From contig NZ_JPOG01000001.1 in assembly GCF_000733765.1 (NCBI RefSeq), forward strand, positions 3,730,501 to 3,794,500: a stretch of DNA of 64,000 bases, given 5' to 3'. The position numbers and the translations under genes were made by a program. Below, piece by piece: positions 1 to 64,000 of the stretch (positions are counted from its first letter, which is position 1; each line of letters opens with the position of its first letter). Origin of the DNA: Algiphilus aromaticivorans DG1253 (GTDB lineage: Bacteria; Pseudomonadota; Gammaproteobacteria; Nevskiales; Nevskiaceae). The notes under the pieces were generated by a model. That model made no database searches, had not been told where the DNA came from, and saw only the letters and a list, made by a program, of their open reading frames with translations.

Positions 1-1544
1 GCACCGGCGCCGCGCAGCATCTGCGCGCCACGCTCGATGACGGCTTCCATCTCCTCGTGCATGGCGATGGCGGCCTTGGGTTCCAGCAGCGACGCGAGGT
101 CTTCCAGCAGGCCGCGTGCCTGCTGCATGGCCTGGGTGCGCTCGCCCTTGCTAGCCCATACCCAGGCCAGGTAGGGAACCATCACCGTGCGCATCCAGGC
201 GTTGCCGCCGGCGACGAAGGTGCGGCGGGAGATGAGATATTCGATCTCGTCGCTGGCGAAGCGGCGGGCTCGCTCCAGCATGCGCTGGCTGCGCAGCCGG
301 CGGCTTTCGCCGAGGGATTCGCTGACGGCTTCCTCGTCCGGGATGCGGCGCTGCTGGTGCGCGAGGTCGCGCGGCAGGTCGACGGTATCGGCGAGGCGGG
401 AAATGACGTCCTGCAGCTCTTCGAGGATGCGCGCGGTGTGCTCGTCGCGCGTTGGCGAGGCGCCTTCGGCGACGACCTGGTCGAGCAGGCCGCGGATGCG
501 GTGGCGTGGGTCGGCGAGCAGCTCGGGCTGTGCGGCGGAGAGCCGCATCAGCGGCACCACCATCGGCTGCAGCACGTTGCGGGCCTGCTCGCGCGACGGC
601 GCCATGGAGGCGTAACCGCCCAGCATCTGGTCCAGCCGCTGGCTGTGCAGTTGAGCGAACTGCTGTGCCATCTGCACCTGCGATCCACCGAAGCCGCCCT
701 GACCGCCGCCCCATTGGCCGGGCGCGGCTGGCATGCCGGCTAGCTGCTGCGCGAACTGCTGCGTCACACCGCTCTGGCCGACGCCGAAAGGCTGGGTGTT
801 GTAGTGCGAGGCAGCCTGGGCGGCGGCCGCGGCCTGCTCCATGAAGGAGTAGGGACTTTCCTGCTCGGCGGCTTTCTCGTCCTCGTCGTCGTTGACGTCG
901 CGCGGCGCGACGACGCCGGCGGCGGTGAGGTCGCGGTCGATGAGGGCGTAGCCCGCGCTCAGCGCCGGGGTGGCACAGCGTTCGAAGAGCTTGAAGAGCA
1001 CGATCTGCATGCCCGGCTCCATCTCCAGCCGGCCGGCAGCCTCACGGAAAGTCTCCGCGACGTGCTCGGTGGACATGCGCCAGGACAGCCCGCGCTTGGG
1101 CTTCTTCTCGTGCGGGTCGGCTTCCGGGTCGATGACGGCCAGCCGCCGCAGCAGGTCACCGTGCAGCGAATCCGAATGATTGGTGACCGTGCTGATGAAG
1201 TTCTGCACGGCGCATTCCAGCTCCTGCTGCTCGTCCGATTTCAGCTCCAGCTTGAATTCGCCGACGGTGGCCTTCTGCTGCTCCTCGGGCGAGGGGGATC
1301 CGCGGTCGAAGTGCTCCAGGAAGGTCTCGACGAAGCTCTCGCGACGCAGGCGCAGCATGCGCATCAGGTCGATGCAGTCCTGCGTGGTCTTGCTCTTCAG
1401 GCTCTGCGTGTAGGCCCAGTCGAAGAGCACGTCGTCCGCTGCGCGCAATGCGCCTTCGACGGCGCTTTTCAGCTGATCACGGAAACGCGTCGAGATGCTT
1501 TCACGCAGCTCGTCGAATTCGGCTTCCGGTTTGGTTTCGCTCAT
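1..1544 (-). CDS. DUF1631 family protein, 3' end beyond the window
   Basis: An open frame runs from ATG at 1544 (N-terminus MSETKPEAEFDELRE) to the left edge with no stop, giving about 514 visible residues. The composition is that of a soluble, acidic, largely helical protein. The middle (roughly residues 200-270) is a Gln/Ala/Gly-rich low-complexity linker between two conserved helical blocks. This matches the DUF1631 family, which is common in Gammaproteobacteria and of unknown biochemical function. Family members are usually longer, so the C-terminal part is missing here only because the window ends. The 171 bases upstream, before the next gene, show no recognisable signal. Confidence 0.75.
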   Translation of the reverse strand, partial: MSETKPEAEFDELRESISTRFRDQLKSAVEGALRAADDVLFDWAYTQSLKSKTTQDCIDLMRMLRLRRESFVETFLEHFDRGSPSPEEQQKATVGEFKLELKSDEQQELECAVQNFISTVTNHSDSLHGDLLRRLAVIDPEADPHEKKPKRGLSWRMSTEHVAETFREAAGRLEMEPGMQIVLFKLFERCATPALSAGYALIDRDLTAAGVVAPRDVNDDEDEKAAEQESPYSFMEQAAAAAQAASHYNTQPFGVGQSGVTQQFAQQLAGMPAAPGQWGGGQGGFGGSQVQMAQQFAQLHSQRLDQMLGGYASMAPSREQARNVLQPMVVPLMRLSAAQPELLADPRHRIRGLLDQVVAEGASPTRDEHTARILEELQDVISRLADTVDLPRDLAHQQRRIPDEEAVSESLGESRRLRSQRMLERARRFASDEIEYLISRRTFVAGGNAWMRTVMVPYLAWVWASKGERTQAMQQARGLLEDLASLLEPKAAIAMHEEMEAVIERGAQMLRGAG

Positions 1545-1715
1545 GCGCGGGCGAATACGGGTCTAGAGATTGCGGAATGTAGCAGGGCGCAGAGCCGGAT
1601 AGAAGCGCCATTCCTGCTTACCCGAGAGAAGGCAGCAGCGGCGCGACGAACTGCGTCTTGTGACGGCGGTGCCTGCCGCGTCTCGGCGACGTCTATGCCG
1701 CATTCATCCACGGTC

Positions 1716-2843
1716 CTACAACACTGCAGTCAGGACTTCCACGACGCGGTCCAGCTGCTGCGTCGTGACGTGGCGGTGTGGCGCCACGCGCAGGGCGCCG
1801 TCGCGGATGGAGAGCACCACGCCCGCCTCGCGCAGCGCGTTGGCGGCGGCTTGCAGGTGCTCGGCGGGCGGGCGGATGGCGCAGAGATGCGGCAGATGGC
1901 CGTTCGGCATCAGCGCGCCCATGCCGGCGGCCTCCATGCGTGCGTGCAGATGCGTCGTCAGTGCGCCCAGGGCGGCTTCGACCTCGGCGATGCGCCAGTC
2001 GTGCAGCTGCTGCATGGCAGCGGTGGCGATGGGCGTGAGCAGCGGATGCGCACTGCTGCCGGCGTCGAAACGCGCCGCGCCGGGGCGATAGGGCGGCAGG
2101 CGCTGGGCGATGGCGTTGAAGTCGCCGCGCAGCTCGCGCGCCAGCCAGGTCTGCTCGATGGGCTCGCCCTGCGCGCGCCAGCGCGGCGCGGCCCACAACC
2201 AGCCCAGGCCGTGGGCGCCGAGCAGCCACTTGTGGCCGACGCAGACGACGAAATCGGCGCCCAGTGCGTCCAGATCCATGCTGACGGCACCCAGTGCCTG
2301 GCTGGCGTCGACCACCAGCGCCGCGCCCTGGGCGTGTGCGCGCTCGCGGATGGCGAAGAGATCCAGTGGCGCGCCGTCGCACCAGAAGCAGGGCGGGGCG
2401 CTGACGACCTTGGTATGTGGATCGATGCCGCGCAGCACGGCGTCGGTCCAGCTTTCTCCGGCTTCGGGGCGGACCTCGATGCAGCGCGCCCCAGTGGCCT
2501 CGGCCGCCACCTGCCAGACGCTGCGGTTGGAAGGGTATTCGCCGGCAAGTAGCACCACCGTATCGCCTTCGGCGAGCGGCAGATTGCGCGCCGCCACGGC
2601 CATGCCGTAGCTCGCCGAGGGCACGTAGGCCAGCGCTTCGGCCTCGGTGCCGAAGGTGGCAGCGGCCAGCTCGCGCAGATGCTCCACGGCGCCGAACCAG
2701 TCGGCCATGTCGCCCTCCCAGGGACGCGCGCTCGACGCTAGGGCGCTGCGCGCGGCGTCGTTGACCGCGTGCAGACGCGCACCCTGTCCGGCGCTGTTGA
2801 GGTAGATGAGGTTGTCGGGCAGGTCGAAGATGTTTTCGGACAT
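1716..2843 (-). CDS. PLP-dependent class V aminotransferase-fold enzyme, EgtE candidate
   Basis: A 375-residue protein starting MSENIFDLPDN. The open frame extends 49 codons upstream, but that extension lacks family character. The fold-type I PLP site is visible: the motif GHKWLLGAHGLG supplies the Schiff-base lysine, and an upstream DASQALGAV block supplies the Asp that contacts the pyridine nitrogen. The family includes cysteine desulfurases, kynureninase-like enzymes and the ergothioneine C-S lyase EgtE. The gene is divergent from egtB with 106 bases between the start codons. I therefore infer that it may cleave the hercynylcysteine sulfoxide made by EgtB, releasing ergothioneine. Sequence alone cannot separate EgtE from other class V lyases or aminotransferases. 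Confidence 0.7.
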   Translation of the reverse strand: MSENIFDLPDNLIYLNSAGQGARLHAVNDAARSALASSARPWEGDMADWFGAVEHLRELAAATFGTEAEALAYVPSASYGMAVAARNLPLAEGDTVVLLAGEYPSNRSVWQVAAEATGARCIEVRPEAGESWTDAVLRGIDPHTKVVSAPPCFWCDGAPLDLFAIRERAHAQGAALVVDASQALGAVSMDLDALGADFVVCVGHKWLLGAHGLGWLWAAPRWRAQGEPIEQTWLARELRGDFNAIAQRLPPYRPGAARFDAGSSAHPLLTPIATAAMQQLHDWRIAEVEAALGALTTHLHARMEAAGMGALMPNGHLPHLCAIRPPAEHLQAAANALREAGVVLSIRDGALRVAPHRHVTTQQLDRVVEVLTAVL

Positions 2844-2949
2844 GGACTGGCTCGGCTGCGGCGAAGGCGGGACAGCCGGCGCGCGCCCGGCTGCAGGTAT
2901 CGTATCGTGACGATCCACACGAAAGCTCCGGCACCACCGGATCGCAGAA

Positions 2950-4212
2950 ATGAGCAAGGAGACCGCGACGGCCCACGCGCCGCGCACCACGGAAGAGCTG
3001 CAGGCCGCCTATGCCCGCGTGCGCGGCAGGACGCTGGCCCTGGCCGCGCCGCTGTCGGCCGAGGACGCCTGCGTGCAGTCCATGCCGGAGGCGAGCCCGA
3101 CGAAGTGGCATCTGGCGCACACCACCTGGTTCTTCGAGCAGTTCCTGCTCGGCCGCGATGCGGGCTACGAACCGGTGAATCGCGACTGGCACTTCCTCTT
3201 CAATTCCTACTACCAGTCGGTGGGGCCGATGCACGCGCGGCCGCACCGCGGGCTGCTGACCCGGCCGTCGCTGGACGAGGTTCTGCGCTACCGCGCCATC
3301 GTCGACGAGCGCATGGCTGCACTCATCGCCGACCACGACGACGCCGAAACCGTCGAGCGCGTCACTCTGGGCCTGCATCACGAGCAGCAGCATCAGGAGC
3401 TGATCCTCACCGACATCAAGCATCTGCTGTCCTGCAATCCGCTGGAGCCGGCCTATCGCGACACCGGTCCGAGCGCGCGGAGTGCTGCGGTCGCGCTGGA
3501 CTTCATTCCCGGCGCCGAGGGCATCCACGACATCGGCCACGGCGGCGACGGCTTCGCCTTCGACTGCGAGACGCCGCGTCATCGCACGCTGCTGCATCCG
3601 CACGCGCTGGCCAACCGCCTCGTCACCAACGCCGAATTCCGCGAGTTCATCGCCGACGGTGGCTACGAAACACCCACCCTCTGGCTGTCCGAGGGCTGGG
3701 AAACGGTGCAGGCGCGCGGCTGGCGGCATCCGCTGTACTGGTCGGAGGATCTGGCCAGCGAGTTCACCCTCGCCGGTCGGCGTGACCTCGACCCGAATGC
3801 GCCGGTGGTGCACGTCAGCTACTTCGAGGCCGATGCCTTCGCCCACTGGGCGGGTATGCGCCTGCCGGCCGAAGCGGAATGGGAGTGCGCGGCGGCGGGC
3901 CAGCCGGTGGCCGGCAATCTGCTCTACGAAGGTGCTCTGCATCCGCGCGCAGCAACGCCGGGCGACGGCCTGCTGCAGCTCTGGGGCGACGTCTGGGAAT
4001 GGACGGCCAGCCCCTACGTCAGCTATCCGGGCTACAAGCCGCTGCCGGGTGCTCTGGGCGAGTACAACGGCAAGTTCATGTGCGGGCAGTTCGTGCTGCG
4101 CGGCGGCTCGGTGGCCACGCCCGCCGATCACATCCGTGCCAGCTATCGCAATTTCTTCGCGCCGGCGGATCGCTGGCAGTTCAAGGGTCTGCGCCTGGCG
4201 AGGGATCTCTGA
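2950..4212 (+). CDS. egtB: Ergothioneine biosynthesis sulfoxide synthase EgtB
   Basis: A 420-residue non-heme iron enzyme that joins hercynine to a thiol donor with oxygen to give a sulfoxide. The N-terminal DinB-like domain carries the iron ligands: His57 in KWHLAHTTWF, and the H-x3-H-x-E motif at His144/His148/Glu150 in HHEQQHQE. The C-terminal formylglycine-generating/sulfatase-modifying fold shows RLPAEAEWE, WGDVWEWT and the terminal FKGLRLARDL. Length and domain order match proteobacterial EgtB. Its TGA overlaps the egtD ATG (TGATG), so the two are translationally coupled. No egtA or egtC is in the window. This raises the possibility that the enzyme uses cysteine directly rather than gamma-glutamylcysteine, but I cannot determine that from sequence. 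Confidence 0.93.
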   Translation: MSKETATAHAPRTTEELQAAYARVRGRTLALAAPLSAEDACVQSMPEASPTKWHLAHTTWFFEQFLLGRDAGYEPVNRDWHFLFNSYYQSVGPMHARPHRGLLTRPSLDEVLRYRAIVDERMAALIADHDDAETVERVTLGLHHEQQHQELILTDIKHLLSCNPLEPAYRDTGPSARSAAVALDFIPGAEGIHDIGHGGDGFAFDCETPRHRTLLHPHALANRLVTNAEFREFIADGGYETPTLWLSEGWETVQARGWRHPLYWSEDLASEFTLAGRRDLDPNAPVVHVSYFEADAFAHWAGMRLPAEAEWECAAAGQPVAGNLLYEGALHPRAATPGDGLLQLWGDVWEWTASPYVSYPGYKPLPGALGEYNGKFMCGQFVLRGGSVATPADHIRASYRNFFAPADRWQFKGLRLARDL

Positions 4213-5195
4213 TGGGTTCTCAGGAAAGCGCCGCACCCATTGCGCGGACGGCGCCGGACGCCGATTTCGCTGCCGATGTTCTGGATGGCCTGAGCGGGGC
4301 GCAGAAGCGCATTCCCTCGAAGTATCTCTACGACGCCCGCGGCTCGGAGCTCTTCGAGCGCATCTGCGACCAGCCCGAGTACTACCCGACGCGCACCGAG
4401 CTGGGCATCCTGCAGAGCGAGGGCGCGGCCATCGCCGAGGCCGTCGGCCCGCGCGCGCTGGTACTGGAGTACGGCAGCGGCAGCGGCGTCAAGACGCGGC
4501 TGCTGCTCGATGCCCTCGACGCGCCGGTGGCCTATATGCCGGTGGAGATCTCCTACAGCGCGCTGGCGGCCAGCGTCGCCGAGCTGGCGGCGGATTTTCC
4601 GGACATCGAGATGCGCGCGCTCTGCGCCGATTTCACCCAGCCGCTGACGCTGCCCGCACCGCAGCGTGCGGCGGATCGGGTGCTGGTCTTCTTCCCGGGC
4701 TCGACGCTGGGCAACTTCGCGACCGAGGATGCCGTCGATCTGCTCGCTGTGATGCGCGCGGACATGGGCGCCGACGGCCTGGCCCTGGTGGGCGTGGATC
4801 TGCAGAAGGACCCGGCCGAGATCGAGGCCGCCTACAACGACGCCGCCGGCGTCACCGCCGCCTTCACGCTGAATCTGCTCACCCGCATCAACCGCGAGCT
4901 GGGCGCCGACTTCGACCTCGACGGCTTCGTGCACGAGGCGCGCTACAACCCCGAGGCCGGCCGTATCGAGACGCGCATCCGCAGCCGGCGTGCGCAGCGC
5001 GTGACGGTGGCCGGGCAGCGCTTCGACTTCGCCGAGGGCGAGGGCATCCTCGTCGAATACAGCTGCAAGTACACGCAGACGGGCTTCGCGGAAATGGCAC
5101 AGCGCGCCGGGCTGCGCGTGCACAGCAGCTGGACGGATCCCGACGGTCGCTTTGCGTTGCAGCTACTGTGCAGCGAGGATGTAACAAGCGCTTGA
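4212..5195 (+). CDS. egtD: L-histidine N-alpha-methyltransferase EgtD
   Basis: A 327-residue SAM-dependent enzyme that trimethylates histidine to hercynine, the first step of ergothioneine synthesis. It has the EgtD N-terminus (IPSKYLYDARGSELFERI, then QPEYYPTRTE). The Rossmann SAM-binding loop is LEYGSGSGVKTR. The later motif FFPGSTLGNF and the C-terminal ILVEYSCKYT histidine-binding region are also present. The ATG at 4212 lies within the egtB stop codon, so this is the second gene of an egtBD operon. The start is set by that overlap and by alignment to the family; the longer open frame upstream is an out-of-context extension through egtB. Confidence 0.95.
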   Translation: MGSQESAAPIARTAPDADFAADVLDGLSGAQKRIPSKYLYDARGSELFERICDQPEYYPTRTELGILQSEGAAIAEAVGPRALVLEYGSGSGVKTRLLLDALDAPVAYMPVEISYSALAASVAELAADFPDIEMRALCADFTQPLTLPAPQRAADRVLVFFPGSTLGNFATEDAVDLLAVMRADMGADGLALVGVDLQKDPAEIEAAYNDAAGVTAAFTLNLLTRINRELGADFDLDGFVHEARYNPEAGRIETRIRSRRAQRVTVAGQRFDFAEGEGILVEYSCKYTQTGFAEMAQRAGLRVHSSWTDPDGRFALQLLCSEDVTSA

Positions 5196-5210
5196 TTCAA
5201 TTTGCGGCCC

Positions 5211-5238
5211 GTCGCACCGCGCTGTAGGCGCGTGCGAC
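5211..5238. repeat. Imperfect hairpin between egtD and the efflux operon
   Basis: The arms GTCGCA-C-CGCGC and GCGCG-TGCGAC pair around a TGTAG loop with one bulged C. It lies 15 bases after the egtD stop and 32 bases before the next start. There is no following T-run, so it is not a classical terminator. It could be a single REP-like element or a processing/attenuation structure. Confidence 0.4.
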
Positions 5239-5270
5239 CGCGGCCGGACGGTTCTTCCCTGGGAGATGCG

Positions 5271-6434
5271 ATGCGCAAGGGCATGCTCGCTGCGAGCGCG
5301 CTCGTGGTTCTGCTCGGTGTAGTGGCAGCGGCTGCGCTCGCGCCGACGCCGGCACCGGAGGAAGGCGACAGCGCCGAGCGTGCCGTCGCCGTCGAGACTG
5401 CGCCGCTTGAAGTGGGCTCGCTGGTTGCCTCGCGCCGTTTCCCGGCCAGCCTGGAGGCGGCCGCCGAGTACACGGTGGCGCCGCGCGTTGCCGGTCGCGT
5501 GCAGGCGGTGCATGTCGACATCGGCGATGTCGTCGAGCGCGGCGACTTGCTGGTGGCCCTCGACGATGCCGAGTTCCGGCAGGAGCTGGCCGCGACACGC
5601 GCGGATCTGCAAGTGGCCGAGGCCGAGCGCGAGCAGGCGGCCAGCGCGCTGGCGCTCGCCGAGCGCCGGCTGGCGCGCGTCCAGCGGCTGGAGGCCGACG
5701 GCATAGCCGCGGCATCCGAGCTGGAGGACGCCGAAGCCGAGGTCGACGCCCAGCGCTCGGCGCTGGCGGTGGCCGAGGCGCGCATCGCCCGCGCGCGCTC
5801 GGCGCGCGAGACGGCCGCGCTGCAGCTGGCCGATACCCGCATCACGGCGGACTGGAGTGGCGAAGACGGCCCGCGCGTGGTCGGCGAACGCATGGTCGAC
5901 GCGGGCGACACCGTCGCCGCCAATACGCCGCTGCTACGCATTCTGGACACGCGCGAGCTGCGTGCGGTGATCCAGGTGCCGCAGGATCTCTACGGCATGC
6001 TGTCCGTGGGCCAGGCTGCGGAGGTGCAGGCTGCGGCCATGCGCGCACCGCGCTTCAATGCCGCCATCAGCCGCATCGCCCCGAGCTTCGACCCGGCGTC
6101 GCGGCAGGCGCGGGTGGAGTTGCGCGTGGACAACGCGCAGGGTCTGCTGGCGCCGGGCATGTATCTGCAGGTTGCGCTGGAGGCGCGGCGCGTGGACGAG
6201 CGCCCCATCGTGCCGGCGGCCGCGCTGGTCGAGCGTAACGGCCGGACGGGCTTCTTCACGGTGGATGAGGAAAGCGGCCGCGCCCGCTTCGTGCCCGCCG
6301 AGGTGCTGCTGCGTGCCGGTGAGCTGGCGGCGCTGTCGCTGGAAGAGGAAGCGCCGGAAACCGTGGTCGTGCTCGGCCAGGACCAGTTGCGCGACGGCGC
6401 CGCCGTGACGCGCGCGGGCGGGGCGCCGGCTTGA
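5271..6434 (+). CDS. RND efflux periplasmic adaptor (HlyD/MFP family)
   Basis: A 387-residue membrane fusion protein that links an inner-membrane RND pump to its outer membrane channel. I chose ATG 5271 (MRKGMLAASALVVLLG) over an in-frame start 69 bases upstream. It gives a clean signal/anchor segment and has a GGGAG ribosome site a few bases before it. After the anchor comes the lipoyl half-motif (GRVQAVHVDIGDVVERGDLL), an Ala/Glu-rich alpha-hairpin at about residues 90-180, then the beta-barrel and membrane-proximal domains. The stop overlaps the TTG start of the pump gene. The substrate cannot be inferred. Confidence 0.9.
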   Translation: MRKGMLAASALVVLLGVVAAAALAPTPAPEEGDSAERAVAVETAPLEVGSLVASRRFPASLEAAAEYTVAPRVAGRVQAVHVDIGDVVERGDLLVALDDAEFRQELAATRADLQVAEAEREQAASALALAERRLARVQRLEADGIAAASELEDAEAEVDAQRSALAVAEARIARARSARETAALQLADTRITADWSGEDGPRVVGERMVDAGDTVAANTPLLRILDTRELRAVIQVPQDLYGMLSVGQAAEVQAAAMRAPRFNAAISRIAPSFDPASRQARVELRVDNAQGLLAPGMYLQVALEARRVDERPIVPAAALVERNGRTGFFTVDEESGRARFVPAEVLLRAGELAALSLEEEAPETVVVLGQDQLRDGAAVTRAGGAPA

Positions 6435-9400
6435 ATCTGCCTGCGGCGGCGGTCGCGCGGCCGGTGACCACCGTCATGGTGGTGCTCATCGCCGTGCTGC
6501 TGGGCGCCATCGCGCTGACGCGCATCCCGGTCGACCTGCTGCCGGATATCGAGAGCCCGGTGCTCAACATCCAGGTCGAGTACGCCAACGCTGCGCCGCA
6601 GACCATGGAGGAGCTGGTTACGCGCGTCATCGAGCAGGCGGTGGCCTCGACGCCGGGTTTGGAGGAGATGCGCTCCGAGTCCAAGGAGGGCGAGAGTGAG
6701 GTGACGCTGCGCTTCGCCTGGGGCACCGATATCGACGTCGCTTCCAACGATGTGCGCGACCGCCTCTTCAGCGAGGTCGACGAGCTGCCCGAGGACGCCG
6801 GCCGCCCGCGCATCCGCAAGTTCGATAGCGCCGACACGCCCATCATGCTGCTGGGTATCTCCAGCCCCATCGATCCGGTGGCGCTGCGCCGCCTCATCGA
6901 CAACCGGCTGCTCTATCGCATCCAGCAGGTGCCCGGCGTGGCCGCCGCCGAGACCTGGGGCGGTCCCGAGCGCGAGATCCAGGTGAATCTGGACATCGAC
7001 AAGGTGGAGGCGCTGGAGCTGTCGCTGGTCGACGTCGGCGACGCGCTGGAGGCGGCCAACCGTAATCTGCCGGCCGGCTCCATCGAGCTGCAGGGCCGCG
7101 AGATCCGTCTGCGCACGCCCGGGCGCATCGCCAGCCTCGACGAGCTGCGCGCCACGGTCGTCGCCGAGCGCGCCGGCGAGCCCATCACCGTCGGCGATAT
7201 CGCCAGCGTTGCCGATACGCAGATGCGCGAGAACCGGCTGATCCGCATCAACGACGAGGCGGGTGTGCGCATGGCGGTGCGCAAGCAGTCCGGCGCCAAC
7301 ACGGTGGAGGTGTCGCAGCGCATTCTCGACGAGGTCGAGCGCCTCAATGAGGAGCTGCCACAGGTCGCCATCATGCCCTTCTTCGACAGCGCCGGCTTCA
7401 TCGAGCGCGCCATCGCCAATGTCACGCGCTCACTGCTCTACGGCAGTGTGCTCGCCGTGCTGGTGCTGATGCTCTTTCTCGGCAACCCGCGCGCGACGAT
7501 GGTCATCGCCACGGCCATTCCGGTGTCGCTGATCAGCACCTTTGCGCTGATCTATTTCTCGGGCTTCACGATCAATCTGATGACGCTGGGCGGACTGGCG
7601 CTGGGCGTCGGTCTGATGGTGGATTCGGCCATCGTCGTGCTCGAGAACATCATGCGCCGTCGGCAGGAGGACGGCGAGGGTCTGCGGGCCTCCGCCGAGC
7701 GCGGCGGCAACGAGGTCGCGGCGGCCATCGTCGCCAGCACGCTGACGACGCTGGCCATCTTCATCCCCATGCTCTTCGCCACCGAGATTGCCGGCCAGCT
7801 CTTCCGCGAGCTGGCGGTGGTGGTCGCCTTCGCGCTGGCCTGCGCGCTGATGGTGGCGCTGACGCTGGTGCCCATGCTGACCGCGCGCTACGTGCCCGCC
7901 GGCGGCGGCTTGAAAACGCGATGGCTGCAGGCGCCGGCAGCGGCCATCGCGCGCCGTTATGCGGCGCTGCAGACCAGCTATCGGGATGCGCTGGAGGGCG
8001 CGCTGGCGCGGCCGCGTCGGGTCGTCGCGGTGGTGGTGCTGCTCTTCGCCGGTGCCGTTGCGGCGCTGCCCCTGCTGGGCAGCGAGTTCATGCCCGCCAG
8101 CGACGAGGGCGAGGTGCGTGTCGATCTGGAAATGCCGCTGGGTACGACGCTGGAGATCATGGATCGGCAGACGCGTCGCGCCGAGGCGATCATCCGCGAA
8201 GTCGTGCCGGAACGGCGCTCGATGGTCACCAGCGTGGAGAGCGAAGGCGGCACCGAGGCGGACATCCGCATCGAGTTGCCGCCGACGGGTGCGCGGGAGC
8301 GCTCAAGCGCGGAAGTGGCCGCGGCCCTGCGCGAGGCCGTCACCGGCCTGCCGGATACCACGGTGCGCGTGCGGGTGCGCGAGCCCTTCTTCCTGCGCTG
8401 GCTGTCGCGTGGGCTGAGCGAGGGCGAGGCGCTGGGCGTGGAGGTGCGCGGCTACGACTTCGCCACCCTCGACCGCCTGACCGAGCAGGTGCGCGAAACG
8501 CTGACCGGCATCGATGGCATCACCGATCTGCGCGTGCCGCGCACGGGCGGCGAGCCGCAGCGGCTCATCGTCATCGACCGCGGCCGTGCGGCCGATCTCG
8601 GCGTATCGGTGGAATCCGTCGGCCGGACCGTGGAGACGGCCATCGCCGGCAATACAAGCGGCTATTTCCTCGATCAGGGTGACGAGGTGCGCATCCTGCT
8701 CAAGCTGGCCGAGAACCGCAGTATCGCGCCCGAGCGCATCCTCGATCTGCCGGTCCCGGCGCGCAACGGGCGCATGGTGCCGCTGGGTGCCGTCGCCGAG
8801 CTGCGCGAGGCCAGCGGGCCGGTCGAGATCCAGCGCGAGAACCAGCAGCGCATGAATGTCGTCTTCGCCAACATCGCCGGCCGCGATCTGGGCTCGGTGG
8901 CCGAGGATGTGCAGGCGGCGCTGGCCGAGATTCCACGCCCGGCGAACTACGAGCTGGCGCTGACCGGCGAGTACGAGGCGCAGCAGGCGGCCTTCGGCGC
9001 CATGGCGCTCAACGTCGCGCTGGCTTTGCTGCTGGTCTACATGGTGATGGCCTGCCTCTATGAATCGCTGCGCGATCCGGTCATCGTCATGGTGACGGTG
9101 CCGATGGCGCTGATCGGCGTCGTCGTCATGCTGCTCGCCACCGGCACGGCGCTGAGCGCGCAGTCGCTGGTGGGCTGCCTGATGCTGATCGGCATCGTCG
9201 TCAACAACGCCATCCTCATCGTCGATCAGGCGAATCTGATGCAGGGCGAGGGTCGCGATGCCCTGGATGCGGTGCGCGAGGCCGGCCGGCGGCGCCTGCG
9301 CCCGATCTTGATGACCGCGGCTACCACCATCCTGGCGCTGGTGCCGCTGGCCGTGGGTGTCGGTGAAGGCGCCGACGCGCAGGCGCCGCTGGCGCGCGCG

Positions 9401-9532
9401 GTCATCGGCGGGCTGATCTCGTCCACGCTCATCACGCTGATCATCATTCCGGTGGTCTACGCCGGTTTCCACGGCGCCTGGCCGGCGCGCGGCGCGAAGC
9501 CTGCCAGTGCCGTCGCCACTTCCCGCTCGTGA
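6431..9532 (+). CDS. Efflux RND transporter permease subunit
   Basis: A 1033-residue inner-membrane proton-driven pump. It begins with a TTG codon overlapping the adaptor stop (TTGA), followed by the standard RND N-terminus ([20 protein letters not shown] and [10 protein letters not shown]). Two large periplasmic loops lie between TM1-2 and TM7-8. TM4 shows [15 protein letters not shown] with the conserved Asp, and TM10-11 shows [13 protein letters not shown]. The sequence resembles the HAE1/SwrC-like branch of drug or organic-compound exporters more than the CzcA metal branch. It is followed without a gap by a TolC-type gene, completing a three-gene tripartite system. Confidence 0.92.
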
Positions 9533-11091
9533 TGCCCGCCATGCCCTGCCGTCGCTTCCTGCTGCTTCCGCTCCTGGCCGTGGCCTTTCCCGGCACGGCC
9601 GCCGAGGTCGACAACACGGTGGCGGCGCCGCAGCTGGTCACGGTTCCCGTCGAGGGTGAGATCGCGCTGTCGGTGGAGGAGGCCGTGGCGCTGGCGCTGC
9701 AGCACAACCCGGAGCTGACTTCCGAGCGGCAGGCCCCCATCGTCGCCGGCAGCTTCGAGCAGGTGGAGCGCGCGCGCTTCGACCCGACGCTCTTCGGAGA
9801 AGTCGGCGCCAGTCGCGCGCTGACGCAGCAGCAGTTCGACAACACCAACGAGACGCTGGATATCACCAACGAGCGCCAGAATCTGGCGCTGGGATTGCGC
9901 CAGACGTTGCCCACCGGCACCGATCTGGAGCTAGCGATTTCGCAGGACCGTTCCGAGTCCAACCGTTCGCCGACGCAGAGTGGTGCCGAGCTCGGGCTGA
10001 CCGTGACGCAGGCGCTGCTGCGCGGCTTCGGCATTGCCAACAACCTGGTCGCGCTGCGCCAGGCGCGCACCGACGTCGCGGCCTCGGCCTACCAGCTGCG
10101 CGGCTTCGTGTCGGCACTGGTGGCGGATGTCGAGCGCCTTTACTGGGACTACGTCGGTGCGCGCGAGCGCATCCGTATCCTGGAGGCTTCCAAGGCGCTC
10201 GCCGAGCGCCAGGTCGAGGCCACGCGCACGCGCATCGAGGTCGGCGCGCAGCCGCGCACCGAGCTTGCGGCGGTGCGCGCCGAGGCTGCGCGCCGGGAGC
10301 AGGCGCTGATCGACGGTCGCGCCGCAGCCGAGCAGCTGCAGGCCGATCTGCTGCAGTTGCTGAGTCCGCCGGGTGAGCCGGCGTGGCAGCGCTCGCTGCA
10401 GCCGCGCAGCGGGCCCGAGGTCGAGGCCGGCGCGATCCCGGAAGCCGGGGAGCACATCGCGCTGGCCGAGCGCCGCCGCGCCGAACTCAACGAGGCGCGC
10501 CTGCTGCTGGCGCGCAACGAGCTGGAGACCGTCGCCACGCGCAACGGCCTGCTGCCGAGGCTGGATCTCTTCATCACCATGGGGCAGACCGGCTTCGCCG
10601 AGAGCTTCGGCGATGCCTGGCAGCGCGTCGAGGACCGCGACACCTACAACCTTTCGGCGGCGCTGCAGTTCGAGTACCCGCTGGGCAACCGCGCCGCGCG
10701 TGCGGAGGATCGCCGCGCGGGTGCCGAGACGCGCCGCGCCGAGGAGAGCCTGCGCAATCTTACGTCGCTGGTACGCGCCGAGGTGGCCAAGGCAGTGCGC
10801 GAGGTCGAGCGCTCCGCCGCCCAGATCGAGGCCTCGGCTGCGACACTGGCGCTGCAGGAGCAGACGCTGGAGGCCGAGCAGGCGCGTCTGGAAGTCGGCC
10901 GTTCCACCTCGCTGCTGGTGGCCCAGGCCCAGCGCGACCTGCTGCAGGCGCAGCTCGACCGCGCTGACGCCTTCATCGCCTATCGCAAGGCGCTCATCGC
11001 GCTCTACCGCCTGGACGGCAGCCTGCTGACGCGGCGCCTGATCGACGCCCCAGGCGCCGAGCCGCCTGCCGGCGTCGCCATGACTCCCTAG
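9532..11091 (+). CDS. TolC-family outer membrane efflux protein
   Basis: About 519 residues with a signal peptide (MPCRRFLLLPLLAVAFPGTAA). Two repeated outer membrane efflux halves follow, each with long Ala/Arg/Glu-rich coiled-coil helices. The typical LSVEEAVALALQHNPEL opening is present. The first ATG overlaps the pump stop codon (TGATG); a GTG three bases upstream and an ATG at 9541 are alternatives. It forms the outer membrane exit of the RND system. The protein ends in MTP followed by TAG. That TAG is the last three bases of a CTAG directly adjoining the MITE-like element at 11092, so the present C-terminus may have been set by insertion of that element. Confidence 0.9.
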   Translation: MPAMPCRRFLLLPLLAVAFPGTAAEVDNTVAAPQLVTVPVEGEIALSVEEAVALALQHNPELTSERQAPIVAGSFEQVERARFDPTLFGEVGASRALTQQQFDNTNETLDITNERQNLALGLRQTLPTGTDLELAISQDRSESNRSPTQSGAELGLTVTQALLRGFGIANNLVALRQARTDVAASAYQLRGFVSALVADVERLYWDYVGARERIRILEASKALAERQVEATRTRIEVGAQPRTELAAVRAEAARREQALIDGRAAAEQLQADLLQLLSPPGEPAWQRSLQPRSGPEVEAGAIPEAGEHIALAERRRAELNEARLLLARNELETVATRNGLLPRLDLFITMGQTGFAESFGDAWQRVEDRDTYNLSAALQFEYPLGNRAARAEDRRAGAETRRAEESLRNLTSLVRAEVAKAVREVERSAAQIEASAATLALQEQTLEAEQARLEVGRSTSLLVAQAQRDLLQAQLDRADAFIAYRKALIALYRLDGSLLTRRLIDAPGAEPPAGVAMTP

Positions 11092-11233
11092 GGAAGCTCT
11101 GCAAAACTGCTGCGCTTGGCATCTTGAGCGCCGGCGGTGCTCGGAGTGCTCATGTAATTGGTTTATACACTCCGCTTCCTGCGCTCCGGCGGCTCTCACC
11201 CTGCCTTCGCTCGCGACGTTTTTCAGAGCTTCC
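11092..11233. mobile_element. 142-bp MITE-like element with terminal inverted repeats
   Basis: The left end GGAAGCTCTGCAAAAC and the reverse complement of the right end, GGAAGCTCTGAAAAAC, match at 15 of 16 positions. The interior is an imperfect palindrome (for example GGAGTG and CACTCC around the AT-rich centre) and has no coding potential. Flanks are CTAG (11088-11091) and CTAA (11234-11237), both fitting the CTAR/YTAR target known for IS5-group transposases, though they are not identical duplications. Both flanks act as TAG stop codons: for the TolC gene on the plus strand and the DUF305 gene on the minus strand. The structure could also act as a bidirectional terminator. Confidence 0.65.
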
Positions 11234-11893
11234 CTAAGGCGCCGGGCGCTGCGCGCTGCCCGGCTCGCCGGCGGTGGCCGCCGGCATGCCGCCACGCATG
11301 CGCGCGATCTCGCGCAGCTGCTCGACCAGCATGCGCTCGGCCAGCTGGCGCACCGCGGGCAGCTTCGCTTCGCGCGCGGCGAAATTCAGCATGGGCAGGC
11401 CGCCTTCGTGATGGCGCTGCATCAACTCCAGGAAGATCCGGTCGCGCGTCTCGCCCTCGGCCTGCGTCAGCGTCTGTATCTCGTCGGTGGTCGCTAGTCC
11501 CGGCATGCCGCTGGAGGAGGCCTCGCAAGCCAGCAGATAGGCGCGCAACTCGTCGTCCGGTGGCTCACTGCCGGCGAGCATCCAGCTCATGGCGAGGCTG
11601 TCCGGCGTCAGCGGCTCGTCCCACAGCGCCAGCCAGCCGCGCATCTGCCCGAGCTCCACCAGTTGCCCCTCGAGGATGCGGTGGGAGAAGCCGGCCAGCG
11701 GCGTGTCGTGCTTCTGCAGGAAGAGGCTGACCAGCATGACGGCCTGATCGTGATGCCGGCTCATGTGCTGCGCGAAGCCGATGTCGACCACGCCGGGCGC
11801 GGGTGCCGCGGGCGCAGTCGTCCGGGATTGCAGCAGCGCGCCCAGCGCCAGCCCGATTGCCGCTGCGGTCAGGGCGAGCAGCCCCGCCCGCAT
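11234..11893 (-). CDS. DUF305 family protein (CopM-like, membrane-anchored or periplasmic)
   Basis: 219 residues with an N-terminal hydrophobic segment (about residues 1-23), then a DUF305 core. The family signature of paired His/Met motifs is visible in FAQHMSRHHDQAVML and LMQRHHEGGLPML. DUF305 proteins are four-helix proteins often found in copper-resistance loci; cyanobacterial CopM is one example. The start codon overlaps the stop of the upstream LVIVD lipoprotein gene (ATGA), so they form one operon. The TAG stop is formed by the flank of the neighbouring MITE-like element. A copper-binding role is inferred from family and from the nearby CueR-like regulator. Confidence 0.8.
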   Translation of the reverse strand: MRAGLLALTAAAIGLALGALLQSRTTAPAAPAPGVVDIGFAQHMSRHHDQAVMLVSLFLQKHDTPLAGFSHRILEGQLVELGQMRGWLALWDEPLTPDSLAMSWMLAGSEPPDDELRAYLLACEASSSGMPGLATTDEIQTLTQAEGETRDRIFLELMQRHHEGGLPMLNFAAREAKLPAVRQLAERMLVEQLREIARMRGGMPAATAGEPGSAQRPAP

Positions 11894-13446
11894 CAGGTGC
11901 CGCCGCTACCCAGCGGGTAGACCCCGTTGGTGAACTCCAGAACCATGAAGCCGTTGTCCATGCAGGTGACCCACAGCCGGTCGTCGACGAAGCGCGGCGG
12001 TGAGCTGCACCAGTCCGCGCTCATCTCGCCGTGCACCGCTCCCAGGCCGAGCGAGAGCAGCTCCGGCACCGAGGCCACGTAACGCAGGATGTAGGGGCCC
12101 AGCGCGCCCGGCGCTGAGCCGGAGGCGTTCTGGTCGGAGATGTGCGGCAGGATGCCGCCGCCGTAGGCGTGCAGCGAGCCGTGCAGGCGCGGCGCGTCGT
12201 CGGGAACCGCTGGCGGGTTGAAGTAGGCGATCTCGACCGGCTCGCGTGGATCGCGGATGTCGAAGACACGGATGCCGGAATTGAAGTAGCCGCAGGCCAG
12301 CGCGGTGGGGTTCTCGACGCGGTCGACATCGCAGTAATGCGCTTCGTAACCGAAGGCGCCGTTGCTGGCGACATCCTCGTGGCGCAGCGCGGCGTTCTCC
12401 GGCAGCTGGATCTCCAGCTGGATGTGCTCGATGATCTCGGGCTGGGTTTCGTCGGAAATGTCGATGATGCGCACGCCTTCCGAGGCGAACTCGTCGGCGG
12501 CGATCAGATGCGGCACACCGTCGAAGAAGACCGGCAGCGCGTGTTGCGCGCAGCTGCGCGAGTTCCAGGTGATCTGGCTGACCTGCTGGACGGCGGGCAC
12601 CGGCTCGCGGTTCTGGATGGCGCTGATGTCGAGGGTGATGATGCCGCCGGGCAGGCAGGTGGCCAGGTACATGCGGTTGCCGTCCGGGCTGAACTCGACG
12701 CCGTGGTTGGACGGGAAACCGCGCAGCCCGGTGTAGAGGATGCGCGGCTGCGCCGGATCCTCGACGTCGATGGCCGTGATGCTGCCGGCGATGAGGCCGG
12801 TCGACCAGTAGGTGCGTCCGTCCGGCGACCAGTTGCCCTCGTGGCCGAGAATATTCGAAGGCAGCTCCAGCGATGTGCCGAGCAGGCCGTTGCGGTGGAT
12901 GGGGTTGGCGCAGTCCTCGCTGATGTCGTAGACATCGAAGAAGCCCGGCGCCGTCAGCACGCCGACGGCGACGCCGCCGAGCAGGCCGCGCGCCTCGTTG
13001 ACCTTCAGCGATTCCCAGGTGCCCAGCAGCATGCCCGGGCTGGCGTGGTTGCCGGCGAACTCGGGGCTGGCGGGGTTGGTGACGTCGACGACCTGCATGC
13101 CCGGTGTGCTGCTGAGCACGGCGGCCACCGGCCCGCTGGACATGTAGGCGCAGTCGCCGCTGGAGGCGCTGACCACCGACGCGCCCTGGCCCTGATACTG
13201 GCCGACGAGGCGCATGTTGCAGGAATAGGCTTCGAGGTTGCGGCCGCTGTCGCGATCCGCCCGCGACACGCGACCCTGCAGGCCCGGCTCTGGCGCGCTG
13301 CCGGGGCCGCAGTCCGCAAGCCGCGCTACCGCGCGCTCGCTGTCCTCGGGTGGCATGGAGCCGCTGCAGGCCAGCAGGCTCAGCGCGGCGAGGCCGGGCC
13401 AGAGCCAAGCCAGCAAGCTGCGTTGCCCTTCGTGATATCCCTTCAT
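11893..13446 (-). CDS. LVIVD-repeat-type beta-propeller lipoprotein
   Basis: 517 residues starting MKGYHEGQ. A GGGGAGACAACG ribosome site decides this start over the 84-codon upstream extension. A lipobox (LALSLLAC-like, cleavage before Cys) predicts an exported lipoprotein. The mature part contains repeated blades of the form V-x-D-I/V-T/S-x-P with conserved Asp and Pro (MQVVDVTNPASPEF, ITAIDVEDPAQPRI, VRIIDISDETQPEI, IRVFDIRDPREPVE), the pattern of LVIVD/selenium-binding-like propellers. Catalytic activity is unknown. It is the first gene of an operon with the DUF305 gene and is divergent from the MerR-type regulator, so it may share copper-related regulation. Confidence 0.75.
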   Translation of the reverse strand: MKGYHEGQRSLLAWLWPGLAALSLLACSGSMPPEDSERAVARLADCGPGSAPEPGLQGRVSRADRDSGRNLEAYSCNMRLVGQYQGQGASVVSASSGDCAYMSSGPVAAVLSSTPGMQVVDVTNPASPEFAGNHASPGMLLGTWESLKVNEARGLLGGVAVGVLTAPGFFDVYDISEDCANPIHRNGLLGTSLELPSNILGHEGNWSPDGRTYWSTGLIAGSITAIDVEDPAQPRILYTGLRGFPSNHGVEFSPDGNRMYLATCLPGGIITLDISAIQNREPVPAVQQVSQITWNSRSCAQHALPVFFDGVPHLIAADEFASEGVRIIDISDETQPEIIEHIQLEIQLPENAALRHEDVASNGAFGYEAHYCDVDRVENPTALACGYFNSGIRVFDIRDPREPVEIAYFNPPAVPDDAPRLHGSLHAYGGGILPHISDQNASGSAPGALGPYILRYVASVPELLSLGLGAVHGEMSADWCSSPPRFVDDRLWVTCMDNGFMVLEFTNGVYPLGSGGT

Positions 13447-13585
13447 CGTTGTCTCCCCGTTCCCTCGTGTCGGCGCGCGGGTCGTTTCGCCCGCTTGTCG
13501 CGCATTGGCTCGCTGCTTCGAATATACACCGGGCTGCGGCGCCGACGCCTGGCGTCGCCGGGCGCGGCGCGCCATTGGAAAAGCC

Positions 13586-13617
13586 TTGACCCTGTAACTG
13601 GCTACAGGCGCTACGAT
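13586..13617 (+). promoter_or_regulatory. MerR-type promoter with overlong spacer and operator dyad
   Basis: A -35 TTGACC (13586-13591) and -10 TACGAT (13612-13617) are separated by 20 bases, longer than the usual 17. Such spacing is typical of promoters remodelled by MerR-family activators. The spacer contains the dyad CTGTAAC-TG-GCTACAG (13592-13607), with 6 of 7 arm positions matched. The element lies directly upstream of the MerR-type gene, implying autoregulation. The -10 covers the ATG at 13616, which rules out that codon as the start. Confidence 0.8.
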
Positions 13618-13645
13618 GTCCGCTCGTACCGAAATGGCGATCACC

Positions 13646-14065
13646 ATGCAGACTATCGGCCGTATCGCACGCGCCAGCGGCGTAGCGATCGAAACCATCC
13701 GCTACTACGAGCGCGAGGGGCTGCTGCAGCCGCCCGAGCGCAGCGCTTCCGGCTATCGCCTTTACACGCCGGAGGCCGTGGAGCGGCTGCGCTTCATCCA
13801 GCGCGCCAAGCGTCTCGGCTTTTCTCTGCAGGAGATCGGCACGCTGCTGGATCTTTCCGATCAGGACGCGCCCAGCGCCGAGGTGCGCGCGCTGGCCAGC
13901 GACAAGCTGGCAGTCATCGAGGCGCGGCTACGCGACCTGCAGGGTATGCGCGAGGCGTTGTCGGCGCTGGTGGCGCGCTGCGACGGGCGCGGTGATGCGG
14001 CGCACTGCCCCATCATCGGTGCACTGAGCGACGGTGGCGAAGCGGACGACCCACGGGCCGTCTAG
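13646..14065 (+). CDS. MerR-family regulator, CueR-like (monovalent copper/silver/gold sensor)
   Basis: 139 residues from ATG 13646 (MQTIGRIARAS). An in-frame ATG at 13616 lies inside the -10 element and is unlikely to be translated. The N-terminal winged helix (GVAIETIRYYEREGLL, then GYRLYTPEAV) is followed by a dimerisation helix. The metal loop has Cys112 and Cys121 in the context CDGRGDAAHCPIIGALS, close to the CPII motif of CueR but with one more residue between the cysteines. Ser77 aligns with CueR Ser77; divalent-metal sensors such as ZntR have Cys there. This favours Cu(I)/Ag(I)/Au(I) sensing. The neighbouring genes are copper-type. Confidence 0.85.
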   Translation: MQTIGRIARASGVAIETIRYYEREGLLQPPERSASGYRLYTPEAVERLRFIQRAKRLGFSLQEIGTLLDLSDQDAPSAEVRALASDKLAVIEARLRDLQGMREALSALVARCDGRGDAAHCPIIGALSDGGEADDPRAV

Positions 14066-14178
14066 CGAAACTCAGCGGGATCGCCGCGCCTGTCTTTCTG
14101 AGCGCCGGCATTTCACTACAGTCGCTCGCGACGCGTCGCGGCGTCTCCTGAGCGCTCCGCGGCGGGCATAATGCAGCG

Positions 14179-14577
14179 ATGCGCCGTTCTCGCCGCCACC
14201 GTATCGCGCCCCGCGCGCTGCTCTGCTTTGCGCTGATCGCGCAGCTGCTGCTGCCGGTGGCGCAGGCGCAGCTGATGGCGCGCGACGGTGGGCTCGCCAT
14301 GCTGGCCTGCGGCGCCGGCTCGGCCGATTTCCTTGCCAGCCTGCGCGAGCAGTTGCCGCCCGAGCTGCTGCAGTCGATGGCGGGCGAGGCCGAGGCCGAA
14401 GCGGGCATGTTCTGCCCGGCCTGCTGTGCGGCAAGCGGTGACGGTGCCGCTCCCGATGCGCCGGCGCGTGTTCGGCTGATCGCTGCCGCGGCGCCATTGC
14501 GGGCGCCACCAGCCCTTACACCGCCACGCGCTGCCGCCGTCCGGCTGCCGCCGGCTCGGGCGCCGCCCCGGGGCTGA
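14179..14577 (+). CDS. DUF2946-like small secreted protein with CPxCC motif
   Basis: 132 residues. A basic N-terminus and hydrophobic stretch (ALLCFALIAQLLLPVAQAQ) look like a signal peptide. The middle has a Cys motif, MFCPACCAAS, and the C-terminal third is Ala/Pro/Arg-rich and probably disordered. This layout fits DUF2946 proteins, which are usually found beside copper-related outer membrane proteins; the function is not established. The gene lies between the CueR-like regulator and a Met/His-rich outer membrane protein and is probably co-regulated with them. A 6-bp stem (CCGGGC/GCCCGG) follows the stop, with a T-run some 20 bases on. Confidence 0.55.
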   Translation: MRRSRRHRIAPRALLCFALIAQLLLPVAQAQLMARDGGLAMLACGAGSADFLASLREQLPPELLQSMAGEAEAEAGMFCPACCAASGDGAAPDAPARVRLIAAAAPLRAPPALTPPRAAAVRLPPARAPPRG

Positions 14578-14662
14578 CTGACCGGGCACGGCCCGGCTGC
14601 ACCGTCTTCCCCCATTTTTTCGCGCGGCGCAACGCGTTGCGCGCTGCATCGAGGATGCACGC

Positions 14663-15751
14663 ATGTTCCTTTCTTCTTCCCTTCTCGCGCGGGCGACCGT
14701 CGCAGTGCTGCTGCTGTATCCGCTGACGGTTCTCCACGCCGATGCCGGTCACGGCCCGCGCGCCGACAGTCATGCGCCCATCGGCGTCATGGGTGATCAC
14801 CTGCACGGTGCCGGCGAGTTCATGATTTCTTACCGCTACATGCACATGGATATGGCCGGCAGCCGCATTGGCACGCGCCGCGTGTCGCCGGAATTCATCG
14901 TGCAGAACGTACCCAACCGCTTCGCCGGCCGGCCCGGCCAGCCACCGACGCTGCGCGTGGTCCCGGCCAGCATGGATATGGAAATGCACATGCTTGGCGG
15001 CATGTATGGCCTCAGCGACAACATCACGCTGATGGCGATGCTGCCGGTGGTGGTCAACAGCATGGATCACATCACCTTCCAGGGTGGCAGCGGCACCGAC
15101 CGGCTCGGCAACTTCCAGACCACCAGCAAGGGCCTGGGCGATGTCGGCGTCTCGGGGCTGTTCCGCCTGGGGGGGCTGGCCGGAGGCGACGTCGTCGGCC
15201 GCTTCGGTCTGCGCGCACCCACTGGCGATACCGACAACACCGACGATGTGTTGACGCCGATGGGCGGCCGGCCGCGGCTGCGCGTGCCCTACATGATGCA
15301 GCCGGGCAGCGGCACCTGGGCGGCGACGCCGGGGCTGAGCTGGCGTGCAACCAGCGGTTCGCTGGGCTGGGGTGCGAGCTACGCCGGCGTGCTGCACATC
15401 GGGCGCAACGACGAGGGCTACACGCGCGGCGACGAGCACGAGCTCAGCGCCTGGGCAAGCTGGCTGTGGGCGCCGGCGCTGAGCAGCTCGCTGCGTATTC
15501 GCGCGCAGAGCCGCGAGGCCATTCAGGGTATCGACGCCGGTATCGTCGCCCCGGTACAGACCGCCAACCCGGACTTGCAGGGCGGTGACCGCGCCGAGAT
15601 CGGCCTGGGCCTGAACCTGCTGGGCACGCGCGGCATGCTCGCCGGCCATCGTCTCGCCGCCGAGTACCTGTTGCCCTTCTATCAGGATCTCAACGGGCCA
15701 CAGCTCGAAACCGATGCCACGCTGATTCTTGGCTACCAGTACGCCTGGTGA
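14663..15751 (+). CDS. Met/His-rich outer membrane transporter-like protein of copper clusters
   Basis: 362 residues with a signal peptide (about residues 1-26) and a beta-barrel pattern ending in an aromatic-rich strand (LILGYQYAW). The mature N-terminus is rich in His and Met (GVMGDHLHGAGEFM, YRYMHMDMAG, MDMEMHMLGGMYG), a pattern used for Cu(I) binding. Homologues annotated only as transporter are typical members of copper-resistance loci, next to DUF2946 proteins. An outer membrane role in copper handling is inferred from composition and context; the direction and substrate are unknown. Confidence 0.7.
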   Translation: MFLSSSLLARATVAVLLLYPLTVLHADAGHGPRADSHAPIGVMGDHLHGAGEFMISYRYMHMDMAGSRIGTRRVSPEFIVQNVPNRFAGRPGQPPTLRVVPASMDMEMHMLGGMYGLSDNITLMAMLPVVVNSMDHITFQGGSGTDRLGNFQTTSKGLGDVGVSGLFRLGGLAGGDVVGRFGLRAPTGDTDNTDDVLTPMGGRPRLRVPYMMQPGSGTWAATPGLSWRATSGSLGWGASYAGVLHIGRNDEGYTRGDEHELSAWASWLWAPALSSSLRIRAQSREAIQGIDAGIVAPVQTANPDLQGGDRAEIGLGLNLLGTRGMLAGHRLAAEYLLPFYQDLNGPQLETDATLILGYQYAW

Positions 15752-15823
15752 TTGAGGCGGCGCCGCGGCCGAGGGGCTGCGGCGTCGCTATAGTGCCCGG
15801 CATCCTGTATGCCGGAGCGAGCG

Positions 15824-16579
15824 ATGACCGAATATCTGTTGGCCCTGCTGGCGAGCCCTGAAGCCTGGGTGGCGCTGGCCACGCTGGTGGTCATGGAAGT
15901 CGTGCTCGGCATCGACAACCTGATCTTCATCGCCATTCTGACCAACAAGCTGCCGGAGGCGCGACGCGCCTTCGCGCGCCGGCTGGGTATCGGCGCGGCG
16001 CTGGTGCTGCGCCTGCTACTGCTGGCGACGGTGGCCTGGATCGTTCAGCTGACTGCTCCCTTGTTCAGCATCTTCGGCCAACCCTTCTCCTGGCGGGATC
16101 TGATCCTGATCGCCGGCGGTGGTTTCCTGCTCGCCAAGGCCACCATCGAGATCCACCATCACATCGATCCGGAGACGCCGGAGCACTCGGAAAGCGCCGG
16201 CTCGAAGGCCGCGATCAGCGGTGTCGGCGCGGCCGTGGCGCAGATCCTGATGCTGGATCTGGTCTTCTCGGTGGACAGCATCATCACTGCCGTCGGCATG
16301 ACGCCGCATATCCCGATCATGGTAGTGGCGGTGGTGGCGGCCGTGATGGTCATGCTGCTTGCTGCCAACCCGCTGGCGGCCTTCATCCAGCGCAATCCGA
16401 CCGTGGTGATGCTCGCGTTGGGTTTTCTGCTGCTGATCGGCACGACCCTGATCGCCGAAGGCATGGGTGCGCACGTGCCCAAGGGCTATGTCTATGCCGC
16501 GATGGCCTTCTCGGCGCTGGTCGAGGGGCTCAATATCATGGCGCGTCGCCGACGAGAGGCGCTGCGCGCCGCGAGGTGA
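15824..16579 (+). CDS. TerC family integral membrane protein
   Basis: 251 residues from ATG 15824 ([11 protein letters not shown]). A GGAG sits 6-7 bases upstream of it, which I prefer to the in-frame ATG at 15809. About seven membrane segments are visible. The family hallmarks are the acidic motifs inside helices: [19 protein letters not shown] near the N-terminus and [18 protein letters not shown] in the middle. TerC proteins are linked to tellurium resistance and, more broadly, to manganese export and metal loading of exported proteins. The last 44 bases overlap the end of the convergent deacetylase gene. Confidence 0.9.
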
Positions 16580-17255
16580 TATCGATGGCCAGCGCCCTCA
16601 GTAGCCGCTCGAGCGCGCCGGCCAGCCGGAGCTGGAAGTCCTGTGGATGAATGCCGACGCGCAGCGGGCGGCCGCTGCTGCGCGCCAGTAGCAGCTGGCC
16701 GCGGTTCCAGGCGCTCAGCGCCAGTGCTCGCGCGGCGGTGTCGGCCTCGAAGCCGAGCAGCGGCACAGCGTCGAGCCGGCCGCTGGCCGCGTCGATGAAG
16801 CCGGCGGTGGTCTCGACACGCGCGTAGGGCAGATCTCTCAGCGCTGTGCGCGGCAGTGCGCCCAGCGCCCAGGCCGGCGGCACATAGAGCTCGGGGGCGT
16901 CCAGACCGTTGCGCGCGAACCAGTCATAGGAGCGGCGCATGAGGGCGCCGATCTCGTCGGTGGATAGCGCCAGATGTTCGGCGGCGTCGCGCGAGATAAA
17001 CGCCGCGTGCAATCGGTGATGCAGGCCGCGGATGCCGCGCGCCCGGTGGCGCCAGCCGTGTGCCGCCAGCTCGTGCCCTTGCAGCTGCCAGCGTCGGAGC
17101 TGTAACAGCTCGTCGGTCTGCCAGCGGCAGCCGGGCACGACCAGCAGGGTGGCCGGGGGCAGCCGATGCCGCCGCAGCCGCGTCAGGATGTCGGCCACCG
17201 GCGCCAGCGTTTCCGGCATGACGTCGTGCACCGACAGCAACGGCCGGATGTTCAT
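16536..17255 (-). CDS. DUF2334-type polysaccharide deacetylase-like protein
   Basis: 239 residues starting [16 protein letters not shown]. The fold is that of NodB/DUF2334 carbohydrate esterases: SVHDVMP supplies the early Asp, [13 protein letters not shown] the metal-binding His pair, and VPPAWALG and GIHPQDF the later catalytic-site blocks. The probable reaction is removal of N- or O-acetyl groups from a glycan or glycolipid. It is the third gene of an operon with a sulfotransferase and a GT4 glycosyltransferase, joined by ATGA overlaps. Its end overlaps terC on the other strand by 44 bases. Confidence 0.75.
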
Positions 17256-18397
17256 CGTTGACAGTCGGCGACCAGATCCAGCCACTGCGTCAATGTTTCG
17301 TCGTTGAGTGCCCGCGCGGCGTCACGCGCGCGCAGCGCCCGCACCCGGCGTGCTTCCGGGCACTGGACCTGCAGGCGTCGAATGGCGTCGGCGAGGTCCT
17401 CGCCGTTGCGCAGTGACACCAGTCCGTCGCGCAGCGCGTGCCAGCTGTGGATGCCGGCGGTCTCCGCGACCACTGCCGGTCTCCCGCGTGCCATCGCCTC
17501 CAGTGCGATGGAGCCGAAGGTCTCCAGCTTTGAGGGCAGCAGCAGCAGGTCCGAGGCGTCGAGCAGTTTGCGTAGCGCGTCGCGGTCGAGCCAGCCCACC
17601 ATGTCGACATTACTCAGATCCGCGGTTTCGCGTTCGATCTGGCGGCGCAATGGGCCGTCACCGGCGATGACGAAGCGCAGCTCGGGCAGAGCGCGTGCGG
17701 CGGCGACGACGGCCTCCAGGTTCTTCTCCGGCGCCAGCCGGCCGGCGAAGACGAGCTGGCGCAGTGGACGCGCCTCCGCGGTGATGGGTGTGTCGATGAA
17801 GCTCGCCGGCAGCGGTGTTCCCATCACCCGCACCGAGGGTGCGCCCAGCGCACGCACGGTGGGTACGAGGCGGGAGCTGTGTACCAGTACCTCGGCGCTG
17901 TTGCGGCAGAGCAGGCGGTTCATCGTGGTGAGATAGCCGCCGGCGATGCCGCGCGAAACCGGATTCCAGTAGAGCCGCGACAGCGCCTCGAACTCGGTGT
18001 GGAAGGCGGTGACGAAGCCGCAGCCGAGGTGGCGCGCCATCGCCAGTCCCAGAAGGCCGAAGGGCCCCGGCGTGACGCTGACAATGACATCCGGCTGCAT
18101 GCGGCGGATGCGCTTCCAGAGCCGCGGCACATCCGGCGTCAGCAGCCGCTGTGTCGGGTCGCCGGGCAGCGGCAGGCTGAGGCTGCCCAGGCGCCGGCGG
18201 TGACTGCCGGGCTGGAAGATGGCGGCTTCGGCCAGGCGCGGTGTGAGCTGTGCGATGAGATCGCTGTAATAGCTGCCGGCGCCGTTGCGCTCGGATTCAG
18301 CATCCGAGAAGAAGGCGACGCGCTGCGGTGCGAAGGCCGGGCGCGCCGTCGGTGCGTCCGGGATGTGCAGAGCGGTGTGCGTTGCGCCATCCGTCAT
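17252..18397 (-). CDS. Glycosyltransferase family 4 protein
   Basis: 381 residues with the two-domain GT-B layout. The N-terminal acceptor domain begins VAFFSDAESERNGAGSYYSDL. The C-terminal nucleotide-sugar domain shows LVFAGRLAPEKNLEAVV and the EX7E-type signature (LPSKLETFGSIALEAMARG). The N-domain motif FVTAFHTEFEAL is typical of GT4 enzymes that glycosylate lipids, such as the SqdX/mannosyltransferase branch. Acceptor and sugar are unknown. It sits between the sulfotransferase and deacetylase genes with 4-base overlaps on both sides, so the three products very likely act on one glycoconjugate. Confidence 0.85.
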   Translation of the reverse strand: MTDGATHTALHIPDAPTARPAFAPQRVAFFSDAESERNGAGSYYSDLIAQLTPRLAEAAIFQPGSHRRRLGSLSLPLPGDPTQRLLTPDVPRLWKRIRRMQPDVIVSVTPGPFGLLGLAMARHLGCGFVTAFHTEFEALSRLYWNPVSRGIAGGYLTTMNRLLCRNSAEVLVHSSRLVPTVRALGAPSVRVMGTPLPASFIDTPITAEARPLRQLVFAGRLAPEKNLEAVVAAARALPELRFVIAGDGPLRRQIERETADLSNVDMVGWLDRDALRKLLDASDLLLLPSKLETFGSIALEAMARGRPAVVAETAGIHSWHALRDGLVSLRNGEDLADAIRRLQVQCPEARRVRALRARDAARALNDETLTQWLDLVADCQR

Positions 18398-19614
18398 GCG
18401 GAGTGCTCCTGTGGCTCTCTGAAGGAAGCTGGTTGTTGCCGGGCCGCGTGCAGGCGCGTGTAGTCGCGCTTCATGGCGGCCATCAGCGTCGCCGGTGGTG
18501 CCGGCTGATCATCGGGCGCAGGGCGCGGCTGCGGCGCCTGCGCGGCATTGGCCTCGGCGCGCGCCAGAGACGCACGCAGCGCCGGCCCCTGCGCGACACC
18601 GAGATGCGCCAGCGCCGCACTCAGCGTGGCGCCGGGCCGGGCGCGCACATCGTCTATGGCGACGACGGCCATGCGCTTGGAATGGCGCGCGTGACTGTCG
18701 GCTAGATGGCGGTATCCGCCGGCGAAGATGCCGGCGAAGCGCTCGGCCTCGATGGCCGGGTCGTTGCCGAGGGCGCGGCTGGCGCCGGCGATGGCGCTGA
18801 GCTGCGAGGTCAGTGCGGCTTCGGGCTCGCGGATGCAGACGATGAATTGCGCGTCCGGGAAGGCCTCGGCCAGCGCGCCGACCCAGCTGGCGAAGGCGGC
18901 ATTCTTGGAAAGAAGCTGCCGGCCGTCGCCGCTGGCGAAGCAGTGCTTCTGCAGGATGCGGCGGTAGGCGCCGAGCAGCAGCGCGCGCTCGGTCTCGGGC
19001 GCCCGGTCCAGCGTCGCCAGCCGCCACAGCTCCGCTCGTTCGGGAGCCGCAAGTGCGGCCAGGAAGCAGCCGGCCAGCGGCAGCAGCGCCAGATAGTCTT
19101 CCTCGGCGTCGTCGGCGCTGACCGGGTGCACAGCGTCGAAGTCGCCGACCGCGCGGCGGACGAGTGCGTCGCGCAGCCGACGGCCGGCGCCGACGAGCGC
19201 GGCGTCGGCCGCACCCAGCGTCTGCCAGAGGCGCCGCTCGCTCACCGAGGGGGCGAGCAGGGCCTCCCAGGTGCGCATGCTGCTGAAGCGGGCGCTGTCC
19301 TCGGCGAGCAGGCGGTGGACGAAGGTGGTGCCGCTGCGCGGAATGCCCAGCACGAAGAGCGGCGCCGGGACTTCCTGCCCGCGCTCGGCGGAATAGAAGA
19401 GGCGGTCGGCGGCGAAGCCGGCGACGTGCGCCAGCTGCAGTGCGGTGTAAGGCGGTAGCGCCGCGGCTAGCTTCAGTGCACGGCTTGCCGGTCTTGCGAC
19501 GCCGTCATCAGTACCGGCAGTGACGGCGCCAGTGAGCCAGCGCAGATGCAGACCGAGGCTGCGGCGCAGCGCACGCGGCAGAGCGTCGGCAGGAAGTTCG
19601 ATGGCGGGCTGCAT
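18394..19614 (-). CDS. Sulfotransferase family protein
   Basis: 406 residues. The PAPS 5'-phosphosulfate loop is clear: VLGIPRSGTTFVHRLL, around residues 90-105. A 3'-phosphate-binding stretch (FPDAQFIVCIREP) follows around residue 260. The enzyme would move sulfate from PAPS onto a hydroxyl or amine of a small molecule, lipid or glycan. The C-terminal 50 residues are Ala/Pro/Gln-rich. It is the first gene of the sulfotransferase-GT4-deacetylase operon. No other sulfate-activation gene is in the window. Confidence 0.8.
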   Translation of the reverse strand: MQPAIELPADALPRALRRSLGLHLRWLTGAVTAGTDDGVARPASRALKLAAALPPYTALQLAHVAGFAADRLFYSAERGQEVPAPLFVLGIPRSGTTFVHRLLAEDSARFSSMRTWEALLAPSVSERRLWQTLGAADAALVGAGRRLRDALVRRAVGDFDAVHPVSADDAEEDYLALLPLAGCFLAALAAPERAELWRLATLDRAPETERALLLGAYRRILQKHCFASGDGRQLLSKNAAFASWVGALAEAFPDAQFIVCIREPEAALTSQLSAIAGASRALGNDPAIEAERFAGIFAGGYRHLADSHARHSKRMAVVAIDDVRARPGATLSAALAHLGVAQGPALRASLARAEANAAQAPQPRPAPDDQPAPPATLMAAMKRDYTRLHAARQQPASFREPQEHSA

Positions 19615-19698
19615 GGCGCGCAGCCTGCGGGTGCGCCATGACAGCAGCGTTACCGGATGATGGCGCGACCGTTACAGGCGGCCGCGCCATCGCCGCGC

Positions 19699-21060
19699 TC
19701 AGCGTGTTGCCATGCGGCTGATGTTGGAGGGCGTGAAGTGCCGCTCGCCGAAGGTGACGCTGGTATTGACCAGCGGCTCCTCGTTGCTGATCTCCTGCAG
19801 CAGGTAGCGATTGGCCTGCAGGTCGTAGACCGTGGAGCCAACCGTGGCGACGGAATCCAGCCAGACGAGCTGGATGGAATGCAGCTCCTGGTAGCGCCAT
19901 AGCTCGTCTCGGCGGTCGTAGATGTCGACGCCGAGAATGCTCCAGGTGTCCTCGTCGATGTAGAAGGTGCGGCGCTTGTAGAGGTGGCTGATGCCGGCCT
20001 TGAGTTCCGATTCGACGACCCAGACGCGGCGCTTCTCGTAGCGCGTCAGATCCTGGTTGATGTGGCCGGCGCGCGTCATCTCCTCGTAGGTGTTGCGCGA
20101 GTCACCGAACTCATAGCTGTTGTAGGGCAGGATCACTTCCTTCTTGCCCACCAGCTTCCAGGTGTAGCGGTCGGTGGCGCCGTTGAACATGTCGAGCTGG
20201 TCGTTGGTGCGCAGCCCGTCCGAGCCGGTGCCCGGATTGTCGTAGGAAACGTCGGGCGCGCGACGGACGCGACGTTGTCCGGCGTTGTACTGCCAGGCGC
20301 GGCGGGATTCCTTGACCTGGTCCAGGGTCTCGTGGACGAGCAGCACGTTGCCGGCCTGCCGGGGCGGGCCGACGACCAACTGCAGGAAGTAGATGCCGAC
20401 GTTGTCGAGCTCTTCGACCTCGACGCCGTCATTGTTGTAGTGGAAGCGGATGTCCTCGCGCAGCTTGAAGGGCGTAAAGCGGCCACTGGACTGCACGGCG
20501 AGCTGGACGTTGTAGCGCTGCACCGACTCGCCGCGATAGCGCAGCTTGTGGTTCCAGATCGCTTCCTTGCCCGAGTCGGGTAGCGGGAAGGGGATGCCGG
20601 TGACCGCATCGTTGATGCTCTCGCCACCGTTGCTCAGATAGGCGCGCTCGGCATTGCGCCGATTCGCCTCGTAGATGAACTCCGGCGCCCGGCCGCTGCG
20701 GCGAGTCTCGTAGAGCGGCATCTTGTAGGTTTCGGGATAGCGCTTGAGCAGCGCCTTCTGGCCGACGGTGAGCAGATCGGCGTACTCGGCCATGTTGTCG
20801 GCAGTGATGACGGCGATGGGCTCGTCGGAGGCGAAGAGTTCGTAGCTGTCCAGATGCCGTTCGGTGCCGGACTCCGGCCGCGGGATCGAGTAGCCGCCGT
20901 CCCAGGCCGGGATGCTGCCGTCGGCGTTGCCCGCCCTCTCGGCGCCCATCGGGGTCAGGTCCTTGCCGAGGCGCTCGACGGCACGGTCTGGCGGCCCGTC
21001 GGCGGCGTGGACGCTCAGGGTCAGGGCGGCCAGAAGGGCCAGGCTCAACTGCTTCATCAT
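19699..21060 (-). CDS. DUF1329 domain secreted protein
   Basis: 453 residues starting MMKQLSLALLAALTLSVHA, a signal peptide. GGAGGAG lies 5 bases before the first of two consecutive ATGs, which decides against the 27-codon upstream extension. The mature protein has DUF1329 features: an N-terminal GxxLTPMGAERAGNADGSIPAW motif, conserved RYPETY, and repeated beta-rich blocks around WKLVGKKEVILPYN and KRRTFYIDEDTW. DUF1329 proteins are periplasmic or outer-membrane associated, resemble LolA/LolB-like lipid-binding folds, and often accompany RND or hydrocarbon-degradation genes. No such partner is adjacent here, so the role is open. Confidence 0.85.
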   Translation of the reverse strand: MMKQLSLALLAALTLSVHAADGPPDRAVERLGKDLTPMGAERAGNADGSIPAWDGGYSIPRPESGTERHLDSYELFASDEPIAVITADNMAEYADLLTVGQKALLKRYPETYKMPLYETRRSGRAPEFIYEANRRNAERAYLSNGGESINDAVTGIPFPLPDSGKEAIWNHKLRYRGESVQRYNVQLAVQSSGRFTPFKLREDIRFHYNNDGVEVEELDNVGIYFLQLVVGPPRQAGNVLLVHETLDQVKESRRAWQYNAGQRRVRRAPDVSYDNPGTGSDGLRTNDQLDMFNGATDRYTWKLVGKKEVILPYNSYEFGDSRNTYEEMTRAGHINQDLTRYEKRRVWVVESELKAGISHLYKRRTFYIDEDTWSILGVDIYDRRDELWRYQELHSIQLVWLDSVATVGSTVYDLQANRYLLQEISNEEPLVNTSVTFGERHFTPSNISRMATR

Positions 21061-21164
21061 TGTCTCCTCCGTGCCGGCGTCCTTGCCGATGGTTTCTCGG
21101 GTCTCGTGAACGCAGGGTAGCGCGTCGCGTGCGGCGCGCACAGAGGCAATTTCTTAGGCAGTGC

Positions 21165-22106
21165 TCAGGCTTCGGGCTCGGCGTCCAGGGGGCGGAAGTC
21201 CACGCCCTGCATGTGGCAGGTCACGATGGCGGTGCGCAGTGCCTTGATCGCCTCGGGGCGCGGGAAGGTCTTGCGCCAGACCAGCGCCACGCGCCGCTGT
21301 GGCACCGGGTCGGCGAAGGGGCGCGCCACCAGGTAAGGCTGGGATTCCTCCGGCCGGTTCACGTGGCTGCTCCGCGGCAGCACGCTGATGCCGATCTCAC
21401 TGGCGACCATGTGGCGGATCGTCTCCAGGCTGGAGCCGGTCTGCGGGCGCGGGCCTTCAGCATTGCTGTCGATGCACTTCGGGCAGGCCTCGACGACCTG
21501 CTCGCGGAAGCAGTGGCCGGGCCCGAGCAGCAGTAGATTCTCTTCGCCCATCTCGGAAGCGGGAATGGTTTCGCGATCGGCCCAGCGATGCTCGTGCGGC
21601 AGCAGCACGATGAAGTCCTCGTCGTAGACCGACCAGACATGCAGCTGGCTGTCCTCGACGGGTAGCGCCACCAATGCGACGTCCAGCTCGTTGTTGTGCA
21701 GCTGCTCGAGTAGCTGGGCGGTGAAGTTCTCTTCCAGGATCAGCGGCATGCGCGGCGTAGTCTGGCGCAGCATGGGCACCAGATAGGGCAGCAGATAGGG
21801 GCCGACGGTGTAGATGGCGCCCAGGCGTACCGGCCCGACCAGATCGTCCTTGCCCTCCTTGGCGAGATCTTCGACGCGCGCGGCTTCGGCGAGCACGCGC
21901 TTGGCCTGCGCACAGATGCGTTCGCCCACCGGCGTCGGCCGGACTTCGCCGCGATTGCGCTCGAAGAGGGTGACGTCGAGGGTCTCTTCCAGCTTCCGGA
22001 TCGCGACCGACAGCGTCGGCTGCGAGACGAAGGAGCGCTCCGCGGCGCGGCCGAAGTGCCGCTCCTTCTCCAGATTGACGAGGTAGCGCAGCTCGGTAAG
22101 GGTCAT
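21165..22106 (-). CDS. oxyR: Hydrogen peroxide-responsive LysR-type regulator OxyR
   Basis: 313 residues. The N-terminal LysR helix-turn-helix is [21 protein letters not shown]. The redox cysteines are exactly placed: Cys199 in [11 protein letters not shown] and Cys208 eight residues later in EACPKC, the same numbers as in E. coli OxyR. A third Cys at 211 follows. It would sense H2O2 by disulfide formation and activate catalase/peroxidase genes, none of which is nearby. The ATG overlaps the hemF stop (ATGA), so it is the last gene of topA-tsaC-hemF-oxyR rather than an isolated autoregulated gene. Confidence 0.92.
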
Positions 22107-23023
22107 GCGTCGGCCAGCCAGTCGCGGGGCGGTAGGTAATCTTCCAGCAGCGCCGCTTCCGGGCTGCCGCTTTCGGGATGATAGTCGTAGCGCCAGTGTG
22201 CGGCCGGCGGCATCGACATCAGAATCGATTCGGTGCGGCCGCCGGACTGCAGGCCGAAGAGCGTACCGCGGTCGTAGACCAGATTGAACTCGACGTAGCG
22301 GCCGCGGCGATAGTGCTGCCAGTCGCGCTCGCGGTCCCCCCAGGGCGCGCCGCGTCGCGCTTTCACGATAGGCACATAGGCGCGCGGGAAAGCTGCGGCA
22401 ACTGCCTGCATCATGCCGAAGCTGTGCGCGAAACCGCCTTCGTTGAAGTCGTCGAAGAACAGCCCGCCGATGCCGCGCGGCTCGTTACGGTGCTTGATCC
22501 AGAAGTAGTCGTCGCACTGCTGCTTGAAGCGTGCGTAGAGGTCATCGCCGAAGGGGGCGACAGCGTCACGCGCGGTGCGGTGCCAGTGCACGCAGTCTTC
22601 GGCGAAGCCGTAGTAGGGCGTCAGATCGAAGCCGCCACCGAACCACCACACCGGCGGCTCCTCCGGATGTTCGGCGACGAAGAAGCGGACATTGGCGTGG
22701 CTGGTGGGCACGTAAGGGTTGCGCGGATGGATGACCACCGACACTCCCATGGCGCGGAAGCTGCGGCCGGCCAGCTCGGGACGGCTCTGCGAGGCCGAGG
22801 GCGGTAGCGCATCGCCGTGCACCAGCGAGAAGGCCACGCCAGCACGCTCGAAAACGCGGCCTTCGGCCAGCACGCGGGTGTCGCCGCCGCCACCGGCCTC
22901 GCGCTGCCACTGGTCGATCAGGAAACGGCTATCGCCGTCAGCGGCTTCCAGCTCGTCGCAGAGATTCTGCTGATAGCGGCGCAGGAATTCGGAGACGGCT
23001 TCGGGATCAATCATTTCGCTCAT
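22103..23023 (-). CDS. hemF: Oxygen-dependent coproporphyrinogen III oxidase HemF
   Basis: 306 residues from [10 protein letters not shown]; the frame is open further upstream but that part overlaps tsaC. The enzyme decarboxylates coproporphyrinogen III to protoporphyrinogen IX in heme synthesis. Conserved blocks include [53 protein letters not shown] and the C-terminal [13 protein letters not shown]-type region ([13 protein letters not shown]). Length matches the family (about 300). It is coupled by ATGA overlaps to tsaC upstream and oxyR downstream, linking heme synthesis with oxidative-stress control. Confidence 0.95.
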
Positions 23024-23574
23024 GGGCGCACAAGATAGCCGGTCATGACGTCGCGGATCGGCGAGGGACGGCCGAGCCCGCCGAGCGGACCAGGAAGCAG
23101 GGCATCCAGATGCCGGCCGAGGCGCAGGCGGACGGCTGTGGCGGTTTCGGCCGTAGGCTCGCCGCTGCGGTTGGCGCTGGTGGAGACCAGCGCTCCACCC
23201 CAGGCACGGCAAAGCGCCGACGCCGGCGGATGCGCGGTCACGCGCACGGCGATGCGGTCGCTGTCGCCGGTTATCCAACCGGGGGCGTCATCGGCCGCCG
23301 GAAACAGCCAGGTCGACGGCCCCGGCCAGCTCTGCATGGCCGCAGCCAATTTGTCCTCGGGCGGTATCCGGACCCAGGGGCGCAGCGCCTCGAAGTCGTG
23401 GGCGATGAGAATCAGCCCCTTGGAGACGTCGCGGCTTTTGGCGGCCAGCAGCCTGTCGACCGCAAGCGGGTTGGCCGGGTCACAGCCCAGCCCCCACACG
23501 CCTTCGGTGGGGTAGGCCACGAGTCCGCCATCCGCCAGCGCGGCGACGGCCGCCTGCAGCGGACGGCCGCCCAT
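23020..23574 (-). CDS. tsaC: Threonylcarbamoyl-AMP synthase TsaC (YrdC/RimN)
   Basis: 184 residues, the short TsaC form. It makes threonylcarbamoyl-AMP from threonine, bicarbonate and ATP for the t6A37 modification of tRNA. Motifs: [33 protein letters not shown] (KRxxxKG-type nucleotide site), [10 protein letters not shown], and the SxxN block [14 protein letters not shown]. The ATG follows the topA TGA without a gap (TGAATG), and the stop overlaps the hemF start. The topA-tsaC-hemF order is common in related Gammaproteobacteria. Confidence 0.93.
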
Positions 23575-26082
23575 TCAGACGCCGCTGCTGTCGGCTCCGC
23601 CGGGCGCGTCCGGCTGCGCGGCGGGCTGTTTGGCGGCCGATTGCTTCGCGGCGCTCTTCTTGGCTGCCGCCTTTTTCGCCGCGGTCTTTTTGCTGGCGCT
23701 CTTCTTCGCAGTCGCCTTTTTTGCGGCTGACTTCTTTGCAGCGGACTTCTTCGCGGCACTCTTCTTGCCGGCGGATTTCTTGGCGGCAGGCTTCTTCTGT
23801 TTCTCGACCTCCAGCATCTCGCGACACTGCTCCAGTGTCAGCGACTCGGCTTCGGTGCCCTTGGGTACGCGGGCGCGCAACTTGCCTTCGCTGACGTAGG
23901 GGCCGAAGCGACCCTTGACGATGCGGATGTTCTCCTCGGGCCAGTGCTGCAGCGTGGCCGCCTCCAGCGCCGCCTGTTTGGCCTCGTAGAGCTCGATGCA
24001 GCGCGCCAGCGTGACCTTGTAGGGGTCGTCGTCCTTCTTCAGCGAGACGAACTCGTCGCCGAAACGGGCGTAGGGGCCGAAACGTCCGATGCTGACCACC
24101 ACCTCGGTGCCGTCGTCGGTGGTGCCGAGGTTGCGCGGCAGCTTGAAGAGCTCCATCGCCTCCTCGAAGCTGATGGTGTCGATGCGCTGGTTGCCGCGCA
24201 GCGAGGCGAACTTGGGCTTGTCCTCGTCGTCCTTGGTGCCGATCTGCACGTAGGGTCCGTAGCGACCGAGCTTGGCCGTGACCGGCTTGCCGCTGGCCGG
24301 GTCGGTGCCCAGTGAGCGGCCCTCGTTGACCTCGCCGCGCGTCAGATCCTTCTTCTCTTCGAGACGCTTGGCGAAGTGCTCCCAGAAGTCGGCGAGCAGC
24401 GGTGTCGCCTCCTTCTCGCCGCGCGAGACGGCGTCCAGATCGTCCTCCAGCTTGGCGGTGAAGTCGAAGTCGACGTAGCGCGTGAAGTGCTCGGTCAGAA
24501 AGCGGTTGACGACCATGCCGACGTCGGTGGGCCAGAAGGCCTTACCTTCCATGCGCACGTATTCGCGCTGCTGCAGCGTGCCGATGATGGAGGCGTAGGT
24601 CGACGGCCGGCCGATGTCGTATTCCTCCAGCGTCTTCACCAGCGAAGCCTCGGTGTAGCGCGGCGGTGGCTCGGTGAAATGCTGCTCGGCGGCGACGTCG
24701 TGCAGCGTGACGTCCTCGCCCTCGGTCAGCTCGGGCAGGCGCTTGTCGTCGTCATCGTCCGAGGCGTCGTCGCGCCCGCTCTGGTAGACGGCGATGAAGC
24801 CGGGGAAGACCAGCACCGAGCCATTGGCGCGGAAGGCATGGTTGCCGGCGGTCAGCTCGGCGGTGACGGTGTCGAAGACCGCCGAGGCCATCTGGCTGGC
24901 CATGGCGCGGCGCCAGATCAGTGTGTAGAGCTTGAGCTGGTCCTCGCCCATGTGCGCTGCCATCGATTTCGGCGTGCGCATCATCGAGGTCGGGCGGATG
25001 GCTTCGTGGGCCTCCTGGGCATTCTTCGACTTCGACTTGTAGGCGCGCGGTGATTCCGGCACGTAGTCCGCGCCGTAGTCCCGGCCGACCAGTTCGCGGA
25101 TCTGGTGGATGGCCTCGTTCGCCAGGTTCACCGAGTCGGTACGCATGTAGGTGATGAGACCCACCGTCTCGCCGCCGAGGTCGACGCCCTCGTAGAGCTG
25201 CTGGGCGACACGCATGGCGCGCGTCGAGCCGAAGCCGAGCTTGCGGTTGGCCTCCTGCTGCAGCGTCGAGGTCGTGAAGGGCGGTGCCGGGTTGCGCTTG
25301 CGTTGCTTCTTCTCGACCTTGGCGACGTGCAGGCGACCGTCGGCGGCGTCGAGGATGCGCTGGCGCGCGCTGTGGGCGCTGTCGCTCTCGGTGAGGGTGA
25401 ACTGCTCGGCCTTCTCGCCGTCCAGCCGCAGGAGGCGGGCCGTGAAGCGCTGCTCCGCTTTCTCGTTCTGCGCGGTCAGCGACCAGTATTCCTGCGGCAC
25501 GAAGGCCTTGATCTCTTCCTCGCGCTCGCAGATCAGGCGCAGCGCCGGCGACTGTACGCGCCCGGCCGACAACCCCGGCGAGACCTTGCGCCAGAGCAGC
25601 GGCGACAGGTTGAAGCCGACCAGATAGTCCAGCGCGCGGCGCGCCTGCTGGGCGCTGATCAGCTCGTCCGCCATAGCGCGCGGATTGGCGATGGCCTTCT
25701 GCACCTCGGACTTGGTGATCTCGTAGAAGACGACGCGCTGGACTTCCTTGTTCTTCAGCGCCTTCTTCTCGCGCAGCAGCTCGACCAGATGCCAGGCGAT
25801 GGCCTCACCCTCGCGGTCAGGGTCGGTCGCGAGAATGAGCGTGTCGGCGTCCTTGAGCGCGTTGATGATGGCGCGCACGTGCTTGGCGTTGCGCTCGACC
25901 ATCTGATAGTGCATCTCGAAGCCGTGCTCGGTGTCGACGGCACCGTCCTTCGGCACCAGATCGCGCACGTGGCCGTAGGAGGCCATCACCTCGTAGCCGG
26001 GGCCGAGGTATTTCTTGATGGTCTTCGCCTTGGCGGGGGACTCGACGATGACCAGGCTGTTGCTGGCAGTGGCGGTAGTCAT
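23575..26082 (-). CDS. topA: DNA topoisomerase I
   Basis: 835-residue type IA topoisomerase that relaxes negative supercoils. The TOPRIM domain shows [18 protein letters not shown] and [17 protein letters not shown]. The catalytic Tyr lies in [12 protein letters not shown], near residue 313. The C-terminal half has several Toprim-C repeats with the G-R-F/Y-G-P-Y signature ([30 protein letters not shown]) instead of E. coli-type Cys4 zinc fingers. The last 70 or so residues are a Lys/Ala/Ser tail built on K-K-S-A-A repeats, probably a DNA-binding tail. It is the first gene of topA-tsaC-hemF-oxyR. The promoter at 26092-26121 predicts a leader of only a few bases. Confidence 0.95.
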
Positions 26083-26091
26083 GGCCGCGAG

Positions 26092-26121
26092 CTTATACGC
26101 GGGCTATTGCTGGGGTGTCAA
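26092..26121 (-). promoter_or_regulatory. Sigma-70-type promoter of the topA operon
   Basis: On the minus strand TTGACA (26121-26116) and TATAAG (26097-26092) are separated by 18 bases. The -10 ends 9 bases before the topA ATG at 26082, so transcription would begin only about 2-4 bases upstream of the start codon. No ribosome site is seen. The rest of the 269-base gap to the LuxR-type gene holds nothing I can name. Confidence 0.65.
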
Positions 26122-26351
26122 AGGCTGGCTGCGCCGTATGGCCCTGTCGAGAACATGTGACGGCACGTCAGGTGTCGCGCCGGGCGGCGGCCCGGGTCCG
26201 GGCAAGCGGCGGTTTTCTCCCGGGTTTATCGGGTGTGTCTCATTCGCAGCTGCGTGGTCGTCGGGCGTGGGCCGTGTCGCGGGCATGGCGGCACGTTCCG
26301 AGCCGCCCGTCGGGTCAATTCCCAGCATGGTCCGCGTGCGGTGGCCCGGCG

Positions 26352-27491
26352 CTAGGCGCTGAAACCCGCCAGGCTCATGCGTAACAGGCCAGCCTGGTTG
26401 GCGGTGCCGGTCTTGCGGTAGAGGGCGCGGCATTGCGACTTGACCGTGTTCATCGTGATGCCCGTTGCCGCGCAGATCTGCGCCGGCGAAAGGCCATCGA
26501 GGAACTGCAGCAGAATGCGGGTTTCCGCGGTGGTCAGGCCGAAAGCCTGCTGCACTCTCGATGCGATACTCGCACTGTCCGGTTTGAAATCGCGAACGAC
26601 GACGACAACCACGGGTTGCCTGCGTCCGAGAGCAAGGGGTGCGGGCAGCACCCGGTTCAGGTGCGGTGTGACGATGGCGGAGTAGCGCGTGCCGCCGGAC
26701 CGCCAGAGCACCGTGGCACTGCTCGGCGTCTGTTCCGGGTCGCTGCCGGCCAGGCACTGCCCTAGCGCCTGCTGCAGGCGTTTGTCAGCCCTGCAACAAC
26801 CTAGCCTCAGGCAACCGTTTCGTGTCGTCAAGGGTCCGGGGACTTGCTTCAGCAGCGCCTCCGCGAGCGGATTGGCGTAGACCACGCTGCCTTTGTGGTC
26901 GAGAAGCAGTACGGCATCGCCGCGATCGGCGCTGATGCGACCGCTGATTTGTTCGCGCAGCTCGTGCCCGCCCAGGCGGCTGGCTAGCTCAAAGGCCTGC
27001 TTGATGTGGGGCCGAATCGCTTGCATGCGCGCGATCTCGACGTGCCCGAAGTCATCCTGATCGCCGCCGCGGTAGACCGAAAATATGCCGGTACTCTCAT
27101 CGCTCAGTGGCGCGAGAACCGCCATTACGTCCCGCCAGTCAGCCTCCACGCGGCGCAGGCCCTCGTTGTAGAACGCCGAGTTGCGAACGTGCTTCGCCGG
27201 AACATATTTGCTGCCGATGAGCAGGTCGCTGTCCGGCTCCATCTGAACGCAGGGCCACCACGGGTCGTATTCGGCCAGCTGGTCTCCCATGACCGACAGG
27301 AGCCCCTGCGCGTCGTAGCCGTAGTTGGCCGCGACTTGCACATTGCTGCCCGGCAATTGCACGAATTCCATGGCGGCGGCGCGGCCACCGACAAACTCGC
27401 TAACCAGCCGCAGCGCATCAGGCCATCGCTCCGGTGTCATGGACGCCTGATACAGCGCCAGGATGACGCTGTTGATGTCCGGCTGCTTCAT
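26352..27491 (-). CDS. LuxR-type transcriptional regulator with PAS-like sensor region
   Basis: 379 residues. The C-terminal LuxR/GerE helix-turn-helix spans about residues 316-372 (LTTAETRILLQFLDGLSPAQICAATGITMNTVKSQ, quoted in parts: GLSPAQICAATGI and MNTVKSQCRALYRKTG). The middle has a PAS-like stretch (DAVLLLDHKGSVVYANPLAEALL). The N-terminal 170 residues are a conserved helical/GAF-like region seen in many stand-alone LuxR regulators. The inducer is unknown. It reads toward topA, with 269 bases between. Confidence 0.8.
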   Translation of the reverse strand: MKQPDINSVILALYQASMTPERWPDALRLVSEFVGGRAAAMEFVQLPGSNVQVAANYGYDAQGLLSVMGDQLAEYDPWWPCVQMEPDSDLLIGSKYVPAKHVRNSAFYNEGLRRVEADWRDVMAVLAPLSDESTGIFSVYRGGDQDDFGHVEIARMQAIRPHIKQAFELASRLGGHELREQISGRISADRGDAVLLLDHKGSVVYANPLAEALLKQVPGPLTTRNGCLRLGCCRADKRLQQALGQCLAGSDPEQTPSSATVLWRSGGTRYSAIVTPHLNRVLPAPLALGRRQPVVVVVVRDFKPDSASIASRVQQAFGLTTAETRILLQFLDGLSPAQICAATGITMNTVKSQCRALYRKTGTANQAGLLRMSLAGFSA

Positions 27492-27617
27492 CCCGTGTCA
27501 TCGAGCACGTCCATAAGTCTGTAACGTAGTCGAAACCTCGCCCGGAGTCGAACAATGCGTCGCGTGCGCGGGGCGTTCTCCCGTCCCTCCGCATGGCAGG
27601 CGGGTGGAGGAACGGAA

Positions 27618-27643
27618 ACGGGCCCGCCGAGTGGCGGGCCCGT
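27618..27643 (-). terminator. Strong hairpin terminator after the large lipoprotein gene
   Basis: A perfect 11-bp stem, ACGGGCCCGCC and GGCGGGCCCGT around a 4-base loop, lies about 97 bases past the lipoprotein stop at 27741. On the minus strand it is followed by a pyrimidine-rich stretch starting TTTCC. The plus-strand side also has TCTTGTGT, so it may work both ways. Confidence 0.7.
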
Positions 27644-27740
27644 CTTGTGTGCCATGGACGTCCGACCCATGCCCGAGGAGACGCGTGGGCGGGGCCGGGG
27701 CTTCCAGGACCGGGGAACCGCTGGACCGGTCGTCCCGCTT

Positions 27741-29573
27741 CTAGAGTCGCGTCCAGGTGCCGGTTGCGTCGTCCGGTTCGTTCGAGAACTCGATCAGCAC
27801 CGTGCCCGCCGAGGTGTCGCCGGAGGTCAGCGTGTAGCGCTCGGTACCGCCGCCGGAGAACGCGATGACCAGAACGCCATCTTCGGTTACTTCCCAGGTG
27901 ATGGCCCCGCCTTCCTCGCCGAAGCTCCAGGTACCCGTTCCACCCTCATTCAGCGCAAAGGTCGTGGCCTGCTCGTCACCATCGATCCCGGCCGCATAGG
28001 TTCCCGGCGTCAGCGACGAGAAGCCGCCACCCGGTGCCTGGCCAATCGGTTCGCCATTGATCTCGGCAAAGAGCAACACCTCGCGCGTGAGTGGCTCACC
28101 TGGGTCGGCACTTTCTTCCGCGATCTCGATGCCGTTGCCCACCCCGTACCATTCAGTGAGCGCGTAGCCGTCGTCGCTGGCGAGGTCGAAGCGGCAGGTC
28201 TCGAATGTGCCGGCCGGCACGGCAATCGTTTCCCGTCCGACATAGGTGACCGTGGCCGTAAAGGGATCCGGTTCGCCGCCGCCTTCCGTAAAGACCGAAG
28301 AAAAGGTATACGCGTCGCCCGGATCGAGGTCGAAGCGCAGCAGGTCTCCGGGGTCGGAAACGAAGCTGTCGTCGGAACCCTGAAGGTTTTCGTCCGCGAT
28401 GGCATTCACCGAAGGTCGGGCGAAATCGATCTGAAAGTACTCGTTTGCGTCCGCAACACCCGTTCCGGTGTCCTCAACGAACACCCGGGTAGCGGGGCGG
28501 CCCTCGAAGGAACTGTCGGTGAAGACGGTGAAGTCGGACGTGAACTCACCGACGAACGCTCCGCCCTCGGTTTCGCGAGAGCTGATGGTGTACTCGGTGC
28601 CGTCCTGCCACAGGACCGGATTGAAGCAGGCCGCTGCCGAGCCGACCGACTCGGGCGCTCTGGTGAACGTCGAGCCGGGGGCATCGAAGGAATTGCGTCG
28701 TGTTTCCGGGGTGCCGCCGGCATTCTCTGGTGCGAAGGCCAGCTGGAAGCGGTCTTCTTCCACCCGGATCATCAAGTACACCAGTTCGTTCTCGGTCAGA
28801 TTGCGGATATCGATCTCGGTGGCCGGTTCGCCATCCGCTGCCAGGACCTGTGCCCCCAGCGTGACAATGAGCTGCTCGGTGTACGAATCCTCCGGGTCGC
28901 CGAGACAGGCGTCATTGGCCCATTGCGATTCGCGCACGGTGACATCCGTTCCATTGAAGGTCCACGAACCCTCGAAGGAGTCCCCCTCGTCGCTATCGCC
29001 ATCGCAGGCGAAGTCCCACGTTCCCTGCAGCGCATCGATGACCGCATTGTCGACATCGAAGCAGACGGTATCGACGTTCGACACCAGATCGTCGGCATCG
29101 CGGCCGCTGATCTCGACGCAGAACTGGCCGGCGCCGATATTCGACGGCACGGCGATGTCCAGCACCACGTTCTCCAGCGCCTTGGTGCCACTGCGCGACT
29201 GGGCCTCCGACGCCAGCAGGACCTCGGCGTAGCGGTTGGAGCCGACCACCTTGGCGAAGATCGCCGACAGCGCCGAGCCGGTCTCGAAGTCGAGGCTCAG
29301 CGACGCGCTGCCGCCCGACGGCACGCCCACCTGATCGGCCGCCGCCCGTAGCTCCGGATCGTTGCCGGTGTCGGTGGGCGCGGGCGGTGCACCGTCACGC
29401 AGGCTGGCACTGCGATCGCCGACCTTGATGAGGATGGCCTCCATCACCGCATCGGGCTCGGCGCCCGGATCGATGCTTCCCATTCCGCCGCCACCGCCAC
29501 CGCCACCGCAGGCTGACAGGCTCAGCACGAACAGGAGCGATACCGCCGTCACATTCATCCGACGTGTTTTCAT
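27741..29573 (-). CDS. Large secreted lipoprotein of unknown function with poly-Gly linker
   Basis: 610 residues. The signal sequence ends in LSLSAC followed by eight glycines, so it is a predicted lipoprotein with a flexible tether. The mature protein is very acidic, has few Lys, and is predicted beta-rich. Repeated short blocks such as LQGTWDFACDGD, FEGSWTFNGTD, GTGTWSFGEEGGAITWEV and the terminal ATGTWTRL resemble lipocalin-like or SCO-type G-x-W strands. Four Cys lie in the first half. I do not recognise a named family. It stands alone between a LuxR-type gene and smg, with a palindromic site upstream and a strong terminator downstream. Confidence 0.7.
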   Translation of the reverse strand: MKTRRMNVTAVSLLFVLSLSACGGGGGGGGMGSIDPGAEPDAVMEAILIKVGDRSASLRDGAPPAPTDTGNDPELRAAADQVGVPSGGSASLSLDFETGSALSAIFAKVVGSNRYAEVLLASEAQSRSGTKALENVVLDIAVPSNIGAGQFCVEISGRDADDLVSNVDTVCFDVDNAVIDALQGTWDFACDGDSDEGDSFEGSWTFNGTDVTVRESQWANDACLGDPEDSYTEQLIVTLGAQVLAADGEPATEIDIRNLTENELVYLMIRVEEDRFQLAFAPENAGGTPETRRNSFDAPGSTFTRAPESVGSAAACFNPVLWQDGTEYTISSRETEGGAFVGEFTSDFTVFTDSSFEGRPATRVFVEDTGTGVADANEYFQIDFARPSVNAIADENLQGSDDSFVSDPGDLLRFDLDPGDAYTFSSVFTEGGGEPDPFTATVTYVGRETIAVPAGTFETCRFDLASDDGYALTEWYGVGNGIEIAEESADPGEPLTREVLLFAEINGEPIGQAPGGGFSSLTPGTYAAGIDGDEQATTFALNEGGTGTWSFGEEGGAITWEVTEDGVLVIAFSGGGTERYTLTSGDTSAGTVLIEFSNEPDDATGTWTRL

Positions 29574-29634
29574 GTTTTCCCCGCCCTGAAATCCCCTTGG
29601 ATGGCTTGAGCGTAGTCAGCCTTCCAGTCCGGGT

Positions 29635-29654
29635 CATCACACCCAGGTGTGATG
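29635..29654. promoter_or_regulatory. Perfect 20-bp palindrome upstream of the large lipoprotein gene
   Basis: Arms CATCACACC and GGTGTGATG flank a CA centre, 62 bases upstream of the lipoprotein start at 29573. Nine matched base pairs with a two-base centre suit a dimeric regulator site; it is too tight for an RNA hairpin loop and has no T-run. The binding protein is unknown. Confidence 0.55.
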
Positions 29655-29938
29655 CGAGCGGGGCGACATGTCCCGCCGCGTCTCGGGCCTGCGATTCGGG
29701 GGCGGGAACCGCTGCCCGCGGCCGTACGACATGACGGAAGCCCGCGCTTCGCGCGGGACCAGCGGCCTGCGAGCGCAGGCGGTTTTTGCCGTATGGCGGG
29801 TGCGTGTTTGCGCAGGCCGCATCTACACGGCCCGCGCCACGGAGCTTCACGCTGTCCTGGCTCAGCTCTGAATGCGGCGCTACGGTTAGCGGATTTCTAC
29901 GCGAGATTCAGCAGCCGCGTTGTGCCCGCGCGGCCGGC
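29655..29938. other. Non-coding region between smg and the lipoprotein gene, with two hairpins
   Basis: Together with the palindrome above, this forms a 365-base gap without a supported gene. It contains CCCGCGC-TTC-GCGCGGG (29741-29757) and GCCTGC-GAGC-GCAGGC followed by GG and five T (29765-29787). The second looks like a plus-strand terminator, although no plus-strand gene precedes it, so a short unannotated RNA or a bidirectional end of the smg transcript is possible. I see no conserved ORF or tRNA-like fold. Confidence 0.4.
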
Positions 29939-30409
29939 TTAATGCAGAAACTCGCCGTCGTAGTAGACCATTTCCTCGACCTGGGCCAGGGCGTCGTCGG
30001 TGCCTGTCTGATTGATCAGAACCAGCAGCACGACCCATTTGACGCGCTCCATGTCGATGTCGTCGTCGATGCTCATCAGGCGGTCGATGACCAACTCGCG
30101 GCCCTGCGGGCTGAGCAGGCCGAGCTGCTCCAGATAGAGCAGGAAGCCCTGCGATTCCGGGCCGATGCGCGCCTGCTCGGCGCTACCGTAGAGACGGATC
30201 GAGCCGGAGGCCGGATTCACCAGGTTGTCGCGGCGCTCGGTGAGATCGCTCAGCCAGCCGAAGGCGTGGTTGATCTCCTCCTCGGGAAAGCCGGCACCCA
30301 TCAGCTCCACGCGCAGCGTGTCGTGGTTGGCGCTGTCGGCGAACTCCTGCTCGACGTAGTTCTCGTAGAGATACATGAGGACGTCGAGCACGCTTTCCTT
30401 GATGTTCAC
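29939..30409 (-). CDS. smg: Smg (DUF494) family protein
   Basis: 156 residues. Starts MNIKESVLDVLMYLYENY, the characteristic Smg opening, and ends near QVEEMVYYDGEFLH. An acidic, helical cytosolic protein of the DUF494 family, found next to dprA across Gammaproteobacteria; the molecular function is not established. It lies 22 bases downstream of dprA and is probably cotranscribed with LysM-dprA. Length and context match the family. Confidence 0.92.
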   Translation of the reverse strand: MNIKESVLDVLMYLYENYVEQEFADSANHDTLRVELMGAGFPEEEINHAFGWLSDLTERRDNLVNPASGSIRLYGSAEQARIGPESQGFLLYLEQLGLLSPQGRELVIDRLMSIDDDIDMERVKWVVLLVLINQTGTDDALAQVEEMVYYDGEFLH

Positions 30410-30431
30410 GATGGTCTTCCTGCGGTCGGGA

Positions 30432-31562
30432 TCATGGTCGGGCGCGGCGCAGCCGCGAGAAGCTGCCGCCGGGTTCGCTGGCGACGAGGCCGGCGATCTC
30501 CAGCTCCAGCAGAGCGCTGGACAGCGCGGCTACATCGAGGCCGGTGCGCGCCACGAGCTGATCGAAGGCGGTGCCATTGTCATCGACGGCCGCCAGTGTC
30601 TGGCGAGCGCCACCAGACAGGGCCGGGTTGGCATCCGGATCGCTCACGCCGGGCAGTGTAGCAGTCGTCGCCGGCCCGGCCCGGCCGAGGGCGGTCAGGA
30701 TCTCCTGTACGGTTTCGACGAGTTGGGCGCCCTCTCGGATCAGCGCGTGGCAGCCGCGCGCGGTGGGTTTGTGGATGCTACCGGGGATGGCGAAGACCTC
30801 GCGGCCGAACTCGGCGGCCAGTTTTGCCGTGATCAGCGAGCCGCTCTTCGCGGCGGCCTCGACCACCAGCGTGCCCAGGGAAAGGCCGGCGATGATGCGG
30901 TTGCGCTGCGGGAAATGCTGCGGCTTGGCGCCGGTGCCGGGCGGGAACTCGCTGACGATGAGGCCGTGCGCGCCGATGTGATGCGCAAGCTGGCGATGAC
31001 GCGCCGGATAGACGCGGTCCGGGCCGGTGCCGGCAACGGCGATTGTGCTGCCGCCGCCGGAGTCCAGCGCGGCTGCGTGCGCGGCGCCGTCGATGCCGGA
31101 GGCCAGGCCACTGGTGATGACCAGGCCCTGCCGTGCCAGCTCGCCGGCGAAGGCGCGTGCATCCTCCAGGCCCTGTCGGCTGGCCGCCCGCGCGCCGACG
31201 ATGGCGATCTGGTCGCGCATCAGCAGATCAACATCGCCCTGACAGAACAGCGCCAGCGGCGGGCGGCCGGTCTCCAGCAGTCGGGGCGGGTAGCGCGGGT
31301 CGTCGATGGTGAGCAGCGTGCGGTCCTCGGCACCGTCGAGCCAGTCGCGGCAGACTGTCATCGCCTCGGTGTCGGGCTCGCGCAGCGCTTCGAACAGCGG
31401 CTCGGCGATGCCGGCTGCACGCCAGCCGGAAGGGCCGGTGGTCAGTGCGGCCTCAGGGTCGCCGTGGCGCTCGATCAGGCGCATGCCCGCCACCGGCCCG
31501 ATGCCGGGGGCGAGCAGCAGTGTTAGCCAGGCGTCTCGCGCGCTCTCCTGCGCTGGGCTCAC
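30432..31562 (-). CDS. dprA: DNA-processing protein DprA (Smf)
   Basis: 376 residues. DprA binds incoming single-stranded DNA and loads RecA during natural transformation. The N-terminal helical domain (LLLAPGIGPVAGMRLIERHG) is followed by the extended Rossmann domain: IAIVGARAASRQGLEDA, ITSGLASGIDGAAHAAAL, AVAGTGPDRVYP and NRIIAGLSLGTLVVEAAAKSGSLITAKLA. A C-terminal winged-helix-like region follows (residues 310-376). The start overlaps the LysM gene stop (ATGA). Its presence suggests, but does not show, competence. Confidence 0.95.
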   Translation of the reverse strand: MSPAQESARDAWLTLLLAPGIGPVAGMRLIERHGDPEAALTTGPSGWRAAGIAEPLFEALREPDTEAMTVCRDWLDGAEDRTLLTIDDPRYPPRLLETGRPPLALFCQGDVDLLMRDQIAIVGARAASRQGLEDARAFAGELARQGLVITSGLASGIDGAAHAAALDSGGGSTIAVAGTGPDRVYPARHRQLAHHIGAHGLIVSEFPPGTGAKPQHFPQRNRIIAGLSLGTLVVEAAAKSGSLITAKLAAEFGREVFAIPGSIHKPTARGCHALIREGAQLVETVQEILTALGRAGPATTATLPGVSDPDANPALSGGARQTLAAVDDNGTAFDQLVARTGLDVAALSSALLELEIAGLVASEPGGSFSRLRRARP

Positions 31563-32728
31563 AGCTCGCGATCGGGCTCGTGGACCTGGTCGTGGATCAG
31601 GATCGGACGCTCCGATTCCATGATCAGCCCCTGCGCCAGCTTGTCGGTCACCGCCACGACCAGCAGATTGCCGGCGTACTCGGCGGGCAGCTGAATCTTG
31701 CCGAAGGTGCGCTTCGGGTCCTTCACGGCGCGGGAGTCGCTGTAGACGTTGAGCACGTGGCCGGTTTCCAGGCCATCGCTGCTGCCGCGGTTGAGCACCA
31801 CCAGATCGTACTGCGCGATCTGCGTGACGCCGCCGAAGACCGAGATGATGCGTGCATCCACTTCGGTTTCCGGTGCACGCGGGTAGAAGTTCGCGGACAG
31901 CCCCTGGATCGGGCGCGGGATCAGCACGTCGCCCTTGCGCGTTTCACGTCGTGAATCCGACAGCCGCATCACGGCGACTTCGCTGGCGCGCCGTGTGAGT
32001 GTGGCGTCGGCCGCCGGGATGGCCTCCTGGCCGAGCACTTCGCCGCTATCGGGGTCGACGTAGTCCTCGCCAGGGTGCACGACCAGCCAGCGATCGCCTT
32101 GGCCTTCCGGAAGCCCCTTGACGTAGGCGCCGACGCGGTCAGGGCCGATCAGGTGTTCCTCGTCGAACTCGACCACATAGGGTGCGGATTCCAGCGTGCC
32201 CTTGTCGACGATGCGCGGCCCGGACAGGAAGTCGCGGATGCGGTCCAGCGGAATCGTCGGAATCGCCTTGTCCAGCGGCTCGCGCCGGATGCGCGGGCTG
32301 AGCTTGCGCATATCGGCGACCTCTTCGCGACCCTCCATCCAGCGCAGCTCCAGCACGTCGCCGGGGTAGATCAGATGCGGGTTGGCGACCTGGCGGTTGG
32401 CTACCCAGACATCGGGCCACTGCCAGGGGTCGATGAGAAAGCGCTCGGCGATACCCCAGAGCGTGTCGCCCTTCTTGACGACGTAGCGCGCGGTCTTGCG
32501 CACGCGCTGCGGCTCCGCGCGTGTCGCTTCGCGTTGCTGTGGCCCTGCTTCTGCGGCTGGCCGCGCCGTCGCCTCGACCGTGTCGGTTGCCTCGGCGGCT
32601 TTCGGCTCCGGCTCCGGCGCTGGTGCCGGGGTGCCGGCGCAGGCGGCCAGAAGCCCGCAGCCAAGGAGGCCGAGCGCGAGCCTGGAAGCACTTCGCTTGC
32701 CGTTATACTTCGTCTGCATTGTCGTCAT
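31559..32728 (-). CDS. LysM-domain lipoprotein upstream of dprA
   Basis: 389 residues from ATG 32728 (MTTMQTKYNG), preceded by GGGGA; the ATG at 32719 is an alternative. The signal sequence ends LLGCGLLAAC, a lipobox. A Pro/Glu/Ala-rich linker follows. Then a LysM domain (RYVVKKGDTLWGIAERFL, IYPGDVLELRW) around residues 75-130 would bind peptidoglycan. The remaining 250 residues are a conserved C-terminal region of this dprA-linked family (DUF3347-unlike, beta-rich). It is divergent from def, with 104 bases between starts. Confidence 0.88.
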   Translation of the reverse strand: MTTMQTKYNGKRSASRLALGLLGCGLLAACAGTPAPAPEPEPKAAEATDTVEATARPAAEAGPQQREATRAEPQRVRKTARYVVKKGDTLWGIAERFLIDPWQWPDVWVANRQVANPHLIYPGDVLELRWMEGREEVADMRKLSPRIRREPLDKAIPTIPLDRIRDFLSGPRIVDKGTLESAPYVVEFDEEHLIGPDRVGAYVKGLPEGQGDRWLVVHPGEDYVDPDSGEVLGQEAIPAADATLTRRASEVAVMRLSDSRRETRKGDVLIPRPIQGLSANFYPRAPETEVDARIISVFGGVTQIAQYDLVVLNRGSSDGLETGHVLNVYSDSRAVKDPKRTFGKIQLPAEYAGNLLVVAVTDKLAQGLIMESERPILIHDQVHEPDREL

Positions 32729-32832
32729 CGATCCCCTCGTTCCCGACAAGCGCTTTCAGCCGACGGCCGCCTGCGCCCCCGATGGCGGGCACTGTAGCAG
32801 TCGTCGCGCAACGCCGGAATCCGCATAACAGC

Positions 32833-33336
32833 ATGGCTCTGCTCGAAATACTGCACCATCCCGACCCTCGGTTGCGCGAAATGGCACAGCCGGTGGAGAA
32901 CTTCGGCGCCGATCTGCAGGCGCTGATCGCCGATATGTTCGAAACCATGTACGACGCGCCGGGCGTCGGGCTGGCCGCCACCCAGGTGGGAATTCCGCTG
33001 CGTGTCGCGGTCATGGATTGCGGCGGCGAGGGGGCGAGCGAGCCCATGGTGATGATCAACCCGGAGATCGAGTTCCTCGATGCGCCCGAGGTCGTGGACG
33101 AGGGTTGCCTGTCCGTTCCCGAGGTGGCCGATCGCGTCAAGCGCCACCCACGCGTGCGGCTGCACGCCGTCGATCGCGATGGCAAACCCTACGAGCTGGA
33201 GGCCGATGGTCTGCTCGCGCAGTGCATTCAGCACGAGACCGATCACCTCGACGGCAAGCTCTACATCGATCATCTGTCGAGCCTCAAGCGCGAGCGGCTG
33301 CTCAAGCGTCAGCGCAAGCTGCGCCAGAGCGCCTGA
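32833..33336 (+). CDS. def: Peptide deformylase
   Basis: 167 residues, the usual length. It removes the formyl group from nascent N-terminal Met. The three catalytic motifs are present: GVGLAATQVG, EGCLSVPE (metal-ligand Cys) and QHETDHLDG (two His ligands and catalytic Glu). The start at 32833 gives the standard opening MALLEILHHPDPRLR. Its TGA overlaps the fmt ATG (TGATG). Confidence 0.97.
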   Translation: MALLEILHHPDPRLREMAQPVENFGADLQALIADMFETMYDAPGVGLAATQVGIPLRVAVMDCGGEGASEPMVMINPEIEFLDAPEVVDEGCLSVPEVADRVKRHPRVRLHAVDRDGKPYELEADGLLAQCIQHETDHLDGKLYIDHLSSLKRERLLKRQRKLRQSA

Positions 33337-34259
33337 TGCGGCTGGCCTTCGCCGGCACGCCGGATTTCGCGGTTCCCGCTCTCGACGCGCTTCACAACGC
33401 GGGCCATACCGTCGCTGCGGTTTTCAGCCAGCCGGACCGCCCCGCCGGCCGCGGGCGCAAGCTGGCGCCGTCGCCGGTGGCGGCGCGCGCCGAGGCGCTG
33501 GGTCTGGCCGTGCACAAGCCCGAGCGCTTCGATGCCGAAGCGCAGGCGGGCCTGGCCGCAGCGGAGGTCGAGGCCATGGTGGTCGTCGCCTATGGGCTGA
33601 TCCTTCCCGAGGCGGCACTCGCCATTCCGCGGCTCGGCTGCCTCAACATCCACGCCAGCCTGCTTCCGCGCTGGCGCGGCGCCGCGCCCATCCAGCGCGC
33701 CATCGAGGCGGGTGACGAGCACACTGGCGTCTGCATCATGCAGATGGAAGCCGGCCTCGATACCGGTCCGGTCTGGCGACGCGCCAGTGTGCCCATCGGC
33801 GCCGCCGACACCGCCGGCAGCCTGCATGATCGGCTGGCGGCGCTGGGCGCGCGCGAGGTCGTCGCCGCGCTGGCCGATATCGCCGCCGGCAAAGTCAGCC
33901 CCGAGCCGCAGCCGGAGGCCGGCGTTACCTATGCGCGCAAGCTCGACAAGGCCGAGGCCCGTGTCGATTGGCGCGAGGAGGCGGCGCATATCGCGCAACG
34001 TATCCGCGCCTTCAATCCGGCGCCGATGGCCTGGACGCAGCTGGGCGAGACGCGACTGCGCCTGCTGCACGCCCGCGGCGAAGGCTCCGGCCAGCAGGCC
34101 GCTCCGGGCACAGTGCTGCATATCGGCAGCGCCGGCGTGCTGGTCGCCGCCGGCCAGCAGGCGGTACGGCTCACCGAGCTGCAATGGCCGGGTGGTCGCG
34201 CGCTACCGGCACACGAAGCCGCCAATGGCCGGCTGAGCGTCGGCGAGGTGTTGCAATGA
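33336..34259 (+). CDS. fmt: Methionyl-tRNA formyltransferase
   Basis: 307 residues. Transfers formyl from 10-formyl-THF to initiator Met-tRNA. Visible are the N-terminal MRLAFAGTPDFAVPAL, the formyl-THF site region SLLPRWRGAAPIQRAI, IMQMEAGLDTGPV, and a C-terminal tRNA-binding beta-barrel. The start is fixed by overlap with the def stop. The end overlaps the rsmB start (ATGA). Confidence 0.97.
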   Translation: MRLAFAGTPDFAVPALDALHNAGHTVAAVFSQPDRPAGRGRKLAPSPVAARAEALGLAVHKPERFDAEAQAGLAAAEVEAMVVVAYGLILPEAALAIPRLGCLNIHASLLPRWRGAAPIQRAIEAGDEHTGVCIMQMEAGLDTGPVWRRASVPIGAADTAGSLHDRLAALGAREVVAALADIAAGKVSPEPQPEAGVTYARKLDKAEARVDWREEAAHIAQRIRAFNPAPMAWTQLGETRLRLLHARGEGSGQQAAPGTVLHIGSAGVLVAAGQQAVRLTELQWPGGRALPAHEAANGRLSVGEVLQ

Positions 34260-35587
34260 AGGGTGATAACGCTGGGCGCTTCAACAGGACACCGGGCGCG
34301 CCGTTGCGCGCGTCGGCCGCGCGCGTGCTGCACGCCGTCACCGGCCAGGGCAAGAGCCTCGACGATGCGCTGGCCTTCGCCGAGGCGCGCAACCGTTTCG
34401 ACGCGCGCGACAGCGCGCTGCTGGCCGCCATCGTCTACGGGACACTGCGCAACTGGCGTCGCCTCGGCGTGCAGGCCGAGGCGATGATGACGCGTCCGCT
34501 GCACGAAGCGCCGATGGTCGATGCGCTGCTGCGCGCTGGTCTCTTTCAGATGCTGGACATGCGCGTGCCCGACCACGCCGTGGTCTCGGCCACGGCCGGG
34601 GCGGCGCAGTTGCTCGACGCCGAATGGGCGGCGCCGCTGATCAATGCGCTGCTGCGCCGTGCCCAGCGTGAGCCCGAGGGCCTGATTGTGCCCGAGGATG
34701 CGGCCGTGCAGCACTCCTGGCCGGACTGGCTGGCGGCGCGGCTGCGCGCCGACTGGGGCGAGGCCGCCGAGGCTCTGATGGCCTCGGGCAACGCGCAGGC
34801 GCCGATGACGCTGCGCGTCAACCGGCGGCGCATGGCCGCCTCGGATTATCGTGCGCGTTTGCAGCGAACGGGACAGGAGGCTCGGCTGCTGGAGGGCGTG
34901 CCGGAAGCGCTGGTGCTGGAGCAAGCCTGTGAGGTGGAGGCGCTACCCGGCTTCGCGCGCGGCAGCGTTTCGGTGCAGGACGCCAGCGCGCAGCTCGCCG
35001 CCGGCCTGCTCGATGTGCATCCCGGCCAGCGCGTGCTGGATGCCTGCAGCGCACCGGGCGGCAAGGCGGCACATATCCTGGAGCGCTGCCCGGACGCCGA
35101 ACTGGTCGCGCTGGACAGCGACCGCCGGCGCATCCGCACGGTGGACGCCACGCTGCAGCGCGTCGGCCTGAAGGCGACGCTGGCTGCTGCCGACGCCACT
35201 GATACCGCGCGCTGGTGGGAAGGCGAGCCCTTCGACCGGATCCTGATCGACGCGCCCTGCTCGGGCACGGGCGTGGCGCGGCGCCACCCCGACATCAAGT
35301 GGCTGCGACGAGAGAGCGACATCACGGCGCTGGCGGCCACGCAGCGCGCGCTGCTGGATGCGCTGTGGCCGCTGCTGGCACCGGGCGGGCGGCTGGTCTT
35401 CGCCACCTGCTCGTTGCTGCGCGCCGAAGGTTCGGAGCTCGTCCGCGCCTTCGCCGAAGCGCAGTCCGTCGAGGACGTCACGCCCGATCTGCCCGTGGGC
35501 GAGCGCGAGCCGGTGGGTTGGCGCATCCCGGCCGGCGGTGACTGGGACGGCTTCTACTACGCTGTACTGGAACACTCTCCGAGCTGA
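34256..35587 (+). CDS. rsmB: 16S rRNA (cytosine-967-C5)-methyltransferase RsmB
   Basis: 443 residues. The N-terminal NusB-like RNA-binding domain spans about residues 15-140 (RASAARVLHAV, LLRAGLFQMLDM). The SAM-dependent methyltransferase domain shows DACSAPGGKAAHILE, IDAPCSGTGV (first catalytic Cys) and FATCSLLRAEGS (second Cys). It ends with the family block GFYYAVLEH. Third gene of def-fmt-rsmB, coupled by ATGA. The 201 bases after the stop hold no gene. Confidence 0.96.
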   Translation: MKGDNAGRFNRTPGAPLRASAARVLHAVTGQGKSLDDALAFAEARNRFDARDSALLAAIVYGTLRNWRRLGVQAEAMMTRPLHEAPMVDALLRAGLFQMLDMRVPDHAVVSATAGAAQLLDAEWAAPLINALLRRAQREPEGLIVPEDAAVQHSWPDWLAARLRADWGEAAEALMASGNAQAPMTLRVNRRRMAASDYRARLQRTGQEARLLEGVPEALVLEQACEVEALPGFARGSVSVQDASAQLAAGLLDVHPGQRVLDACSAPGGKAAHILERCPDAELVALDSDRRRIRTVDATLQRVGLKATLAAADATDTARWWEGEPFDRILIDAPCSGTGVARRHPDIKWLRRESDITALAATQRALLDALWPLLAPGGRLVFATCSLLRAEGSELVRAFAEAQSVEDVTPDLPVGEREPVGWRIPAGGDWDGFYYAVLEHSPS

Positions 35588-35788
35588 TCCGGGTTGCTGC
35601 GGCGTGCCGTTCGTCCGCTGGTTTGCGCCGTCAGGTCTGTGGCGTGTGGCGTGTGCGAGACGGGACGCTAGCGTGCCGTGACACGCTGGCGAACGGTGCG
35701 CCTGCGTCCCCGGCCGGCAAGCAGCGCGTTGCACGCGCATCTGTGAGCGCTGCCACTGGCGGAACACCGGATTGTGAGGGCGCGCGGT

Positions 35789-37283
35789 ATGGAAAGCCTG
35801 AGATCGCTGTTCAGTACCTACGGTCTGACACCGCACGGCTTCTGCTACGCGTGGCAGCCCGAGTTGCTGTGGCCGATGGTCATCGCATCCGGCACGGTCG
35901 CCGCCGCCTATTTCTCGATCCCGTTGGCGCTGCTGGCGCTGCTGCGCCGCCTGCCGGCCATCCGCTACCGCGGCGTATTCCTGCTGTTCTCGGCCTTCAT
36001 CTTCTTCTGCGGCCTGACGCATGTTGTCAGCGTCATCAATATATGGGTGCCCATTTATCGTTTCGAAGTGGTCGTGATGGTTTTGACAGCGGCGGTGTCG
36101 GTGGCAACGGCCGTTATGCTCTGGCCGCTGTTGCCGCGCGTGGTGGGCTTCATCGAGAACGAGGCGGCCGTGCGTGCGCGCTTGGAGGCCAGCAATGCCG
36201 AGCTCAATCGCGCGCTGGAGGCGTTGTCCGAGCGCAATCGCACCCTTGACGAGCGCAGCCGGCAGGACGCTGCCCTCGGCAGGCTGGAGCGCACGCTGCA
36301 GGGCTGCGTCAGCGTCTACGAGATGCGTGCGCCGGTGCAGGAGGCGGTCCGCGCCCTGCTACCGGGTGTCGAAGGGTCGATCTACGCTTACAACGGTTCG
36401 ACGCACTATCTGGAGCGGATCGCGGAGTGGGGTGAGGATGCTGAAGCTGCCGACATCATCGCGCCCGATGAATGCTGGTCCCTGCGTCAGGGGCAACCCT
36501 TTGCCAGCGAATTGACCGACTCGGCTGCGCTGCCCGCATGTCGGCGAGTCCCGCCAGGGCACCGCGCTCTGCCTGCCCATGAGCGCCGGCGGTGAGGTGC
36601 TGGGCTTCCTGCATCTGTGCTGCCAGCACGATCCCGCCGATTACAGCGAGGCTGAGCGCGAGGCGCGGCGCCGCCTGGGGGCGGAGCTTGCTGAGCGCAT
36701 CAGTATCAATCTGGCAAATATCCGTCTGCGCGAGCGGCTGCGCGGCCAGTCCGTGCGCGACCCGCTGACCGGTCTCTTCAACAGGCGCTATCTGGAGGAA
36801 ACGCTGCAGCGCGAGCTCAAGCGCGCCGAGCGCGCCGGGCGCGCCTTCGCGCTGATGGTCATCGATATCGATCACTTCAAGACGCTGAACGACACCGCCG
36901 GGCATGCCCTGGGCGATGAGGTGCTGCGGCAGATCGCTGTCGTGCTCCGCGAGAACTGTCGCGGCAGCGATGTCGCTTGCCGTTTCGGTGGCGACGAGTT
37001 CGTCGTCGCGCTCTTTGATATCACGCCCGAGCAGGTGAAGGGACGCGCCGAGTCGATTCGCGACTTGGCCGGCCGCATCCGCGCGCCCGGACCACTGCGG
37101 GGCGATACCCTGTCGATCTCGGTCGGTATCGCACTCTATCCCGACGACGGCAGTGTCGAGGAAGAGTTGCTGGGTGCAGCGGATCGCGCCCTTTACCGGG
37201 CGAAGCTCGCCGGCCGCAATTGCATCTGTGTCGGTGGTGGCGAAGACCCCGACGCGCGACCTCGGCTCAAGGTTCTGGCTTGA
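35789..37283 (+). pseudogene. Diguanylate cyclase with ethylene-receptor-like membrane sensor, interrupted by a frameshift
   Basis: Frame one (35789-36595) encodes a three-helix membrane domain very like the ethylene-binding region of plant ETR1 and related bacterial kinases: PHGFCYAWQPELLW, AAAYFSIPLAL, FIFFCGLTHVV. Cys74 and His78 match ETR1 Cys65 and His69 (Cu(I) ligands), but the ETR1 Asp25 position is Ser34. A coiled coil and GAF domain follow. At 36530 the GAF sequence continues in the +1 frame (CPHVGESRQGTALCLPM) and reads through LHLC to a full GGDEF domain (RFGGDEFVV), with an intact RGSD inhibitory site five residues before it. One extra C near 36530 explains the break. It may be a true mutation or a sequencing error; without it the protein would be about 497 residues. 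Confidence 0.8.
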
Positions 37284-37293
37284 ATGCGGCGTG

Positions 37294-37707
37294 TTACCAG
37301 AGCCGGATCAGCAGCAGCACCGTGCCGGCGACGATGAGCAGTGACGGCGCGTAGACCAGCGCGCCGACGACCGTTTCCCGACCTCGCGTCGCTTCGAAGC
37401 CACTGCCGGCCATGGGCAGCGCCCGGCTCGCGCCCCAGATCGCCGCCAGCAGCATGGCCAGCCACAGCCCGTAGAGGCCCAGCAGCAGCGTCCAGCTCAT
37501 CCATGTATCCAGCATCGGCGACGGCGTTAGCCGCGCCTGGATGAGCCCGACGATCCACAGCACGATGCCGTGCTGCACGCCGACCAGATGCGCGGACAAG
37601 CCCATGCGCTTGTTGCGCAGCAACGGCATCGCCACGCCGGTGAGCAGGCCGAGCAGGAAGAGCAGCGTGCCGGCGAAGAGCATCTGCTCGCTGTCGAGAG
37701 CGATCAT
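37294..37707 (-). CDS. Small four-helix membrane protein, possibly related to hydroxylaminobenzene mutase/styrene oxide isomerase
   Basis: 137 residues from MIALDSEQMLFAG; the 25-codon upstream extension lies in the hydrolase gene. Four hydrophobic segments are evident. The first helix LLFLLGLLTGVAMPLL and the loop RMGLSAHLVGVQHGIVLWIVGLI resemble the small membrane isomerase/mutase group (HabA, StyC), where a His in this region binds heme. The assignment rests on pattern memory and is tentative. The start overlaps the hydrolase stop by four bases, so the two are cotranscribed. Confidence 0.6.
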   Translation of the reverse strand: MIALDSEQMLFAGTLLFLLGLLTGVAMPLLRNKRMGLSAHLVGVQHGIVLWIVGLIQARLTPSPMLDTWMSWTLLLGLYGLWLAMLLAAIWGASRALPMAGSGFEATRGRETVVGALVYAPSLLIVAGTVLLLIRLW

Positions 37708-38561
37708 GTTGCGGTTCCCTGAGTGGCTCGGGTGCACCAGTCCGCGACGCGATGCGTGATCACTTCCGGTTGCTTCGCCCACCGAAAATGGTCGGCGGGC
37801 TGGCCGAGCTCGGCAGCATCGATCACCGCACTCTCAAGTACGGCAGAGGTGAGCTTGCCGGTGACAGCACGAACGGCCGACTCGGGCGCGAAGGTGTCTT
37901 CGGCCATGCGCAGGCTGAGCACCGACCCGGCGTAGTGCGCGAGGCCGGCATCCAGATCCTCGTCGATGCCCTCGGCGCTATAGCGCCCCGTCAGCGCCAG
38001 CGCCCGCCAGTCACGCATGAGGCGCCGCGGCTGCCGCCCGCCGAAGCCGATGCGGTCGCCGGGGAAGTAGCCGAGTAGTGCATTGCACACCGGGATCAGC
38101 GCGCACAGCGCGTCGATCCGCCGGCGCGTGGCGCCGTGGTAGGCGTTGCGCCACGGCGAGCCGCAGGCCACCAGCATCAGGCCGTCGATGTCTTCCGGCA
38201 TGCGCCCTGCCGTGATGGCGGCGAGATGGCCGCCCAGACTGTGGCCGAGCAACCACACGGGCTGCCCGTCGCGCGCGCAGCCGAGGCTGTGAAGGGCCGC
38301 CGGAATATCCTCGTCGAGCAGCTCGGCGAAGCCGAAGTCGCAGCGCCGCGAGGCGCGCAGCGGGCTGTCGCCGGTGCCGCGCAGCTCAAGCACGGCAATC
38401 TCCAGACCGCGCGCCGCAAGCTGCTCGGCGAGTTGTGCGTAGAAGCGCGCCGGAACGCCCAGTGCGGGCAGCACCAGCACTTTGCCGGTGGCGTGATCGC
38501 AGGTCGGGAAGCGTAGCAGGCGCGGCCCGTCGACGCGTTGTGCGCGGGTGTCGTCAGGCAT
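37704..38561 (-). CDS. Alpha/beta hydrolase family protein
   Basis: 285 residues from MPDDTRAQRVDGP. Alpha/beta hydrolase features: strand VLVLPALGVPARFY with the oxyanion-hole region, LELRGTGDSPLR, the nucleophile elbow LLGHSLGGHLAAI (Ser in G-H-S-L-G), and a late His in QPADHFRWAKQPEVI. A late acid is less certain (ESAVIDAAELGQ). Substrate unknown; the lid-like insertion at residues 140-200 resembles esterase/lipase types. Coupled to the downstream four-helix membrane protein gene. Confidence 0.82.
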   Translation of the reverse strand: MPDDTRAQRVDGPRLLRFPTCDHATGKVLVLPALGVPARFYAQLAEQLAARGLEIAVLELRGTGDSPLRASRRCDFGFAELLDEDIPAALHSLGCARDGQPVWLLGHSLGGHLAAITAGRMPEDIDGLMLVACGSPWRNAYHGATRRRIDALCALIPVCNALLGYFPGDRIGFGGRQPRRLMRDWRALALTGRYSAEGIDEDLDAGLAHYAGSVLSLRMAEDTFAPESAVRAVTGKLTSAVLESAVIDAAELGQPADHFRWAKQPEVITHRVADWCTRATQGTAT

Positions 38562-38611
38562 GGTCGGAGGCCTCCGTGGCGATGTAGTCGGGGTGTGATG
38601 CGACGCGCGCG

Positions 38612-38854
38612 TCAGCGCTGCGCCTTGTGGCCGCCGAGACCGAGGCGGCGGCGGATGAGGCCGGCGGCCACGGGCAGCGGCGCGCGCTCGCGCGTCGGGC
38701 GGGGCACGAGCTGCCCGGCGCAGTTCGGGCAGACTTGGTCCATGGCGGCCGCGCAGTCGGGGCAGAAGGTGCACTCGAAGGAGCAGATGCGGGTGGCGTC
38801 GCGCCAGCCCAGGGCGGTTTCGCAGCGCTGGCAGGTGCGTTTCATCTTGAGCAT
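38612..38854 (-). CDS. DUF1272 cysteine-rich small protein
   Basis: 80 residues. Eight cysteines in paired knuckles (KRTCQRCETAL, ICSFECTFCPDCAA, VCPNCAGQLVPRP) define the DUF1272 family, likely a zinc-ribbon protein. The C-terminal 30 residues are basic. Function unknown. It lies between the small membrane protein gene upstream and the hydrolase gene downstream on the same strand, with short gaps, so an operon is likely. Confidence 0.88.
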   Translation of the reverse strand: MLKMKRTCQRCETALGWRDATRICSFECTFCPDCAAAMDQVCPNCAGQLVPRPTRERAPLPVAAGLIRRRLGLGGHKAQR

Positions 38855-38865
38855 CGTGATTCTCC

Positions 38866-39249
38866 TCAGGCCGAAGGAAGGCTGTCGAGCGCGTAGAGCG
38901 CGAAGGCGGCCGCGAGCAGTGCGAGGCCGAGAAGGTCGGCGCGCACGATGCGTGCGATCGCCTCGCCGTGAGCGCCGCCGGTGGCGGCAAGCAGCAGGAA
39001 GCCGCCCATCGACACCAGGGCCGCGATGAAGGCGAGTGGTTGCAGCTGTGGCCGGAAGGCTGCCAGCACGACGAAGCTGCCGAGCAGCGCGAACAGCAGC
39101 GCACGGTGGCGCAGCAGCAGGAGCTCCGGCGCCTCCGGCGCGATGCCGTAGAGCGTGCGCAGCCGCTCCGTTGCGAGTACGCCCACCGCGGGGATCAGGT
39201 TGATCATTCCGACCAGCATCAGCAGGCCGCTCACCGCGTAGCCAATCAT
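38866..39249 (-). CDS. Conserved small integral membrane protein
   Basis: 127 residues from MIGYAVSGLLML; AAGGAGACGCA before 39249 decides this start. Four hydrophobic helices with charged turns: GMINLIPAVGVLATERLRTLYGI, then LLRHRALLFALLGSFVVLAAF. Homologues in Pseudomonas and related genera are annotated inconsistently, and no activity is established. It lies 11 bases upstream of the DUF1272 gene. Confidence 0.75.
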   Translation of the reverse strand: MIGYAVSGLLMLVGMINLIPAVGVLATERLRTLYGIAPEAPELLLLRHRALLFALLGSFVVLAAFRPQLQPLAFIAALVSMGGFLLLAATGGAHGEAIARIVRADLLGLALLAAAFALYALDSLPSA

Positions 39250-39278
39250 TGCGTCTCCTTGCAATGCGCCTCGGTCGG

Positions 39279-39908
39279 TCAGCCTGCCTCCGGCGGCGCC
39301 GGCCCGCCTTGATATTTCTCAAGATCGGCCTTCACGCGGCTCAGCGACTCCGGGGTGATGCCCAGATAGGAAGCCACCTGATAGGCCGGCGTGCCGGCGA
39401 TGATCTCCGGCTCCATGTGCGCGAGGAAGAAGGCGTAGCGCTGGGCGGCGCTGCGCGACTGCAGCATGCGCAGTCGGCGTTGCAGCGCTAGAAAGTGACG
39501 CTCCGCCAGCTTGCGCTGCATGGTTTCGGCGAGCAGGCCCGGCTGCTCGCGGCAGAAGGCGCGGAAGCGCACGCGATAGCCTTCCACGGCCGTCATGGCC
39601 TGCAGGCTCTCGTCGGCCGGCGTCTGTGTCAGATAGCTGTTGTAGGGCATGGCGGCCGCCGGTGCCGACAGCAGACGCAGATTCACTTCGCGGTCGTCGT
39701 GCAGGTAGTAGCTGCGCACCAGCCCGTCGCGGAGCAGCACCAGCTCGTCGACGGTGTCGCCGATCTGGAAGAAATGCTCGCCGCGCTCGTAGCGGCACGG
39801 CCGCAGGTGGCGCAACAGCGGCGCCGCAACCTGCTCGTCCACAGCCACCCACTGACCGAGATAGGCCGCCAGCTGCGCGGCAGTGGGTTGCGCGGTGGTT
39901 GTGTTCAT
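39279..39908 (-). CDS. Crp/Fnr-family transcriptional regulator
   Basis: 209 residues. A cyclic-nucleotide-binding-like beta-roll occupies residues 20-130 (RYERGEHFFQIGDTVDELVLLRDGLVRSYYL, quoted in parts: GEHFFQIGDTVDE and LVLLRDGLVRSYY). The dimer helix follows, then a C-terminal winged HTH ending YQVASYLGITPESLSRVKADLE. The PxGExR ribose-binding signature of CRP is absent and there is no N-terminal Cys cluster, so neither cAMP nor iron-sulfur sensing is indicated. It reads toward the small membrane protein genes and may control them. Confidence 0.85.
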   Translation of the reverse strand: MNTTTAQPTAAQLAAYLGQWVAVDEQVAAPLLRHLRPCRYERGEHFFQIGDTVDELVLLRDGLVRSYYLHDDREVNLRLLSAPAAAMPYNSYLTQTPADESLQAMTAVEGYRVRFRAFCREQPGLLAETMQRKLAERHFLALQRRLRMLQSRSAAQRYAFFLAHMEPEIIAGTPAYQVASYLGITPESLSRVKADLEKYQGGPAPPEAG

Positions 39909-39960
39909 GCGCGCACGATAGCCGGCGGCGACAGTGCCAGCCAGAATCCGGTGCGCGCGG

Positions 39961-39987
39961 TGTCGAAATGGGTCGACGCGCTTCGAC
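39961..39987 (+). promoter_or_regulatory. ECF42-type promoter, copy 1 (TGTCGA-N17-CGAC)
   Basis: TGTCGA at 39961-39966, a 17-base spacer, then CGACCAG from 39984. It lies 31 bases upstream of the GFA gene ATG. The same motif with the same spacing occurs at 40431 and 44763, upstream of two other genes of this island, which also encodes an ECF42-type sigma factor. Confidence 0.7.
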
Positions 39988-40018
39988 CAGTATGGAGACC
40001 TGGAACAAGGGGGAACCC

Positions 40019-40423
40019 ATGCAGAAGACCTATCACGGCAGCTGCCATTGCGGCGCCGTCCGATTCGCTGCCGACCTCGATCTCGAGGCCGGTTCCTTTC
40101 GCTGCAACTGCTCGATCTGCAGCAAGGCGCGCAGCTGGCTCGCGCCGTTAGCAGCCGATGCCCTTCGTGTGCTGGAGGGCGAGGAGCAGCTCAGCGTTTA
40201 CCAATTCGGCGCGCATCGCATTCGGCACCTGTTCTGCCCGCGCTGCGGTGTCCGGCCCTTCGGGCGGGCTGCGGATCCGGCCACCGGCGCCGATATGGCG
40301 GTGGTGAATCTGGCCTGCCTCGACGACGTCAGCGACGCCGAGCTGGCGGCGACGCCCATCGCCTATCTCAACGGGCGCGATGACGATTTCCAGTCGCCGC
40401 CGGCCGAGACCCGGTACCTCTAG
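40019..40423 (+). CDS. GFA family protein (glutathione-dependent formaldehyde-activating enzyme fold)
   Basis: 134 residues from ATG 40019, preceded by AAGGGGGAACCC. Zinc-binding Cys motifs of the GFA fold: GSCHCGAVRF, FRCNCSICSKA and HLFCPRCGVRPF. GFA-fold proteins bind zinc and sometimes glutathione, but the formaldehyde activity in the family name is doubtful for most members. It is preceded by an ECF42-type promoter motif and starts the DGPF/ECF42 island. Confidence 0.9.
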   Translation: MQKTYHGSCHCGAVRFAADLDLEAGSFRCNCSICSKARSWLAPLAADALRVLEGEEQLSVYQFGAHRIRHLFCPRCGVRPFGRAADPATGADMAVVNLACLDDVSDAELAATPIAYLNGRDDDFQSPPAETRYL

Positions 40424-40430
40424 CGCCCGA

Positions 40431-40457
40431 TGTCGAATCCGGGTGGCGCCGTACGAC
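40431..40457 (+). promoter_or_regulatory. ECF42-type promoter, copy 2 (TGTCGA-N17-CGAC)
   Basis: TGTCGA at 40431-40436, 17 bases, then CGACCAG from 40454. It begins eight bases after the GFA gene stop and lies 34 bases before the YCII gene start. The CGACCAG extension is identical to copy 1. Confidence 0.72.
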
Positions 40458-40491
40458 CAGATGGCAGGACACCGAATTCCCGGAGACGGTC

Positions 40492-40851
40492 ATGAAATAT
40501 CTCTGCCTGGTCTACACCGCTGAAGCTGCGGAGCATGCGGCGCCGGACGCGCCTCACGACGACGAGTGCGCCGCCAACCTCGATGCGCTGAAGGCGAGCG
40601 GGCATTTGCTGCTCGGGCAGCCGCTGCAGCCGGTATGCACGGCGACCACCGTGCGCAAGCGCGACGGCCGCGTCTCGGTCACCGACGGTCCCTTTGCCGA
40701 GACCAAGGAGCAGCTCGCCGGCTTCATTCTCATCGAAGCGCGCGATCTCAATGACGCCATCCAGGTGGCCGCGCGCATTCCGACGGCGCGCACAGGCAGC
40801 ATCGAGGTGCGGCCGGTGCGCCAGCTGATGGCCGGGACGGCGGCGGCCTGA
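40492..40851 (+). CDS. YCII-related DGPF protein, first copy
   Basis: 119 residues starting MKYLCLVYTAEA. The TDGPFAETKEQLAGF block contains the DGPF signature of YCII-like ferredoxin-fold proteins that are co-encoded with ECF42 sigma factors. YCII proteins have a dimeric ferredoxin-like fold with a putative His/Asp active site; no reaction is proven for the DGPF group. GGAGA precedes the ATG. A paralogue lies at 41859, and both end in the same IEVRPVR block. Confidence 0.92.
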   Translation: MKYLCLVYTAEAAEHAAPDAPHDDECAANLDALKASGHLLLGQPLQPVCTATTVRKRDGRVSVTDGPFAETKEQLAGFILIEARDLNDAIQVAARIPTARTGSIEVRPVRQLMAGTAAA

Positions 40852-40853
40852 GC

Positions 40854-41006
40854 ATGTGTCCGGCCTGTCTTGCCTCACTCGCCGTCTGGGGCGGCGTGGT
40901 CTCGGCCGGTGGCGCGGGTGCGTTGCTCGCTGTCCGGCTGCGTCGCCGCCAAGTCCTTCCCCGTACGAGCAAGCTGCAGGAGAAGCATCATGAGCAAGAA
41001 GGTTGA
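40854..41006 (+). CDS. Fifty-residue membrane protein with N-terminal CPAC motif
   Basis: ATG at 40854, two bases after the YCII stop, opens a 50-codon frame ending TGA at 41006. The product begins MCPACLASLAVWGGVVSAGG, then one hydrophobic helix and a basic tail. The CPxC plus single helix with a Gly/Ser-rich kink matches small proteins of the form MCPxCxxxxALIxAGxxSTGG that I have seen in other proteobacteria. It overlaps the DUF899 start by 17 bases in another frame, suggesting coupling. Function unknown. Confidence 0.6.
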   Translation: MCPACLASLAVWGGVVSAGGAGALLAVRLRRRQVLPRTSKLQEKHHEQEG

Positions 41007-41778
41007 ACCGTCGCGCGTCGTTTCGCGCGAGGTCTGGCTGGTCGAGCGTCGCCGCCTGCTGGAAGAGGAGCGCGCCCTGACCCACGAGCGCGATCGCCTG
41101 CGCGAGCGCCGGCAGCAGCTGCCCTGGGTGCGCGTCGACAAGGAGTATCGCTTCGAGGCGCCGGACGGCCCGTGTCAGCTGGAGGATCTCTTCGCCGGGC
41201 GCAGCCAGCTGCTGATCAAGCACTTCATGTTCGGTCCGGGCTGGCGCGAGGGCTGCGTCGGCTGTTCCTTCGAGGCCGATCACATCGTGCCGGCGATGAC
41301 GCATCTGCAGCATCACGATGTGGCCTTCGCGATGGTCTCGCGCGCCCCCATCGCGGAGATCGAGGCCTTCCGGCGACGCATGGGCTGGCCCTGTGCCTGG
41401 GTGTCCTCGGCCGGCAGCGACTTCAACTACGACTACCACGTCTCCTTCACGCCGGAGGAACTCGCCGCCGGCGAGGGCTACTACAACTATCGCCGCGAGC
41501 CGATTCCGGTCGAGGAGCTTTCCGGCTTGAGCGTCTTCCATCGTGCCGACGACGGCGCCATCTTCCATACCTATTCGACCTATGGGCGGGGCGGCGAGGA
41601 AGTGCTGGGCAGCTACATGATTCTGGACATGATGCCCAAGGGGCGGAATGAGACGGGTCCCAACTGCAACCTGACGGACTGGGTGCACCATCACGACCGC
41701 TACGCGGACGACGGCTATGTCGACGGCACCGGTCGCTATCGCGCCGCCGGCGCGGAAAGCTGCTGCGCTGGCGAATGA
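40990..41778 (+). CDS. DUF899 family thioredoxin-like protein
   Basis: 262 residues. DUF899 signatures: an N-terminal VSREVWLVERRRLLEEERALT helix, KEYRFEAPDG, then a thioredoxin-like core with LLIKHFMFGPGWREGCVGCSF, where C-V-G-C resembles a redox pair. VSRAPIAEIEAFRRRMGW and FHTYSTYGRGGEEVL follow. The family is often listed as thioredoxin- or peroxiredoxin-like and recurs beside DGPF and VOC genes. GGAGAAGCATC precedes the ATG. Confidence 0.9.
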   Translation: MSKKVEPSRVVSREVWLVERRRLLEEERALTHERDRLRERRQQLPWVRVDKEYRFEAPDGPCQLEDLFAGRSQLLIKHFMFGPGWREGCVGCSFEADHIVPAMTHLQHHDVAFAMVSRAPIAEIEAFRRRMGWPCAWVSSAGSDFNYDYHVSFTPEELAAGEGYYNYRREPIPVEELSGLSVFHRADDGAIFHTYSTYGRGGEEVLGSYMILDMMPKGRNETGPNCNLTDWVHHHDRYADDGYVDGTGRYRAAGAESCCAGE

Positions 41779-41858
41779 GCGCGGCACGAACGCGGAGTTG
41801 CATCGGGTACGCACGGGCCGACTAGGATTGCGCTACCGACAAGCGAAGGAGAGCTTTC

Positions 41859-42206
41859 ATGAAATACCTCTGTCTGGTCTACGCCGAAGAGGACAAGCTG
41901 CACAGTCAGCCGGACAGCCCCGAGGACGCCGAGTGCCAGGCCTATGCCGATAGCCTGGCGACCAAGGGGCAGCTGCTCGACGGTCGGCCGCTGGAGTCCG
42001 TGACCACGGCCGTGACGGTTCGCAAGCGTAGCGGTCAGGTTTCGGTCACCGACGGTCCCTTCGCGGAAACCAAGGAGCAGCTCACCGGCTTCTACCTGGT
42101 CGAGGCCGCCGATCTCGACGAGGCCATCGCCATCGCCGGGGATATTCCGCCGGGGCGCGTGGGCAGCATCGAGGTACGGCCGGTGCGCGAGCTGCAGGTG
42201 TCCTGA
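41859..42206 (+). CDS. YCII-related DGPF protein, second copy
   Basis: 115 residues with the same opening (MKYLCLVYAEEDK) and the TDGPFAETKEQLTGF signature as the paralogue at 40492, implying a tandem duplication separated by the DUF899 gene. AAGGAGAG lies 7 bases before the ATG. A CGACTAGG at 41819 could be the -10 of an ECF42 promoter, but I see no convincing TGTCGA at the right distance. The next gene follows after 20 bases. Confidence 0.92.
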   Translation: MKYLCLVYAEEDKLHSQPDSPEDAECQAYADSLATKGQLLDGRPLESVTTAVTVRKRSGQVSVTDGPFAETKEQLTGFYLVEAADLDEAIAIAGDIPPGRVGSIEVRPVRELQVS

Positions 42207-42226
42207 CCACGCCGCGGAGCCCGCTC

Positions 42227-42706
42227 ATGCAGTTGCAGAAGATCACGCCCTTCATCTGGTTCGACGGCTGCGCCGAGGAGGCGGCGAAGTTCTATGTCGC
42301 GGTCTTTCCCGATGCGGAGATTCTGCAGGTCGCGCGCTACACCGAGGCAGGCCGCGAGCAGCACGGCCAGGTGCCGGGAACGGCCATGACGGTGGATTTC
42401 ACGCTGGCCGGGCAGCGCTTCACCGCGCTCAACGGCGGGCCGCATTTCCCGCTGAGCCCTGCCATCTCCTTCGTCGTGCACTGCGAGGATCAGGCAGAGA
42501 TCGATCGCTACTGGACGGCGCTGAGCGAAGGCGGCGACCCGGCTGCGCAGCGATGCGGCTGGCTGGCCGACCGCTTCGGGCTGTCCTGGCAGATCGTGCC
42601 GCGGCAGCTGCCCGAGCTGATGCGCGACCCGGCGCGCGCCGAGCGCGTCATGGCCGCGATGATGCCGATGCGCAAGCTGGATGTTGCGGTGCTGGAGCAG
42701 GCCTGA
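42227..42706 (+). CDS. VOC superfamily protein, PhnB-like, first of four
   Basis: 159 residues. PhnB/3-demethylubiquinone-9 3-methyltransferase-like glyoxalase fold: ITPFIWFDGCAEEAAKFYVAVFPDAEI at the N-terminus (quoted in part: TPFIWFDGCAEEAAKFY) and CGWLADRFGLSWQIVP toward the C-terminus. Such proteins are betaalpha-beta-beta-beta dimers with a metal site in some members; the substrate is not predictable. It probably shares a transcript with the YCII gene upstream. Confidence 0.9.
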   Translation: MQLQKITPFIWFDGCAEEAAKFYVAVFPDAEILQVARYTEAGREQHGQVPGTAMTVDFTLAGQRFTALNGGPHFPLSPAISFVVHCEDQAEIDRYWTALSEGGDPAAQRCGWLADRFGLSWQIVPRQLPELMRDPARAERVMAAMMPMRKLDVAVLEQA

Positions 42707-42792
42707 GCGTCTTCTTCCGCAGCGATGCGGCAGATACGCGTGGTTGGGAGGGGGCTCACTGACGCCTGAAGCCGACTCGATTGCCCCCGAGG

Positions 42793-43086
42793 TCAGCTTC
42801 GGTTCTGTCCGTGCGCCGGGTCGCGGTGCTGGTGGCGGAGCACAAGAACGCGCAGCTCGGGGCGCAACGATCGATAGATGATCGAGTAGGGAAAGCCGTG
42901 CAAGGGAAAAGCGCGACGCCCGTCCTTCGTTGGCGTCCCGAGCTAGGGTTATTCGACGAGCAACGCGGCTACACGTTCGAACTCGTCGAGAAAGCGCTTG
43001 GCGACGCCGCTGCCAGCTTCGCGTTGATGAAAGGCGACGGCGTCGGCGAGCTCCGTGTCTGCCGCCGGGTGCAGCCGGTAGCTCAA
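42793..43086 (-). pseudogene. ParE/RelE-like toxin remnant with two in-frame stop codons
   Basis: Reading from TTG at 43086 (overlapping the antitoxin TGA) gives SYRLHPAADTELADAVAF, ending FERVAALLVE, the first half of a ParE-type toxin. Codon 46 is TAA (42951-42949) and codon 48 is TAG (42945-42943). Beyond them the same frame continues as LGTPTKDGRRAFPLHGF and then PYSIIYRSLRPELRVLVL to a TGA at 42795-42793, the standard second half with its conserved F-P-Y-x-I-I-Y core. The frame is otherwise uninterrupted for 97 codons, so the toxin was inactivated by point mutations rather than by deletion. Confidence 0.8.
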
Positions 43087-43307
43087 TCCAGTTGCTGCCG
43101 CAGGCGAGCGATGGTAGCGGCCCCCGTCATCGGAGCGACCGAGCCCGTGTCCAGCTCCGCATCTCGCTCCGCGGCGACGCGGTCCCAGGCCTCGTCGCGC
43201 GCCTTGTCGACATCCAGGCTGGCCACAACCCGGTCGAGCAACCGCGCGCGCTCTGCTGTGGGCAGGCGGAGCAGCTCGGCTTCCAGTGCTTCGATGGGTC
43301 GAGACAT
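43083..43307 (-). CDS. Addiction-module antitoxin (PF09720-like)
   Basis: 74 residues from MSRPIEALEAELLRLP. The pattern I-E-x-L-E-A-E-x-L-x-L-P-x-x-E-R-A-x-L-L-D-R followed by a charged helix is that of the putative addiction-module component antitoxins that pair with ParE/RelE toxins. It is intact, while the toxin gene directly downstream, overlapping by four bases, carries two stop codons. It may therefore be a relic or act as a decoy antitoxin. Confidence 0.85.
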   Translation of the reverse strand: MSRPIEALEAELLRLPTAERARLLDRVVASLDVDKARDEAWDRVAAERDAELDTGSVAPMTGAATIARLRQQLD

Positions 43308-43395
43308 GTGTGCAAGGTATCCCAGTGATGGTGATCGTCTAGAAATGGGTGCTTGCTGGATTGCTCGGCCTTTTTTGCCGTCGCGGCAGCGAACC

Positions 43396-43791
43396 CTAAG
43401 CCAGATTGAGCTGCCAGGAGACGCCGAAGCGGTCATCGAGCCAGCCGAACTTGCGGCTGAAACCGTAGTCGTCCAGCGGCATCAGCTCGCGGCCGCCTTC
43501 GGCGAGCTGTTGGTAGGCGCTGTCCAGCGCCGCCTCGCTGTCGAAGTCGACGAATAGCGACAGCGCGGGCGTGAAACCGAAGGCGTGCGTCACCGGTGAG
43601 TCGATGGCGATGAAGTCGCGGCCGGCCAGACGGATGTCGGCGCGCTGGACGCTGCCCTCGGCGCCCTGTTCGCCGGGGCCGTAGCGGGTGATGTGGCGGA
43701 TCTCGGCGTCCTCGAAGATCGCGACGTAGAAGCGGATGGCTGGTTCGGCATCGCCGCTGAACATCAGAAAGGGGGTGATCGTCTGGCTCAC
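43396..43791 (-). CDS. VOC superfamily protein, PhnB-like, second of four
   Basis: 131 residues with GTG start at 43791 overlapping the SRPBCC stop (GTGA). PhnB-like features: TITPFLMFSGDAEPAIRFY at the start and FGWLDDRFGVSWQLNLA at the end. It is the last gene of the arsR-SRPBCC-VOC operon, a common grouping in bacteria where an ArsR-type repressor controls an AHSA1-like and a PhnB-like protein. Function unknown. Confidence 0.9.
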   Translation of the reverse strand: MSQTITPFLMFSGDAEPAIRFYVAIFEDAEIRHITRYGPGEQGAEGSVQRADIRLAGRDFIAIDSPVTHAFGFTPALSLFVDFDSEAALDSAYQQLAEGGRELMPLDDYGFSRKFGWLDDRFGVSWQLNLA

Positions 43792-44342
43792 GGAGTCGCT
43801 CCGGTGCTCGGCAGGCGCTGGGCGTAGTCGGCCTCGAAGTGGTCGTGGACGCTCCAAAAGGGCTGCGGGTCGCGGTCTTCCAGGCGGTCGATGAGGATAC
43901 CCAGATGCGTGTGCCAGCCGGCCGCGACGCTGAGCAGGGTTTCGCGCGTCTCCTCCAGTCGACGGTGGGTGAGCAGCAGCGACACCTGATCGCCCTTGGG
44001 TGTCAGCTCAAAGCAGACCTCGGAGGCCTCGCCGCCGCTCTCGTTCCAGGTGAAGGCCAGCAGCCGTGGCGGATCGATGTGGGTGATGCGCCCGCTGAAG
44101 CCGGCGCCGTCGGCCATGTCCGCATAGCGTTCGGGGATCGGCTCGGCCACCGGCGATAGCTCGGCGTGCAGGAAGCGCAGCTCGACGTGCCCGCCTTGCC
44201 GGAGCTCCATCTCGCCGCGCGCCAGCCACAGGCCACGCTTCTCGGAGTCGGTCAGATAGGCCCAGACGCGTTCGATCGGGCCCGGCAGCAGGCGCCGGAA
44301 GACGATCGTACCGGGCTCGGTGAAGGTGCCGTAGTCATTCAT
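43788..44342 (-). CDS. SRPBCC (AHSA1/START-like) domain protein
   Basis: 184 residues. A START-like hydrophobic-ligand fold: IVFRRLLPGPIERVWAYLTD at the first strand/helix, GRITHIDPPRLLAFTWNE in the middle, and a C-terminal helix with VAAGWHTHLGILIDRLE. This is the AHSA1-related group commonly found with ArsR regulators. It would bind a lipid or small hydrophobic molecule; the ligand is unknown. It lies 21 bases downstream of arsR and overlaps the VOC gene. Confidence 0.9.
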   Translation of the reverse strand: MNDYGTFTEPGTIVFRRLLPGPIERVWAYLTDSEKRGLWLARGEMELRQGGHVELRFLHAELSPVAEPIPERYADMADGAGFSGRITHIDPPRLLAFTWNESGGEASEVCFELTPKGDQVSLLLTHRRLEETRETLLSVAAGWHTHLGILIDRLEDRDPQPFWSVHDHFEADYAQRLPSTGATP

Positions 44343-44363
44343 GCGGGTCTCCTCGGGTCGGGT

Positions 44364-44696
44364 TCAGTCGGTGTTGTCGCGCAGGGCTTGCTCCAGCGCA
44401 TCCAGGCGCCGGCTCCAGAAGCTTTCGTAGCGCTCCAGCCAGGCGTGGGCTTCGGCCATCGCTTCGGCCTCCAGCCGGACGCGGTGCGTGCGGCCCTCGA
44501 CACGACGCTGCACGAGGCCGGCGGCCTCCAGCGTGCGGATGTGCTTGGAGACCGCCGCCAGCGACATGGCGCAGGGCGCGGCCAGCTCGCCGACGCTGTG
44601 CGTACCTTCGCGCAGGCGCTCGAGGATTTCCCGGCGCGTCGGGTCGGCCAGAGCGTGGAAGAGCTTGTCGAGATGGGCGGGGTTTTGTTCAACCAT
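44364..44696 (-). CDS. ArsR/SmtB-type transcriptional repressor, leaderless start
   Basis: 110 residues from ATG 44696 (MVEQNPAHLDKLFHALADPTRREILERL, quoted in parts: MVEQNPAHLDKLF and ADPTRREILERL). A winged HTH with recognition helix MSLAAVSKHIRTLEAAGLV. The metal-site Cys motif (ELCVCDL) of ArsR is absent (ELAAPCAMS instead, one Cys), so metal sensing is not indicated. The ATG is covered by a palindromic operator, and the -10 hexamer ends seven bases before it, so the mRNA is probably leaderless. It heads an operon with the SRPBCC and VOC genes. Confidence 0.9.
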   Translation of the reverse strand: MVEQNPAHLDKLFHALADPTRREILERLREGTHSVGELAAPCAMSLAAVSKHIRTLEAAGLVQRRVEGRTHRVRLEAEAMAEAHAWLERYESFWSRRLDALEQALRDNTD

Positions 44697-44744
44697 TAAG
44701 TTGAATATAAAGACCGCGCCACCTATAGTCAACCATTAGGTTGA
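44689..44744 (-). promoter_or_regulatory. arsR-type promoter between twin palindromic operators
   Basis: On the minus strand TTGACT (44732-44727), 17 bases, and TATATT (44709-44704) make a near-consensus sigma-70 promoter. Two copies of a 16-base palindrome flank it: TCAACC-ATTA-GGTTGA at 44729-44744 (perfect) and TCAACC-ATTA-AGTTGA at 44689-44704 (one mismatch). Centres are 40 bases apart, close to four helical turns. The upstream copy overlaps the -35; the downstream copy touches the -10 and covers the predicted start site and ATG. Repression by the ArsR-type product is the natural reading. Confidence 0.8.
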
Positions 44745-44762
44745 ACGATTGTCCGCGGCGAC

Positions 44763-44789
44763 TGTCGATTGCGCATCGCGGCGTACGAC
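44763..44789 (+). promoter_or_regulatory. ECF42-type promoter, copy 3 (TGTCGA-N17-CGAC)
   Basis: TGTCGA at 44763-44768, 17 bases, then CGAC at 44786-44789, 62 bases before the VOC gene ATG at 44852. It shares the divergent region with the arsR promoter; the nearer ArsR operator ends 18 bases upstream of it. A second TGTCGA (44820) with CGTC 17 bases on lies too close to the start to serve it. Confidence 0.65.
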
Positions 44790-44851
44790 TACCAGGGCAA
44801 GCCGCTCATCCCGGGCGGCTGTCGACCACGTAGCACCGGGAGCGTCAAAGC

Positions 44852-45259
44852 ATGCGAATGAATCCCTACCTCCACTTCGGCGGTGATTGCGCCGAGGCCT
44901 TCGCCTTCTACGAGCGCAACCTGGGCGCGCGCGTCGCGGCGATGATGCGCTTCCGGGATGGCCCGGCCGCCGATCAGGTTGGCCCCGAGATGCAGGACAA
45001 GATCATGCACGCCGAGCTAGAGCTGGCCGGCGGCGTGTTGATGGGCACGGACGGTGAGGGTTGCGGGCAGCCCGTGGCGCGCGTGACGGGTGTTCATCTT
45101 GTGCTGAATGTGGCTGAGCCGAGCGAGGCCGAGCGGCTCTTCGCTTTGCTCGCCGAGGGCGGAACGGTCGAGATGCCGATCGAGGAAACCTTCTGGGCCA
45201 AGCGCTTCGGCACCGTAGTCGACCGCTTTGGCGTGCCCTGGATGATCAACACCGACTAG
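44852..45259 (+). CDS. VOC superfamily protein, PhnB-like, third of four
   Basis: 135 residues. Opens MRMNPYLHFGGDCAEAFAFY and closes with FWAKRFGTVVDRFGVPWMIN, the classic PhnB-like ends. GGGAG lies nine bases before the ATG; an ATG at 44858 is an alternative. First gene of a four-gene run with DUF1428, another VOC protein and YceI, all closely spaced, ahead of the ECF42 sigma gene. Confidence 0.92.
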   Translation: MRMNPYLHFGGDCAEAFAFYERNLGARVAAMMRFRDGPAADQVGPEMQDKIMHAELELAGGVLMGTDGEGCGQPVARVTGVHLVLNVAEPSEAERLFALLAEGGTVEMPIEETFWAKRFGTVVDRFGVPWMINTD

Positions 45260-45271
45260 AGAGGAACAACG

Positions 45272-45631
45272 ATGAGCAAATATGTTGATGGTTTCGTGGT
45301 GCCGGTACCCAAGGCCAATGTAGAGGCCTATCGCGAGATGGCGCAGACCGCTGGCGATATATGGCGTGAATACGGTGCGCTGGAATACGTCGAGTGCGTT
45401 GCCGACGACGTCAAGCCGGGCGAGGTGACCTCCTTCCCGCAGAGCGTGTTGCTGAAGGAGGAAGAGGTCGTGGTCTTCGCCTGGATTACCTACGCGTCGC
45501 GTGAGGAGCGCGATCGCATCAACGAACAGGTCATGAAGGATCCGCGTATCGCCGGTATGGATATGCAGGCCATGCCCTTTGACGGCAAGCGCATGTTCTG
45601 GGGCGGTTTCCGCGCCATTGTCGAGCTTTAG
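45272..45631 (+). CDS. DUF1428 family protein
   Basis: 119 residues. The family opening MSKYVDGFVVPVPKANVEAYREMA and the C-terminal MPFDGKRMFWGGFRAIVEL are unmistakable (first block quoted in part: YVDGFVVPVPKANVEAY). DUF1428 is an alpha/beta-barrel dimeric fold of unknown activity, frequently encoded beside DGPF and VOC proteins. GAGAGGAACAACG precedes the ATG; the gene begins 12 bases after the VOC stop. Confidence 0.93.
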   Translation: MSKYVDGFVVPVPKANVEAYREMAQTAGDIWREYGALEYVECVADDVKPGEVTSFPQSVLLKEEEVVVFAWITYASREERDRINEQVMKDPRIAGMDMQAMPFDGKRMFWGGFRAIVEL

Positions 45632-45653
45632 CAACTTCAACAGGAGTCGATCC

Positions 45654-46073
45654 ATGCCCCGAAAGATTTTCGTCAATCTGCCCGTCGCCGATCTCGACCG
45701 CTCGCGCGCCTTCTTCGAGGCGCTGGGTTTCGGCTTCGACGATCGCTTCTGCGACGGCACTGCTGCATGTCTGGCGCTGGCCGACGACATCAACGTCATG
45801 CTGCTTGGCCACGACAAGTTCGCGAGCTTCACGCCCTCGCCGGTGGCCGACGCCAATCAGGTTACCGAGGTGCTGCTCGCCATCTCCGCCGATAGCCGCG
45901 CCGAGGTGGACACGCTCATCAGCCGGGCAGAGGCCGCCGGCGGCGCTGCCATTCGCGACGAGGACCACGGCTGGATGGTGGGCCGCGCCTTCCGCGATCT
46001 CGACGGGCACATCTGGGAAGTCGTCTGGATGGACCCGTCCGCGCTGCCGGTACAGGGCGAGGTCGCGGCATGA
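45654..46073 (+). CDS. VOC superfamily protein, glyoxalase-like, fourth of four
   Basis: 139 residues from ATG 45654 with AGGAG nine bases upstream; the open frame starts 75 bases earlier but lacks family sequence. Typical opening KIFVNLPVADLDRSRAFFEALGF and closing FRDLDGHIWEVVWMDPS (with the late His and Glu often used as metal ligands in glyoxalases). Substrate unknown. Its stop overlaps the YceI start (ATGA). Confidence 0.92.
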   Translation: MPRKIFVNLPVADLDRSRAFFEALGFGFDDRFCDGTAACLALADDINVMLLGHDKFASFTPSPVADANQVTEVLLAISADSRAEVDTLISRAEAAGGAAIRDEDHGWMVGRAFRDLDGHIWEVVWMDPSALPVQGEVAA

Positions 46074-46654
46074 GTTCAGGCCAGGCATGGCTCGTGGGGC
46101 TGCTTTTGCTGGCGCTGCTACCTGCTGCAGTGAGCGCCGAGCCCGCGCGCTACGAGATTGATCCGACGCACACCTTCCCGAGCATCGCCTTCGACCACAT
46201 AGGGCTGTCGACCTGGCGCGGCAAATTCACCGAGACCGAGGGCGAGATATTCCTCGACCGCGAGGCGCAAACGGGCCGCGTCACGATCCGCATCGATCCG
46301 GCCAGCATCGCCTTCGGGCTGGGCACCATGGACGAAGCGGCGCGTTCGGCGGACTGGTTCGATGTGGCGCGCTATCCCGAGGCACGCTACGAGGGCGAGA
46401 TCGTCTTTGCCGACGGCGCTCCGGCGAAGGTGGACGGACAGCTGACCTTCCGCGATGTCACGCGTGCGGTGCCGCTGACCATCATCCGCTTCAAGTGCAT
46501 GCCGCACCCGGCGCTGGAGGTCGAGGTCTGCGGCGCCGATGCCGAAGGCACGCTCAACTGGTCGGAATACGGGATGACCCACAGCGGCTATGGCAGGGGC
46601 GAGGCGGGACGCACGCAGCTGCGCATCCAGGTGGAGGCGCTGAAGCGGCAGTGA
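46070..46654 (+). CDS. YceI-family periplasmic lipid-binding protein
   Basis: 194 residues. Signal peptide (about residues 1-23, ending AVSA). The YceI beta-barrel begins YEIDPTHTFPSIAFDHIGLSTWRGKF (quoted in part: YEIDPTHTFPSIAF) with GRVTIRIDPASIAFG and the later LTFRDVTRAVPLTI. YceI proteins bind polyisoprenoid lipids in the periplasm. It is translationally coupled to the VOC gene and is the only exported member of the ECF42 island. Confidence 0.92.
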   Translation: MSSGQAWLVGLLLLALLPAAVSAEPARYEIDPTHTFPSIAFDHIGLSTWRGKFTETEGEIFLDREAQTGRVTIRIDPASIAFGLGTMDEAARSADWFDVARYPEARYEGEIVFADGAPAKVDGQLTFRDVTRAVPLTIIRFKCMPHPALEVEVCGADAEGTLNWSEYGMTHSGYGRGEAGRTQLRIQVEALKRQ

Positions 46655-46783
46655 GGCTGTGGCTGTTGCGAAGTTGCCTGTCGCGGGTAGCATGCGCAGC
46701 AGGTACCCGCCAGGGAGGGGCGGGATGAGTGCTTTGCTATTGCTTTTTGCGGGGGCTCGGCGCGTCACCTTCGGGAGGTGTCC

Positions 46784-48037
46784 GTGAGCCCGGCACCGCA
46801 GCAGGTCATCCGCCAGCGCGCCGAGGCCATCTATCGCGCCGAATCGCGCCGCGTGCTGGCCACGCTCATCCGCCTGCTGGGCGACTTCGAGTTGGCCGAG
46901 GAGGCGCTGCAGGATGCTTTCACGGCGGCCATGGCGCAATGGCCGCAGGAAGGCCTGCCCCGGAGTCCGCGTGCCTGGCTGGTGTCGGCAGGGCGCTTCC
47001 GCGCCATCGACACGATCCGCCGGCGCGCGCGCTTCGACGCGGCCGCCCAGCGTATCGCCGAGCAGATCGACACCGTTGCGCAGCCGGCGGATGTCGACGA
47101 TGACGACGCCATCGGAGACGATCGGTTGCGGCTGATCTTCACCTGTTGCCATCCGGCGTTGTCGCGCGACGCCCGTATCGCGCTGACGCTGCGCACGGTC
47201 TGCGATCTGACCACCGAAGCCATCGCCAGCGCCTTCCTCAGCCCCGTGTCGACCGTGGCGCAGCGCATCGTGCGCGCCAAGGCCAAGATCCGCGACGCCG
47301 CCATTCCCTACGTCGTGCCCGGGCCGGACGAGCTGCCCGAGCGGCTGGACAGCGTGCTGCAGGTCGTCTATCTGGTCTTCAACGAGGGCTACGCCGCTAG
47401 TGAAGGCGATACCCACACGCGTGGCGATCTCAGCTCTGAGGCCATCCGCCTCGGTCGGTTGCTCGTCGAGCTGATGCCCGATGCGGAAGTCCTTGGTCTG
47501 CTGGCGCTGATGCTGCTGCAGGACGCGCGTCACGCCGCACGCGAGAACGACGACGGCGAGCCCGTGCCCCTCGACGAGCAGGACCGCAGTCTCTGGGATC
47601 AGGAGCAGATCGCCGAGGGCGCGGCGCTGGTACATCGGGCGCTGTCGACACAGCGCTTCGGTCCCTACGCGCTGCAGGCGGCCATCGCCGCCGTGCATGC
47701 CGAGGCGCCCAGCCCAGCCGATACCGACTGGCAGGAGATCGTCGGTCTCTATGATGTGCTGCTGCGCATCGATCCGTCGCCGGTGGTGGCGCTCAATCGG
47801 GCCGCTGCCGTCGCCACGCGCGACGGGCCCGCTGCCGGCCTGGCGTTGATCGAGGCGCTGCTCGACGCCGGCGAGCTGGCCGACTATGCCCCGGCGCATA
47901 TCGCGCGGGCCGAACTGTGCCGGCGGCTGGAGCGCGTCGAGCCGGCGCATGCGGCCTATGAGCGCGCGCTGGCGCTGACCGGCCAGGCCGCGCAGAAGAG
48001 GCTGCTGGAGCGCCGTCTGCGCGAGCTGGGCAGCTGA
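46784..48037 (+). CDS. RNA polymerase sigma factor, ECF42 group (C-terminal TPR-like extension)
   Basis: 417 residues from GTG 46784, with GGGAGG five bases upstream; a GTG at 46778 overlaps that site. Sigma region 2 (GDFELAEEALQDAFTAAMAQW, quoted in part: ELAEEALQDAFTAAM; then PRAWLVSAGRFRAIDTIRR) and region 4 (LTTEAIASAFLSPVSTVAQRIVRAK) are followed by a 200-residue extension with LQVVYLVFNEGY and helical repeats ending AAYERALALTGQAAQKRLL. The extension replaces an anti-sigma factor in ECF42, which is known to be co-encoded with DGPF proteins. Both DGPF genes lie upstream here. Its own upstream region has no clear TGTCGA-N17-CGAC. Confidence 0.92.
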   Translation: MSPAPQQVIRQRAEAIYRAESRRVLATLIRLLGDFELAEEALQDAFTAAMAQWPQEGLPRSPRAWLVSAGRFRAIDTIRRRARFDAAAQRIAEQIDTVAQPADVDDDDAIGDDRLRLIFTCCHPALSRDARIALTLRTVCDLTTEAIASAFLSPVSTVAQRIVRAKAKIRDAAIPYVVPGPDELPERLDSVLQVVYLVFNEGYAASEGDTHTRGDLSSEAIRLGRLLVELMPDAEVLGLLALMLLQDARHAARENDDGEPVPLDEQDRSLWDQEQIAEGAALVHRALSTQRFGPYALQAAIAAVHAEAPSPADTDWQEIVGLYDVLLRIDPSPVVALNRAAAVATRDGPAAGLALIEALLDAGELADYAPAHIARAELCRRLERVEPAHAAYERALALTGQAAQKRLLERRLRELGS

Positions 48038-48039
48038 GC

Positions 48040-48660
48040 TCAGTCGGCGTCGTCCAGAAAGTGCACGCGCCCGCTGGCCAGGTCGTACTCGGCGCCGACG
48101 ATCTTCAGTCCATCCTCCAGGATGAGCTGCTCCAGGATCTCCGAGCCCTTGCGGATCTGCGCCACCGAATGGTGGATGTTGGCGCGCACAGCTTCGGGGA
48201 CGATGGTGTCGGTGTGGCTGTGGCCGCATCCTTCCACGACCGGCGCTACGGCCGGCCGCACCCGCTCGACGATGGCGCGCAGGTTCGGCGACTGCTCGCC
48301 GGCAGGGCGCAGCAGCTCCTCGACTGTGGCGGTGACGGCGCCACATTCGGTGTGGCCGAGCACGACCACCAGCCGCGTGCCGAAGCGCGAGGCCGCGAAC
48401 TCGATGCTGCCGATGCCCGAGGGCGCGACGATATTGCCGGCCACGCGGATGACGAAGAGGTCACCCAGGCCCTGGTCGAAGACCAGCTCGGCGGGCACGC
48501 GCGCGTCCGCACAGCCGAGGACGATGGCCATGGGGTTTTGCTCGCGCGGCAGCGTGACCGGTGCGATCTCGCGCGATACCGATGCTGCGCTCTCGATGCG
48601 CTCGACAAAGCGCGCGTTGCCTGCCCGCAGGCGTGACAGGGCCTCTTCGGCTGAGCTCAT
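48040..48660 (-). CDS. Beta-class carbonic anhydrase
   Basis: 206 residues from MSSAEEALSRLRAGN; 18 codons of upstream extension are discarded. Zinc ligands and catalytic dyad are all present: GCADARVP (Cys, Asp, Arg), then GHTECGAV (His, Cys). Also conserved is the VIRVAGNIV block. It interconverts CO2 and bicarbonate in the cytosol. It converges with the ECF42 sigma gene, with only two bases between the stops. Confidence 0.95.
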   Translation of the reverse strand: MSSAEEALSRLRAGNARFVERIESAASVSREIAPVTLPREQNPMAIVLGCADARVPAELVFDQGLGDLFVIRVAGNIVAPSGIGSIEFAASRFGTRLVVVLGHTECGAVTATVEELLRPAGEQSPNLRAIVERVRPAVAPVVEGCGHSHTDTIVPEAVRANIHHSVAQIRKGSEILEQLILEDGLKIVGAEYDLASGRVHFLDDAD

Positions 48661-48741
48661 GCGTTTCGCTCCGCGTCGCTGGACGCGGCTCCCTTCTTGC
48701 GTGGATGAGCCCACAGCTTAGCGGTAGAAAGCGTGTTGCGG

Positions 48742-50790
48742 TCAGCCCTGCGAGGTCAGCGACGTTCCCTCTGGTGTTGCGGGCTCTTCTTCGCCGAGAA
48801 GGTCGCAGGTTGCGGGTGGCAGGCCGAGCTGGCGGCAGACATCGCCCAGCGGCGTAGTCGGGTCAAGCAGGGCGCAGAAGCCGTCGGGACCGCCTGCTTC
48901 GCGGCACTGGTCCATCAGCCCCTGCTGCAGGAAGTCCAGCTGCATGACCAGGCTGTTGATGAGGCAGTCCTCTGCGGCCGGATCGTCGAAGCAGGCCGTG
49001 AAGGCGGGCGGTAGGGCTTCGAGGTCACCGGGCGCGACGTCGAACAGCGGCGCGTAGGCCTGCAGTCGCAGCAGCGGTGCAGTCAGCGGCCCCAGCGAGA
49101 CGAACTCCTCGTAGTTCGTGAAGGGCAGGAAGAGACCCGTGCCGCCGCCGGTGTCGAGGTAGTTGAACTCATCGGCGGGAATGATGTACCCGAAGCTGTT
49201 GTGTGTGAGGCCCAGCAGCATCATCGGGCTGCCGTCCCCCAGCGCACGGATCGAGCGCCCGTAGGTGTTGGTGGTCTCGCCGGGAATGGTGACGATGTCC
49301 AGCGCCGCGTTTCCGCTGCCCAGCCGGATGCGAGACACCGGCGTCGGCGCCACCGGCGCGATCTGCGGCAATGTCGTGAAGGCCCCACTGACAAAGGGGA
49401 TCTGTTCCAGTGGCAGCCCTGTGAAATTGTAGTAGCGGTTGAAGGCGCCGGCGGCCGCCGCTGCGATGAAGAGCGGGTTGGTCACCGGCAGGATGGCTTG
49501 CTGCTGGCGGAATTCCAGCCCCGGCGCCAGCGGGTTGCCGTCGCCAAAGCCCAGCGCGTGCTCGGCCATGGCGCCACCACGGGCGCGCACACGTTCGTAG
49601 GGTGTGGCGTCCTCCGGGGCATCGCCGCCGCGGGCAGATGCATCGGCGATGGGGCCGTTGTAGAAGACGGCGACGCCGCCGTCCGCCTCCAGCCGGTCGA
49701 CCGCGCCCAGGATGTAGTCGGGGTGCGGTGTGCGCGGATCCTCGTTGATGCTGGTGGGGTGGGCGTTGAACTGCAGTAGGCGACCGATCGGCCGCCCCGA
49801 ACGGCGGTCGCGCGCTTCCAACAGGCTCATGAGTGGGTCGGCTTCGTCGGCGGGGTCGACCTGCGGTCGCCGGTAGCTGTTGAAGGCCGTGGCCTCGCCC
49901 TGGCGCAGCGTGAGTTCGACCTCGCGCAGGGCGCCCAGCGCGTCGGCTACGACGCCGACGGCCTCGGGATAGAGGACGTTCTCGATCCAGTCCTGCGGCA
50001 CGCCGCCCCATAGGCCCTGCAGATCGGCACCGGCGTGGCTGTGCGTGGAGCCGAAGAGGATCTGAGCGGCGTCGACGCCGGTTGCTTCGGCGATGCGTCG
50101 GCTTATCTCGCCGCTAACGATATTCCCGGCGCCCACCGCGTCGACGGTCAGGAAGACGACGATTGTGCCGCCTTCGCTAAGCACGAAGCTGCGCAGCCAC
50201 GTGTGTTCGTCGTCGTCCGCGCGGTTGTGGTGGAAGCGCTGGTCAGCGGGAATCGTGAGAGTGTCGGAGAGCTGATCGAGCGGCGCCGGGAAATTCTGCG
50301 TGGGGTCGATGCCGAAGCCGCCGAGGTTGAAGCGCTGCGTCTTGGGTGCGATCAGCAGGCGCTCTTCCTCGACGCCTTCGATGTGCCTGCTTGCCGGCGT
50401 GATGCGGCGCTTCGAGGCGGCGGCGCAGCGCGCGCCCTCGGCGCAGGCCGCGTCGGGACGGGGCTGGACGAGAATGCCGGTCTGGTCGCCCTCGGCGCGA
50501 TAGCGCAGTTCGGTGGCAACGGCCACATCGGGAGCGACGAGCACGTCGCCGGCCAGCGCCATGGCCGGTCCGCGCTGCTGCCGCCAGGCGCGCGGCGCCG
50601 TCTCTTCCTCACCGAGTCCGACGCGTGTGCCAACCGGGACGACGATATGCGCACCTTCGGCGACGCGCAGATCCGCGCCCTCCGGCGGGGTGTCGCCAGT
50701 GCCGGCGGGTGGCTTGCTGCCGCCGCAGCCGGCGAGGCCGCACAGGGCGGTGGCCAGCAACGCAGCGGCAGCCGGGTGGCGTAACGGCAT
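48742..50790 (-). CDS. Neutral/alkaline ceramidase-like lipoprotein
   Basis: 682 residues. A signal sequence with lipobox (LCGLAGC, then GGSKPP) predicts membrane anchoring. The N-terminal 100 residues are a variable region. The central part resembles neutral/alkaline non-lysosomal ceramidases: VVFLTVDAVGAGN, ILFGSTHSHAGADLQGLW (zinc-site region), LLQFNAHPTS, VAVFYNGPIADAS and LLGLTHNSFGYIIPADEFNY. The C-terminal 90 residues are acidic and contain several Cys (CFDDPAAEDC and later pairs). Ceramide or another N-acyl lipid is the likely substrate class, by family only. Confidence 0.75.
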   Translation of the reverse strand: MPLRHPAAAALLATALCGLAGCGGSKPPAGTGDTPPEGADLRVAEGAHIVVPVGTRVGLGEEETAPRAWRQQRGPAMALAGDVLVAPDVAVATELRYRAEGDQTGILVQPRPDAACAEGARCAAASKRRITPASRHIEGVEEERLLIAPKTQRFNLGGFGIDPTQNFPAPLDQLSDTLTIPADQRFHHNRADDDEHTWLRSFVLSEGGTIVVFLTVDAVGAGNIVSGEISRRIAEATGVDAAQILFGSTHSHAGADLQGLWGGVPQDWIENVLYPEAVGVVADALGALREVELTLRQGEATAFNSYRRPQVDPADEADPLMSLLEARDRRSGRPIGRLLQFNAHPTSINEDPRTPHPDYILGAVDRLEADGGVAVFYNGPIADASARGGDAPEDATPYERVRARGGAMAEHALGFGDGNPLAPGLEFRQQQAILPVTNPLFIAAAAAGAFNRYYNFTGLPLEQIPFVSGAFTTLPQIAPVAPTPVSRIRLGSGNAALDIVTIPGETTNTYGRSIRALGDGSPMMLLGLTHNSFGYIIPADEFNYLDTGGGTGLFLPFTNYEEFVSLGPLTAPLLRLQAYAPLFDVAPGDLEALPPAFTACFDDPAAEDCLINSLVMQLDFLQQGLMDQCREAGGPDGFCALLDPTTPLGDVCRQLGLPPATCDLLGEEEPATPEGTSLTSQG

Positions 50791-50955
50791 CTTGTCTCCT
50801 CGCAGGCGCAGTGGGTGCGCTCTTGTTGTGTCGAGCCGACCAGATTAGCCGCGCGGTCACCGGGGAACCATCGTATAAATTGCGCAGCCGCAAAGGCAGC
50901 CGACGCCGGGCGCGGGGCGTATCATGCCGGGCTAGTACAGCGAAGTGACGCCGCT

Positions 50956-52332
50956 TTGAAGATCATCATCCTCGGCGCTGGACAGGTCGGAGCCTCACTG
51001 GCGGACAATCTGGCCGGCGAACAGAATGACGTGACTGTGGTCGACACCAACGAGGCGTTGCTCAACGAGCTGCGCGATCGCCTCGACCTGCGCATCGTCC
51101 ACGGTCACGCCTCCTTTCCGCAGGTGCTGCGCGACGCTGGCGGTGCCGACGCGGACATGATCATCGCCGTGACCGAGTCGGACGAGGTCAATATGGTGGC
51201 GTGCCGCATCGCTGCCAATCTCTTCAATACGCCGACGAAGATTGCGCGTGTGCGCTCCGACGAATACTTGCGCCCCGTCGACAATCTTTTTGATCACAGC
51301 AGCTTCCCGATGGAGATGCACATCTCCCCGGCGCAGTTGGTTACCGATTCCATCCGGCGGCTGATCGAGTATCCGGGTGCGCTGCAGGTGGTGGACTTCG
51401 CCGACGGTCGCGTGCGGCTCATCGGCCTGCGCGCCTACTACGGCGGGCCACTGGTGGGGCGCCAGCTCAAGGAGCTGCCGCAGCATCTGCCCGGCCTCGA
51501 TGCGCGCGTGGCTGCGATCTATCGCCGCGGGCGGCCGCTGCTGCCCGAGGGTGACACTATCCTTGAGGCCGAGGATGAGGTCTTCTTCATCGCCGCGGTG
51601 GAGGTCGCACCCAAGATCATGGCCGAGCTGCGGCGCGTCGATCGGCCGGTGCGTCGCGTCATGCTGGCCGGCGGCGGCAACATCGGCCTGAAGCTGGCGC
51701 AGGCGCTGGAAGGCCACGCCCAGGTCAAGATCATCGAGCGCGATCGCAACCGCGCGCGCATGCTCTCCGAGCGGCTCGACCGCGGCATCGTGCTCTGCGG
51801 CGACGCTGCAGATGAAGACTTGCTGGTGGAGGAGAACATCGAGGACATGGATGTCTTCTGCGCCATCACCAACGATGACGAGGCCAACATCCTGTCGGCG
51901 ATGCTCGCCAAGCGTCTGGGTGCGCACAAGGCCTTGTCGTTGATCAACCGGCTCTCCTATATCGACCTGGTCGAGGGCGGCATCATCGACATCGCCATTT
52001 CGCCTCAGCAGGCCACCGTCTCGGCGGTGCTGGCGCACGTCCGGCGCGGCGACGTCGCGCGCGTGCACAGCCTGCGTCGCGGCGCGGCCGAGGCCATCGA
52101 GGCCGTAGCGCACGGCGACCGCGAGAATTCACGGGTGGTGGGGCGTCGGCTCGAGGAGATCGATCTGCCGCCGGGCACCACCATCGGTGCCATTGTGCGC
52201 GGCGATCAGGTGATCATCGCCCACCGCAACGTCGTCATCCAGGGCGGTGACCATGTCGTGCTCTTCATCGTCAACCGCAAATACACGCGCGCGGTGGAAG
52301 AGCTCTTCAACGTGCCGCCGACCTTTCTCTGA
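50956..52332 (+). CDS. trkA: Trk potassium uptake NAD-binding peripheral protein TrkA
   Basis: 458 residues, the same length as E. coli TrkA, from a TTG start at 50956 (KIIILGAGQVGASLADNL). The open frame extends 47 codons upstream but without family sequence. Two RCK repeats each have a Rossmann NAD site: GAGQVGASLA near residue 8, and LAGGGNIGLKLAQAL near residue 240; each is followed by a TrkA-C domain. It gates the TrkH channel in response to nucleotides. Its TGA overlaps the trkH ATG. Confidence 0.96.
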   Translation: MKIIILGAGQVGASLADNLAGEQNDVTVVDTNEALLNELRDRLDLRIVHGHASFPQVLRDAGGADADMIIAVTESDEVNMVACRIAANLFNTPTKIARVRSDEYLRPVDNLFDHSSFPMEMHISPAQLVTDSIRRLIEYPGALQVVDFADGRVRLIGLRAYYGGPLVGRQLKELPQHLPGLDARVAAIYRRGRPLLPEGDTILEAEDEVFFIAAVEVAPKIMAELRRVDRPVRRVMLAGGGNIGLKLAQALEGHAQVKIIERDRNRARMLSERLDRGIVLCGDAADEDLLVEENIEDMDVFCAITNDDEANILSAMLAKRLGAHKALSLINRLSYIDLVEGGIIDIAISPQQATVSAVLAHVRRGDVARVHSLRRGAAEAIEAVAHGDRENSRVVGRRLEEIDLPPGTTIGAIVRGDQVIIAHRNVVIQGGDHVVLFIVNRKYTRAVEELFNVPPTFL

Positions 52333-53804
52333 TGCGACTGCCGCAGCTGAGACACCGCTACGCGACCGTCCAGCGCGTCGTGGGTCTGCTGCTGATGATT
52401 TTCTCGGTGACAATGTTGCCGCCGGCGTTGGTGGATCTGATCTATCGCGAGGCGGTGGCGCTGGCCTTCGTCACCGGCTTCTTCATTACCCTGGGCACCG
52501 GTGCGCTGCTTTGGGTGCCGGTCCGCAGCTACCGCCGTGAGCTGAAGATCCGGGAGGGCTTCCTGGTCGTCGTGCTCTTCTGGACGGTGCTCAGTCTCTT
52601 CGCTGCGATCCCCATGTATCTGGCATTGACGCCGCGGCTGGGGCTGGCGCAGGCTGCCTTCGAGGCTGTCTCGGGGCTCACCACGACCGGCGCGACGGTT
52701 CTCACCGGCCTGGACGGGCTGCCGCAGGGTGTCCTCTATTACCGCCAGCAGCTGCAGTGGCTGGGTGGCATGGGAATCATTGTTCTTGCCGTGGCCATCC
52801 TGCCGCTGCTGGGCGTCGGCGGCATGCAGATCTACCGCGCCGAGGTGCCGGGGCCGGTCAAGGACAACAAGCTCACGCCGCGTATTCGCGAAACCGCGCG
52901 TGTGCTCTGGCAGATCTATCTGAGCCTGACGGTAGCCTGCGGGCTGGCCTACTGGCTGGCCGGCATGAGCGTTTTCGACGCCATAAGCCACGCTTTCTCG
53001 ACGGTCTCGACCGCCGGATTCTCCACCCACGATGCGAGTATGGGGTACTTCGACAGCACGCTGATCGAGATGATCTGCGTCGTCTTCATGATCGCCGGCG
53101 GTGTCAACTTCGGCCTTCATTTCGCGATGCTGCGCGAGAAACACCCGATCGCTTACTGGCGCGATGCCGAGTTCCGCACCTTTCTCGCGCTGTTGGGGGG
53201 TATCAGCCTTCTAGTCACCTTGGTGCTGTGGGTTTCGGGGACCTACGGCTACGGGCTCTCTGCCTTGGCCCACGCCCTCTTCCAGGTGGTATCCATTGGC
53301 ACGACCTCGGGCTTCACTACTGCTGACTACACGAGTTGGCCGCTGATCCTGCCGCCGTTGTTGCTCTTCGCCAGCTTCATTGGCGGCTCGGCGGCCTCGA
53401 CGACCGGCGGCATGAAGGTCGTGCGCGTAATGCTGCTCTTCAAGCAGGGCATCCGCGAGGTCGTGCGCATGATTCACCCCAATGCCGAGCTGCCCATCAA
53501 GATCGGGCACCGCACCGTGCCCGACCGTGTCGTGCAGGCGGTGTGGGGTTTCTTCTCGGTCTACGCCGGCTTCTACCTGATCATCTTCTTCCTGATGCTC
53601 GCCTCGGGGCTGGATGTCGTCACGGCCTTCTCGGCGGTGGCAGCGACGCTCAATAACCTGGGTCCCGGGCTCGGCGAGGTCTCGAGCAACTTCGGGGTGG
53701 TCAACGATTTCGGCCTGTGGGTAGGCATCTTCGCGATGCTGCTTGGTCGTCTGGAAATCTTTCCGCTGCTGGTCATCCTCACGCCGTACTTCTGGCGACG
53801 CTAG
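52332..53804 (+). CDS. trkH: Trk potassium uptake membrane protein TrkH
   Basis: 490 residues with about ten membrane segments arranged as four M1-P-M2 repeats. Selectivity-filter Gly positions are seen in SGLTTTGATVL, FSTVSTAGFSTHDASM, SIGTTSGFTTADY and TLNNLGPGLGEV. Conserved QWLGGMGIIVLAVAILPLLGVGG follows the first filter (quoted in part: LGGMGIIVLAVAILP). Coupled to trkA by TGATG; the pair is a low-affinity K+ uptake system. Confidence 0.96.
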   Translation: MRLPQLRHRYATVQRVVGLLLMIFSVTMLPPALVDLIYREAVALAFVTGFFITLGTGALLWVPVRSYRRELKIREGFLVVVLFWTVLSLFAAIPMYLALTPRLGLAQAAFEAVSGLTTTGATVLTGLDGLPQGVLYYRQQLQWLGGMGIIVLAVAILPLLGVGGMQIYRAEVPGPVKDNKLTPRIRETARVLWQIYLSLTVACGLAYWLAGMSVFDAISHAFSTVSTAGFSTHDASMGYFDSTLIEMICVVFMIAGGVNFGLHFAMLREKHPIAYWRDAEFRTFLALLGGISLLVTLVLWVSGTYGYGLSALAHALFQVVSIGTTSGFTTADYTSWPLILPPLLLFASFIGGSAASTTGGMKVVRVMLLFKQGIREVVRMIHPNAELPIKIGHRTVPDRVVQAVWGFFSVYAGFYLIIFFLMLASGLDVVTAFSAVAATLNNLGPGLGEVSSNFGVVNDFGLWVGIFAMLLGRLEIFPLLVILTPYFWRR

Positions 53805-53806
53805 CC

Positions 53807-53821
53807 GACCGCCCGGCGGTC
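53807..53821. promoter_or_regulatory. 15-bp palindrome in front of the K+/H+ antiporter gene
   Basis: GACCGCC and GGCGGTC flank a single C, starting three bases after the trkH stop. A TATACT at 53831-53836 is a good -10, and the palindrome covers the expected -35 position. This suggests an operator or activator site for the antiporter gene. Confidence 0.45.
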
Positions 53822-53876
53822 GCGAGCCGGTATACTGCAACGCTGTATCGCAGCTTCTTTCGAGCCCGGCCTCGTG

Positions 53877-55595
53877 GTGACCGATCCCGCCATTCTCAGC
53901 ATCCTGATCGTCGCCTCGCTGGTGGTGATCAGTATCTTCAGCAGCGTGCTCTCCTTCCGGATGGGCGCGCCGCTGTTGCTGGTATTCCTCGGCGTCGGTC
54001 TGCTCGCGGGCCAGGACGGTATCGGCGGAATCAACTTCAACGACCCCGATATCGCTTACTGGGTTGGCAGCCTGGCACTGGCGGTCATCCTCTTCGACAG
54101 TGGCTTCGCGACCTCATGGCGCGCTTACCGCAAGGCGGCGGCGCCGGCGCTGACGCTGGCGACGCTGGGCACGGTACTGACGGCGTTGCTGGTGGCGGGC
54201 GCGGCCTGGCTGCTGCTGCCCATCGACTGGCCGATGGCCTTGCTGCTCGGCGCCTGCCTGTCGTCCACGGACGCGGCGGCGGTCTTCTTCCTGTTGCGCA
54301 CCGGCGGCGTGCGTATCAGGGAGCGCGTGCGCTCGACGCTGGAGATCGAATCCGGCACCAACGATCCGGTGGCGATCTTCATGGTGCTCGGTTTTCTCGC
54401 CCTGATCGCCGGCGACCGCGAAGGCATCAGCGGCATGCTGCTGACGCTGGTGCAGCAGTTCGGCTTCGGTGCGCTGCTGGGCGTGGGCGGTGGTCTGGCG
54501 ATGGTGCGGCTGGTGAATTCGCTGGATATCGAGACCGCGCTCTACCCCATCGCCGTGCTCGGGATGGCGCTCTTCCTCTTTGCCTCCACCACGATGGTTG
54601 GGGGCAGTGGTTTCCTGGCGGTGTATCTGGCCGGGCTCGTGGCCGGCAACCAGCACCTCAAGGGTCGGTACTCGATGCGTCGTTTCCAGGCCGGGCTGAC
54701 CTGGCTGGCGCAGATCCTGATGTTCGTCACGCTCGGGCTGTTCGCGGTGCCTTCGACTTTTCTCGATGTGCTGCTGCCGGCGATAGGGTTAGCGTTGTTG
54801 CTGACGCTGGTGGCGCGACCGATGGCGGTGGCGGTTTGCCTGGCGCCGCAGCGCTTCTCCTTGCAGGAATCCGTCTTCGTCTCGTGGGTGGGCCTGCGCG
54901 GTGCGGTCAGCATTCTGCTCGCCATCCTGCCGCTGCGCGTCGGTCTGGAGGATGGTCAGCTGCTCTTCAACGTCGTTTTCCTGGTGGTGGTCTTCTCGCT
55001 GCTGCTGCAGGGCTGGACGGTGAAGCTGGCCGCGCAGCGGCTGAAGCTGATCGAGACCGCGCAGGGCGGCATGATCGATCGCATCGAGCTGGAGCTGCCC
55101 GGCCGCGCCGCGCACGAGCTGGTCGGCTATCGCCTGGCAGCCAACAGCCCGGCGCTGCGCGCTACGCGTATTCCGCGTTGGGCGCGACCGTCGCTCATCC
55201 TGCGTGACGGCGAGAGCCAGCGGCCGCATCAGGCCGGGCAGCTGCGCGCCGGCGATACGGTCTATCTCTTCTGCGCGGAACGGCATCTGCGCCTGCTCGA
55301 TCGCATCTATACGGCGGTGGATACTGTGGATGCGCGCGACTTTCTGGGGGATTTCTCGCTGCCGCCGGATGCTTCGGTGGATTCCATCGCCAAGCGCTTC
55401 GACATCAGCCTGCCGCAGGATATGCGTGGCAAGACGCTGCGCGAGGTCTTCACCGAGCGACTGCGCGGTGGGCTGGAGCTGGGCGACCGCGTACCGCTGG
55501 GGCCCTTCGAATTGATCGTGCGCGATATCAGCGCCGAGGGCGTGGTCGAGGAAGTCGGTCTGCTGCTCGATGACCCCGACATCGTGCGGCGTTAG
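53877..55595 (+). CDS. Potassium/proton antiporter, NhaP2/CvrA type
   Basis: About 572 residues from GTG 53877 (a GTG at 53874 is equally possible). The first 390 residues form a CPA1-type exchanger with some twelve helices. The transport-site stretches are ACLSSTDAAAVFFLLR and TLEIESGTNDPVAIFMV (the N-D pair). A cytosolic TrkA-C domain (LELPGRAAHELVGYRL, then PSLILRDGESQ) and a CorC/HlyC-like C-terminal domain follow, the order of E. coli CvrA/NhaP2 (578 residues). It would expel K+ or Na+ and opposes TrkAH next door. Confidence 0.9.
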   Translation: MTDPAILSILIVASLVVISIFSSVLSFRMGAPLLLVFLGVGLLAGQDGIGGINFNDPDIAYWVGSLALAVILFDSGFATSWRAYRKAAAPALTLATLGTVLTALLVAGAAWLLLPIDWPMALLLGACLSSTDAAAVFFLLRTGGVRIRERVRSTLEIESGTNDPVAIFMVLGFLALIAGDREGISGMLLTLVQQFGFGALLGVGGGLAMVRLVNSLDIETALYPIAVLGMALFLFASTTMVGGSGFLAVYLAGLVAGNQHLKGRYSMRRFQAGLTWLAQILMFVTLGLFAVPSTFLDVLLPAIGLALLLTLVARPMAVAVCLAPQRFSLQESVFVSWVGLRGAVSILLAILPLRVGLEDGQLLFNVVFLVVVFSLLLQGWTVKLAAQRLKLIETAQGGMIDRIELELPGRAAHELVGYRLAANSPALRATRIPRWARPSLILRDGESQRPHQAGQLRAGDTVYLFCAERHLRLLDRIYTAVDTVDARDFLGDFSLPPDASVDSIAKRFDISLPQDMRGKTLREVFTERLRGGLELGDRVPLGPFELIVRDISAEGVVEEVGLLLDDPDIVRR

Positions 55596-55663
55596 CGGCC
55601 CATAAAGCCGGCCGCGGCGCCTTTGGTGTATTTTGTGGCGCCCCAGAGCACGCGATCGCGCGC

Positions 55664-56602
55664 ATGTCCGTCTTCACCAAGGTTTCGCACCAGGCGCTGC
55701 GTGCCTTCCTCGCGGAGTATCCGCTGGGGGCACTGATCGGCTATCAGGGTATCGGCGAGGGGGTGGAGAACACCAACTACTTCGTCGACACCGAGGACGG
55801 ACGCTTCGTGCTCACCGTCTTCGAGCGCCTCGACCACGACGATCTGCCCTTCTTCCTGGGGCTGATGGCGCACTGCGCGGATCGCGGCGTGCCCGCGCCG
55901 CGACCGCTGCATGGCAACGACGGTGATCTGCTGCGCGAACTCTGTGGCAAGCCGGCAGCGCTGGTGCAACGCCTGGAGGGTGCCAGCGCGCTGAACCCGA
56001 ACCCGGCTCAGTGCCGCGCCGCCGGCGAGGCACTGGCACATCTGCACAGCAGCGCGCGCTCCTTCGGCATACACGCCGACAACACGCGTGGGCCGGACTG
56101 GCGCGCCGACACCGCTGCGCAGGTGCGGCCGAAGCTGGATGCCGACTCTGCCGCGCTGCTTGACGCGGCGCTGGCCGCCGACCACGCGGTGGGCTGGGGG
56201 GCGTTGCCGCAGGGAGTGATCCACGCCGATCTCTTCCGCGACAACGTGCTCTTCGTCGGCGATCAGGTCAGCGGCATCATCGACTTCTACTACGCCTGTG
56301 TTGACGCCTTGCTCTTCGACGTCGCGGTGACCGTCAACGACTGGTGCTTCGAACAGGACGGGCGCTTGAATCGCGCGCGCTATCACGCGCTCACCGAAGC
56401 CTACTGTGCCCAGCGCGAGCCGAGCCGCGACGAGCGCGCGGTCTGGCGCCAAGCGCTGATCGCCGCCGCGCTGCGCTTCTGGATCTCGCGGCTCTACGAC
56501 TGGTATTTCCCGCGCGACGGCGATCTGGTGCATATCAAGGAGCCTGGCCCCTACGCGCGCATCCTGCGCTACCACCTGGACTCGGAGGCGCTGCCGTTGT
56601 GA
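55664..56602 (+). CDS. thrB: Homoserine kinase, ThrB aminoglycoside-phosphotransferase-like type
   Basis: 312 residues. Begins MSVFTKVSHQALRAFLAEYPLG with GIGEGVENTNYFVDTEDGRFVLTVFE (quoted in part: GIGEGVENTNYFV). The catalytic loop is GVIHADLFRDNVLF and the metal-binding Asp is in SGIIDFYYAC. This is the ThrB2 family common in proteobacteria that lack GHMP-type ThrB. It phosphorylates homoserine for threonine synthesis. Its TGA overlaps the GTG of the TRAP small permease gene. Confidence 0.93.
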   Translation: MSVFTKVSHQALRAFLAEYPLGALIGYQGIGEGVENTNYFVDTEDGRFVLTVFERLDHDDLPFFLGLMAHCADRGVPAPRPLHGNDGDLLRELCGKPAALVQRLEGASALNPNPAQCRAAGEALAHLHSSARSFGIHADNTRGPDWRADTAAQVRPKLDADSAALLDAALAADHAVGWGALPQGVIHADLFRDNVLFVGDQVSGIIDFYYACVDALLFDVAVTVNDWCFEQDGRLNRARYHALTEAYCAQREPSRDERAVWRQALIAAALRFWISRLYDWYFPRDGDLVHIKEPGPYARILRYHLDSEALPL

Positions 56603-57162
56603 GCCGCCGTGCCGGCGAGGGCGGGCTGCGCCGGGGGCTGCTCGCCGCCGCTCGCACCGTGCGCACGGCCAATCGCGGCGTTGCCGCGGCCATGGGTGGC
56701 TTAGCCATCGCCATGGTGGTGGTTTTCCTCGCCGTGGTGATCCTGCGTTACGGCTTCGGTATCGGCCTGATCTGGCTGCAGGAGAGTGCGCAGTACCTGC
56801 ACGCGGCCATCTTCCTGCTAGCCGCCGCCGGCGCCATCGTTGCCGACGCGCATGTGCGCGTCGACGTGTTCCGCGCGCGCGTGGCACCGGCGACACAGCG
56901 ACGTATCGAAATCGCCGGGCACCTGCTGCTGCTGCTGCCCTTCGCGGCCTTCCTGCTGTGGGCGACCATCCCCTATGTGGCGGAATCCTGGCGCATCGGT
57001 GAGACCTCGGTGGAATCCTCCGGCCTGCCCTTCGTCTATCTACTGAAGACATTGATGCCCGTTGCCGCGGCGCAGCTCGGCCTGCAGGCGCTGGCTTCGG
57101 CGGCATTGCTAGGCCTCGGCGGTGAGTCGCTGGCCGCCCCGCATCACGACGAGGCGCTGTGA
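56599..57162 (+). CDS. TRAP transporter small permease (DctQ-like)
   Basis: 187 residues from GTG 56599, which overlaps the thrB stop (GTGA). Four membrane helices; the DctQ pattern is FGIGLIWLQESAQYLHAAIFLLAAAGAIVADAHVRVDVF (quoted in part: LQESAQYLHAAIFLL and DAHVRVDVF), with the conserved R-V-D-V loop. The long in-frame extension upstream runs through thrB and is rejected. It partners the DctM gene directly downstream. Confidence 0.88.
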   Translation: MSRRAGEGGLRRGLLAAARTVRTANRGVAAAMGGLAIAMVVVFLAVVILRYGFGIGLIWLQESAQYLHAAIFLLAAAGAIVADAHVRVDVFRARVAPATQRRIEIAGHLLLLLPFAAFLLWATIPYVAESWRIGETSVESSGLPFVYLLKTLMPVAAAQLGLQALASAALLGLGGESLAAPHHDEAL

Positions 57163-58526
57163 TGGCCGGTATCGCGATCGTCATGTTCGTCGTCGTCTGC
57201 ACCGTGCTGCTGCTGGGCTATCCGGTGGCCTTCACGCTGGCGGGCGTGGCGCTGTGGTTCGCGCTGCTGGGCATCGGTATTGGTGCGTTCGAGTCCGCTC
57301 AGCTGCTGGATATCGCCAGCCGCGTCTACGGGACCATGAGCAATGCCACGCTGATGGCGGTGCCGCTCTTCGTTTTCATGGGCGTCATGCTGGAACGCAG
57401 CCGGCTGGCCGAGGATCTTCTGCAGACCATGGGCGCGCTCTTCGGTCGGCTGCGCGGTGGCCTGCTGGCCTCGGTGGTGGTGGTGGGCGCGTTGCTGGCG
57501 GCGAGCACCGGCATCGTCGGCGCCACCGTCGTCGCCATGGGCTTGATCTCCATGCCCACGCTGCTGGCGCGCGGCGTGGCGCCGCCGCTGGCCAGCGGCG
57601 CCATATGCGCGGCCGGCACCCTGGGCCAGATCATTCCACCTTCCATCGTGCTGGTGCTGCTCGGCGATGTGCTGTCCTCGGCCTACCAGCAGGCGCAGCT
57701 GCGGCAGGGCATCTGGTCGGTGGAAACGGTCTCGGTGGGCGATCTCTTTGCCGGTGCGTTGATTCCGGGTCTGGTGCTGGTGGCGGTCTATGTGGTCTAC
57801 GTGCTCGTCGTCTCGCAGCGCGCGCCCTTCGTCGAAGGCGAGACGTCGGAGCGGGAGCCGGGGCCCTCGCTGTGGCGTCTGGGTACGGCGCTGCTGCCGC
57901 CGGTGGCGCTCATCGTGCTGGTGCTGGGCGCCATCCTCGGCGGCTACGCCACCGCCACCGAGGCTGCCGGCGTGGGGGCAGGGGGCGCTGTGCTGCTGGC
58001 TGCCTTACGCGGCAAGCTGAACGCGCTCGAGCTGCTCGCCACCGCGAAACAGACGGTGACGGTGACGACGATGGTTTTCATGATTCTCGTCGGCGCGTCG
58101 ATGTTCGCCATGGTCTTCAATGCCTACGGCGGCGACGGGCTGATTCAGGGCGCGCTGCAGGGCCTGCCCGGCGGGCCGATCGCGGCGCTGGTCTGCGTCA
58201 TGCTGCTGATGTTCCTGCTCGGCTTCGTGCTCGACTTCATCGAAATCGTCTTCGTGGTCGTGCCGATCGTGGCCGTGCCGCTGCTGATGATGGGGCTCGA
58301 CCCCATCTGGCTGGGCGTGCTGATGGCGATGAATCTGCAGACCAGTTTCCTGACGCCGCCTTTCGGCTTCGCGCTCTTCTATTTACGTGGCGTGGCGCCG
58401 CCGGAAGTCGCTACCACCGACATCTATCGCGGCGTCGTGCCCTTCATCGGGTTGCAGGTGGCGGTGCTGCTGCTGGTGGCGCTGGTGCCGGTGCTGGCGA
58501 CTTGGCTGCCAGGCCTGCTGAGCTAG
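57162..58526 (+). CDS. TRAP transporter large permease (DctM-like)
   Basis: 454 residues from ATG 57162, inside the DctQ stop (GTGATG; GTG 57159 is an alternative). About twelve helices. Family blocks: GYPVAFTLAGVALWFALLG, STGIVGATVVAMGLISMPTLL, GTLGQIIPPSIVLVLLGDV, LDFIEIVFVVVPIVAVPLL and LQTSFLTPPFGFALFYL. The loop after TM6 has a 40-residue insertion typical of the mannitol/chloroaromatic-type TRAP branch. No DctP-like binding protein gene is in the window. It converges with and overlaps the thioesterase gene by four bases. Confidence 0.92.
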   Translation: MAGIAIVMFVVVCTVLLLGYPVAFTLAGVALWFALLGIGIGAFESAQLLDIASRVYGTMSNATLMAVPLFVFMGVMLERSRLAEDLLQTMGALFGRLRGGLLASVVVVGALLAASTGIVGATVVAMGLISMPTLLARGVAPPLASGAICAAGTLGQIIPPSIVLVLLGDVLSSAYQQAQLRQGIWSVETVSVGDLFAGALIPGLVLVAVYVVYVLVVSQRAPFVEGETSEREPGPSLWRLGTALLPPVALIVLVLGAILGGYATATEAAGVGAGGAVLLAALRGKLNALELLATAKQTVTVTTMVFMILVGASMFAMVFNAYGGDGLIQGALQGLPGGPIAALVCVMLLMFLLGFVLDFIEIVFVVVPIVAVPLLMMGLDPIWLGVLMAMNLQTSFLTPPFGFALFYLRGVAPPEVATTDIYRGVVPFIGLQVAVLLLVALVPVLATWLPGLLS

Positions 58527-58945
58527 CTCTTTTGCGGTGGCAGCGCGTAGCTGCCGGTGGCGTGCACGGCCGGCGGATCGCCGTCGGCGCCTACTGTGAC
58601 GCTCAGTACCGCCAGGCGCCGGCCCAGCTTGATGACTTCGGCGCGCGCGATGATGTCGCGAGCGGCGCAGGCGCGCAGGAAGTGCAGTGTCATGTCCGAG
58701 GTCACGGCCATGGGCTGATTGCCGATGTGCGCCAGCACGGCGGCATACATGGCGGTGTCGATGGCCGCGAACAGTGTCGGGCCGGAGACGCGATCGCCGG
58801 GCCGCAGCATGCGCGGCGAGTAAGGGATACGGATCGTTGCAAAACCCCCGCCAACCTCGGTGATACGCAGGCCCATGTCCGCGGCCTCCGGCAGGCCTTC
58901 GCGGATGATGGTCTCGACCTCGGCTGCGCTTAGAAGGGCATCCAT
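58523..58945 (-). CDS. PaaI-family hotdog-fold thioesterase
   Basis: 140 residues from MDALLSAAEVETII. Hotdog-fold signature: RMLRPGDRVSGPTLFAAIDTAMYAAVLAHIG (quoted in part: SGPTLFAAIDTAMYAAV) and VTSDMTLHFLRACAARDIIARAEVIKLGRRLAV (quoted in part: MTLHFLRACAARDIIA). Acyl-CoA thioesterase activity is likely, substrate unknown. The start overlaps the end of the upstream TauE-type gene by 16 bases, so the two are probably cotranscribed. Confidence 0.88.
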   Translation of the reverse strand: MDALLSAAEVETIIREGLPEAADMGLRITEVGGGFATIRIPYSPRMLRPGDRVSGPTLFAAIDTAMYAAVLAHIGNQPMAVTSDMTLHFLRACAARDIIARAEVIKLGRRLAVLSVTVGADGDPPAVHATGSYALPPQKS

Positions 58946-59682
58946 GCGCGCATTATGCCGCCGATGCAGAGTTGAGCCGCCAGCAGCAGGAGTACGATCC
59001 GGAAGATGCGTCGGAAGCGTGCTTCCGGCAGTCGCTCGCCCAGACGCGTGCCGGCGACCGTGCCGGCCACTGCGGCCACTGCGGCCACGCACATGGCGAT
59101 GGTCGTCACGGGATCCAGCAGCAGCGCCCCACCGGTGACGGCGAAGCCCAGAATCTTGAAGGCGTGGCCCAGCGCCTGGGTCGCGGCGATGGTTCCCACC
59201 ACCCGGGCGCGCGGCCAGTCCGGACGCAGCAGCAGGCGGCCGAGAATGAGCCCGGTGGCGCCGATGAACATGCCGACGCTGCCGTTGAGCAGGCCGGCCC
59301 CGGCGTAGGCCGCTGAGCCGGGGGCGCCGGGTGTCTTGTCGGGCGTCCGCGCCGGCAGTAGCGAGTAGAGGATCATCGCACCCAGTCCGAGCTGCACCCA
59401 GTGCAGCGGCGCGGACTCGGCCATCGGCGCGAAGAGCAGGGCAGCCGGAAGGCTGGCAGCCGAAAAACTCAGCAAGGCCGGTATATGCACGGCGTGCAGG
59501 TAGCGCAGGCTGCGCGTGCCGTTGGCCGTGAGCTGCACGATGGCAAAGAGTGGCACCGCCTGCGCTGGTGGCAGCCCGGCCGCGAAGAGCACGCCCACCA
59601 GCAGGGTGCCGCCACCCAGCCCCAGCGCCCCCGAGACGACGGCGGCGATAAAGGCTGTTAGGCAGAAGGCTGCGAGCAGCAC
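58930..59682 (-). CDS. TSUP (TauE/SafE) family membrane permease
   Basis: 250 residues, GTG start at 59682. About eight helices in two repeats. Family motif GALGLGGGTLLVGVLFAAGLPPAQAVPLFAIVQLTANGTRSLRYL (quoted in part: LGGGTLLVGVLFAAGLPP and QLTANGTRSLRYL) and the second half LLNGSVGMFIGATGLILGRLLL. TSUP proteins move sulfite, sulfonates or other organic anions. The gene begins eight bases after the stop of the outer membrane gene on the same strand. Confidence 0.88.
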   Translation of the reverse strand: MLLAAFCLTAFIAAVVSGALGLGGGTLLVGVLFAAGLPPAQAVPLFAIVQLTANGTRSLRYLHAVHIPALLSFSAASLPAALLFAPMAESAPLHWVQLGLGAMILYSLLPARTPDKTPGAPGSAAYAGAGLLNGSVGMFIGATGLILGRLLLRPDWPRARVVGTIAATQALGHAFKILGFAVTGGALLLDPVTTIAMCVAAVAAVAGTVAGTRLGERLPEARFRRIFRIVLLLLAAQLCIGGIMRAWMPF

Positions 59683-59690
59683 CCGCGGTG

Positions 59691-60422
59691 CTAGAAGCGG
59701 TAGCCGATGGAGAAGCCGGCTACGGGATAGAGCTTGAAGTCGTCAAGTCCGGCTTCCAGGTCTGCACGTTCTCTCTCGAGTTCTTCCCGGAAAACCACCG
59801 CGCGCGGATCGTTGCCCTCGACGTCGAAGGAGGTTGTGCTGCAGTCCGGGGACGCCACGTCGCACACGCTGCCGGAGCCTTTTGCCTCGGCGCTCGGGCT
59901 GCCCTGGAAGAGCACGCCCAACTCCAGCTTGAAGTAGACGCCGTTGTTCTCGGCCTGCGCGGCGTTGCCCCAGCCGACGCCCGCGTAGGGCGCCACGGAC
60001 TCGAAGTCCAGGCCGGCCGTGAGTTCAAAAGGATTATTGGGGTCGGAACGATAGCTGCGATTGCCCACCTGGAAGCTGTCGTTGCCGGTGGCTTCGCTGG
60101 CGAGTAGGTTGATTTCGTTGCCATTGCTGTAGAGGCCGCCGGTGAGATGGAAGCCGCCGCCGAAGATGTGCACGTCGGCGAGCAGCCCTACCGTGCGCAG
60201 CTGCAGCTCGCCGTCGTAGTTGATGTCGTCCTCGGTGATGTCGTCGCTGTAGCGGAAGGTGTTGAAGGGCACGCGCAACACCAGTCGGTCGAGCAGCCCG
60301 ACCGAAAGCTCGGCGCCGGCACCAAGGGTGGAGGCGCGTAAGCCGATACCGGTCTCGGCGGCTGTAGCCACCCCTGGCATCAAGCTAAGCATTCCCAGGC
60401 CCGCCAGCCAATTCTTTATCAA
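59691..60422 (-). CDS. Predicted outer membrane beta-barrel protein
   Basis: About 243 residues from TTG 60422, which has GGAG six bases before it and gives a clean signal peptide (IKNWLAGLGMLSLMPGVATAAE). The ATG ten codons upstream would place charged residues in front of the signal. The mature part alternates polar and hydrophobic residues in strands and ends in a Phe (FSIGYRF), the C-terminal signature recognised by BamA. Conserved blocks: DRLVLRVPFNTFRYSDDI and FDFESVAPYAGVGWGN-like (LDFESVAPYAGVGWG). Function unknown. Confidence 0.72.
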   Translation of the reverse strand: MIKNWLAGLGMLSLMPGVATAAETGIGLRASTLGAGAELSVGLLDRLVLRVPFNTFRYSDDITEDDINYDGELQLRTVGLLADVHIFGGGFHLTGGLYSNGNEINLLASEATGNDSFQVGNRSYRSDPNNPFELTAGLDFESVAPYAGVGWGNAAQAENNGVYFKLELGVLFQGSPSAEAKGSGSVCDVASPDCSTTSFDVEGNDPRAVVFREELERERADLEAGLDDFKLYPVAGFSIGYRF

Positions 60423-60490
60423 GTCACGCTCCGTTTCATCGTTTTGCAACAAGCAGCGCGAAGCTTAGCGGGAAGTGAGGCGGTGAGCCC

Positions 60491-61003
60491 TCAGCGCAGC
60501 GCGGCCGGGTCGGTGATGGCGACGGCGATATCGAAGTCGCGATCGGTAGGAATGCGGGTCAGCGGCGCCCCGGCCCATAGCACGAAGACGCGCCGGCCCT
60601 CGGTGTCGCGGTAGGCGCCGGCGGCGTAGCCCGGCGTGCGAATGCGGCCTTCCGCTTCAAGGGCGTCGAAGGCGATGGGCGTGGCTTGCTCCGGATGCAG
60701 CTCGTCGAGCGGCAGCTTGATGGAGAAGGCACGGCTGGCGCGCATGTGCATATGTTCGCCATCGTTCCAGGCGCCGTTGCTGCTGATCACCCAGCTGCCG
60801 ATGGTTGCGGCCATCGCGCCGATGATGCCGAGCGCCAACACGATGCCCCCGCGTATCGCTGGCGGCATCGCCTGCGCGCTGTTGGGCGCGATGCGGCGGT
60901 AGGCCAGGGCGATGGCGAGCGGCAGAAAGGCCAGCAGGCAGACCCAGCCGATCTGGCTCCAGCCGGGGGTGACGATGGCGATGGGGATAACGGAATCGGG
61001 CAT
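60491..61003 (-). CDS. Hypothetical membrane protein with soluble C-terminal domain
   Basis: 170 residues. Two hydrophobic helices (about residues 16-35 and 50-73), then an 95-residue mixed domain with RASRAFSIKLPLDELHPEQ and GRRVFVLWAGAPLTRIPTDRDFDIAVAI. I do not recognise the family. It is 68 bases upstream of the beta-barrel gene on the same strand and divergent from the small membrane protein gene at 61065, with 61 bases between starts. Confidence 0.6.
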   Translation of the reverse strand: MPDSVIPIAIVTPGWSQIGWVCLLAFLPLAIALAYRRIAPNSAQAMPPAIRGGIVLALGIIGAMAATIGSWVISSNGAWNDGEHMHMRASRAFSIKLPLDELHPEQATPIAFDALEAEGRIRTPGYAAGAYRDTEGRRVFVLWAGAPLTRIPTDRDFDIAVAITDPAALR

Positions 61004-61064
61004 TGGGTCTGCGGCGCGCTTTGGATGCTGCGATTATGCGGCCTCCCGTTTTCCGGAAGCCTTC

Positions 61065-61526
61065 ATGATCGATCCCCTCGCGCTGCCGACCGCCGTACGG
61101 TTGGCACTGTCCGCCGCCGGTGCGCTGCTGATGGTGGGTCTGCTCACCGGCGTCTGGAAGTACGCTCAGATCGCGCGCTCGTCGAACGCGCAGGCGCATC
61201 CCTATGTCGACATCGCACACCGTGCCAGCCTGCTCTACAGCTTCGCGGCGCTGGTGCTGGCTGCGCTCGCCGCGGTTTCGGTCTGGCCGGGCTGGGTGAA
61301 TCTGCAGGCGGTTCTCTGGCCGCTGATCTTCTTCACGCTGGCTATTGCCAGCTACGTCCTGCACGGCGCGCTGGGTGATACCGACAATCAGCTGCGTTCT
61401 CCGCACGTGCTGGGTGCGCGCCGCCTGCCTGCCTGGCCACTGCACGCCTTCATGGGCGCGCTCATCGTGGCCGAGATCGGTGGCGTGGCGGTGCTGCTGG
61501 CCGGGGCGCTTGTAGCGCTCTGGTAG
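61065..61526 (+). CDS. Conserved four-helix membrane protein
   Basis: 153 residues from MIDPLALPTAVR; the 51-codon upstream extension overlaps the divergent gene and is rejected. Four hydrophobic helices with LLMVGLLTGVWKYAQI, then YVDIAHRASLLYSFAALVL and LAIASYVLHGALGDTDNQL. The GLLTG start and a His at the beginning of helix 2 recall the small four-helix protein at 37294, but the resemblance is weak. It converges with the LysR gene, three bases apart. Confidence 0.65.
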   Translation: MIDPLALPTAVRLALSAAGALLMVGLLTGVWKYAQIARSSNAQAHPYVDIAHRASLLYSFAALVLAALAAVSVWPGWVNLQAVLWPLIFFTLAIASYVLHGALGDTDNQLRSPHVLGARRLPAWPLHAFMGALIVAEIGGVAVLLAGALVALW

Positions 61527-61529
61527 GCC

Positions 61530-62447
61530 TCAGGCCTCGCTGCAGTCGAAGCGCGCGCGCAGCGCTTCGTCGCCACGCAGCCGCTCGCGGAACCAGTTGA
61601 GAGCCAGCCCCTGCTCACCGCTGCGCCAAGCCACCAGCAGGCGCGTGCGCTCGCGCGGCACTTCCACCTGCAGGCGCACCAGGCGGCCGTCGGCGAGCCA
61701 GGGATAGGCCAGATGCCGTGGCACGAAGCCAACGCCCAGCCCGGCGGCCTGGGCGGCGATCTTGTGCATGACGCCGGACACTGCCAGCACGGGCTGGCCA
61801 TCCTGCACGCCCGCGGTGCGCGCGGCGAGCTTGCGCGCCGAGTCGGCGGCCACCACGGAGCGATGCCGGCGCAGCACGCGCGGTGGCAGCGGTCCCTTAT
61901 CGGCCTCGGCCACCAGGGGGTGGTCGGGCGCGCAGGCGAAATCCCAGGCGATCTCGGCCAGGCGGGCGCTGCTCAGGCCGTAGCCGCTGGGTGCCTCGCC
62001 GCCGGCGATGGCGATGTCGGCACGGCCGCCGATGAGCGCGTCCCAGGGACCGCCCAGGGTTTCCTCGATCAGGCGCAGCTCGGTGCGCGTGGCCAGCGCG
62101 TCGAAGTCGGCAACCAAGGGGAACAGCCAGTCCACCGGCAGCATGGCGTCGGCGGCGATGCCCAGCCGCGCCTCCCAGCCCTCGCCCAGCTTGCGCAGGC
62201 GGTTGTCGGTGGCCTCGGCCTGGCGCAGCAGCGCGCGCGCTTCCTCGACGACCGCCTGGCCGGCGGCGGTGAGCTGCATGCGCCGCCCGACGCGCTCGAA
62301 GAGCTGCAGGTTGTAATCCGATTCCAGCTTCTGGACGGTATAGGTCAGCGCTGATGGCACGCGATGCAGGCGCTCGGCGGCGCGCGCGAAGCTGCCGGCC
62401 TCGGCGATGGTTTCCAGCGTGCGCAACGATTCCAGGGTCAGGCGCAT
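61530..62447 (-). CDS. LysR-family transcriptional regulator
   Basis: 305 residues from ATG 62447 (MRLTLESLRTLETIAEAG); a TTG four codons upstream also exists. The N-terminal HTH is FARAAERLHRVPSALTYTVQKLE. An effector-binding domain follows (LFPLVADFDALATRTELRL). It is divergent from the flavodoxin-fold oxidoreductase gene, and the closest relatives by layout regulate such quinone or azo reductase genes. A palindrome ATTCA-AA-TGAAT at 62454-62465 lies in the shared region. Confidence 0.9.
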   Translation of the reverse strand: MRLTLESLRTLETIAEAGSFARAAERLHRVPSALTYTVQKLESDYNLQLFERVGRRMQLTAAGQAVVEEARALLRQAEATDNRLRKLGEGWEARLGIAADAMLPVDWLFPLVADFDALATRTELRLIEETLGGPWDALIGGRADIAIAGGEAPSGYGLSSARLAEIAWDFACAPDHPLVAEADKGPLPPRVLRRHRSVVAADSARKLAARTAGVQDGQPVLAVSGVMHKIAAQAAGLGVGFVPRHLAYPWLADGRLVRLQVEVPRERTRLLVAWRSGEQGLALNWFRERLRGDEALRARFDCSEA

Positions 62448-62453
62448 GGCGGC

Positions 62454-62465
62454 ATTCAAATGAAT
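62454..62465. promoter_or_regulatory. Short palindrome in the LysR/oxidoreductase intergenic region
   Basis: ATTCA-AA-TGAAT lies seven bases upstream of the LysR start. A further GAAT-N10-ATTC (62462-62479) overlaps it. LysR-type proteins bind T-N11-A-centred dyads in such positions, so this is a candidate operator; the arms are short. Confidence 0.35.
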
Positions 62466-62541
62466 TGATTACTGGATTCTGCACGCTCCGCTTTTTCATC
62501 GCCACGCCGAGGCATAGATTGCGGCTCAGGTTTCAATAGAG

Positions 62542-63159
62542 ATGAAAGCCATGAAGCTCCATGTCGTCCGCTACACCCCTCGTACCGGCTCGCGTACTGC
62601 GCGTCTGCTCGATCACGCCCTGGCGCAGCTCGAGGTCACGCCCACCGTCACCGACCTCGGCGCCAGCCAGCCACCGCTCTTCGACACCACACGCGTCGAC
62701 GCCTACGTCGCGCGCAACTACGGTGGCGCCGAACTCTCCGCGCAGGCGGCCGCGGCTATCAAGCCCATGGATGCCTACGTCGACAAGCTGCGCGCGGCCG
62801 ATCGCGTCATTCTTGCCACGCCGATGCACAACTTCGGTCTGCCGGCGCCGGTGAAGGCCTGGTTCGATGCCGTCATCCAGAAGGATCGGACATGGACGGT
62901 GCGCGACGGGCAGTACGAGGGATGGCTGACCGGCCACAAGGCGCTCGTGCTTTACACCAGTGCTGGCCAGTACGAGGAGGAACCCGGCAGCTACGACCTG
63001 CTCACGCCCACCGTGCGCCAGCTCTTCGGCTTCATGGGTTTCCAGGAGGTCGATGTCGTCGCCGGGCAGGGAGCCGCCGCTGATCCGGACACGGTCGAAC
63101 AGCGCCTGGCTGCGGCCTGCGGGCGTATCGACGGCGTGTTGGCGCGCTGGCGCGCCTGA
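62542..63159 (+). CDS. FMN-dependent NADH:quinone/azo reductase-like flavodoxin-fold protein
   Basis: 205 residues (ATG 62542; ATG 62551 is possible). The flavodoxin-like fold of the AzoR group is shown by RYTPRTGSRTARLLDHAL at the phosphate loop, ADRVILATPMHNFGLPAPVKAWFDAV (quoted in part: ILATPMHNFGLPAPVKAWFD), the FMN-contact hallmark of AzoR, and GLYLMGF-like LFGFMGFQEVDVV. Two-electron reduction of quinones or azo compounds with FMN and NAD(P)H is the family activity. Probably controlled by the divergent LysR regulator. Confidence 0.88.
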   Translation: MKAMKLHVVRYTPRTGSRTARLLDHALAQLEVTPTVTDLGASQPPLFDTTRVDAYVARNYGGAELSAQAAAAIKPMDAYVDKLRAADRVILATPMHNFGLPAPVKAWFDAVIQKDRTWTVRDGQYEGWLTGHKALVLYTSAGQYEEEPGSYDLLTPTVRQLFGFMGFQEVDVVAGQGAAADPDTVEQRLAAACGRIDGVLARWRA

Positions 63160-63163
63160 GGCA

Positions 63164-64000
63164 TTACCAGTAGATCGCGGCCTGCATGCTGAAATCCGGC
63201 GAAGCGTGGACGCCCAGATCCTCCTGGAAAAGAAGGTGGAGGCGGGTGGTCGCGCCGAGCCGGAAGACGCCGCCCACTGAAAGCTGCACGCTGTCGCGGG
63301 CCAGTGCCTCTATTTCGCTGTCGGTGTAGGGCGCGCGGTGCGCGTAGATCTGCACCAGGCCAGTGAGCCAGTTGGTGATATCCAGCCCCAGGCCTGCACC
63401 GCCGAAGGGTGTGACGCGGCGCTGTTGCTCGGGCAGGACGTCGCCGCGCTCGTTGAAGGCGCCGCCGGCGGACAGGAACCCGCTAACCGGCCCGGCACGA
63501 AAATCGCGCGTGACCCAGAGCGCCGCACCCCAGGCGCCGCCGCCGGATAGCTTGTCGCCGTCGCCGGTGGGGGCGCGCAGCTGTGCACCCAGCAACCAGT
63601 CGTCGGCGGGCTCGAAATGCCAGGCGACTTCCAGGTCGCCGAGGCGGTTGCCGCGGTCCTGCACGTTGAGCAGTACTTCGCCGTCGCGCTCGTAATAGAA
63701 GACGTACTGGTCGTCGAGCGCTTGGTCACGCCCGCCCTGCGGTAGCCCGAAGAAGTCGTGCCAGTCGACGATGATGCTGTCCATGAAGCCGCCGCCCTGG
63801 TGCAGCAACGGCAGGCGCACGCTCCAGAAACTGCGTTGGGAGAAGCGTCCGCTGGCGGACAGCGCCAGCTTGTAAACCTCGCCGTCGGCGAGGAATCGCT
63901 CGTCGGCCGCTTCCAGCGCCGCATACTCGCTGATCAGATCGAAGCTGGCGCCGAAGTCGAGCTGCCCGGCTTCCGGGGCGCGTGGTGCGAGTTCGGGCAG
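63164..64000 (-). CDS. DUF3187 family outer membrane protein, 5' end beyond the window
   Basis: The frame is open from the right edge to TAA at 63164, giving 278 visible residues; the N-terminus and signal peptide lie outside. A GTG at 63820 is only an internal codon, because the same frame continues upstream with family sequence (LDFGASFDLISEY, SFWSVRLPLLHQGGGFMD). DUF3187 hallmarks: IVDWHDFFGLPQGGRDQ and a long series of amphipathic strands ending AAIYW. Probably a beta-barrel of unknown function. Confidence 0.85.
   Translation of the reverse strand: MPELAPRAPEAGQLDFGASFDLISEYAALEAADERFLADGEVYKLALSASGRFSQRSFWSVRLPLLHQGGGFMDSIIVDWHDFFGLPQGGRDQALDDQYVFYYERDGEVLLNVQDRGNRLGDLEVAWHFEPADDWLLGAQLRAPTGDGDKLSGGGAWGAALWVTRDFRAGPVSGFLSAGGAFNERGDVLPEQQRRVTPFGGAGLGLDITNWLTGLVQIYAHRAPYTDSEIEALARDSVQLSVGGVFRLGATTRLHLLFQEDLGVHASPDFSMQAAIYW

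Follow-up and report, generated by a model that had tools for sequence, protein, structure and literature searches.

What does the sensor gene downstream of rsmB encode in the window, as we call the whole 64,000-nucleotide stretch of Algiphilus DNA analysed here, and is it one gene or two? Between 35789 and 37283, an ETR1_N membrane domain, a GAF region and a GGDEF domain are distributed over two overlapping ORFs, and serine occupies the position of Asp25 of the plant ethylene receptor ETR1. As argued below, the locus probably represents a single gene for a membrane-bound ETR1_N-linker-GAF-GGDEF sensor diguanylate cyclase, either as a remnant or as a copy read with an error. Its product would sense a gas at a copper site and drive c-di-GMP, having a lowered ethylene affinity or another ligand, and the gene appears to be broken in this genome. 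The lesion itself is minor, and the family pattern around the serine is the more interesting part.

Two reading frames downstream of rsmB

The features of the locus are collected in Table 1. ORF A comprises 268 aa when counted from its ATG (an alternative GTG start lies at 35774) and begins 202 bases 3' of rsmB on the same strand, while ORF B comprises 234 aa in the +1 frame relative to ORF A.

Table 1. Features of the sensor locus, with positions counted along the window.
Feature	Positions	Strand	Evidence or remark
rsmB, 16S rRNA methyltransferase	34262..35584	+	Pfam 4.9e-50; upstream neighbour common to both Algiphilus genomes
ORF A: membrane sensor with ETR1_N (three predicted helices), coiled linker, GAF front and out-of-frame end	35789..36595	+	ETR1_N 3e-29
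ETR1_N domain, residues 26-119	35864..36145	+	Pfam domain limits
Site of the net +1 frame change	36527..36540	+	Codon scan, piecewise alignment to L012, sequence
ORF B: GAF rear, then the whole diguanylate cyclase domain with its RGSD and GGDEF motifs	36579..37283	+	Pfam; TIGR00254 3.8e-50

A preliminary description of this DNA had recognized an ETR1-like membrane domain followed by a diguanylate cyclase with intact GGDEF and RxxD sites, and the profile searches bore this out. Residues 26-119 of ORF A matched Pfam ETR1_N (PF25487) well over its threshold (3e-29; 101.6 bits, cut-off 27), and a charged linker follows this domain. In the frame of ORF B, the rear part of the GAF region lies directly before the GGDEF domain and gave a weak Pfam match below the cut-off (1.8e-4, 22.1 bits against 28.6), and the GGDEF domain itself matched PF00990 at 1e-46. 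The active-site motif is intact (RFGGDEF), and RGSD is placed five residues N-terminal to GGDEF, which we take to be the usual spacing of the inhibitory site. A structure model built from a two-sequence input gave long helices at residues 24-54, 61-86 and 90-131 with low confidence (pLDDT 67.8, pTM 0.45), and a sequence search of the PDB returned no relative. A scan for promoters and terminators was uninformative: its two hits were a promoter-like site on the opposite (minus) strand and a terminator-like site inside the GGDEF region.

The frame changes once, by a net +1, near 36530 inside the GAF region. The preliminary description had placed it there and had called both sides well conserved; both statements hold. 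A codon-usage scan put the switch at 36532, with coding-like stretches of 788 and 724 bases on its two sides. As the same scan flags many ordinary gene overlaps of the window as well, it locates the switch but neither proves a lesion nor provides a usable error rate. Alignment of ORF A and ORF B to the relative described below (L012) put the switch in the same codons. Runs of equal bases at the join do not exceed three. No second stop or other decay was found in either half.

The gene in a second Algiphilus genome

A GTDB-based contig scan returned one relative, and a search of viral contigs returned none. The relative belongs to the same genus, Algiphilus in Nevskiales, and comes from the metagenome-assembled genome Algiphilus sp. 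HH_bin9. There the gene is a single open frame of 493 aa (L012, on JALEHA010000050.1), cut short where the contig stops, in which ETR1_N, GAF and GGDEF all exceed their Pfam cut-offs. Its missing front was found at the end of another contig (L010 and L011), after an rsmB gene whose product is 73.5% identical to that of the window over 427 aa. Because the same 31 residues occur at both contig ends, the two parts were taken as one gene. Downstream, an alpha/beta hydrolase lies on the opposite strand after the sensor gene (by Pfam in the window, by eye in L012), and the window has one extra small ORF in between compared with L012. Farther downstream, the minus strand of the window at 38612-39908 holds genes for a small protein rich in Cys, for a membrane protein and for a regulator of the cNMP-binding type (Pfam 3.8e-7); inspection by eye showed this order in L012 too.

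When aligned to this one continuous frame, ORF A and ORF B cover successive stretches of it, and the two-ORF pattern is thus not due to chance. The unbroken gene in the nearest relative, with the same rsmB alongside, rules out the two-frame form as the ancestral one; in this relative at least, the homologue does not share that form as separate genes. Across the two genomes, the ETR1_N-GAF-GGDEF fusion therefore appears to be old in the genus and the split private to the window genome. Identity between the two proteins was 71/99 in the membrane domain, 44/124 in the linker and front of the GAF region, 35/71 in the rear of the GAF region and 98/172 in the GGDEF domain. Being the best conserved part between the two Algiphilus species, the membrane domain points to a sensor under constraint. 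The HH_bin9 protein shares with that of the window the domain order, the upstream rsmB and a methionine at the position of ETR1 Lys91; it differs in being unbroken and in carrying Glu instead of Ser at position 25.

The conservation, together with the lack of a second lesion, fits either selection until very recently or a sequence error. A sequencing or assembly error, behind which the real gene would be intact and work as in the second genome, is a serious possibility that falls a little short of an even chance: both halves are coding-like and well conserved against a relative that is itself unbroken, although no homopolymer longer than three is found at the join. The same facts would suit a recent loss, in which a true frame change killed the sensor in this strain. 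That 13 of the 58 genomes of the host family gave no ETR1_N match at all indicates that the sensor is dispensable in some of them. Against a loss stand the absence of any further stop or decay in either half and the intact state of the six other binding residues, of GGDEF and of RxxD. We consider such a loss about as likely as an error.

In four loci of distant relatives (L163, L166, L169 and L184), an ETR1_N-only ORF of 142-195 aa is immediately followed, or overlapped, by a histidine-kinase ORF on the same strand; these are either split receptors encoded as two genes or frame errors of draft genomes. In another locus (L065, ORF 1420-2028, plus strand) a 203 aa ETR1_N-only protein is encoded with a GGDEF protein on the opposite strand alongside.

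The binding site and its variation in the family

Alignment to ETR1 gave Ser34, Tyr41, Ile44, Pro45, Ile71, Cys74, His78 and Met97 as the site residues of the window sensor (L070). Cys74 and His78 are the equivalents of the ETR1 Cu(I) ligands Cys65 and His69, Ser34 stands at the position of Asp25 and Met97 at that of Lys91. The earlier statement that Cys74, His78 and the YFSIP motif are kept while Ser34 replaces Asp25 is thus correct, and six of the seven ethylene-binding residues are retained, Ser34 being the exception. Compared with ETR1 and SynEtr1, the plant and cyanobacterial receptors, the window sensor shares the ETR1_N domain, predicted to have three helices, the Cys and His copper ligands and the Tyr, Ile, Pro and Ile residues. 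It differs in having Ser for Asp25, Met for Lys91, a GGDEF domain in place of the histidine kinase, and a split gene. AzoEtr1 of Azospirillum brasilense is likewise a bacterial ETR1_N membrane sensor. According to the source, ethylene affects biofilm in that organism and AzoEtr1, unlike the window protein, keeps all seven residues including Asp35, as well as Lys98, and carries PAS and histidine kinase domains; its expression in Pichia is described there as well (PMC11819568).

How much a change at Asp25 matters is judged differently in the literature. One source reports that mutation of Asp25 or Cys65 eliminates binding in ETR1 and describes a predicted polar bond between Asp25 and Lys91 (PMC11819568). 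A 2026 review states that the receptor with Asn in place of Asp still works at an about 100-fold lower affinity, and that natural variants at Asp25 exist; it describes the arrangement and fold of the membrane domain as disputed and the role of Asp25-Lys91 in affinity and signalling as open (PMC13012798). The copper site has been given as Asp25, Cys65 and His69 (PMC12643061), and simulations found the contact of Asp25 with copper to be infrequent (PMC6586836). The "essential" role ascribed to Asp25 in the preliminary description is hence upheld by the first of these papers and contradicted by the second. Natural variants at Asp25 are not new. Azhar 2023 and Wang 2006 reportedly describe such variants. 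Our searches of the open-access literature found neither an ETR1_N-GGDEF fusion nor a paired change at 25 and 91 described.

Genome searches supplied 207 distinct ETR1_N proteins for an alignment to ETR1; they are not a random sample. Matches came from 45 of 58 genomes of the host family, 16 of 369 in a sample of the host class (12 over the cut-off), 29 of 398 in a sample of the host phylum (28 over the cut-off), 27 of 385 from the class of genome G452, and 102 of 201 and 74 of 151 in two overlapping sets from the order of genomes G306 and G193. From the latter order 72 longer regions were added: 60 were about every second match, picked blind to the residues, and 12 more came in addition. One protein was kept per identical 70-residue stretch, and three pairs still share the same domain middle. 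ETR1_N was very common in that order, with up to six matches per genome, as against its rarity in the wider class sample. Output classes were assigned with custom profiles, and 16 proteins, six of them of GGDEF type, were checked by Pfam. Unclassed proteins numbered 24 of 207, ten of them since the locus ends within the frame; some are kinases by Pfam (L098 and L099).

Among the 183 classed proteins, 121 are of the histidine kinase type and 62 of the GGDEF type (30 with GGDEF, 32 with GGDEF and EAL). The window protein, being split, was left outside the 62 and adds one more Ser. The GGDEF output, presented earlier as a departure from the usual histidine kinase, is thus confirmed here and is nevertheless not rare in the family. 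Asp25 was found in 115 of the 121 kinase types, with another residue in five (two Glu, one Gln, one Asn, one Gly) and a gap in one; three kinase-type proteins (L246, L247 and L249) that keep Asp25 have Tyr at position 35 and Asn at 91. Only 34 of the 62 GGDEF types have Asp25, the other 28 carrying His (12), Asn (12), Ser (3) or Glu (1). Lys or Arg at position 91 accompanies Asp25 nearly always (110/115 in kinase and 33/34 in cyclase proteins), yet it is found in only 4 of the 28 cyclase proteins without Asp25 and absent from 24. Hence the substitution by Ser34 is real, whereas its supposed peculiarity does not stand. Of the 62 cyclase proteins, 59 keep Cys65 and His69; among the 28 lacking Asp25, 25 do so. 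In 23 of these 28 the six other binding residues are all retained, a finding that speaks against simple decay. Where the copper ligands are retained, positions 25 and 91 carry the pairs Asp-Lys/Arg, Ser-Lys, Asn-Arg, His-Leu/Met, Asn-Met/Leu, Asn-Glu/Asp, Ser-Met and Glu-Met. We rejected Ser34 as a private change of a dying gene, given Glu in the orthologue, Asn in the next relatives and a membrane domain better conserved than the other parts.

Could the window protein still be an ordinary ethylene receptor, with its normal ligand and a harmless substitution? Six of the seven binding residues are kept, and the Asp to Asn form of ETR1 signals; the same review, however, puts the cost of Asn at about 100-fold in affinity (PMC13012798), and the window sensor has Ser with Met in place of the partner Lys91. 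We consider this reading rather unlikely.

Covariation of positions 25 and 91

In the 191 proteins with both copper ligands, the 25-91 pair had the highest corrected mutual information of 7260 pairs (z 8.4). It ranked second of 7140 within the cyclase subset and only 20th of 7626 among the histidine kinase and unclassed proteins. The further high-ranking pairs 20-88, 21-88, 29-70 and 33-67 would fit a helix 1 that runs along helix 3 and against helix 2. For tests on a tree, 171 rows were used, 36 having been dropped (without Cys65 or His69, with a gap, or unclassed) and the window row kept; the tree was made from about 100 columns and has weak branch support. A Pagel-type model preferred dependent change at 25 and 91 (likelihood ratio 36.6, nominal p 2e-7). 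On the well-supported branches only five independent pairs differ at position 25, and the class of position 91 is unchanged in four of the five, so changes at the two positions were often separate steps. With moderate confidence, these sequence comparisons point to a link between 25 and 91.

The contrast was sharpest within the host family: on this tree, window included, Asp25 is absent from 20 of 26 cyclase types versus 1 of 21 kinase types. The window protein falls in a clade of four with the pairs Ser-Met, Glu-Met and two Asn-Met (support 84). In family f169 Asp25 is absent from 6 of 25 cyclase types, which carry Asn-Glu, Asn-Asp or His-Leu and form a clade apart from those of the host family. 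The output type and the loss of Asp25 were not significantly related on the tree (likelihood ratio 7.75, p 0.10, one supported pair), nor were the output type and position 91 (p 0.21). Cyclase output was therefore dropped as the driver of Asp25 loss; the two appear linked by a raw association only, which the tree does not separate from shared ancestry.

A possible mechanism and its meaning

In the intact form of the single sensor cyclase that we favour, two subunits, each with three predicted helices, would dimerize and coordinate Cu(I) through Cys74 and His78, where a small gas, or Cu(I) itself, may bind. The resulting movement would pass through the linker and the GAF region to the GGDEF dimer and set its activity, and so the c-di-GMP level. 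Since the neutral Ser34-Met97 takes the place of a charged pair, the ethylene affinity is expected to be well below that of ETR1, or the ligand to be another one. The GGDEF and RxxD motifs are intact as in other membrane-sensor diguanylate cyclases (GGDEF, TIGR00254). The window protein has ETR1_N in place of a MASE, CHASE or PAS sensor.

As the two ORFs need a frame change to give one protein, sensor and cyclase would be uncoupled in this genome. Two expressed fragments, with ORF B translationally coupled to ORF A, or a programmed frameshift are improbable explanations: the ATG of ORF B lies within the end of ORF A, and this 17-base overlap would allow termination-reinitiation, but the nearest relative has no such arrangement and no clear ribosome site is seen by eye before that ATG. 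The broken sensor cyclase would accordingly be either a recently dead gene or, in the event of an assembly error, an intact one; in the first case ORF B may still be made, by re-initiation at its internal ATG, and act as a cyclase without regulation.

Tentatively, the cyclase-linked ETR1_N proteins without Asp25-Lys91 may form a separate class of Cu(I) sensors and not be ethylene receptors. With His25 as a third ligand beside Cys65 and His69 (12 of the 28), such domains could hold Cu(I), sense CO, a different unsaturated gas or copper itself, and pass the signal to c-di-GMP; within this class the Algiphilus proteins, with Ser or Glu and Met91, would form one branch.

The bacterial ETR1_N family thus offers a natural mutagenesis series for the 25-91 pair, and its natural pair variation provides independent support for a 25-91 contact. 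The cyclase-linked proteins are a ready set with a soluble read-out, c-di-GMP. Should their ligand be a changed one, c-di-GMP would have a second input, from a gas or from copper, that is still to be found.
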